From an uncultured Pelagibacteraceae bacterium (lineage in GTDB: Bacteria > Pseudomonadota > Alphaproteobacteria > Pelagibacterales > Pelagibacteraceae), in assembly GCA_902605035.1 (NCBI GenBank), contig CACLBB010000011.1:1-35612 (forward strand): DNA of 35,612 nt, in the 5' to 3' direction. The notes below the pieces were generated by a model. That model was not told the DNA's origin, ran no database searches, and was given only the letters and a program-made list of their open reading frames with translations. Below, one piece after another: positions 1 to 35,612 of the stretch (position 1 is the stretch's first letter; the number at the start of each line of letters is the position of its first letter). The translations under genes were made by a program, and so were the position numbers.

Positions 1-2
1 AC

Positions 3-542
3 ACAACACTTAATGGTTATAGAGAAAGTGGTGAAGCAGCGCTTAATTATAATGATCTGAACATCAAGTCATTAGTGGCTTCTTTAGGAGTATTAATAGA
101 TGAAGATATTGATCTAGAAAATTCAAACATAAAATCTAGATCTAAACTTAAATACAGTAAAGATTTTGCCTCAAACTCTAAAGTGGTAACAAGTTATGTA
201 TCAGACAGCGAAAGTTTTGAATATCAAGCTGATAACAAGAATAGAGATATATATACAGCAGGACTTGGTTTTGATTTTAAACATGACCAAGGATTAACAA
301 TTAGCACTGATTACGAAAGACAACAAATTAAGGGCCACGGTTTTATTAATAAATTTACATTATCAGCAGGCTTTTTATATAAAAAAGAAACACAGCTTGC
401 ATTTGAGCTTGACCACGACATGACTTCGAACTTTAAAGTTTCTAAAGCATTAGGTTTTTTTGACCTAGAGTTTAATTTAGAAAATGATTTTTCAAATCAA
501 GAAAATCATAATGCCAATTTATCTCTATCCAGTAAGTTTTAA
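3..542 (+). CDS. Autotransporter-like outer membrane beta-barrel protein, 3' fragment
   Basis: The reading frame is open to the left edge, so the gene starts outside the window. A GTG at 75 is only an internal codon. The visible 179 residues alternate polar and hydrophobic residues in short segments separated by Asn/Asp/Lys-rich turns, as in transmembrane beta-strands. The opening GYRESGEAALN resembles the start of autotransporter translocator barrels. The protein ends in Phe (LSLSSKF), the C-terminal aromatic recognised by the BAM complex in outer-membrane barrels. Likely place: outer membrane, as the pore that carries or anchors a passenger domain encoded upstream. The passenger cannot be seen, so the function is unknown. 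No terminator hairpin is evident after the stop; tRNA-Thr converges from the other strand about 60 bases on. Another kind of outer-membrane barrel is possible. Confidence 0.7.
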   Translation, partial: TTLNGYRESGEAALNYNDLNIKSLVASLGVLIDEDIDLENSNIKSRSKLKYSKDFASNSKVVTSYVSDSESFEYQADNKNRDIYTAGLGFDFKHDQGLTISTDYERQQIKGHGFINKFTLSAGFLYKKETQLAFELDHDMTSNFKVSKALGFFDLEFNLENDFSNQENHNANLSLSSKF

Positions 543-603
543 TCGATATACCCGACTACGCAGCAAAAAAAAATGTTTCAAAAAAATATTAGAAAATTTG
601 AGA

Positions 604-679
604 TGGTGCCCTCACACGGACTCGAACCGCGAACCTATTGATTACAAATCAATTGCTCTACCAATTGAGCTATGAGGGC
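604..679 (-). tRNA. tRNA-Thr (anticodon TGT)
   Basis: Read on the minus strand, a 7-bp acceptor stem (GCCCTCA with TGAGGGC) closes a full cloverleaf. The D-loop is AGCTCAATTGGTAGAGC. The anticodon stem ATTGA/TCAAT holds the loop TTTGTAA with anticodon TGT, and the T-loop is GGTTCGAGTCC. The discriminator is A and the CCA end is genome-encoded at 604-606. It decodes ACA and other ACN threonine codons. It lies 51 bases after rlmB on the same strand and may be made from the same transcript or from its own weak promoter. It converges with the outer-membrane barrel gene. Confidence 0.95.
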
Positions 680-688
680 CTGACGATT

Positions 689-717
689 TTTTTAAGGCAA
701 ATTATTACAAAACTCAA
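689..717 (-). promoter_or_regulatory. Possible promoter for tRNA-Thr
   Basis: On the minus strand, TTGAGT (712-717) and TAAAAA (689-694) are separated by 17 bases, about 10 bases before the mature tRNA 5' end. The -10 element matches consensus at only four of six bases in a very AT-rich gap, so chance is a serious alternative. Co-transcription with rlmB would make it unnecessary. Confidence 0.25.
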
Positions 718-730
718 TATAAATAAACTA

Positions 731-1480
731 TTATTTCAATTTTATTAATTGATAAATATGGTGGCAAACTACTGATACAGTATTAGATATATTTAAACTT
801 TCAATATTATTATTCATTTTCACTTTAAATCTAAAATCTGAATGGGATAATGTTTTAGATTTTAAACCAAACCCCTCGGATCCAAATAACAGAACATTTT
901 TGCCTGCCCAACTATTAGATACAAAATCTTTATTTGCAGACACATCAAATGCACTAACCCAGAAATTTTTAGTTTTAAGAAATCTTAAAGTTGTGTTTAT
1001 GTTAGAAACTTTAAAAATTTTAATATACTCTGTTCCTCCACTAGCACTTTTGTAGAGGAGTTTGCTTTTTGAAGGAAAAGATCTTTCTTTAACAATTATA
1101 CCATCAATATTAAACGCTACTGCACTTCTAATTATTGATCCTATATTTCTAGGATCAGTAACATCTTCCAAAGCAATCAGGTTGATATTTTTTTTTGTAT
1201 TTATTTTTACAAATTCTTTTAGTGTTATTTGATCTATTTGTTCAACTTCGGCTACTAGTCCTTGATGAGAGGTTTCCTCTCTACCACATAAATTATCTAG
1301 CTCTTTTTTTGACTTAAAAAAAACATTCAAATTTTTTAATAAATTGAGAGATTGATTTTCTTGATTCATTTTTTTTTGTGCATCTTCTGTTAAAAAAACT
1401 CTTTCTACCTTTCTAGAAGGGTTTTTTAGAGCCTCTGTTACTGCATGCTTTCCAACTATTAAAAATGTCGTTTTTTTCAT
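731..1480 (-). CDS. rlmB: 23S rRNA 2'-O-methyltransferase RlmB (TrmH/SpoU family)
   Basis: SPOUT-fold RNA methyltransferase; in E. coli RlmB methylates the ribose of G2251 in the 23S rRNA P-loop using S-adenosylmethionine. The N-terminal 75 or so residues (from FLIVGKHAVTEAL) match the small substrate-binding domain. The catalytic domain shows the three SpoU motifs: DPRNIGSIIRSA, LLFGSEGFGL and LNISNTVSVV, the last forming the trefoil-knot cofactor site. I use the ATG at 1480, giving 249 residues, close to the 243 of E. coli. An in-frame TTG at 1519 would add a Lys/Tyr-rich 13-residue leader unlike the family. The gene is divergent from the tRNA-Tyr/tuf unit and followed by tRNA-Thr. The exact target base is taken from the family; TrmH on tRNA is a less likely alternative. 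Confidence 0.9.
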   Translation of the reverse strand: MKKTTFLIVGKHAVTEALKNPSRKVERVFLTEDAQKKMNQENQSLNLLKNLNVFFKSKKELDNLCGREETSHQGLVAEVEQIDQITLKEFVKINTKKNINLIALEDVTDPRNIGSIIRSAVAFNIDGIIVKERSFPSKSKLLYKSASGGTEYIKIFKVSNINTTLRFLKTKNFWVSAFDVSANKDFVSNSWAGKNVLLFGSEGFGLKSKTLSHSDFRFKVKMNNNIESLNISNTVSVVCHHIYQLIKLK

Positions 1481-1533
1481 AATTTTAAGTATTTTTTTTA
1501 AATAATTAGCATATTTCAAGGAAAAATGATTTA

Positions 1534-1561
1534 TTGCATTTATTATACAAATGCTTATAAA
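1534..1561 (+). promoter_or_regulatory. Candidate promoter of the tRNA-Tyr/tRNA-Gly/tuf unit
   Basis: TTGCAT (1534-1539), a 16-base spacer and TATAAA (1556-1561) lie about 55 bases before tRNA-Tyr. A perfect TATAAT on the minus strand (plus-strand ATTATA at 1542-1547) lies inside the same spacer and could serve rlmB, although I see no convincing -35 for it. The 136-base gap between rlmB and tRNA-Tyr also holds a small hairpin, TAGGG/CCCTA (1589-1593 with 1599-1603), between this promoter and the tRNA. Its role is unknown. Confidence 0.42.
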
Positions 1562-1616
1562 ACGCTTGTTGTTAAATACTTTTTAAGTTAGGGGGTATCC
1601 CTAGTAATAAAATTAA

Positions 1617-1702
1617 GGAGGGGTACCAAAGCGGTCAAATGGGGCGGGCTGTAAACCCGTTGACTTCGGTCTTCGAAAGTTCGAATCTTTCCCCCTCCAC
1701 CA
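1617..1702 (+). tRNA. tRNA-Tyr (anticodon GTA)
   Basis: An 86-base class II tRNA with acceptor GGAGGGG/CCCCTCC, discriminator A and encoded CCA. The anticodon loop CTGTAAA carries GTA. The long variable arm (around TTGACTTCGGTCTTCG) is as expected for tyrosine tRNA, and the T-arm is GAAAG-TTCGAAT-CTTTC. It is first in the cluster with tRNA-Gly, tuf and tRNA-Trp. Confidence 0.95.
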
Positions 1703-1749
1703 AACTAAAGAGTTTTAACGATGTTAAGAGCGTGTTAAGTTTGGATTTT

Positions 1750-1823
1750 GCGGGTGTAGTTCAATGGTAGAACGCTAGCCTTCCAAGCTGGATGTAAGGG
1801 TTCGATTCCCTTTACCCGCTCCA
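1750..1823 (+). tRNA. tRNA-Gly (anticodon TCC)
   Basis: Cloverleaf of 74 bases with acceptor GCGGGTG/TACCCGC (one G-T pair), discriminator T and encoded CCA. The anticodon loop CTTCCAA gives TCC, reading GGA/GGG. The 47 bases after tRNA-Tyr contain TGTTAAG twice (1722-1728, 1733-1739) with no clear function. tuf begins 35 bases downstream, so the tRNA is probably cut out of the tuf transcript. Confidence 0.95.
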
Positions 1824-1858
1824 AAGTTAAATTAAAAACAAAGTGAGGATAAAATAAA

Positions 1859-3058
1859 ATGTCAAAAGAAAAGTTTCAGCGAAATAAACCGCATTGTAAT
1901 ATTGGTACAATCGGACATGTAGACCATGGTAAAACTACTTTAACCGCAGCTATAACAAAAGTGTTATCTGAAGCAGGTGGGAAATCTAGTGCAAATTTTG
2001 TTGCTTACGACCAAATTGATAAAGCACCAGAAGAAAAAGAAAGAGGAATTACAATTTCAACTGCTCACGTAGAATATGAAACTGAAAAAAGACATTACGC
2101 TCACGTTGATTGCCCAGGTCACGCTGACTATGTAAAGAATATGATTACAGGTGCAGCACAAATGGATGGAGCCATCTTAGTAGTTAATGCAGCTGACGGC
2201 CCAATGCCCCAAACTAGAGAGCATATACTTTTAGCTCGTCAAGTAGGAGTTCCTGCTATTGTAGTTTTTCTAAATAAGATCGATACAGTAAAAGATAAAG
2301 AATTAGTTGATCTTGTTGAAGAGGAAATTAGAGAACTTTTAACGTCATACAAATTTCCAGGAGATAAGATACCTATAGTTAAAGGATCAGCTCTTAATGC
2401 TGTAGAAGGAAAAGACGAAGCAACTGGAAAAAATTCTATAATGGAATTAATGAAAGCAGTTGATGAAACAATTCCACAGCCTAACAGACCAAAAGATAAA
2501 CCATTTTTAATGCCAGTAGAAGATGTTTTCTCAATTTCTGGAAGAGGTACAGTAGTAACCGGTAGAGTTGAGTCTGGTGTTATCAAAGTAGGAGAAGAGA
2601 TTGAAATAGTAGGTATAAGAGATACAAAAAAATCAGTTTGCACTGGTGTAGAGATGTTTAGAAAATTATTGGACAGTGGTGAAGCAGGCGACAATATTGG
2701 TGCTCTTTTAAGAGGAGTAGAAAGAACAGATGTAGAAAGAGGTCAGGTTCTTTGTAAACCAGGTTCAATCACACCTCACACTGAGTTTGAATGCCAAGCC
2801 TATATTTTAAAAAAAGAAGAAGGTGGAAGACACACACCTTTTTTTACAAAATATAGACCACAATTTTATTTTAGAACTACCGATGTAACAGGAGAAGTAA
2901 CTTTACCATCTGGTACTGAAATGGTAATGCCTGGCGACGATGGGAAATTTACTGTTAAATTAATTACTCCTATTGCAATGAGTGAAAAACTAAATTTTGC
3001 AATTAGAGAAGGCGGTAAAACAGTTGGAGCTGGAGTAGTAACTAAAATTATTAAATAA
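1859..3058 (+). CDS. tuf: Elongation factor Tu
   Basis: GTPase that brings aminoacyl-tRNA to the ribosomal A site in the cytoplasm. All G motifs are present: GHVDHGKT (19-26), RGITI switch I (about 62-66), DCPGH (84-88, with the catalytic His at 88) and NKID (139-142). Domains 2 and 3 follow ([12 protein letters not shown]; the end of domain 3 is [14 protein letters not shown]). At 399 residues it is slightly longer than the usual 394-396. A Shine-Dalgarno-like GTGAGG (1843-1848) supports the start. It sits between tRNA-Gly and tRNA-Trp, the position of E. coli tufB, and is the only tuf in this window: the usual second position after fusA is empty. Confidence 0.98.
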
Positions 3059-3064
3059 ACGCTT

Positions 3065-3140
3065 AGGAGCGTAGTTCAATTGGTAGAGCGCCGGTCTCCA
3101 AAACCGGAGGTTGTGGGTTCGAGTCCCTCCGCTCCTGCCA
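3065..3140 (+). tRNA. tRNA-Trp (anticodon CCA)
   Basis: A 76-base cloverleaf with acceptor AGGAGCG/CGCTCCT, discriminator G and encoded CCA. The anticodon stem CCGGT/ACCGG holds the loop CTCCAAA, anticodon CCA. It begins 6 bases after the tuf stop and ends 12 bases before secE. It is therefore almost certainly processed from a tuf-secE transcript, and its excision would split tuf mRNA from secE mRNA. Confidence 0.96.
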
Positions 3141-3152
3141 AAAAAAAGAGAT

Positions 3153-3344
3153 ATGAAAAATCCTTTAAAATTTATACAAGAAGTAAAACAAGAAACATTT
3201 AGAGTAACCTGGCCAACCAAAAAAGATACGATGATGGGCGCTATTATGGTTTTTGCTTTAGCATCAATAGCGGCTATTTTTTTTCTTATCTTGGATCAAA
3301 TATTAAGATTCTTTTTAAACCTAGTTTTAACAATTAATTTCTAA
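3153..3344 (+). CDS. secE: Preprotein translocase subunit SecE
   Basis: A 63-residue inner-membrane protein that clamps SecY in the Sec translocon. The amphipathic cytoplasmic helix carries the family signature (EVKQETFRVTWPTKKDT, about 9-25), followed by one hydrophobic segment (about 29-58). This is the short, single-span form common outside enterobacteria. The ATG at 3153 is chosen because an upstream in-frame start would lie inside tRNA-Trp. There is no strong Shine-Dalgarno beyond AGAG. nusG follows 3 bases later, and its partner SecY is encoded at 25984. Confidence 0.93.
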   Translation: MKNPLKFIQEVKQETFRVTWPTKKDTMMGAIMVFALASIAAIFFLILDQILRFFLNLVLTINF

Positions 3345-3347
3345 TTT

Positions 3348-3872
3348 ATGAATTGGTATATTGTTCAAGCATATTCTGGTTTTGAGAAGAAGGTAGTTGA
3401 GTCTATCAAGGACGAATTAAAGAAAAATAAGTTACAAGAAAACTTAGGAGAAATATTAGTACCAACACATCAAGTAACAGAGGTAAAAAAGGGAAAAAGG
3501 ACCAAAAAAGAGAAAAAATATTTTCCGGGCTATGTTTTAGTTAAGATTGAATTAACAAAACAGATATATCATCTAATTAAAAATCTTCAAAAAGTAAGTG
3601 GCTTTTTAGGATCAGCCGACAAGCCTACTCCAATTTCAGATAATGAGATTAAACGTATTTTAGGACAGGTTTCAGAAAGTGCTGTTAATCAAAAAAGTGG
3701 TATTAGTTTTGAAATCGGTGAAAAAGTCAAAGTTTGCGATGGGCCATTTGCTTCTTTTAACGGTTTAATTGAGGAAATTGATGAAGAAAAATCTAGACTT
3801 AAAGTGTCAGTTTCTATATTTGGTAGAGCGACACCAGTAGATTTAGAATTTAATCAAGTGGAGAAAAATTAG
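3348..3872 (+). CDS. nusG: Transcription elongation/antitermination factor NusG
   Basis: At 174 residues this has the usual two-domain form. The NGN domain (about 1-110; WYIVQAYSGFEKKV and YFPGYVLVKIEL) binds the RNA polymerase clamp. A C-terminal KOW domain (about 122-174; FEIGEKVKVCDGPFASFNG) contacts Rho or ribosomal protein S10. It couples transcription to translation and to Rho termination. It ends in TAG immediately abutting the rplK ATG, leaving no spacer, which is notable because rplK normally has an L1-binding leader. Confidence 0.97.
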   Translation: MNWYIVQAYSGFEKKVVESIKDELKKNKLQENLGEILVPTHQVTEVKKGKRTKKEKKYFPGYVLVKIELTKQIYHLIKNLQKVSGFLGSADKPTPISDNEIKRILGQVSESAVNQKSGISFEIGEKVKVCDGPFASFNGLIEEIDEEKSRLKVSVSIFGRATPVDLEFNQVEKN

Positions 3873-4298
3873 ATGGCAAAAGAGATTACAGGTTACGTAA
3901 AATTACAAATTAAAGGAGGACAAGCCAACCCAGCACCTCCTGTTGGACCTGCATTAGGACAGAGGGGAATAAATATAATGGAATTTTGTAAAGCATTTAA
4001 CGAAAAAACAAAATCTTTTATGGGTAAGCCTGTACCAGTTGTTATTACTGTTTATAAAGACAAAAAATTTGATTTCATTATTAAATCTCCTCCGGCTTCA
4101 CATTTTATTAGAGAAGCAGCTAAATTAAAGAGTGGATCTAAGGAACCAGGAAGAGTGGTAGCAGGATCTATCACTATAAAACAAGCTGAGAATATTGCTA
4201 AAGAAAAAATGAAAGATTTAAATGCATTTGATTTAAAAGAAGCTACAAAAATAATTTGTGGATCAGCTAGATCAATGGGTATTGAGGTTAAAGAATAA
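3873..4298 (+). CDS. rplK: 50S ribosomal protein L11 (uL11)
   Basis: A 141-residue protein of the GTPase-associated centre, binding 23S rRNA near position 1067. The N-terminal proline-rich signature [19 protein letters not shown] (about 14-32) and the C-terminal rRNA-binding part ([14 protein letters not shown]) are clear. A GGAG inside the end of nusG (3860-3863) gives a ribosome binding site about 9 bases before the ATG. The stop overlaps the rplA start by one base (TAATG), which suggests coupled translation. Confidence 0.97.
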
Positions 4299-4984
4299 TG
4301 AAAAAGAAATCAAAAAGATATCAAAAGCTAATAGAGTTAAAAATCAAAGATAAAAAGATTGATATTAAAAAGATAATCGAATTTGTTAAAAAAAATTCAA
4401 ATACAAAATTTGATGAGTCTATAGATGTTTCTTTAAGAATAAATTTAAAACAGTCAAAAGGTGGAGATCTAAGTTTAAGAACAGTGGTTAAGCTTCCTAA
4501 TGGAACAGGAAAAAAAAGTAAAATTGCAGTACTCTGTGAACCAGAAAAGTTCGATGAAGCAAAAAAAAGTGGAGCAGAGATTGTTGGCTCAGATGATTTG
4601 ATAGAAAAAATTGCTGCTGGAAAATTTGATTTTACAAAACTTATATGTACACCTGCTATGATGGGCAAAATAGGTAAACACGGAAAAGTCTTGGGTCCTA
4701 AAGGTTTAATGCCAAATCCAAAACTAGGGACTGTTACTAATGATATTTTAAAAGCTGTGAAAGATATTAAAACAGGTTTGACTGAAATTAGAAATGACAA
4801 AGATGGAAACTTAGCTTCGTCCATCGGAAGAAAAAGTTTTTCAAGTGAAAAAATATTAGAAAATTATAATTATTTTATTGAATTTCTCAAAAAAGAAAAA
4901 CCTAGCACAATTAAAGGTGAATTTATAAAAAATATTTTTATTACTTCTACAATGGGTATTTCTTATAAAGTTGGAGCAAAGTAA
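4298..4984 (+). CDS. rplA: 50S ribosomal protein L1 (uL1)
   Basis: A 228-residue protein of the mobile L1 stalk, which helps eject deacylated tRNA from the E site. The signature GKHGKVLGPKGLMPNPKLGT lies at about 126-145. In many bacteria L1 represses its own operon by binding a leader before rplK, but here no leader space exists. It starts in a TAATG overlap with rplK. Its last codons contain GGAG, the only plausible ribosome binding site for rplJ. Confidence 0.96.
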   Translation: MKKKSKRYQKLIELKIKDKKIDIKKIIEFVKKNSNTKFDESIDVSLRINLKQSKGGDLSLRTVVKLPNGTGKKSKIAVLCEPEKFDEAKKSGAEIVGSDDLIEKIAAGKFDFTKLICTPAMMGKIGKHGKVLGPKGLMPNPKLGTVTNDILKAVKDIKTGLTEIRNDKDGNLASSIGRKSFSSEKILENYNYFIEFLKKEKPSTIKGEFIKNIFITSTMGISYKVGAK

Positions 4985-4988
4985 TTTT

Positions 4989-5501
4989 ATGATGAGCAAA
5001 GAATCAAAGAAAAACTATGTTGAAGAGATGAAAAAAAATTTTTCATCCTATGAATCTGTTATGATAGCTCAATATCAAGGGTTAAATGTTAATGAATTAG
5101 ACGAACTAAGAAAAGAGCTTCGAGAAAATGGTATTCTTTTTAAGATCACAAAAAATCGAATTACAAAAATTGCAATTAAAGAAACTCCAGTAAAAGATTT
5201 AGAAAAATATTTTACTGGTCCTACAGCTGCAGCAATATCTTCTGATCCAATTTCAACAGCAAAAATTTTAACTAAATTTGCCAAGACTCATGACAAGTTA
5301 AAAATCGTAGCTGGATTTATGGATGGTAAGGTTTTAGATCAAAAAGAAGTGGCTATAATCGCCACACTACCATCACTAGAAGAGGCAAGAGCCAAAATTG
5401 TAGGTATTTTAGCTACACCAGCTCAAAAATTAGTAAGTATTTTACTTGCACCTGGCTCAAAAATTGCTAATTTAGCGCGCGCAAAGAGTTTAAAAAAATA
5501 A
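4989..5501 (+). CDS. rplJ: 50S ribosomal protein L10 (uL10)
   Basis: Base of the L7/L12 stalk; its C-terminal helix carries the L12 dimers. The N-terminal rRNA-binding domain (KNYVEEMKKNFSSYESVMIAQYQGL; KITKNRITKIAI) and the C-terminal part (PAQKLVSILLAPGSKIANL) fit the family, and 170 residues is typical. Two adjacent ATGs (4989, 4992) are possible. I take the first, 13 bases from GGAG at 4972-4975. An in-frame TTG at 4971 would overlap rplA and add an atypical extension. Only 4 bases separate it from rplA, so the usual L10 autoregulatory leader cannot fit between the genes. Confidence 0.95.
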   Translation: MMSKESKKNYVEEMKKNFSSYESVMIAQYQGLNVNELDELRKELRENGILFKITKNRITKIAIKETPVKDLEKYFTGPTAAAISSDPISTAKILTKFAKTHDKLKIVAGFMDGKVLDQKEVAIIATLPSLEEARAKIVGILATPAQKLVSILLAPGSKIANLARAKSLKK

Positions 5502-5516
5502 TTCATAGGATTCAAC

Positions 5517-5885
5517 ATGGCAGATTTAAATAAAATTATAGACGAGCTTTCGACTTTAACAGTAGTAGAAGCAGCTGAGCTTTCTAAGCAATTAGAGGAA
5601 AAATGGGGAGTAACAGCAGCAGCACCTGTTGCAGCAGCAGCCCCTGGAGCAGCAGCACCAGCAGCGGAAGAAAAATCAGAGTTTTCTCTTTTTTTAGCAG
5701 CAGCTGGAGATAAAAAAATTAATGTTATTAAAGAAGTAAGAGCAATAACTGGTTTAGGTTTAAAAGAAGCAAAAGATTTAGTTGAAGCTGCACCAAAAGA
5801 AATTAAAGCTGGTGTCGCTAAAAAAGAAGCTGATGAATTTAAGAAAAAACTTGAAGCAGCTGGAGCTAAAGTAGAATTAAAGTAA
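5517..5885 (+). CDS. rplL: 50S ribosomal protein L7/L12 (bL12)
   Basis: A 122-residue stalk protein, present as several copies per ribosome, that recruits and activates translational GTPases. It has an N-terminal dimerisation helix (about 1-33), a flexible Ala/Pro hinge (about 34-52), and a C-terminal factor-binding domain (from about 54; [30 protein letters not shown]). The hinge is encoded by runs of GCA and similar codons (about 5611-5667), a short GC-richer island in an AT-rich gene; this reflects hinge composition. AGGA upstream of the ATG is the likely ribosome binding site. A hairpin lies just after the stop. Confidence 0.97.
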
Positions 5886-5901
5886 ACAAAATTTAAGACT
5901 G

Positions 5902-5940
5902 AATTTTACTGTAATGTTAAAATTTGCAGTAAAATTTTTT
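5902..5940 (+). terminator. Hairpin with T-run between rplL and rpoB (probable attenuator)
   Basis: A perfect 10-bp inverted repeat, AATTTTACTG (5902-5911) and CAGTAAAATT (5927-5936), with a 15-base loop is followed by four more T (5937-5940). rpoB starts 8 bases later. The shape is that of a weak, AT-rich intrinsic terminator. Partial termination in the rplL-rpoB gap is known in E. coli, where it lowers rpoBC expression relative to ribosomal proteins. A similar role here is inference. Confidence 0.6.
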
Positions 5941-5947
5941 ATTATTA

Positions 5948-8900
5948 ATGCAATTATCTTTTACTCAAAAGAAAAATATAAGAAAGAATTTTGGTAAACT
6001 TGTAGAAGGTTTATCTATACCAAATTTAATTGAAGTCCAAAAAAATTCTTATAACGAGTTCTTAAAATCAAAAACTTTAGAAGAACAAATGAGCGATCTT
6101 TCTAAAGGGATAGATAAAGTTTTTAAAAGTATTTTTCCAATAGAAGATGGTACAGAGAAGTCAACACTCGAGTATATTTCATACAAATTAGAAAAACCTA
6201 AGTTTGATGTAATAGAATGTAAACAGAGGAGTTTATCTTACTCTGCTGCGCTTAAAGCTAATCTTAGATTAGTTGTATATGATATTGATCCAGAAAATAA
6301 TACAAAACAAATACTTTCAGCAAAAGAACAGGAAGTTTTCATAGGGGACTTACCCTTAATGACTCCAAGCGCAACCTTTATTACTAATGGCGTCGAAAGA
6401 GTAGTTGTGAACCAAATGCATAGAAGTCCAGGTGTTTTCTTTGACCATGATAAAGGAAAAACTCATGCAAGTGGAAAATTGTTATTTAACTGCAGAATAA
6501 TACCTGGAAGAGGTTCGTGGTTAGACTTCGAATTTGATCCAAAAGATATTTTGTATTTTAGAATAGACAGGAAAAAGAAACTGCCTATTACTTCAATATT
6601 GTTTGCTTTAGGATTTACTAGAGAAAAGATCATAACCACTTTTTACAAAACTAATAAATATAATTACAATCCAGAAAACAAGAAGTGGATTACAGACTTT
6701 GATCCAGAAAACTATAAAAGGCCGATTAAACTTTCTTACGATTTAATAGATAGTAAAAATGATAAAAAGATACTTTCAAAAGGTGAAAAATTGAATCTTG
6801 TTATTGCTAAAAAACTTCAAGAAAAAGGCCTAAAATCTATTTTAATCACAAATGACCAAATCATTGGAAAGTACATAGCTAATGATATTAAAGATAAAAA
6901 TGGAGAAATATATTTAAGAACTGGATTTGACATTACAGAGGAAAATTTAGAAAAACTGATTAACCAAGGTGAAAAAAATCTTAACATTGTAAATATAGAT
7001 CCGATCAACAAGGGTCCTTACTTGCTTGAAACCATCAAAGTAGATAAAAATCTTAATAAAACTGATGCATTAAATGATATCTATAAAGTTTTACGTCCTG
7101 GAGAAGCACCTTCAATAGAAGTTGCTGAAGAAATATTTAATAATCTTTATTTCAAGAAAGAAAGATACGATCTTTCCGAAGTCGGCAGAGTTAAGTTAAA
7201 CTCTAAGCTTAATCTTAAAATAAATAATAAAAAAACAGTTCTTACCACTGACGACATAATTGCAATCATACAATTTATGTTAGATTTAAGAGATGGAAAA
7301 GGCGAAGTTGACGATATAGATCATTTAGGCAATAGAAGAGTTAGATCAGTTGGAGAGCTAGTAGAGAACCAATTTAGAATTGGACTTTTAAGAATGGAGA
7401 GGACAGTTAAAGAAAAAATGTCAACATTTTTAGAAATTGAGTCTGCAATGCCTCAAGATTTGATTAATGCCAAACCAATAACTACATCTTTAAAAGATTT
7501 TTTTGCAACTTCTCAATTATCTCAATTTATGGATCAAACAAATCCACTCTCCGAAATTACACATAAAAGAAGAGTTTCTGCTTTAGGCCCAGGTGGACTA
7601 ACAAGAGAAAGAGCTGGATTTGAAGTAAGAGACGTTCATCCTACTCACTATGGAAGAATTTGCCCTATAGAAACCCCTGAAGGTCCAAATATTGGATTAA
7701 TAAATAGTTTAGCTACCTATTGTAGAGTAAATAAGTTTGGTTATATAGAAAGTCCTTATAAAAAAGTAATAAATGGAAAAGTTACTTCTGAAATAAAATA
7801 TTTGTCTGCAATCGAGGAAGAAAAATTTACGATAGCCCAGGCTAATTCTTCAATAAAAATCGATGGTTCTTTCGAAGAAGAACTTGTTGCTTGTAGAAAA
7901 AATTTAAACTTTGAACTTTCAAATAGAGAAAATATTGATTTTATTGATGTTTCACCTAAACAACTGGTTTCAGTCGCAGCTGCTTTAATACCTTTTTTAG
8001 AAAATGATGATGCTAATAGAGCACTCATGGGATCAAATATGATGAGACAAGCTGTGCCTCTATTAAAACCAGAGTCACCTTTAGTGGGCACTGGAATCGA
8101 GTCGGACGTTGCGTTAGATTCAGGAGTAACTATAGTGGCAAAAAGGAATGGAGAAGTAGATAAAATTGATGGAAAAAGAATAGTGGTAAAAGCTACAGAA
8201 GTTACCGACCTATCACAATCAGCAGTGGATATTTATAATCTTTCTAAATTTCAAAGGTCAAATCAAAACACTTGTATAAATCAGAAACCATTAGTTAAGG
8301 TTGGAGACCAAATTAAAAAAGGTGATATTATTGCTGATGGGCCAGCTACAAAACTTGGAGAATTAGCCTTAGGCAAAAACGTAACAGTCGCTTTTATGCC
8401 ATGGCAGGGTTATAATTTTGAAGATTCTATTTTAATCTCGGAAAGATGTGTAACTGATGACATTTTTACCTCAGTTCATATAGAAGAATACGAGTCTATG
8501 GCCAGAGATACAAAATTAGGCGCAGAGGAAATTACTAGAGATATTCCGAATGTTAGCGAAGAAAGTCTGAGAAACTTGGATGAATCAGGAATAGTTTATG
8601 TTGGAGCGGAGGTAAAACCTGGAGATATCTTAGTAGGAAAAGTCACTCCTAAAAGCGAGACATCATCTAGCCCTGAAGAAAAACTACTTAGATCGATTTT
8701 TGGAGAAAAAGCAACAGATGTGAGGGACTCTTCTTTAAAATTACCTTCGGGAAGTACCGGAGTAGTAATAGACGTGCGAGTTTTTAATAGACATGGAATA
8801 GAGAAAGACGAAAGATCTATAGCCATTGAAAGAGCTGAAATTGAGTCGGTACAAGAAGATAAAAAAGTTGAAGAAGAGATTTTAAATAGAAATATAAAAC

Positions 8901-10039
8901 TTAGAGCAATAGATTTATTAAATGCTCAACAAATTGATAAACAATATAAAGAACTAAAACCAGGCACTACTCTTAATAAAAATGATTTCGAAACCTTAGG
9001 TTTAAAAGACTTATGGAAACTTTCTTTTGAGAATAAAGATTTAAATAGCAATTTGGAAAAACTAAAAAATCAATTTGAAAATGCGTCTGATGATATAAAA
9101 TTGAGATTTGAGGATAAAGTAACAAAAATACAACAAGGTGATGATTTGTTACCTACAGTAATGAAAGTAGTAAAAGTTTTTGTAGCTGTTAAAAGACGAT
9201 TGATGCCGGGAGACAAAATGGCCGGAAGACACGGAAACAAAGGAGTGGTCAGTAAAATTGTGCCTGTAGAAGATATGCCTTACATGGAAAGTGGAAAACC
9301 AGTTGATATTGTATTAAACCCACTAGGTGTCCCAAGTCGTATGAACGTTGGGCAAATTTTAGAAACTCACCTCGGTTGGTCGTGTTCAGAATTAGGTGAA
9401 CAAATAAAATCTTTTTTAAAAGATTTTGATATTGAGATTGATAAAATTAAAAAAAAATTGAAAGAAATTTATGGAGACAAGTACTATAATGAAGTAATTT
9501 CAAAACTTTCAAAAAAGGAGATAGCTGAATTAGTTCACAACATTTCTAATGGAGTGCCTATTTCTACTCCAGTTTTTGATGGCGCAAGCACTAATGACAT
9601 TACAGAGATGTTAAATCTTGCAAAATTACCAAATTCTGGACAAACAAATTTGTGGAATGGACAAACAGGTGAAAAATTTGATCGACCAGTAACAGTTGGA
9701 ATAATTTATATGTTGAAATTAAATCATTTAGTTGAAGATAAAATTCATGCTAGATCGACGGGTCCATATAGTTTAGTTACTCAGCAACCTCTTGGAGGAA
9801 AAGCACAACTCGGTGGTCAAAGGTTTGGTGAAATGGAAGTATGGGCATTGGAAGCATATGGAGCATCTTATACATTGCAAGAAATTTTAACTGTTAAATC
9901 AGATGATGTTGCTGGTAGAACAAAAGTTTATGAAACAATTGTTAAAGGAAATAACAATTTCGAGTCTGGTGTGCCAGAGTCATTTAACGTTTTAGTCAAA
10001 GAAATAAGGGCATTAGGATTAAATATTGAATTAAATTAG
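5948..10039 (+). CDS. rpoB: DNA-directed RNA polymerase subunit beta
   Basis: Full-length 1363-residue catalytic subunit (1342 in E. coli). The rifampicin-pocket region around [14 protein letters not shown] and [14 protein letters not shown] is conserved, with Asp529, His539 and Ser544 matching E. coli D516, H526 and S531. Thr531 replaces E. coli N518. The active-site motif [12 protein letters not shown] is near 1088-1099 (Lys1090). The C-terminal end that contacts beta' ([18 protein letters not shown]) is intact. No frameshift or large deletion is seen. The ATG has no clear Shine-Dalgarno and is preceded by TTTTATTATTA. It lies behind the rplL hairpin and one base before rpoC. Confidence 0.98.
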
Positions 10040-10040
10040 T

Positions 10041-13000
10041 ATGGAAAAAAATATATCTAAAAATTTTGATAATCAGAACTTAGTTCCCGAAAATAACTTT
10101 GATAGTATCAAGATAACATTAGCTAGCCCAGAGAAAATTAAATCTTGGTCATACGGAGAAATTAAAAAACCTGAAACTATTAATTATAGAACTTTTAGAC
10201 CAGAAAAGGATGGTTTATTTTGTTCTAGAATCTTTGGCCCAGTTAAAGATTACGAGTGTTTATGTGGTAAGTATAAACGTATGAAGTTTAGAGGTATTAT
10301 TTGTGAAAAATGCGGTGTAGAAGTTACAAAATCAAATGTAAGAAGAGAAAGAATGGGGCACATTGATTTAGCATGTCCAGTTGCTCACATTTGGTTCTTA
10401 AAATCTTTACCTAGCCGTATTTCATTAACAATAGATATGAAACTTAAAGAAGTTGAGAAAGTTTTGTATTTTGAAAGTTTTATCGTCGTCGAACCAGGTC
10501 TTACAACATTAAAAAAAGGGCAATTATTATCTGAGGAAGCTTTAATAAAAGCTCAAGATGAATTTGGTGAGGATGCCTTTACTGCTGGCATAGGTGCTGA
10601 AGCTGTTAGAGAAATATTATTAAGTTTAGATTTGAAAAAAGAACAAAAAAAACTAAGAGACTCTTTATCTGAAATAAAATCAAAAGTCACAGAAGAAAGA
10701 ACTATTAAAAGATTAAAATTAATCGAGTCTTTTATTTCCTCTGGAAATAAACCTGAATGGATGATTTTAACGTCCGTTCCAGTAATACCGCCAGAACTTA
10801 GACCTCTTGTTCCTTTAGATGGAGGAAGATTTGCAACGTCTGATTTAAACGATTTATATAGAAGAGTAATTAATAGAAATAATCGATTGAAAAGATTATT
10901 AGATCTTAAAGCACCAGATATTATCGTAAGAAATGAAAAAAGAATGCTTCAAGAGTCAGTCGATGCATTATTTGATAACGGAAGACGAGGAAGAGTAATT
11001 ACTGGGACAGGTAAAAGACCGCTAAAGTCTTTAGCAGAAATGTTGAAAGGAAAACAAGGTAGATTTAGACAAAATTTATTAGGAAAAAGAGTAGATTATT
11101 CTGGTCGTTCAGTGATAGTTGTAGGCCCAGAGCTGAAATTACATCAATGTGGATTGCCAAAAAAAATGGCTTTGGAATTATTTAAACCATTTTTATATGC
11201 AAGACTAGACAAGTTAGGCTTAGCCACAACTATTAAACAAGCTAAAAGATTAGTTGAGAAAGAAAAAAGTGAAGTTTGGGATTGTCTAGAACACATAATA
11301 AGAGAACATCCAATTCTACTTAATAGAGCACCAACGCTTCACAGACTTGGAGTACAAGCTTTTGAGGCTAAATTGATCGAAGGAAATGCGATAGAACTTC
11401 ACCCTTTGGTCTGTGCAGCTTTTAACGCTGATTTTGATGGCGATCAAATGGCTGTGCATATCCCTTTAAGCTTAGAGGCACAACTTGAAGCGAGAGTTCT
11501 AATGATGTCAACTAACAATATTCTGAGTCCTTCTAATGGAAAACCGATTATTGTTCCAAGTCAGGATATTGTACTAGGTATTTATTATCTATCTCAAGCC
11601 GAAGACAAGGAAAAAAAACCTAAAGGAATTTTCCTTTCAGTAGAGGAAATAGAGCAAGCATTAGAAAACAAATCAATTAGCTTGCATTCTAAAATAATTT
11701 CAACATTTAAAACAGTTAATAAAGAGGGGATAACGAAAATAGAAAAGTATACAAGTACAGCGGGAAGATTTTTATTAGCAAATTTACTACCCGTTAATCA
11801 TAACATCAAATTTAGTTTAATAAATAGACTGCTTACAAAGAAAAATGTTTCAGAGGTAATTGATACAATTTTTAGATATTGTGGACAAAAAGAAACAGTG
11901 ATTTTCTGTGATAAAATAAAAACTTTAGGTTTCAAACATGCATTTAAGGCTGGTATTTCTTTTGGTAAAGATGATTTATTAATTCCAAAAACAAAAGAAA
12001 ATTTAATAAACAATACAAAAAAACAAATAGAAGACTATGAAAAACAGTATTCTGACGGGTTAATAACTCGAGGAGAAAAATATAATAAGGTAGTTGATAT
12101 CTGGTCTAAATGCACAGATACAGTTGCCAATGAAATGATGAAAGAAATATCATCAGCAGAGAAGATATACGATGACGACAGAATAGAAACTAATTCGGTT
12201 TACATGATGGCGGACTCTGGAGCTCGAGGGTCTCAAGCTCAAATGAAACAATTGGCTGGTATGAGAGGATTGATAGCTAAACCTTCGGGAGAAATTATAG
12301 AAACACCAATTATTTCAAATTTCAAAGAAGGTTTATCTGTTCTTGAATATTTCAATTCTACGCATGGTGCTAGAAAGGGTTTAGCAGATACTGCTTTAAA
12401 AACTGCAAACTCAGGTTATTTAACTAGAAGATTGTGTGATGTAGCTCAAGATGTACAAATTACTAAAAAGGAATGTGATTGTAAAACAAAATCATCAGTA
12501 ACGATTTCTGAAATAATAGAAGGAGGAAATATCTTAGTGAGCTTATCTGAGAGAGTATTAGGGAGAGTAATAGCCGAAAATATTAAAAATCCTTTAACTG
12601 GTGAAGTCATTATAAAAAAAGAGAAGTTAATTGATGAATATGACTGCGAAAAAATAGATGCCGCAGGTGTAAAATCAGTAAATGTTTACTCAGTAATAAC
12701 TTGTGGTTCTACTAGAGGTGTATGTGCAATGAGTTACGGTAGAGACCTAGCAAGAGGTAAATTAGTTAGTGTAGGTGAAGCAGTAGGTATGATAGCAGCC
12801 CAATCTATTGGAGAACCAGGCACTCAATTAACAATGAGAACTTTCCACGTTGGCGGTACAGCTCAAATTAAGGAAGAGTCTCAAATTATTTCGCAGACTA
12901 AAGGTAAATTAAATATTGTTAATAAAAACCTTATTGAAGACTCAAAGAAAAATATAATTGTAATGGGAAGAAATACTCAATTAAGTATTGAAGACGAGAA

Positions 13001-14228
13001 TGGAAGACAACTTGCTATTTATAAAGTTAATTATGGTTCAAAATTATTTTTTAAAGATGGTGATACGGTAGAAAAAGGAAAAAAAATTGCTGAATGGGAT
13101 CCTTACACTTTACCAGTTATTGCTGAAACGTCTGGAATAGTTAATTATATGGATTTGACAGAAGGAACATCTTTAACCGAAACTTTAGACGATGCTACGG
13201 GATTATCCTCAAAATCAGTCACAGATTGGAAATCTCTATCTAAAAATTCTGAATTAAAGCCTAGAATTACATTAAGGAATGATAAAGGTGAAATTATTAA
13301 AAAAGCAGACGGAAACGAAGCTCGTTATTATTTAGTTCCTGATACAATTTTATCAGTTAAAGATGGGCAAAAAATTTCTGCAGGCGATGTGTTAGCTCGT
13401 TTACCTAAAGAAACTTCAAAAACAAAAGATATTACTGGGGGTCTACCACGTGTAGCTGAATTGTTTGAAGCCAGAAAACCAAAAGATAGTGCTATAATAG
13501 CTGAGAATGATGGAGTTATAGAATTTGGTAAAGAAGTGAGAGGAAAACAGAAAATTTCTATAGTAGCAACAAACGGTGAAACTTCAAATTATTTAATACC
13601 TAAAGGCAAACATGTTAACTTTAATCAAGGTGAAAAAATAAAAAAAGGGGAATATCTATTAGATGGTAGTCCAGCGCCCCATGATATTTTGAGAATACTT
13701 GGTGTAGAAAAATTAACAGAGTATTTCGTTAGTGAAGTACAAGAAGTTTATCGTCTTCAAGGAGTTGTTATTAATGATAAACATATAGAAACTATCGTTA
13801 GACAAATGTTAAAGAGAGTAGAGATTAAAGATCCAGGTGATTCTGGTTTGCTTGTAGGAGAAGTTATAGACTTACTGGAAATTAACAAAATAAACGACAA
13901 ATTGAAAGAAGAGAAAAAGAAACCAGCCTTGTTTGAAAGAGTTTTATTAGGTATTACGAAAGCTTCTTTACAAACTAATTCATTTATTTCAGCTGCCTCA
14001 TTTCAGGAAACTACGAGGGTGTTAACAGACGCATCTATAAAAGGCAAAACTGACACATTAGAAGGACTAAAAGAAAACGTGATAGTTGGAAGATTGGTAC
14101 CTGCGGGAACTGGTCTTACCAAAATTGATTGGGATAAGCAGGCTAAAGAACAAGATAAATCAAGGCTTGAAGAATTAAAAAAACAAGAGCTAGAAAACTC
14201 AACTACTACACCAGAACAGACAGCTTAA
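10041..14228 (+). CDS. rpoC: DNA-directed RNA polymerase subunit beta'
   Basis: Full-length, 1395 residues. The N-terminal zinc site is complete (Cys73, 75, 88, 91 in CLCG...CEKCG). The catalytic Mg2+ loop NADFDGDQ is at 462-469 (Asp464, 466, 468). The trigger-loop/bridge region is present ([18 protein letters not shown] type; here [18 protein letters not shown]). The second zinc site is unusual: by motif alignment the family's four cysteines correspond to Cys812, Cys888, Cys895 and Ser898, so the last ligand is serine, while an extra Cys814 is found in the CDC sequence. The tail is Lys/Glu/Gln-rich. It is translationally close to rpoB (one-base gap). Confidence 0.98.
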
Positions 14229-14253
14229 ATTACAATATAATAACCATTAAATA

Positions 14254-14281
14254 TTGACTTTTATCGTTTCGATGCTAGTTT
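14254..14281 (+). promoter_or_regulatory. Candidate promoter for the str-S10-spc cluster
   Basis: TTGACT (14254-14259), a 16-base spacer and TAGTTT (14276-14281) preceded by TGC, giving an extended -10 form (TGCTAGTTT). The -35 is close to consensus, the -10 weak. It lies in the 149-base gap between rpoC and rpsL, the largest gap in the window, and would give a leader of roughly 90 bases. The TTGACTTT sequence and 16-base spacing recur before rpsM. Confidence 0.45.
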
Positions 14282-14301
14282 ACGGCACATTTTGAATGTT
14301 A

Positions 14302-14366
14302 GAAGTAAGGCAATCAATAGTCTTAAACACTAACTAAAATATATCAGACTACCTTTCTTTTACTTC
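14302..14366 (+). promoter_or_regulatory. Foldable leader before rpsL (possible ribosomal-protein leader)
   Basis: Two nested inverted repeats sit just before the gene: an outer 7-bp GAAGTAA (14302-14308) with TTACTTC (14360-14366), and an inner 6-bp TAGTCT (14318-14323) with AGACTA (14346-14351). An internal loop separates the two stems. The end of the outer stem is 11 bases from the rpsL ATG, so folding could affect ribosome access. No T-run follows, so it is not an intrinsic terminator. Pairing was found by eye, and no energy or covariation was computed. Confidence 0.38.
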
Positions 14367-14377
14367 AAAATATTATT

Positions 14378-14749
14378 ATGCCGACTATTAATCAGTTGAT
14401 AAAAAAAGGTAGGGTAAAACCAATTGCACGAAATAAAGTTCCAGCTTTGGAACGCCAACCTTTGAAAAGAGGTGTATGTGTAAAAGTTTATACAACTACT
14501 CCCAAAAAACCTAATTCAGCTTTAAGAAAAGTGGCTAGGGTTAGACTATCAAATGGTTTTGAAGTAACAGCCTACATTCCTGGCGAGGGTCATAACTTGC
14601 AAGAACACTCAGTTGTTTTGCTCAGAGGTGGTCGTGTTAAAGATTTACCAGGAGTTCGATATCATATTTTAAGAGGTAATCTAGATACCCAAGGTGTTGC
14701 GAACCGAAAACAAAGAAGATCCTTGTACGGGGCAAAAAAACCAAAATAA
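14378..14749 (+). CDS. rpsL: 30S ribosomal protein S12 (uS12)
   Basis: A 123-residue protein at the decoding centre, first gene of the cluster. The family core is clear: [59 protein letters not shown]. The lysines at the streptomycin-sensitive positions (in PKKPNS and GRVKDLPG) are retained, the wild-type state. The ATG at 14378 has no Shine-Dalgarno and follows AATATTATT. rpsG starts 4 bases after the stop. Confidence 0.97.
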
Positions 14750-14753
14750 TTTT

Positions 14754-15224
14754 ATGTCTAGAAAAAGGAAAGCTCCCATTAGAAAAGTATATCCTGATCC
14801 AAAGTTTCATTCAGAAATTGTTTCAAAATTTATTAATTCTATAATGTATGATGGAAAAAGATCAACAGCAGAAAAAATTCTCTATGATGCATTGGAAAAA
14901 ATTAAAGGAAAAGATAACAACGATCCATTAAAAATTTTTAATTTAGCAATCAATAACGTTAAACCTAATCTTGAATGTAGATCTAGAAGAGTAGGTGGAG
15001 CAACTTACCAGGTTCCGGTAGAAGTAAAGTCAAAAAGAGCTCAAGCCTTAGCTTTAAGATGGTTGATGGACGCAACAAGAAAAAGAAAGAACAAAACGAT
15101 GGCTGATAAACTTTATGCAGAGTTGTTAGATGCATCTCAAAATAAAGGGTCAGCAATTAAAAAAAGAGAAGACGTGCATAAAATGGCAGAAGCTAACAAA
15201 GCTTTTGCTCATTTTAGATGGTAA
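14754..15224 (+). CDS. rpsG: 30S ribosomal protein S7 (uS7)
   Basis: A 156-residue primary 16S rRNA-binding protein that nucleates the 30S head and lies near the E site. Recognisable parts are [33 protein letters not shown], the [15 protein letters not shown] hairpin, and the C-terminal [15 protein letters not shown]. The ATG at 14754 is chosen because it gives the family N-terminus. An in-frame ATG inside rpsL would add an unrelated 20 residues. In E. coli S7 represses this operon at the rpsL-rpsG junction; only 4 bases remain there here. Confidence 0.96.
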
Positions 15225-15230
15225 TGATTT

Positions 15231-17303
15231 ATGTCAAAATATTCCTTAGATAAATATAGAAACATCGGTATCATGGCCCACATAGATGCAGGAAAAACAA
15301 CAACTACTGAAAGAGTTTTGTATTACACTGGAAAAAGTCATAAAATTGGAGAAGTTCATGATGGTGCAGCAACAATGGATTGGATGGAGCAGGAGCAAGA
15401 GAGAGGAATTACAATTACTTCCGCTGCCACAACTTGTTTTTGGAGAGACCATAGAATAAATATTATTGATACTCCTGGACACGTAGATTTTACAATTGAA
15501 GTTGAAAGGTCTTTAAAAGTTTTGGACGGAGCAGTTGCAGTTTTTGATGGTGTTGCTGGTGTTGAACCACAGTCCGAAACAGTTTGGCGTCAAGCTGATA
15601 AATATAAAGTACCAAGAATTTGTTTTGTTAACAAACTAGATAGAACTGGTGCAGATTTTTATAGATGTGTAGATATGATTAAGGAGCGTTTGGGATGTAA
15701 ACCTTTAGTTCTTCAGTTACCCATAGGATCAGAAGCTGATCTTAAAGGAATAGTAGATTTAGTAAAAATGAAAGGTGTTGTTTGGCAAAATGAAGATTTA
15801 GGAGCAAAGTTCGATTATGTTGAAATTCCTGCAGACTTAAAAGAAAAAGCAGATAAGTATCGGAAGGAATTAGTTGAAACAGCTGTTGAGGAAGATGAAA
15901 AATTAATGGAATCATATCTTGAAGGAAAAGAGCCTTCAGAAACAGATCTAATAAAGTGTATAAGAAAAGGAACCCTGGGTTTTAATTTTGTTCCTATAAC
16001 GACTGGCTCTGCTTTTAAAAACAAAGGTGTTCAACCTCTTTTAGACGCAGTTGTAGACTATTTACCGAGTCCAAAAGATATAGGCTCTATTGAGGCTACT
16101 AAATTAAATTCGGAGGATAAGCTTGAAATGAAATTTGCTGATACAGAACCATTTTCTGCATTAGCTTTTAAAGTTGCTAATGATCCATTTGTAGGTTCTT
16201 TAACTTTTATAAGAATTTATTCAGGAACTATTAAAGCTGGTACATCAGTTTATAACTCATCCAAAGAAAAAACTGAAAGAGTTGGCCGAATGTTACTTAT
16301 GCATGCAAATAGTAGAGAAGATATTAAAGAAGCAACAACAGGAGATATAGTTGCTTTAGCTGGATTAAAGTTCACTATTACGGGGCATACCTTGTGTGAA
16401 GAAAGTAAGCCAATTTTATTAGAACCTATGGAATTTCCTGATCCAGTCATAGAAATTGCGGTAGAGCCTAAAACAAAAGCAGATCAGGAAAAAATGGGAG
16501 AAGCATTAGGAAGATTAGCGAAAGAAGATCCCTCTTTTAGAGTAACATCTGATGAAGAGTCAGGTCAAACTATAATAAAAGGGATGGGTGAATTACATTT
16601 AGATATAATCGTAGACAGGATGAAGAGGGAATTTAAAGTAGAGGCAAATATTGGAGCACCTCAAGTAGCTTATAGAGAAACTATTCTTGCATCATCTGAG
16701 GTCACTTATATACATAAAAAACAAAGTGGTGGTGCAGGACAATTTGCTAAGGTCACATTAAATGTCGAACCCCTTGAGCCAGGCAAAGGTAGAGAAGTAG
16801 AAAATAAGATTAAAGGAGGTTCTATTCCTAAAGAATTTATTCCAGGAGTGGAAAAGGGAGTAGAAAGCGTAGCTGATAGTGGAATTTTAGCAGGTTTCCC
16901 TCTTATTGATTATAAAGTCACTATTCTTGATGGTTTACATCATGATGTTGACTCAAGTGTATTAGCTTTTGAAATAGCCTCTAGAATGTGTTTCAGGGAA
17001 GCGTGCACTAAAGCTACATTAAAATTACTTGAACCAATGATGAAAGTAGAAGTAATAACACCTGAAGATTTTATGGGAGATGTTATAGGAGATTTAAATA
17101 GTAGAAGAGGACAAGTTGCATCAACTGAACCAAGAGGGAATGCCACAGCAATAAATGCGACAGTCCCATTAGCTAATATGTTTGGTTATATAAATAATTT
17201 AAGGTCCTCAACACAAGGAAGAGCTCAATACACTATGCAATTCAGTCATTACGACAAAGTTCCACAAAATGTTCAAGATGAGGTAACAAAAAAACTAGCT
17301 TAA
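15231..17303 (+). CDS. fusA: Elongation factor G
   Basis: A 690-residue ribosomal translocase. The G domain has AHIDAGKT (16-23), DTPGH (80-84) and NKLD (134-137). Domains II-V follow ([20 protein letters not shown] in domain [16 protein letters not shown] in [22 protein letters not shown] in V). The sequence ends in a conserved helix near the 3' end. It is preceded by rpsG and followed 2 bases later by rpsJ. In many proteobacteria tuf lies between fusA and rpsJ, but not here. Confidence 0.98.
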
Positions 17304-17305
17304 TT

Positions 17306-17614
17306 ATGGAAAATCAAAATATAAGAATACATTTAAAAGCATATGATAACAAAATCTTAGATTTATCTACGGAAGAAATTGTTAATACTGCAAAACGAAC
17401 AGGTGCGCAAGTTAAGGGACCTATACCTCTACCTACAAGAATAGAGAGATACACAGTTTTGAGATCACCACATATTGATAAAAAAAGTAGAGAGCAATTC
17501 GAGTCAAGAACACATAAAAGATTAATAGATATAATAGAACCTACACCACAGACAGTTGAAGCTTTAATGAAATTAGATTTAGCTTCTGGGGTAGACATAG
17601 AAATAAAGATATAA
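17306..17614 (+). CDS. rpsJ: 30S ribosomal protein S10 (uS10, NusE)
   Basis: A 102-residue head protein that also acts as NusE in antitermination and bridges NusG to the ribosome. The family core is clear: [51 protein letters not shown]. It starts 2 bases after fusA with no Shine-Dalgarno-like sequence and no room for the long L4-sensing S10 leader of E. coli, so the str and S10 operons are joined. Confidence 0.96.
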
Positions 17615-17615
17615 A

Positions 17616-18320
17616 ATGAGCATTGGATTAATAGGAACTAAGATAGGAATGACACGAGAATTTATGAAAAGTGGGCAATCGGTTCCTGTGACAGTTATCA
17701 AAATAGAAAAAGGTAGAGTTTTAGATGTTATTACTAAAGAAAAAAGAGGATACAACGCAGTAAAAATTGGTTTTTTTAAGTTGAAGAATTCAAAACTTAC
17801 AAAGCAAATGAAAGGCTATTTTGCGAAGAAAAATACAGAACCAAAAAAAATTTTAAAAGAATTTAGAGTTGATAAAAATGATCAATATAAAGAGGGAAAT
17901 GAACTTGGATTGGAAATTTTCAAAGATAAAAAATTTGTCGATGTAAGATCAAAAACTATTGGAAAAGGGTTTGCTGGTGTAATGAAAAGATGGAATTTTG
18001 GTGGCCTAAGAGCTTCTCATGGAGTATCTGTATCTCATAGATCGCATGGGTCTACAGGTCAAAGACAAGACCCAGGAAAAGTATTTAAAGGGAAAAAGAT
18101 GGCAGGTCATATGGGCGATAAGTTGAGGACAATGTTAAATTTAGAAATAATTAAGTCTGATTTAGATAACAATCTTATTTATCTTAAAGGTTCAATACCT
18201 GGTTCCAAAAACACTACAGTATTCATCAGAGGTTCAGTTAAAAATGTTAAAAGAAAAACAGTTAACGAAAAATATGAACAAAAGTTAAAAAAAGCACAAG
18301 CAAGTAAAGGAAAAAAATAA
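17616..18320 (+). CDS. rplC: 50S ribosomal protein L3 (uL3)
   Basis: A 234-residue early-assembly protein reaching toward the peptidyl transferase centre. Typical motifs are [13 protein letters not shown] (N-terminus), [21 protein letters not shown] and [20 protein letters not shown] (the extended loop), and KMAGHMGD. The C-terminus carries a Lys-rich tail of about 20 residues beyond the usual end. It starts 1 base after rpsJ and abuts rplD exactly. Confidence 0.96.
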
Positions 18321-18956
18321 ATGAAATTTCAATTATTAAATATAGATGGTTCAAAATCAGACTCAATTGAAATATCTGACAAAATAGTAAAGGCAAAAGT
18401 GAATTATAAATTAATAAAGTATGTCATTGATTGGCAACTCAACCATGCTAAGCCAAGAGTTGCTAAAACCAAACAAAGAAATCAAATAAGAGGCTCCACA
18501 AAGAAGATTGTTGCTCAAAAAGGTAGTGGAGGAGCCCGTCACGCTAGTAAAAAAGCACCTCTATTTGTTGGAGGTGGAATAGCTCACGGTCCAAAAGGAG
18601 ATGCATATAGAATAAAAAAAATTAATAAAAAAGTAAGAAAATTGGCCTTAGCGCAAACTTTATCAAAAAAAAACACCGATAAAAAACTTCATATATTAGC
18701 TGATGTGAAGAAGGAAATAAAAAAAACAAAGGAATTTAATAATTTTTTAGCAAAAAATAATTTATCAAACGTGCTAATCATTTCAGACTCAGATTCTCTT
18801 AAAAATATTAATAAATCCGCAAGAAATATAAAAGATGTCAAACTAATAAAGCAAGAAGGTACCAACATATATGATTTGTTTAAATATAAAAATGTAATCA
18901 TGACTTCTAGTTCAATTAAAAAATTGCAAGAAAGACTTCTCAATGAAAAAAATTAA
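18321..18956 (+). CDS. rplD: 50S ribosomal protein L4 (uL4)
   Basis: A 211-residue exit-tunnel protein. The tunnel loop region is recognisable by KPRVAKTKQRNQIRGSTKK and QKGSGGARHASKKAPLFVGGG, followed by AHGPKGDAYRIKKINKKVRKLAL. In E. coli L4 represses the S10 operon through a leader that is missing here. The last 14 bases overlap the rplW start. Its C-terminal half is very rich in Lys, Asn and Ile, as expected for this genome. Confidence 0.95.
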   Translation: MKFQLLNIDGSKSDSIEISDKIVKAKVNYKLIKYVIDWQLNHAKPRVAKTKQRNQIRGSTKKIVAQKGSGGARHASKKAPLFVGGGIAHGPKGDAYRIKKINKKVRKLALAQTLSKKNTDKKLHILADVKKEIKKTKEFNNFLAKNNLSNVLIISDSDSLKNINKSARNIKDVKLIKQEGTNIYDLFKYKNVIMTSSSIKKLQERLLNEKN

Positions 18957-19236
18957 TTACATAGATGCTATAAGAAGTCCTATTATCACTGAAAAAGCGA
19001 CTATTTTATCTGAACAAAATAAGACTGTTTTTAAAGTACATAATAAAGCTAATAAAAAAAATATTAAAAAGAATATTGAAAAATTATTTAAGGTCAATGT
19101 TGTTAAAGTAAATATTATCAATCAAAAAACTAAAGTAAAAATGAAACAGGGAAAAAAATCTTTCAAAAGTGGTTACAAAAAAGCTATTGTAACACTGAAA
19201 AAAGGTCAAAGTATTGATCTAACAACAGGAATTTAA
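18943..19236 (+). CDS. rplW: 50S ribosomal protein L23 (uL23)
   Basis: A 97-residue protein at the tunnel exit that docks trigger factor and SRP. The sequence YIDAIRSPIITEKATILSEQNKTVFKVH matches the family start, and KVNIINQKTKVKMKQGKKSFKSGYKKAIVTL is the central region. It starts inside the end of rplD (14-base overlap, different frame), so its translation is probably coupled. It is followed after 1 base by rplB. Confidence 0.95.
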   Translation: MKKINYIDAIRSPIITEKATILSEQNKTVFKVHNKANKKNIKKNIEKLFKVNVVKVNIINQKTKVKMKQGKKSFKSGYKKAIVTLKKGQSIDLTTGI

Positions 19237-19237
19237 A

Positions 19238-20068
19238 ATGGCATTAAAAACATTTAAACCATATACAAAATCAACGAGAGGAACTGTTGTTGTTGACAAA
19301 AGTAATTTGTGGAAGGGTTCACCTTACAAACCATTAACTCGTGGCCAAAATTTTACTGGAGGCAGAAATAATAATGGCCGTATTACTTCAAGACACATTG
19401 GTGGAGGTTCAAAGCATAAGTTTAGAATTATTGATTTTTTAAGAAAAAAGAAAAATGTGCCGGCAATAGTTGAGAGAATTGAGTATGATCCAAATAGGAC
19501 TGCCTATATAGCCTTAATCACTTATGAAGACAATGAAAAAGCTTATATAATTTCTCCTCAAGGATTAAAAAAAGGTGACAAAATTGAGTCAGGTAAGAAT
19601 GTTGAAATAAAAATAGGTAATTCTTTAGAGCTAAAAGATATTCCACCCGGAACATCAATACACAACGTAGAACTAATACCTGGTAATGGAGCTAAACTTG
19701 CTAGATCAGCAGGGTCTTCTATATCATTATCTGGTTATGACGGTGATTATGCTATTATCAAATTATCATCTGGAGAAACAAGAAAAGTTAATAGTTCATG
19801 CTCAGCTACAATAGGTGTGGTGTCAAATCCAGACCAAAAAAATATTAAGATTGGTAAGGCAGGAAGAAATAGATGGAGAGGAAAAAGACCTCAAACTAGA
19901 GGGGTAGCAATGAACCCAGTAGATCATCCTCACGGTGGAGGGGAGGGAAAAACCTCTGGAGGAAGAAGTCCAGTGTCTCCATGGGGGCAGTCTGCAAAAG
20001 GATTAAAAACAAGAAGGCCTCAAAGAAGTGATAAATTAATCATAACTAGAAGGAAGAAAAGAAAATAA
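19238..20068 (+). CDS. rplB: 50S ribosomal protein L2 (uL2)
   Basis: A 276-residue highly conserved protein needed for subunit association and the peptidyl transferase centre. It has [21 protein letters not shown]-type N-terminal basic sequence, the OB- and SH3-like middle, and the conserved C-terminal [16 protein letters not shown] loop with the critical histidines. Its stop overlaps the rpsS start by one base (TAATG). Confidence 0.97.
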
Positions 20069-20394
20069 TGACTAGAGCTGTTTGGAAAGGACCATTTGTG
20101 CACCCAAGTTTATTAAAAAAAATTGATAAACTAAAAGATAGCCCAAATAAAAAACCTATTAAAACTTGGTCAAGAAATTCAACAATAATACCTGATTTTG
20201 TAGGTCACAGTTTTATGATTCACAACGGAAAAACTTTTATACCGATAACTATTTCCGAAGAAATGGTTGGCCATAAATTAGGAGAATTTGCTCCTACGAG
20301 AACATTTAAAGGACATACCCCTGCTGATAAGAAAGCAGCGGCCGTAGCAGCAGCCACGCCGTCAAAACCAGGAGAAACAAATGCAAAAAAATAA
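20068..20394 (+). CDS. rpsS: 30S ribosomal protein S19 (uS19) with Ala-rich tail
   Basis: A head protein contacting S13 and the A-site finger. The family core covers about 1-88: [56 protein letters not shown]. At 108 residues it exceeds the usual 92 or so. The additional tail (about 89-108) is Ala/Lys-rich ([18 protein letters not shown]) and encoded by unusually GC-rich codons for this region. The tail also contains the AGGAG ribosome binding site and the start of rplV (14-base overlap). Confidence 0.95.
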
Positions 20395-20749
20395 TTTAAT
20401 TGTACAAGCTGTAAATAAAAATGTTAGATGTAGTCCTAGAAAATTAGCCTTGGTATTAAATCATATTAAAGGTAAAAAAGCAGACGTTGCTTTAAAAGAT
20501 TTAGAATTTACAAGAAAAAAAATCGCTAAAGATGTAAGTAAAACTGTAAAATCTGCAATTTCAAATGCTGAAAATAATCATCAATATGATATTGATAATC
20601 TTTTCGTAAAAGAGGCTTTTGTGGGAAAATCTCTTGTAATGAAAAGATTTAGACCCAGAGCAAAAGGCAGAGCAAGTCCGATTAAAAAACCATTTAGTAG
20701 AATAACAATTATTTTAGAGGAAAAAAAAGAAAAAAAGGAAAATAAATAA
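20381..20749 (+). CDS. rplV: 50S ribosomal protein L22 (uL22)
   Basis: A 122-residue protein whose beta-hairpin lines the exit tunnel. Motifs: [49 protein letters not shown] and the basic hairpin [28 protein letters not shown] (20370-20374) is placed 6 bases before the ATG, inside rpsS. It ends in a Lys/Glu-rich tail and a TAATG overlap with rpsC. Confidence 0.95.
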
Positions 20750-21435
20750 TGGGACAAAAAATTAATCCTATAGGTTTAAGACTTGGAATAAATAGAGGCT
20801 GGGATTCGACTTGGTTTGCTAAAAAGAAAGATTTCGGAAGATATTTAATAGAAGACTTTAAAATCAGAAATTATATTAAGAAAAATATTACTAATTCTGG
20901 TGTGTCTGAAATTATGATAGAGAGATCATCAAAAAAGTGCACTGTTTCTATTCATACTTCTAGACCTGGGTTTGTTATTGGAAAAAAAGGTGCAGATATA
21001 GAAAAGATTAAGAAAAATATAATGAAAATTACAAACGGCGATGTAAATGTAAATATTAAAGAGATTAAAAAACCAGAGTTAAACTCGAACTTAGTTGCAG
21101 AAAATATTGCTCAACAACTAGTAAAAAGAATAGCTTATAGAAGAGCGATGAAGAGAGCAATGCAGTCAGCAATGAGACTGAACGCTAAAGGTATTAAAGT
21201 GATGCTGAGTGGTAGACTAGCGGGTAATGAGATAGCTAGAACTGAGTGGCTACGAGAAGGAAGTATACCATCTCATACTTTAAGAGCGGATATAGATTAT
21301 GGTTTTGCAGAAGCTTTGACTACATATGGTATTATAGGAGTTAAAGTTTGGATTTATAAAGGGGAATTAATGGCAAAAGACGTTGATAAGGAAAAAAAAG
21401 AAAGGGTTAAAAATGCTACAGCCAGTAAGAACTAA
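20749..21435 (+). CDS. rpsC: 30S ribosomal protein S3 (uS3)
   Basis: A 228-residue protein at the mRNA entry channel. It begins [23 protein letters not shown], has the KH-domain motif [17 protein letters not shown] (about 73-89), and the C-terminal domain with [19 protein letters not shown]-like basic helix and [13 protein letters not shown]. The last 23 bases overlap the rplP start in another frame. The tail [15 protein letters not shown] is basic. Confidence 0.96.
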
Positions 21436-21817
21436 GTATAGAAAAGCATTTAAAGGAAGAATACATGGCAAAGCATCAAGAGCAATAAAACTAAACTATG
21501 GTCAGTTTGGTTTAAAAGCTATGGAACCAGATAGGGTTATAGGAAAACAAATTGAGGCAGCAAGAGTTGCTTTGACTAGATATATGAAAAGAACAGGAAA
21601 AGTGTGGACTAGAATATTTCCAAACATTCCAGTTTCTAAAAAACCCACAGAAGTACGTATGGGTAAAGGAAAAGGTTCTCCTGAATACTACGCTTGTAGA
21701 GTAAAACCTGGAAGAATCATTTTTGAAGTGGACGGAGTAACGGAAGAAGTTGCAAAGATAGCTTTATATAAGGCTTCAGCTAAATTACCTATTAAAACAA
21801 AATTTGTGAAAAGATAA
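21413..21817 (+). CDS. rplP: 50S ribosomal protein L16 (uL16)
   Basis: A 134-residue protein organising the A-site region of 23S rRNA. It starts [19 protein letters not shown] and includes [20 protein letters not shown] and the exposed loop [24 protein letters not shown] choose the ATG at 21413 because it gives the conserved MLQPxRTKYRK N-terminus; an earlier in-frame ATG inside rpsC would add ten residues unlike the family. It is followed 4 bases later by rpmC. Confidence 0.95.
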
Positions 21818-21821
21818 TATT

Positions 21822-22004
21822 ATGGCAAAAAAAATAGAAGATAAAAAATTAACTAAGGATCAGGCAAATAAAAAAATTCAGTCTTTGAAGAAGGAATTGT
21901 TTAACATTAGGTTTAAAAAGGTAAATAATCAAGTAGATAATCCTGCTCAATATAATGAAATTAAAAAAAATATAGCTAGATTGTATACAAATATAAAAAA
22001 ATAA
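21822..22004 (+). CDS. rpmC: 50S ribosomal protein L29 (uL29)
   Basis: A 60-residue helical protein next to L23 at the tunnel exit. The pattern [40 protein letters not shown] matches the L29 two-helix hairpin, with the FNxRF centre and the IKKxIAR motif. The start is preceded by TAATATT with no Shine-Dalgarno. rpsQ follows after 1 base. Confidence 0.93.
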
Positions 22005-22005
22005 A

Positions 22006-22233
22006 ATGACTAAAAAAGTATTAAAAGGCGTAGTAACAAGTGCTAAAAGCAACAAAACAATTGTCGTTGAAGTAACTAGAAAATTTAAACATCCTTTTTA
22101 TGAAAAAGTAATAAAAAGAACTAAGAAATATCACGCACATGATGAGCAAAATAAATTTAAGGAAGGCCAAAAAGTTTCAATTGTAGAATGCAAACCAATC
22201 TCGAAAAAAAAAACTTGGGAGGTTATTAAATAA
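22006..22233 (+). CDS. rpsQ: 30S ribosomal protein S17 (uS17)
   Basis: A 75-residue OB-fold 16S rRNA-binding protein needed early in 30S assembly. Motifs: [39 protein letters not shown] and the C-terminal [17 protein letters not shown]. The stop overlaps rplN by one base (TAATG). Confidence 0.95.
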
Positions 22234-22601
22234 TGATCCAAGTTCAAACAGAACTAATGGTAGCTGATAACACAGGAGCAAAAAGAGTTGAGTGCATCAA
22301 AGTTTTAGGTGGATCAAAACGAAGATATGCTTCTGTTGGTGATCTGATTGTTATTAGCGTTAAAGACGCTATACCAAAAGGTAAGGTAAAAAAAGGTGCG
22401 GTTCATAAAGCAGTAGTTGTAAGAACTAGAAAAGAAATTTATAGAGATGACGGGTCGAAGGTACAATTTGATACTAACGCTGTTGTTTTAACTGATGAAA
22501 AAGGTGAACCAATAGGTACTAGAATATTTGGACCAGTAACAAGAGAACTTAGAACTAGAGGTCATACAAAAATTATATCTCTAGCTCCAGAGGTACTTTA
22601 A
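22233..22601 (+). CDS. rplN: 50S ribosomal protein L14 (uL14)
   Basis: A 122-residue protein at the subunit interface, near bridge B8. The conserved sequence [20 protein letters not shown] begins the protein, with [25 protein letters not shown] and [20 protein letters not shown] following. No insertions or deletions are seen. It overlaps rplX by one base (TAATG). Confidence 0.97.
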
Positions 22602-22852
22602 TGATTTTAAAAAAAGGAACACAAGTAAAAATTATATCAGGAAAAGACAAAGGTAAAACGGGAGAAATCTTGGAAATAAATAAGAAATTAGATAAAGTTA
22701 AAGTAAAAGCTATAAATATGGTTAAAAAACATCTTAAACCCACTAAAGAAAACAAAGGTGGAATAGTATCTAAAGAAAGTTTTATACATAATTCAAATGT
22801 TAAAAATTTAGATCAGAATAAAAAAGAAAAAAAGGCAATAGGTAAAAAATGA
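22601..22852 (+). CDS. rplX: 50S ribosomal protein L24 (uL24)
   Basis: An assembly initiator protein with one KOW domain near the N-terminus (KKGTQVKIISGKDKGKTGEI, then VKVKAINMVKKHLKP). At 83 residues it is shorter than the 104 of E. coli, missing part of the C-terminal region and ending in a Lys-rich stretch. Its stop overlaps the rplE start as ATGA. It is likely functional, since the RNA-binding KOW core is whole. Confidence 0.92.
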   Translation: MILKKGTQVKIISGKDKGKTGEILEINKKLDKVKVKAINMVKKHLKPTKENKGGIVSKESFIHNSNVKNLDQNKKEKKAIGKK

Positions 22853-23400
22853 TACCAAGATTAAAAATTTCTTACGATAAAGACATAATAAGTAAGTTAA
22901 TGAGTAAATTAAACCTTAAAAACAAGAACGAGGTTCCAAAAATTAAAAAGATTATTTTAAATATGGGATTAGGAGAAGACGGCTCTGATGGAAAAAAATT
23001 AAAAGCTTGCGTTGACGATATGGCTTTAATTTCTGGTCAGAAACCAATTATTACAAAATTTAAAAAATCAATATCAAATTTCAAAACAAGAAAAGGTTCG
23101 AACGCTGGTGTGAAAGTAACTTTAAGATCAAATAAAATGTATGAGTTTATAGATAGACTAGTTAATATTGCTTTACCAAGAATCAAAGACTTTAGAGGTC
23201 TCTCTACAAAAAGCATTGATACTTCATTTAATTATTCATTTGGAATAAAAGAACATATTATATTTCCTGAAGTTAATTTTGATAAAGTCGACAAGATTAG
23301 AGGATTAGACATTACAATAGCAACCACTAGTAAAACAAAAGAGGGAACTTTTGAATTATTAAAAGAATTCAACTTCCCAATCAACAATAAAAGCAACTGA
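22849..23400 (+). CDS. rplE: 50S ribosomal protein L5 (uL5)
   Basis: A 183-residue 5S rRNA-binding protein of the central protuberance. Motifs: VPKIKKIILNMGLGE, ALISGQKPIITKFKKSISNFKTRKG, RLVNIALPRIKDFRGLS and the C-terminal GLDITIATTSKTKEGTFELLKEFNFP. It starts in an ATGA overlap with rplX. It stops in TGA, and the stop region supplies GAGG as the ribosome binding site for rpsN. Confidence 0.96.
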   Translation: MIPRLKISYDKDIISKLMSKLNLKNKNEVPKIKKIILNMGLGEDGSDGKKLKACVDDMALISGQKPIITKFKKSISNFKTRKGSNAGVKVTLRSNKMYEFIDRLVNIALPRIKDFRGLSTKSIDTSFNYSFGIKEHIIFPEVNFDKVDKIRGLDITIATTSKTKEGTFELLKEFNFPINNKSN

Positions 23401-23407
23401 GGTAAAA

Positions 23408-23713
23408 ATGGCAAAAAAAAGTGCGATACAAAAAAATCTTAGAAGAATGAAGTTAGTAGAAAAATATAAAAAAAAGAGAGCTGAATTAAAAAAAATTATT
23501 AAAAATAAAAAATTAGAGCTATCAGAGAGATTTGCAGCTCAATTAAAATTGAATAAATTGCCGAAAAACTCTGCAAAAATTAGAGTAAGAAATCGCTGTG
23601 AAATATCAGGAAGACCTCACGGTGTATATAGAAAACTAAAAATTTCAAGAATTGCATTAAGAGACATGGCCTCTTCGGGTAAAATTCCTGGAATTACTAA
23701 ATCGAGCTGGTAG
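23408..23713 (+). CDS. rpsN: 30S ribosomal protein S14 (uS14, zinc-independent form)
   Basis: A 101-residue S14 with the C-terminal core NRCEISGRPHGVYRKLKISRIALRDMASSGKIPG. Only one cysteine is present, so the CxxC...CxxC zinc knuckle of the short form is missing: this is the longer zinc-free type usual in proteobacteria. GAGG overlapping the rplE stop is the ribosome binding site. Confidence 0.95.
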   Translation: MAKKSAIQKNLRRMKLVEKYKKKRAELKKIIKNKKLELSERFAAQLKLNKLPKNSAKIRVRNRCEISGRPHGVYRKLKISRIALRDMASSGKIPGITKSSW

Positions 23714-23720
23714 GAGAAAT

Positions 23721-24119
23721 ATGACATTAACAGATCCAATAGGAGATATGTTTTCAAGAATTAGAAATGGTCAAATGAGATCACTTAATTCTATAGAAAT
23801 ACCTTCATCAAATTTTAGAAAAAACATATTAAAAATACTTAAAGATGAAGGTTATATTAAAGATTTTTATATTGAGAAATCAGAAAATAATAAGACAAAT
23901 TTGAAGATTAATCTTAAATATTATGAGGGCGATCCTGTAATAAAAGAAATTAAGAGAATTTCTAAACCTGGTAGAAGAGTTTATTCAAGAGCTAATAGTA
24001 TACCTAGAGTAATGAACGGTTTAGGTTTAGCCATTCTATCTACACCAAAAGGAGTGATGAGTGATACTGAAGCAAGAAAAAATAATGTTGGTGGGGAAAT
24101 AATTTGTAGGATATTTTAA
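23721..24119 (+). CDS. rpsH: 30S ribosomal protein S8 (uS8)
   Basis: A 132-residue central-domain 16S rRNA-binding protein. It begins MTLTDPIGDMFSRIRNGQ and has KRISKPGRRVYSRANSIPRV and the end GLAILSTPKGVMSDTEARKNNVGGEIIC. GGAG 7 bases before the ATG is one of the clearest ribosome binding sites in the window. In E. coli S8 regulates the spc operon by binding within the rplX-rplE mRNA region; whether it does so here cannot be told by eye. TAATG overlap with rplF. Confidence 0.96.
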   Translation: MTLTDPIGDMFSRIRNGQMRSLNSIEIPSSNFRKNILKILKDEGYIKDFYIEKSENNKTNLKINLKYYEGDPVIKEIKRISKPGRRVYSRANSIPRVMNGLGLAILSTPKGVMSDTEARKNNVGGEIICRIF

Positions 24120-24661
24120 TGTCAAAAATTGGAAAAAAAAATATAACAATACCAAAAGAGTCATCTATTAAAATAGAGGGACCAAACTTAACTATTACTG
24201 GACCAAAAGGCTCAAAAACATTGAGTATTAATGACAAAATTTTTTCTTCTAAATTAACAGAAAACGAGTTTCAAATAGCACCACTTTCAAAAAAAGTTGA
24301 CAAAAAAACATCAATTATGTGGGGAACATATAGAAGTCTTATAAATAATGCGATTTTAGGTGTTTCATCTGGTCATGAAAAAGTTTTGGAATTAAATGGA
24401 GTCGGTTTTAGAGCCAATATCAAGGGTGAAAATCTTAACTTACAAATTGGTTTTAGTCATGAAGTAAATTTTAAGATACCAAAGGATATTAAAATTGTAG
24501 TAGAGAAACAAACAACCATTAAGATTAATGGGGTAGATAAAGATTTAGTTTCCAAAATAGCAGCTGATATTAAAAACCTTAAACCCGTTGAACCTTATAA
24601 AGGTAAAGGAATTAAGGAAAAAGGTCAGTTCATCCTTAGGAAGGAAGGAAAGAAAAAATAA
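24119..24661 (+). CDS. rplF: 50S ribosomal protein L6 (uL6)
   Basis: A 180-residue protein with two similar RNA-binding domains near the sarcin-ricin loop. Motifs include [52 protein letters not shown] and the C-terminal [21 protein letters not shown]. Its end is Lys-rich. One-base TAATG overlaps join it to rpsH before and rplR after. Confidence 0.96.
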
Positions 24662-25014
24662 TGAGAAAAATAAGCAATAAAATGAAAAGAAAATTAAGAA
24701 ATAGAAAAAAACTAAAAAAAGTAAATAGCAATAGGTACAGATTATCTGTATCTAAATCACTTAAGAATCTTTTTGCACAAATTATAGACGATAAACAAAA
24801 AAAAACATTAGTTTCAGCCTCTTCTATTGAAAAAGAATTTAACAAAAGCAAAACTAAAAAATTGGAAAAATCAAATTTAATTGGAGAACTTCTTGCGAAA
24901 AGAGCAAAGGAAAAAAATATAAGTAATGTTTATTTTGATAGAGGTGAATATAAATATCACGGTAGAATTAAAGCATTTGCAGAAACATTAAGAAAAAAAG
25001 GATTAAAATTTTAA
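24661..25014 (+). CDS. rplR: 50S ribosomal protein L18 (uL18)
   Basis: A 117-residue 5S rRNA-binding protein. The N-terminal tail is strongly basic ([20 protein letters not shown]), followed by [49 protein letters not shown]. It begins in a TAATG overlap with rplF, and rpsE follows one base after its stop. Confidence 0.94.
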
Positions 25015-25015
25015 T

Positions 25016-25531
25016 ATGTCAGATAATAGAAAAGTTGAAAGTGATATAAAAGAAAAGCTAGTTGCCATTAATAGAATTACGAAAGTTGTTAAAGGAGGAA
25101 GAAGATTTGGATTTGCAGCTTTGGTTGTTGTTGGTAATCAGAAAGGTTCAGTTGGAATAGGTCAAGGAAAATCAAAACAAGTTCCGGATGCTATTAAAAA
25201 GGCAACAGAAGTTGCAAAACGGAACTTAATTCAAATTCCCTTAAAAGAAGGGAGAACCTTACATCATGATGTTAAAGGCAAAAATGGTTCTGGGAAAGTT
25301 TTTATGAGAGCCGCACCTGCAGGTACAGGCATCATAGCTGGGGGTGCAATACGTTCAGTTTGTGAAGTTTTAGGAATACAAGATGTAGTCGCAAAATCTT
25401 TGGGATCAGCTAATCCACATAATGTTCTAAAAGCTTGTGTAAATGGTCTTAGATCACAAAATTCACCAAAAATTTTATCTGCAATCAGAGGAAAAAAAAT
25501 TTCTGATATTGTTCAAAAAAGAGAATCATAA
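25016..25531 (+). CDS. rpsE: 30S ribosomal protein S5 (uS5)
   Basis: A 171-residue protein at the mRNA entrance, important for accuracy. It has the dsRNA-binding fold start ([25 protein letters not shown]), [23 protein letters not shown] and the second domain [23 protein letters not shown]. rplO begins 2 bases after its stop: rpmD (L30), which usually sits between them, is absent. Confidence 0.96.
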
Positions 25532-25533
25532 TT

Positions 25534-25977
25534 ATGGAATTAAATAAACTATTAAAAAATAATAAAAAGAAATTAAGAGTTGGAAGAGGAATAGGTTCTG
25601 GAAGAGGTAAAACGTCTTCAAGGGGACATAAAGGCCAAAAATCAAGATCTGGAGTTTCTATTAAAAGTTTTGAGGGAGGCCAAATGCCTCTATATAGAAG
25701 ATTACCCAAAAGAGGTTTTAAAACTTTAAATAAGAAGAATACTGCGATTCTAAATTTATCAAAGATACAATCAATTTGTGAAAAAAGTCAAAAAAATGTC
25801 ATGGATTTAAAAATACTTAAAGAAGGAAAACTTATTAATAAGAAATTTTTAAAACTTAAAATTTTAGGCAAAGGTGAACTTAAAGCAAAAGTAGAAATAA
25901 CTGCTAACTTTGCGTCTAAACAAGCACAAGAGAAGATTTCAAAAGCAGGTGGAAAATTAAATATTTTAAAAAAATAA
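25534..25977 (+). CDS. rplO: 50S ribosomal protein L15 (uL15)
   Basis: A 147-residue protein with a long Gly/Arg-rich N-terminal arm (RVGRGIGSGRGKTSSRGHKGQ and SRSGVSIKSFEGGQMPLYRRLPKRGF) that threads into 23S rRNA, and a C-terminal globular domain ending ANFASKQAQEKISKAGGKLNIL. The start follows TCATAATT with no Shine-Dalgarno. It directly precedes secY, as in most bacteria. Confidence 0.95.
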   Translation: MELNKLLKNNKKKLRVGRGIGSGRGKTSSRGHKGQKSRSGVSIKSFEGGQMPLYRRLPKRGFKTLNKKNTAILNLSKIQSICEKSQKNVMDLKILKEGKLINKKFLKLKILGKGELKAKVEITANFASKQAQEKISKAGGKLNILKK

Positions 25978-25983
25978 TTTATT

Positions 25984-27288
25984 ATGTCTGGTGAAAACTT
26001 AAATACAGCTGGAGCATTTAGTCAGGCTAAAGATCTTCAAAGTAGAATTTTATTTACTATTTTACTTTTAATTGTTTACAGACTAGGGACGTACGTTCCT
26101 TTAGCAGGGATAGATCCATCTGCCTTAAAAGATATCATGGCTAATAGTCAAAAGGGATTGTTAGGAATGTTTAACATGTTTTCTGGTGGAGCAGTAACTA
26201 GAATGGCAATTTTTGCTTTAGGAATAATGCCATACATTTCATCTTCTATTATTGTACAGTTATTGACTGGTGTTTCTGATTATTTTAAAAACCTAAAGGA
26301 GCAAGGAGAAATAGGTAGAAAAAAGATAACTCAAATAACAAGATACGGCACAGTTTTAATTGCTGCACTTCAAGGCTATGGTGTGTCAGTTGGTTTAGAA
26401 AATGCAGGCAATATAGTGATAGAGCCTGGATTAAGTTTTAGAATAATCACAACAATTTCCTTAGTGGCTGGTACAACTTTTTTAATGTGGTTAGGTGAAC
26501 AGATCACTTTAAGAGGTGTTGGTAACGGTATCTCTCTTATAATTTTTTCAGGTATTGTCGCAGAAATACCAAGAGCTTTGGCCTCAACGTTTGAACTAGG
26601 TAGAACAGGTGCATTATCTGCACTAATGATAGTTGGTATTTTTATTTTAGTAATACTTTTAGTTTTATTTATTGTTTTTTTTGAGAGAGCAATGAGAAAA
26701 ATTTTGATTAATTACCCAAAAAGGCAAGTTGGTAACAAAATGTATGGAGGAGAGTCATCACACTTACCTTTAAAAATAAATACAGCTGGCGTTATTCCTG
26801 CAATTTTTGCTTCAGCTTTATTACTTTTGCCTGTTACAATTACTAACTTTGGATTTACAGAGTCTGATTTATTTTTAAAAATTTCTTCAATGTTTACTCA
26901 AGGTCAACCGATGTATATGTTGTTATATGCCTCTGGAATTATATTTTTTGCTTTTTTTTACACATCTATTGTTTTTAATCCTAAAGAGACTGCAGAAAAT
27001 TTAAGAAAATATGGTGGCTACATACCTGGAATAAGGCCTGGAGAAAGAACAGCCGAGTATATCGAAAGTATTTTAATAAGACTGACAACAGTAGGATCAT
27101 TATATTTAACATTTGTATGCTTAATGCCAGAATTTTTAATAGCAAAATATCCTATTCCTTTTTATTTGGGAGGGACCTCAATTCTAATTGTTGTCGTTGT
27201 TGCAATGGATACTGTGACACAAGTTCAAACTAGATTAATGAGTTCGCAATACGAGTCATTAATTAGAAAGACAAAATTTGGAAAATAA
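25984..27288 (+). CDS. secY: Preprotein translocase subunit SecY
   Basis: A 434-residue inner-membrane channel of the Sec translocon with ten predicted membrane segments. The N-terminal part has LQSRILFTILLLIVYRLGTYVPLAGID. The plug/TM2 region has SGGAVTRMAIFALGIMPYISSSI; later come GEQITLRGVGNGISLIIFSGI and the cytoplasmic loop PKRQVGNKMYGGESSHLPLKIN, then RPGERTAEYIESILIRLT. The C-terminus is short. It is coupled to ribosomal proteins in the spc unit, with adk 8 bases downstream in place of rpmJ. Its partner SecE is at 3153. Confidence 0.97.
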   Translation: MSGENLNTAGAFSQAKDLQSRILFTILLLIVYRLGTYVPLAGIDPSALKDIMANSQKGLLGMFNMFSGGAVTRMAIFALGIMPYISSSIIVQLLTGVSDYFKNLKEQGEIGRKKITQITRYGTVLIAALQGYGVSVGLENAGNIVIEPGLSFRIITTISLVAGTTFLMWLGEQITLRGVGNGISLIIFSGIVAEIPRALASTFELGRTGALSALMIVGIFILVILLVLFIVFFERAMRKILINYPKRQVGNKMYGGESSHLPLKINTAGVIPAIFASALLLLPVTITNFGFTESDLFLKISSMFTQGQPMYMLLYASGIIFFAFFYTSIVFNPKETAENLRKYGGYIPGIRPGERTAEYIESILIRLTTVGSLYLTFVCLMPEFLIAKYPIPFYLGGTSILIVVVVAMDTVTQVQTRLMSSQYESLIRKTKFGK

Positions 27289-27296
27289 TTAGTTTT

Positions 27297-27863
27297 ATGA
27301 ATCTAATTATATTTGGACCACCAGGCGCTGGTAAAGGAACACAATCAAATTTAATTGCAAAAAAATATGGTTTTTTTCAGATTTCAACTGGTGAAATTTT
27401 GAGAAGCCAAATAAAAATGAAAACTGATCTAGGTGTTAAAATTGCTCCAATGATTAACGAAGGATTATTTGTTTCTGACGAAATAGTTTCAGATTTAATG
27501 GAAAAAGTTATTAAAGAAAAAAAATATAATAATAAAATGATTTTCGATGGTTATCCAAGAAGCTTATCTCAAGCAGAAAACCTAGATATTTTATTAAAAA
27601 GATACAACCAAAAAATAGACCTTGTTTTAAAATTATCAGTAAGTTTGGCAACAATTAAAAAGAGAATTACTGAGAGACGAAATATAGAAAAAAGAGCCGA
27701 CGACAATGATAGCATCGCTATTAAAAGATACAAAACATATGAAAAATCAACTGAACCACTGATTGAATATTATAAAAAATTAGGTTTATTAAAGACGATT
27801 GACGGTGAAAGATCAATTGATCAAATAAATAAAGAAATTAGCGATATAATTGGCGTTATATAG
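27297..27863 (+). CDS. adk: Adenylate kinase, short form
   Basis: A cytoplasmic enzyme that interconverts ATP + AMP and 2 ADP. The P-loop GPPGAGKGT is at residues 7-15, then the AMP-binding region with STGEILRSQI, and FDGYPRSLSQAENL. The LID region is short (ITERRNIEKRADDND), and the protein ends with the family TIDGERSIDQI. At 188 residues it is the short, zinc-free type rather than the 214-residue E. coli type. The secY-adk-rpsM order is a common ancestral arrangement. It is the last gene before the alpha-operon promoter. Confidence 0.94.
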   Translation: MNLIIFGPPGAGKGTQSNLIAKKYGFFQISTGEILRSQIKMKTDLGVKIAPMINEGLFVSDEIVSDLMEKVIKEKKYNNKMIFDGYPRSLSQAENLDILLKRYNQKIDLVLKLSVSLATIKKRITERRNIEKRADDNDSIAIKRYKTYEKSTEPLIEYYKKLGLLKTIDGERSIDQINKEISDIIGVI

Positions 27864-27865
27864 AG

Positions 27866-27893
27866 TTGACTTTAAATAATTAGGCAATATAAA
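27866..27893 (+). promoter_or_regulatory. Sigma70-like promoter of the rpsM-rpsK-rpoA-rplQ operon
   Basis: TTGACT (27866-27871), 16-base spacer, TATAAA (27888-27893): five of six matches in each hexamer. It starts 3 bases after the adk stop and would begin transcription around 27900, leaving a leader of only about 25 bases before rpsM. The 60-base gap has no evident hairpin, so an S4-binding pseudoknot like that of E. coli would have to use rpsM coding sequence. This is the best promoter match I found in the window. Confidence 0.62.
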
Positions 27894-27923
27894 TACGCAT
27901 TTGAAACTTTAACTCAATTTAAT

Positions 27924-28307
27924 ATGGCTCGTATAGCAGGAATAAATATTCCACAAAATAAAGTTGTAAGCATAGCTCTTACATATATTCATGGAATAGG
28001 CCCTTTTTCTTCAAAGAAGATCTGTGAAAAATTAAATATCCCTTCTACTAAAAGAGTAAATGAGTTAACTGAAGATCAAGTTTTAAAAATAAGAGAATTT
28101 ATTGACGCAAATCATAAAGTTGAGGGAGATTTAAGACGTGAAGTTTCTGTAAATATTAAACGTTTAGTAGATCTCGCTTGTTATAGAGGCACTAGACATA
28201 AAAAGAAATTACCAGTAAGAGGCCAAAGAACTCAGTGTAATGCCAGAACACGTAAAGGAAAAGCAATTGCGATAGCAGGAAAAAAATTAACACCTTTAAA
28301 AAAATAA
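27924..28307 (+). CDS. rpsM: 30S ribosomal protein S13 (uS13)
   Basis: A 127-residue head protein forming intersubunit bridges. Motifs: [45 protein letters not shown] and [16 protein letters not shown] at the C-terminus, where the tail contacts P-site tRNA. It is first in the alpha operon. There is no strong Shine-Dalgarno. Confidence 0.96.
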
Positions 28308-28321
28308 CTTAATTTATAATA

Positions 28322-28762
28322 ATGAACAAAAAAGTTGAAAAAAAAGCTGAAGTTAAAAAAACAGAGATTGTAAAAAAAGAAAGTACTTTTAAAAAAAAGA
28401 AAAAAATCAAAAGAAATATTACATCTGGCATAGCTTATGTATATTCAACTTTTAATAATACTATAATTTCTATAGCAGATGAAAGTGGAAATGTAGTTTC
28501 ATGGTCTTCAGCAGGATCTAAAGGATTTAAAGGTTCTAGAAAATCCACACCTTACGCTGCACAAATAGCAGCTGATGATGCGGGCTCAAAGGCTTTTGAA
28601 CAAGGATTGAGAACACTTACAGTTCAAGTTAAAGGCCCTGGTTCAGGTCGTGAAACAGCTTTAAGATCTTTGCAGTCTAGAGGATTTAAAATTATTTCAA
28701 TTAAAGATACAACACCAATGCCACATAATGGTGCAAGACCACCTAAAAGAAGGAGAGTATAA
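28322..28762 (+). CDS. rpsK: 30S ribosomal protein S11 (uS11) with Lys-rich N-terminal extension
   Basis: Platform protein lying near the E site and mRNA. The conserved core begins near residue 32 ([22 protein letters not shown]) and continues with [41 protein letters not shown] and the basic C-terminus PPKRRRV. At 146 residues it is about 17 longer than E. coli S11, from a Lys/Glu/Val-rich leader. No internal ATG replaces the start at 28322 in frame near the core, so the extension is probably real. TAATG overlap with rpoA. Confidence 0.95.
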
Positions 28763-29796
28763 TGTCAACCACATCAAATATTATAGATAAAAATTGGAAA
28801 GCTTTAATAAAACCCAACAAATTAGAAATTTCAAGCAATGAAGATAAGACTATGGCGAAAGTAGTAGCAGAACCTTTGGAGAAAGGTTTTGGGCAAACTA
28901 TTGGAAATTCTTTAAGAAGGATTTTGTTGTCGTCTATTCAAGGAGCTGCAGTAACAGCGATTCAAATCGATGGTGTTTTGCATGAATTTTCATCTATTAA
29001 AGGAGTGAGGGAAGATGTAACTGATATTGTGTTAAACGTAAAAAATTTAGCAATAAAATCATCTTCAACAAGTTCAAAAAAAATAATTTTAGATATAAAA
29101 GGTCCAAAAGAAGTCAAAGCTAAAGATATAACTTTAGTCCCAGAAATTGAAATATTAAACCCAGATCAAACAATTTGTAACTTAGATGAAAAAACTAATT
29201 TTCATATGGAGCTTATGATAAGCAATGGAAAAGGATATGTTGCTGCACCTAAAAATAGATCTGAAGAAAGTCCTTTAGGCCTTATATCTATTGACTCATT
29301 GTTCAGCCCTGTAAAAAAAGTTTCATTTACAGTAGAAAATACAAGAGCTGGAAGTGCCCTTGACTACGATAAATTAGTTATGACAGTTGAAACAAATGGA
29401 ACTGTTGCAGCAGAAGATGCAATAGCATACTCAGCAAGAATTTTTCAAGATCAACTTTCAATGTTTGTAAATTTTGAAGATCCGCAAGAAGTTGTAAAAG
29501 AAGTTAAAACGACTGAACCAGAGTTTAATAGAAATTTACTAAAAAGAGTTGAAGAATTAGAATTGTCTGTAAGATCAATGAATTGTCTTAAAAATGATAA
29601 CATTATATACATTGGAGACTTAGTTCAAAAAACTGAACCTGAGATGTTAAGAACACCAAATTTTGGTAGAAAGTCGCTTAATGAAATAAAAGAAGTTCTC
29701 AACACGATGTCATTATATTTAGGAATGGAAATTCCTAATTGGCCTCCTGACAATATAGCTGAGTTATCAAAAAAACTTGAGGAGAATAATTTTTAA
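28762..29796 (+). CDS. rpoA: DNA-directed RNA polymerase subunit alpha
   Basis: A 344-residue assembly platform of RNA polymerase. The N-terminal domain (about 1-235) has [22 protein letters not shown] and DDIV-type features here as [16 protein letters not shown]. The C-terminal domain (from about 258) has [35 protein letters not shown] and [14 protein letters not shown], the fold that binds UP elements and activators. AGGAG near the rpsK end gives a good ribosome binding site. TAATG overlaps join both neighbours. Confidence 0.97.
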
Positions 29797-30236
29797 TGAG
29801 ACATGGTTTTGGATATCGAAAACTAAATAAAACAGGTGAACATAGAAAAGCATTGTTTAAAAATATGTTAAATTCCTTAATAAAATACGAGCAAATTATT
29901 ACAACTTTGCCTAAAGCAAAAGAACTCAAACCACAAATAGATAAAGTTATAACTATTGGTAAAAAAAATATTTTGAGTAATAAAAAAAGATTATTTTCAA
30001 AATTACAAAACAAAAATTCTGTAACGAAAGTCTTTGAAGAACTCTCAAAAAGATATAGTACGAGAAAAGGTGGTTATTCAAGGGTATTAAAGGCAGGTTT
30101 TAGAACTGGAGATGATGCTCCTATGGCTGTAATTGAACTAGTTGATAGAAATTTGGAAGCAAAAAAAGTAGACAAACCAAAAAAAGTAGAAACAAAAGAA
30201 AACGAAAAAAAAGTTCAAAAAGTAGCTAGCAAATAA
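29796..30236 (+). CDS. rplQ: 50S ribosomal protein L17 (bL17) with Lys-rich tail
   Basis: Exit-tunnel-side protein whose core (about 1-118) contains [43 protein letters not shown], and GGYSRVLKAGFRTGDDAPMAVIELVDR. The last 28 residues or so are an Ala/Lys/Glu-rich tail (KKVDKPKKVETKENEKKVQ) beyond the E. coli length. It is last of the classical alpha operon. The next gene begins 11 bases later with no terminator evident. Confidence 0.95.
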   Translation: MRHGFGYRKLNKTGEHRKALFKNMLNSLIKYEQIITTLPKAKELKPQIDKVITIGKKNILSNKKRLFSKLQNKNSVTKVFEELSKRYSTRKGGYSRVLKAGFRTGDDAPMAVIELVDRNLEAKKVDKPKKVETKENEKKVQKVASK

Positions 30237-30247
30237 TTAAGCTCTAC

Positions 30248-31147
30248 ATGCCCAAAATAATTACTGTTGAAAAAGATTATCATAATTCACGTTTTGATAA
30301 ATGGTTTAAGAACACAGTGATAGACTTGCCTCAATCATTAGTTGAGAAAATTTTAAGACAGAATAAGATTAAAATAAATAAAAAAAAAATAAAATCATCA
30401 TATCGGGTTCAAGAGGGCGATATTGTTGAGGTTTATAATATTTCTAATTTTAAAAAAAATATTAAAAATAAAAAGATAAAATACAAATCTTCGAAAAAAG
30501 AAATAGACAATTATAGTAGTTTAATTATAGAAAATAATGAAAATTTTGTGGTTATTAATAAACCAGCCGGAATAGCAGTGCAGTCTGGCACTAAGTCATA
30601 TAAAAATATAATTGATATAATTAAAGATACAAAATACTTTCAAAGTAGTAAGCCATTTATTGTGCATAGATTAGACAAAGAAACATCTGGTGTTCTTATA
30701 ATTGCTAAAACAAGAGAATATGCTCAATTATTTACTTCTCTTTTTCGAATTAGAAAAATACACAAAACCTATCTTGCTTTGACCTATGGAAAAGTTTCCA
30801 GTTCAATTAAAACCCTCGATGATAATTTAGTATATTATGAAAATAAAAAAAAGATTACACAAAAAGCAATCACACATCTCAGAAAAATTAAAACCTCGAA
30901 AAATTACTCTTTAGTTGAATTAAATCCAATTACTGGTAGAAAACATCAATTAAGAAGGCAACTCTTACATATTGGAAATCCAATTGTTGGTGATGATAAA
31001 TATTTTAATTATAAAACATATGATAAAAAATATAAAAACCTATTACTTCACGCATATAAAATTAAGTTTATGATTAATAATGTTCAATATAATTTTAAAG
31101 CTACTTATGGATCGTACTTTGAAAATTTTATTAAAACAAAATTTTAA
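30248..31147 (+). CDS. rluC: RluA-family 23S rRNA pseudouridine synthase (RluC-like)
   Basis: A 299-residue RNA-modifying enzyme. An S4-like RNA-binding domain covers about 12-65 (RFDKWFKNTVIDLPQSLVEKILRQ; GDIVEV), then the catalytic domain with NKPAGIAVQSG and the family motif HRLDKETSGVLIIAKT, where Asp143 is the catalytic nucleophile. KTYLALTYG, NPITGRKHQLRRQL and GNPIVGDDKY follow. The N-terminal sequence most resembles RluC, which in E. coli modifies U955, U2504 and U2580 of 23S rRNA. RluD or another paralogue cannot be ruled out. It follows rplQ by 11 bases and may share its transcript. It converges with lipB, overlapping it by 4 bases. Confidence 0.85.
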   Translation: MPKIITVEKDYHNSRFDKWFKNTVIDLPQSLVEKILRQNKIKINKKKIKSSYRVQEGDIVEVYNISNFKKNIKNKKIKYKSSKKEIDNYSSLIIENNENFVVINKPAGIAVQSGTKSYKNIIDIIKDTKYFQSSKPFIVHRLDKETSGVLIIAKTREYAQLFTSLFRIRKIHKTYLALTYGKVSSSIKTLDDNLVYYENKKKITQKAITHLRKIKTSKNYSLVELNPITGRKHQLRRQLLHIGNPIVGDDKYFNYKTYDKKYKNLLLHAYKIKFMINNVQYNFKATYGSYFENFIKTKF

Positions 31148-31755
31148 ATTTGATTTATATTTTTTATCAATATTTCTAATAGTTTTTTTTCAAAATTTTT
31201 AAACACTTTTCCAGTTTCCATATATATTGACGTTATTTTTTTATTGCTAAGTCCACAAGGAAGAATTTTATAATATTGTTTTAAATCATTATTGATATTA
31301 ATTGAGATTCCATGGTAGGCTATCCACTTTGAAATTCTTAAACCAATAGCGGCTATTTTTTTGTCTTTGACCCATATACCAATATTTTTTTTGTCATTTT
31401 TAGATTTTATTTTATAGATCCGTAGAAATTCAATTATACTTTTTTCAAGAACTTTAACAAATCTTCTAACATCTTTTTTTCTATTATTGAGATTTATAGC
31501 AAAATATATAATTTTTTGACCTGGGTTGTGAAGAGTAATTTTTCCTCCTCTATTTGTATTTATGATATTTATTTTTTTATCTAAAATTTCCTTATTATTT
31601 GATCTTATACCAGCTGTAAAAGTCAATGGATGCTCCAACACCCACAATAATTCATTAGCTTTATTCTCCTTTAATGCTTGAACTCTTCTATTGAGAAAAT
31701 GCATAGCTGTTTTGTAGGAAATACGTCTTTTACTTATTTTTATTTCTATGCTCAT
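31144..31755 (-). CDS. lipB: Octanoyltransferase LipB
   Basis: Transfers octanoyl groups from acyl carrier protein to lipoyl domains of dehydrogenase complexes and GcvH, the first step of lipoate synthesis before LipA. 203 residues. Motifs: WVLEHPLTFTAG, RGGKITLHNPGQ (69-80), the KIAAIGLRISKWIAYHG motif with likely catalytic Lys133, and LPCG with catalytic Cys167. The usual HGPGQ loop reads HNPGQ here (Asn77), a noticeable substitution in a conserved Gly position. The gene overlaps the stop of the pseudouridine synthase by 4 bases and is divergent from mgtE, sharing a 59-base gap. Confidence 0.9.
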   Translation of the reverse strand: MSIEIKISKRRISYKTAMHFLNRRVQALKENKANELLWVLEHPLTFTAGIRSNNKEILDKKINIINTNRGGKITLHNPGQKIIYFAINLNNRKKDVRRFVKVLEKSIIEFLRIYKIKSKNDKKNIGIWVKDKKIAAIGLRISKWIAYHGISININNDLKQYYKILPCGLSNKKITSIYMETGKVFKNFEKKLLEILIKNINQI

Positions 31756-31760
31756 TTAGT

Positions 31761-31789
31761 TTGAAATTTACCATTTTATGGACTATTAG
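31761..31789 (+). promoter_or_regulatory. Candidate mgtE promoter
   Basis: TTGAAA (31761-31766), 17-base spacer, TATTAG (31784-31789), giving a leader of about 20 bases before the mgtE ATG at 31815. The -10 overlaps an 11-base palindrome (31781-31791). Confidence 0.48.
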
Positions 31790-31802
31790 TCTCAAAAAAC
31801 AA
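31773..31802 (-). promoter_or_regulatory. Candidate lipB promoter
   Basis: On the minus strand, TTGTTT (31797-31802) and TAAAAT (31773-31778) are separated by 18 bases. They interleave with the candidate mgtE promoter on the other strand. Confidence is limited by the AT-rich background. Confidence 0.32.
31781..31791. promoter_or_regulatory. Palindrome in the lipB-mgtE promoter region
   Basis: GACTATTAGTC is a perfect 5-base inverted repeat around a single T. It covers the candidate -10 of mgtE and lies in the spacer of the candidate lipB promoter. A dimeric regulator could bind here, or it may be chance: only five base pairs are involved. Confidence 0.3.
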
Positions 31803-31804
31803 TC

Positions 31805-31809
31805 AGAGG
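31805..31809 (+). promoter_or_regulatory. Ribosome binding site of mgtE
   Basis: AGAGG stands 5 bases before the ATG at 31815 and decides the start. The alternative in-frame TTG at 31761 coincides with the candidate promoter -35. Confidence 0.6.
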
Positions 31810-31814
31810 TTTTT

Positions 31815-33194
31815 ATGACTTTAGTAAAATCAACAGGTAACAAAAAGGTAAATCTTGATTTTAATAAGGAATTTATAAATACATTCTCTGATAAAATCAA
31901 TTCCTCCGATATTGGTTTCATAAATCAAACTTTAAAAGATCTACACGAGTCAGATATAGCAAATTTAATCGAAAACTTATCAAATGAAACAAGAATTAAA
32001 CTTATTGAATTGGAGGAATTTAATATTGATCCAGACATTTTTGTTGAATTAAACGAGTCTATTCAAAGTGAAGTGCTTCAAGTTTTATCTACCGAGTCAA
32101 TAATTAACATTATAAAAAGACTAGAGTCTGATGATTCTATTAAGATATTAGAAAATTTAGATAAGAATAAAAAAGAAAAAGTTTTAGATAAATTACCGCC
32201 AAAAGATAAATTTCTATTAGAAGAGGGCTTAAGTTATCCAGAGGATTCTGCTGCAAGAATTATGCAGCGAGAGTTCACTGCAGTGCCTAGTAATTGGAGT
32301 GTGGGTCAAACCATTGACTATTTAAGAGAAAATAAAGATTTACCAAAAGAGTTTTTAGAAATTTTTATTGTTGATAACGAGTTTAAACCAGTCGGTACAG
32401 TTCCATCATCAAGGGTGTTAAGAACTCCAAGAGAATCTAAAATGAATTCTATAATGGCTGAGATGCCTGTTTTGATCTCAGTGAATATGGATAAAGAAGA
32501 AGTGGGTCTTACATTCGAAAATTATAATTTAGTTTCAGCAGGTGTAGTTAATAAAGATAATAAGTTAGTAGGCATGATAACAGCAGATGATGTTGTTACT
32601 GTTGTTCAGGAAGAGGCCGAAGAAGATGCATTAAGGTTAGCTGGAGTAGGAGATGAAGAAATTACTGACAGCGTAATAATCAAAACTAAAAGAAGGTTTA
32701 ACTGGTTGTTATTGAATTTATTTACTGCGTTACTTGCTACCTGGGTAATTAGTAATTTTGGTGCTTCAATAGAGCAAATGGTTGCGTTAGCTTTTTTAAT
32801 GCCAATAGTAGCCTCAATGGGGGGTAATGCCGGAATGCAAACTCTAGCAGTTACAATTAGAGCAATAGCAAAAAAAGAACTCTCTACAAGTAATTTTAAT
32901 CGTGTGGTAGGAAAAGAATTTATCATAGGTGTTTTAAACGGAATTATTTTTGCAGTTATAACTGCGGTAATAGTAGAATTTTGGTTCAAGGAAATTGGTT
33001 TATCTATACTAATCGGGGTTTCAATGGTACTTAATATGATTGTTGCAGGTTTGTTTGGAATTCTTGTACCTGTATCTTTAAAAAAGATTAATATTGATCC
33101 AGCTTTAGCTTCAAGCGTATTTGTAACAACTATAACAGATGTAATTGGTTTTTTATCTTTTTTAGGATTAGGATCTTATTATTTTTTAAACTAA
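31815..33194 (+). CDS. mgtE: Magnesium transporter MgtE
   Basis: Inner-membrane Mg2+ channel, a 459-residue protein with the full domain order: helical cytoplasmic N domain (about 30-130, with repeats such as LESDDSIKILENLDKNKK), paired CBS domains (about 135-255), then five membrane segments. The selectivity-related sequence MPIVASMGGNAGMQTLAV lies in the second segment, and the last holds TTITDVIGFLSFLGLG. The N and CBS domains normally sense cytoplasmic Mg2+ and gate the pore. I see no Mg2+ riboswitch; the leader is only some 20 bases. The stop overlaps panC on the other strand by 4 bases. Confidence 0.94.
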   Translation: MTLVKSTGNKKVNLDFNKEFINTFSDKINSSDIGFINQTLKDLHESDIANLIENLSNETRIKLIELEEFNIDPDIFVELNESIQSEVLQVLSTESIINIIKRLESDDSIKILENLDKNKKEKVLDKLPPKDKFLLEEGLSYPEDSAARIMQREFTAVPSNWSVGQTIDYLRENKDLPKEFLEIFIVDNEFKPVGTVPSSRVLRTPRESKMNSIMAEMPVLISVNMDKEEVGLTFENYNLVSAGVVNKDNKLVGMITADDVVTVVQEEAEEDALRLAGVGDEEITDSVIIKTKRRFNWLLLNLFTALLATWVISNFGASIEQMVALAFLMPIVASMGGNAGMQTLAVTIRAIAKKELSTSNFNRVVGKEFIIGVLNGIIFAVITAVIVEFWFKEIGLSILIGVSMVLNMIVAGLFGILVPVSLKKINIDPALASSVFVTTITDVIGFLSFLGLGSYYFLN

Positions 33195-33991
33195 ATATTA
33201 TCAATCAATCTTGTTTTTCCTAAGAAATATGCGATAAAAATTTTAAATTTTTCCACATTAGTCTTAGGTTTTTTAAGAGTTTTAACATTCATTATTTTTA
33301 CATAGTCTATTTTATTCGCACCCATTTCAAAAACTTTTCTTTTGATTTGATTTGGATTATTGAAAAGTGAATATTTGTTAAGCTTTATATAATTAAAAAT
33401 TTTTGATGCTATATATAATTGACTTGAATTTAATTTATTATTTCTAGTAGAACAGGCGACACCATTTTTTTCTCTAACGGTTTTGCAAGAAATTATTTTA
33501 GTTTTTATTCTATTCCTTAAAATATGTTTTTTTATTAAGTATAACTGTTGAAAATCTTTTTCACCAAGCACTAAATATTTAGGATTTATTATTTCTAAAA
33601 ATCTATTAACAATATTTATAACACCTTTAAAATGGCCTTTTCTGGTTTTTCCACATAATCGATCTGAAAATTTATCTAAAAAAATCTTATTTGATGTTTT
33701 ATAACTAAAAATATCTTTTTTATTAGGCAAGTAAACAAAATCAACCTTAAATTTTTTTAATATTGATAAGTCATTTCTTAAGTTTCGGGGATAATTTAAA
33801 TAATCTTTTTTATCATTAAATTGTTTGGGATTAACAAAAATTGAAACTAAAATATTACTTTTAAGTGATTTAGACTTTTTGAATAATGCAATATGACCTT
33901 TATGTAACCCGCCCATTGTTGGTACGAAAGATATATTCCTTATCTTTGAGATCTCACTTTGTAACTTTTGCTTACTTTTAAATATTTTCAT
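33191..33991 (-). CDS. panC: Pantothenate synthetase
   Basis: ATP-dependent ligase joining pantoate and beta-alanine to make pantothenate (vitamin B5), in the cytoplasm. The 266-residue protein has the HIGH-like nucleotide-binding motif (FVPTMGGLHKGHIAL, His30 and His33), SIFVNPKQF, the pantoate-binding section GHFKGVINIVNRFLEIINP, LGEKDFQQL and the KMSKS-like region VREKNGVACSTRNNKL. The ending LGKTRLIDN is also typical. It is somewhat shorter than the 283 residues of E. coli. No panB or panD is nearby. It is divergent from galU with only 38 bases between the starts. Confidence 0.92.
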   Translation of the reverse strand: MKIFKSKQKLQSEISKIRNISFVPTMGGLHKGHIALFKKSKSLKSNILVSIFVNPKQFNDKKDYLNYPRNLRNDLSILKKFKVDFVYLPNKKDIFSYKTSNKIFLDKFSDRLCGKTRKGHFKGVINIVNRFLEIINPKYLVLGEKDFQQLYLIKKHILRNRIKTKIISCKTVREKNGVACSTRNNKLNSSQLYIASKIFNYIKLNKYSLFNNPNQIKRKVFEMGANKIDYVKIMNVKTLKKPKTNVEKFKIFIAYFLGKTRLIDNI

Positions 33992-34020
33992 TTGTTAAAG
34001 GTAATGATAATAATTAATAT
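33992..34020 (+). promoter_or_regulatory. Possible galU promoter
   Basis: TTGTTA (33992-33997), 17-base spacer, TAATAT (34015-34020). Transcription would start only a few bases before the galU ATG at 34030, giving a nearly leaderless mRNA. A TATAAG at 34018-34023 is an alternative -10. The whole panC-galU gap is 38 bases. Confidence 0.28.
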
Positions 34021-34029
34021 AAGAATCAT

Positions 34030-34848
34030 ATGATAAAACAAGCTATAATTCCATTAGCAGGATTAGGCACTCGACTGCTTCCTCTAACTAGCGTTATACC
34101 AAAAGAGCTCATGCCTATAAATGGAAAACCGAATTTAGAGTATATATTGGATGAATGTTTAGGCGCTGGTATTAAAGAATTTATATTCATTATTTCAAAA
34201 AATAAATTATCTATCAAGAAATATTTTTTTAACGATAATTTTTATAATAAAATTATTAAAAAAAAAAAAGATATTAGATTAATCAAAGAATTTAAAAAAA
34301 TAAAAAAATATCAAAAAATGATTAAATTTGTTTATCAAAATAAACCAAAAGGAACCGGTGATGCAGTTTTAAGATGTCAAAAAATAATTAAAGATAAATA
34401 TTTTTTAATGGTTTTGCCAGATGACTTAATAATGAAAAAGAATTGCTCTAAAGAAATGTTAAGGCTACACAAAAAAACACGAAGCTCTATAATTGCCACT
34501 AAAAGAGTTGAGAGGAAAACTGTATCAAGATGGGGAATTTTAGCCTGCAAAAATATGAAAAAAAGTTATTTTGAAATCAAAGATGTCGTAGAAAAACCAA
34601 ATATCAAAAAAGCGCCATCAAATTTCGCTATTATAGGGAGATATATTTTACCTTCAAAAATTTTCGGAGAGATCAGAAAATTAAAACCAGGTCAAGGAGG
34701 TGAAATACATATTACTGATGCAATTAAAAATTTAATTTTAAAAAATAACAAATTTCATGGAAATATTTTTAAAGGTCAATATTTAGATTGCGGAACATTA
34801 GACGGGTATATTAAATCTGGTGCTAAAATTTACAAAGGTAAAAAATGA
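34030..34848 (+). CDS. galU: UTP-glucose-1-phosphate uridylyltransferase
   Basis: Makes UDP-glucose from UTP and glucose-1-phosphate for envelope sugars. The nucleotidyltransferase start is clear: AIIPLAGLGTRLLPLT (with GLGTR at 11-15), PKELMPINGKPNLEYIL, then GTGDAVLRCQ, LMVLPDDL, VVEKPN and RYILP, ending with GGEIHITDAIKNL and YLDCGTLDGYIKSG. 272 residues against about 300 in E. coli. No Shine-Dalgarno is visible, in line with a very short leader. The downstream ugd starts in an ATGA overlap, so the two are probably co-translated to convert glucose-1-phosphate to UDP-glucuronate. Confidence 0.93.
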   Translation: MIKQAIIPLAGLGTRLLPLTSVIPKELMPINGKPNLEYILDECLGAGIKEFIFIISKNKLSIKKYFFNDNFYNKIIKKKKDIRLIKEFKKIKKYQKMIKFVYQNKPKGTGDAVLRCQKIIKDKYFLMVLPDDLIMKKNCSKEMLRLHKKTRSSIIATKRVERKTVSRWGILACKNMKKSYFEIKDVVEKPNIKKAPSNFAIIGRYILPSKIFGEIRKLKPGQGGEIHITDAIKNLILKNNKFHGNIFKGQYLDCGTLDGYIKSGAKIYKGKK

Positions 34849-35612
34849 GATTATGCATGATAGGAACAGGTTACGTCGGGTTAGTCAGCGGAACCTGTTT
34901 CGCTGATATTGGAAATCAAGTAATATGTGTTGATAAAGATTTAGATAAAATCAAAAAACTTAATTCGGGCGTCTCTCCTATCTATGAACCTGGTTTGGAT
35001 GAATTGATTAAAAAAAATTATTTAGCAAAAAGACTATCTTTTACCACTGACATTAAGAAAGCCATCAACTCTTCTGACATAATATTCATTTGTGTGGGGA
35101 CCCCAACAAAAAAAGGTTCACTTAATGTAAATCTTTCTTATGTATATAAATGTACTAGAGAAATATTAAAGTTAACTATGAAAAGAAAAATTATAGTAAC
35201 AAAATCAACAGTGCCAGTAGGGACTGGTGACGAAATTGAAAAAATAATTAAAAAAAAGAAAAAGCTATTTACTGTAATTTCTAATCCAGAATTTTTAAGA
35301 GAAGGAGAGGCTATACGCGACTTTAGATACCCTGATAGGATAGTCGTGGGTTCGAATGAAAGGAAAGCATTTACTATATTGAAAAAACTTTATTTACCTT
35401 TAACAAATAAAGGAGCTAAATTTTTTACAACGACTAGAAGAGGAGCAGAATTAATTAAATACGCATCGAATGCATTTCTAGCTACAAAAATAACTTTTAT
35501 AAACGAGTTAGCTAATTTATGTGAAAAATGTGGAATAAATATAGAGGATATTTCTTTAGGCATGGGCTCAGATAATAGAATTGGAGGTAGATTTTTGCGT
35601 GCAGGACCTGCC
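34845..35612 (+). CDS. ugd: UDP-glucose 6-dehydrogenase, 5' part (cut by right edge)
   Basis: NAD+-dependent oxidation of UDP-glucose to UDP-glucuronate. 256 codons are visible with no stop. The N-terminal Rossmann motif GTGYVGL is at 7-13, then YEPGLDEL, CVGTP, TKSTVPVGTG, NPEFLREGEA (147-156) and the middle-domain helix with Lys205 and Asn209 (LIKYASNAFLATKITFINE). The catalytic cysteine of the family (GxGGSCFPKD region) would be just beyond the right edge and is not seen. The ATGA overlap with galU indicates a joint transcript. UDP-N-acetyl-sugar dehydrogenases of the same superfamily are a less likely alternative. Confidence 0.92.
   Translation, partial: MRLCMIGTGYVGLVSGTCFADIGNQVICVDKDLDKIKKLNSGVSPIYEPGLDELIKKNYLAKRLSFTTDIKKAINSSDIIFICVGTPTKKGSLNVNLSYVYKCTREILKLTMKRKIIVTKSTVPVGTGDEIEKIIKKKKKLFTVISNPEFLREGEAIRDFRYPDRIVVGSNERKAFTILKKLYLPLTNKGAKFFTTTRRGAELIKYASNAFLATKITFINELANLCEKCGINIEDISLGMGSDNRIGGRFLRAGPA

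Follow-up and report, generated by a model that had tools for sequence, protein, structure and literature searches.

SAR11 bacteria count among the most numerous cells of the ocean. The locus described here is the gap of 149 nucleotides that one such genome keeps between rpoC and rpsL. Within the stretch of DNA analyzed (35,612 nucleotides of an uncultured Pelagibacteraceae bacterium, referred to as the window), this gap, which separates the rpoC stop at 14228 from the rpsL ATG at 14378, is the longest of the 48 spacers in a gene list made here, the runners-up measuring 97, 62, 61, and 60 nucleotides. The initial annotation of the window had singled out the gap on the ground that nearly all spacers are shorter than 15 bases; short spacers do predominate, but their share is three quarters (36 of 48). 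A leader that binds a ribosomal protein had been suggested, and as a kind of element this is well supported by the comparison given below, the binding itself being putative. Judged by its sequence and that of its relatives, the gap holds a real, conserved, and functional-looking regulatory RNA leader. The genes that border the gap or bear on its proposed function are the following:

14228, forward strand: end of rpoC, the upstream border of the gap
14378 to 14749, forward strand: rpsL (S12; TIGR00981), the first gene that the leader would control
23721 to 24119, forward strand: rpsH (S8; NF001109), coding for the proposed ligand and located in the same closely packed run

NCBIfam names in the window include rpoC, rpsL, rpsG, EF-G, L5, and S8, and the short spacers suggest that rpsH is co-transcribed with the run. 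The next longest spacers within the ribosomal run are the 62 nucleotides before rpoB (5886-5947) and the 60 nucleotides before rpsM (27864-27923).

Leaders of relatives, promoter, and start region

The corresponding gaps were gathered from related genomes. The rpsL gene was located in 45 of 61 relatives, in 118 of the 169 genomes that represent g1 (the window's genus), and in 16 of 26 hand-picked further genomes of the order, many of these genomes being incomplete. Together with 30 loci of genus g6, additional fetched stretches, and one named locus, these yielded 179 parsed leaders. The g6 leaders are a biased sample because they were drawn from the best matches to the Rfam model RF01823, and misaligned f2 and g3 rows in the leader alignment (A1) were left uncounted. 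The gap measures 141 to 179 nucleotides in g1 (median 151) and 129 to 192 nucleotides in the other groups. Its pairings covary among the relatives, and close relatives keep both the gap length and the paired bases, the opposite of the result that the initial annotation had named as refuting its idea. The case for a leader rests on these relatives because the fold computed from the window is just mildly better than that of shuffled sequences (z -1.62, with 12 of 200 shuffles at least as good) and a generic promoter scan of the window is silent here.

14254 to 14281, forward strand: promoter, recognized by conservation, with TTGACT (14254-14259), a 16-nucleotide spacer, and TAGTTT (14276-14281) preceded by TGC

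The two promoter-like words of the initial annotation, TTGACT at 14254-14259 and TGCTAGTTT at 14273-14281, are indeed found where it had placed them. As the generic scan gives no call, the support for this promoter is its conservation among leaders: the pattern TTGACN-16-NANNNT occurs with constant spacing in 172 of 177 leaders of the order and in 115 of 115 leaders of g1, and the five leaders that lack it are those of g5 and g8. Transcription is predicted to begin near 14287-14289, where the left arm of the helix P1a (described below) lies, and the leader would thus form the 5' part of the rpsL mRNA, roughly 90 bases long, under a promoter of its own within the gap. In the commonest forms of g1 and f2, the -10 element is followed by a G+C-rich word, either CGGCA or GCGCA. 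The window carries CGGCA (GCGCA in relatives) in the interval 14282-14288, downstream of the -10 element and ahead of the predicted start, although the genome is A+T-rich; elsewhere, G+C-rich discriminators mark promoters that are controlled by ppGpp. A Shine-Dalgarno-like word was found within the last 20 nucleotides before rpsL in 18 of 18 f2 leaders and in none of the f1 leaders, which leaves 14360-14377 of the window without one.

An order-wide hairpin and its likeness to the S8 site

Two elements had been overlooked in the initial annotation, namely a helix that closes the leader (P1a) and a hairpin at 14298-14334 that can be written as GTTAG-aaG-TAAGGC...GTCTTA-AACa-CTAAC and is called fold A in the following.

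14289 to 14371, forward strand: P1a helix, found by repeat search and in relatives, with ATTTTGAA (14289-14296) pairing with TTCAAAAT (14364-14371)
14298 to 14334, forward strand: fold A, with the lower helix PA (GTTAG 14298-14302, CTAAC 14330-14334) and the upper helix P2 (TAAGGC 14306-14311, GTCTTA 14320-14325)
14303 to 14329, forward strand: internal loop like that of the S8 site, from the comparison with helix 21, with A14303, A14304, and G14305 on the 5' side and A14326, A14327, C14328, and A14329 on the 3' side

The right arm of P1a ends 6 nucleotides before the rpsL ATG. Its arms differ together between several genera, and the helix is weak or missing in others, including f2. Fold A has the same layout of lower helix, internal loop, and upper helix across the order. 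A script that demanded G-U before P2 and T-A-A-A-C after P2 recovered the hairpin in 177 of 179 leaders, and the remaining two, which had been clipped during parsing, were recognized by eye. One uncultured Pelagibacteraceae genome (L189) carries the same hairpin as the window. The lower helix PA reads GTTAG/CTAAC in most of g1, GTTAA/TTAAC in g9, GGTAG/CTACC in g5 and g8, GGTTG/CGACC in part of g6, and, within f2, AGAAG/CTTCT in genus g3 and AGTAG/CTACT in genus g2.

Covariation was scored on 41 hairpins that were chosen for variety from 108 distinct ones. In this set 94.2% of the cells pair, and the covariation score is 0.273, compared to 0.140 after shuffling (0 of 500 shuffles reached the observed value) and at most 0.099 when slid. 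Two weaker measures are the both-sided changes, seen in 7 of 13 pairs and equalled in 11 of 500 shuffles, and the pair types, equalled in 37 of 500. For 12 g6-type hairpins, 92.9% of the cells pair and the score is 0.155 compared to 0.091 (0 of 500), with both-sided changes in 2 of 13 pairs (equalled by 86 of 500 shuffles) and one PA pair mismatched in 10 of the 12. A covariance model matches the window leader at 14295-14337 with 57.7 bits. The model built from the 41 hairpins finds one site each in 33 of the 247 genomes of the order and misses the g6 and f2 leaders; four matches in genomes outside the building set were retrieved, and each of them lies directly before rpsL. The most conserved bases of the leader are those of the internal loop and not those of the helices.

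In 16S rRNA, protein S8 binds helix 21 where an internal loop of seven bases interrupts the helix; the site features the pair G597-C643 with base 641, the invariant A642, and the base triple A595-(A596-U644), and the spc mRNA carries the same element (PMC4176348). The loop of the window (AAG/AACA) and that of helix 21 in the 16S rRNA of the same genome (AAG/AACU) are equal at six of seven bases. With its strands equivalent to 16S positions 595-597 and 641-644, closed by 598-640, the window loop shares the 3+4 arrangement of seven bases (loops of other clades are longer), the G597-C643 pair, the unpaired invariant A642, and the U598-A640 closing pair, which is U14306-A14325 in the leader. The GU and AAAC of this signature are present in 177 of 179 leaders according to the script and in the other two by eye. 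Base 641 is, by identity, A in the leaders and in nine scanned 16S rRNAs and U in the 16S rRNA of E. coli. Unlike in helix 21, positions 596 and 644 are A-A in the window and form no pair in most clades, the A595-(A596-U644) triple is not kept, the 5' side of the loop varies from 2 to 4 nucleotides between clades, and the helices of the leader are without sequence similarity to those of the rRNA. Because the 596-644 pair is absent, the leader is not filed as a member of the S8-site class; it appears to resemble the S8 site in its working, and binding of S8 is a prediction.

A descriptor of the S8 site that asks for at least 5 pairs per side has a single match on both strands of the window, which is the leader, and with at least 4 pairs per side there is a second match at 25151. 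In 690 kb of loci from the order (both strands, related sequences), 117 matches fall on leaders versus 9 elsewhere; there are 5 matches in 247 kb of outgroup loci, and 11 of 20,000 shuffled versions of the leader (dinucleotide shuffling) match as well. One of the outgroup matches lies 96 nucleotides before rpsL in the alphaproteobacterium UBA7314 (L188), with an S8-like loop between helices of 8 and 7 base pairs. It may be due to chance or be a second case of an S8-like rpsL leader; as 5 matches in 247 kb are about what chance would give, no conclusion is built on it.

As this descriptor was written with knowledge of the S8 site, a second scan used only what the leaders themselves show (GU, AAAC, spacings in the loop of 2-4 and 1-2, at least 4 pairs on each side, and an end loop free to about 60 nucleotides, which is longer than the leaders' own) and was applied to nine full-length 16S and four 23S rRNAs (24.3 kb). 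It matches helix 21 in 9 of 9 full-length 16S rRNAs, and the extra matches consist of an overlapping register shift in one 16S rRNA and one other site in two of the four 23S rRNAs. A strict 2/1 loop spacing misses helix 21 of g9 (L267), which the relaxed spacing finds. The covariance model of the leader hairpin (R1) does not single out helix 21 when run on 16S loci, and this result is counted against strict homology.

The missing 596-644 pair would also fit a partner other than S8. The leader may be a structured autoregulatory element whose ligand is a different protein of the run (S7, S12, L4, or yet another), in which case its likeness to helix 21 would be coincidental. Candidates are plentiful, since many proteins are encoded in the run; the E. 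coli str operon is under the control of S7 (PMC2704228, PMC10931766), and the partner of rpsL leaders has been discussed as S7 or as a varying one (PMC2965389). On the other hand, the scan built from leader features singles out helix 21 in the 16S and 23S rRNAs, with hardly any other site, and the accessible text of Meyer et al. reports no resemblance to the S7 or L4 motifs (PMC2704228). We consider a partner other than S8 unlikely, yet far from negligible.

A competing fold and the proposed control by S8

14301 to 14366, forward strand: fold B, in which about 14301-14310 pairs with 14352-14366, plus helix P3 (TAGTCT 14318-14323, AGACTA 14346-14351)

The initial annotation had drawn the leader from two nested inverted repeats, an outer one (GAAGTAA 14302-14308, TTACTTC 14360-14366), which ends 11 nucleotides before the ATG, and an inner one (TAGTCT 14318-14323, AGACTA 14346-14351). 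Both are present and both belong to fold B, but the more widely kept fold A competes with the structure that they form. The inner repeat coevolves, and the outer repeat is a piece of a longer, partly kept pairing. In g1, P3 is a helix of the AACCT/AGGTT type that includes TAGTCT/AGACTA, and because it takes up bases of P2, folds A and B exclude each other. Fold B can moreover use the 5' strand of the S8-like loop, pairing it with a pyrimidine-rich strand that immediately precedes P1a's right arm.

When fold A is penalized, the loop-strand pairing of fold B is predicted in 114 of 115 g1 leaders and P3 in 87 of them. The computed energies favor fold B in 81 of the 115 and fold A in 33, with a mean difference of 1.25 kcal/mol and the two within 5 kcal/mol of each other in 102; for the window, the energies are -15.2 kcal/mol (fold B) and -11.3 kcal/mol (fold A). 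When the arms of P3 were swapped among 114 distinct g1 leaders, a set that kept two mis-registered rows, the pairing score was 11.86 with the own arm compared to 10.46 with a foreign arm (z 7.7, 0 of 5000 permutations, for sequences that are related and not independent). Shuffling of the 3' segment raised the mean energy of fold B from -17.0 to -12.0, and in 105 of 113 leaders the own segment is lower in energy than the mean of its shuffles. Compared to 3' segments exchanged between leaders, the own segment altered the energy of fold B by a mean of -0.63 kcal/mol and was better in 60 of 113. Because this exchange changed the energy of fold B little, the coevolution of fold B rests on P3. In family f2, fold B seemed present by eye but is lost in several leaders and was rejected there; g5 and g7 show hints of it. 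The leaders of a subgroup of g1 (L024, L025, L138, L141, and L149) carry an extra strong hairpin of the ACCTTGA...TCAAGG type after the core, at the place where others have P3.

The gain in stability from the own 3' segment, together with the observation that hairpin B begins at the predicted transcript end, could also be read as a structured 5' end that binds no protein and protects the mRNA or fixes the state of the start region. The highest conservation is, however, located in the internal loop, as would be expected for a recognition site, and two mutually exclusive folds are kept, so that we regard a ligand-free structure as quite improbable. Mutually exclusive folds would also fit a transcription attenuator, in which they decide on early termination, and rpsL leaders of the terminator type have been predicted in other bacteria (PMC2965389). 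Against this stands the lack of any terminator-like site (a G+C-rich stem with a T run) on the forward strand at 14229-14377, and according to the accessible text of the same 2010 study, the Pelagibacter element fails its terminator criteria (PMC2965389). Attenuation is hardly credible for this leader.

The comparison of leaders thus shows, at the level of sequence, a promoter, fold A with its loop, and, in g1, fold B. The best explanation for them, which we hold to be reasonably probable, is an S8-sensing leader with two states. Such a leader would head the rpsL-to-secY run, transcribed from the promoter in the gap, and fold A would be the mRNA counterpart of helix 21, where S8 primarily binds, with the greater part of its core copied. 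Once the 16S sites are full, S8 in excess of 30S assembly would bind fold A and lower the expression of the run, either because initiation beside the P1a helix is blocked or because the mRNA decays faster. Fold B, by competing with fold A, would make the leader a poorer target, such that 16S rRNA would be served before the mRNA. The sign of this control is an inference, and repression through stabilization of fold A is not obvious because it is fold B that covers more of the stretch before the start codon.

If S8 is indeed sensed in this way, a single site would govern a large share of ribosomal protein synthesis in a streamlined genome, and the likeness to helix 21 suggests a way in which SAR11 bacteria may keep their largest cluster of ribosomal genes in balance. 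With a candidate ligand and individual bases named, the question of the partner of the rpsL leader becomes testable.

Comparison with known leaders of ribosomal genes

Terminator-type rpsL leaders share with the window leader the gene that they precede and the presence of alternative folds, and they differ in that the window leader has no terminator (PMC2965389). The accessible text of that study finds no common sequence feature between them and the Pelagibacter element.

In E. coli, S8 represses at rplE by blocking initiation and destabilizing the mRNA, and an E. coli-like case is found in V. cholerae (PMC10931766). The leader described here would do the job of this site. As in the E. coli spc operator, whose loop (AAG/AACU) was recovered by a permuted descriptor, the S8 gene lies inside the run that would be controlled. 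The E. coli operator has a permuted strand order and is located at the third gene, whereas the window leader keeps the strand order of 16S rRNA and heads the run. A conserved spc-type site at rplE was not found with the permuted descriptor across 14 loci of the order, and weak matches near rplE occur in 4 of the 14, at -122 (two loci, the window included), +13, and +119. The wider proposal, that an S8-sensing leader heads a fused str-S10-spc run throughout the order, replaces the rplE operator, and is two-state in g1, is made tentatively, with our doubts slightly outweighing our confidence.

The closest known element is the rpsL motif (Rfam RF01823, where it is spelt rspL), which was described in 'Ca. 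Pelagibacter ubique' by Meyer et al. in 2009 and, in the accessible text, is reported only from this organism and marine metagenomes (PMC2704228). It was drawn with a bulged P1 and a three-stem junction, was thought likely to regulate ribosomal genes, and showed no resemblance to the S7, S8, or L4 motifs; its binding partner could not be predicted (PMC2704228). An assignment of S8 to the motif was not found in the literature covered (the accessible parts of PMC2704228 and PMC7247131, with few subscription papers). New here are the hairpin that runs through the order, its resemblance to the S8 site, and the competing fold in g1.

Comparison with the Rfam leader families, as the initial annotation had advised, brought out an agreement with RF01823 in both place and core. 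At gathering cut-offs, Rfam reports nothing but four tRNAs in the window; in a permissive search, RF01823 matches the leader over its full length at 14280-14374 with 21.1 bits (E 0.31), under its curated cut-off of 37 bits. Among 247 genomes of the order, 136 carry a match above that cut-off, compared to none of 142 drawn from the class, and no genome of g1 exceeds it in the search of the 247. In most g6 leaders (L031-L060), a perfect AAATAAC/GTTATTT hairpin follows the core at a place where the Rfam model draws other pairs, and in L053 an extra A and T keep this hairpin paired.

The window leader and RF01823 have in common the location between rpoC and rpsL, the outer P1 helix, and the covarying hairpin P2 followed by a conserved AAC. 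They differ in that the P3 stem of RF01823 is not matched, its 3' strand aligning to gaps in the window, and in that the place of the motif's inner P1 and P3 is taken by the lower helix PA together with the S8-like reading; the competing fold B in the window's genus is a further difference. By these comparisons, the window leader is a diverged form of the rpsL motif that lies beyond the reach of the Rfam model. If the reading proposed here is true, S8 would be the missing ligand of RF01823, and the drawn structure of the family would change.
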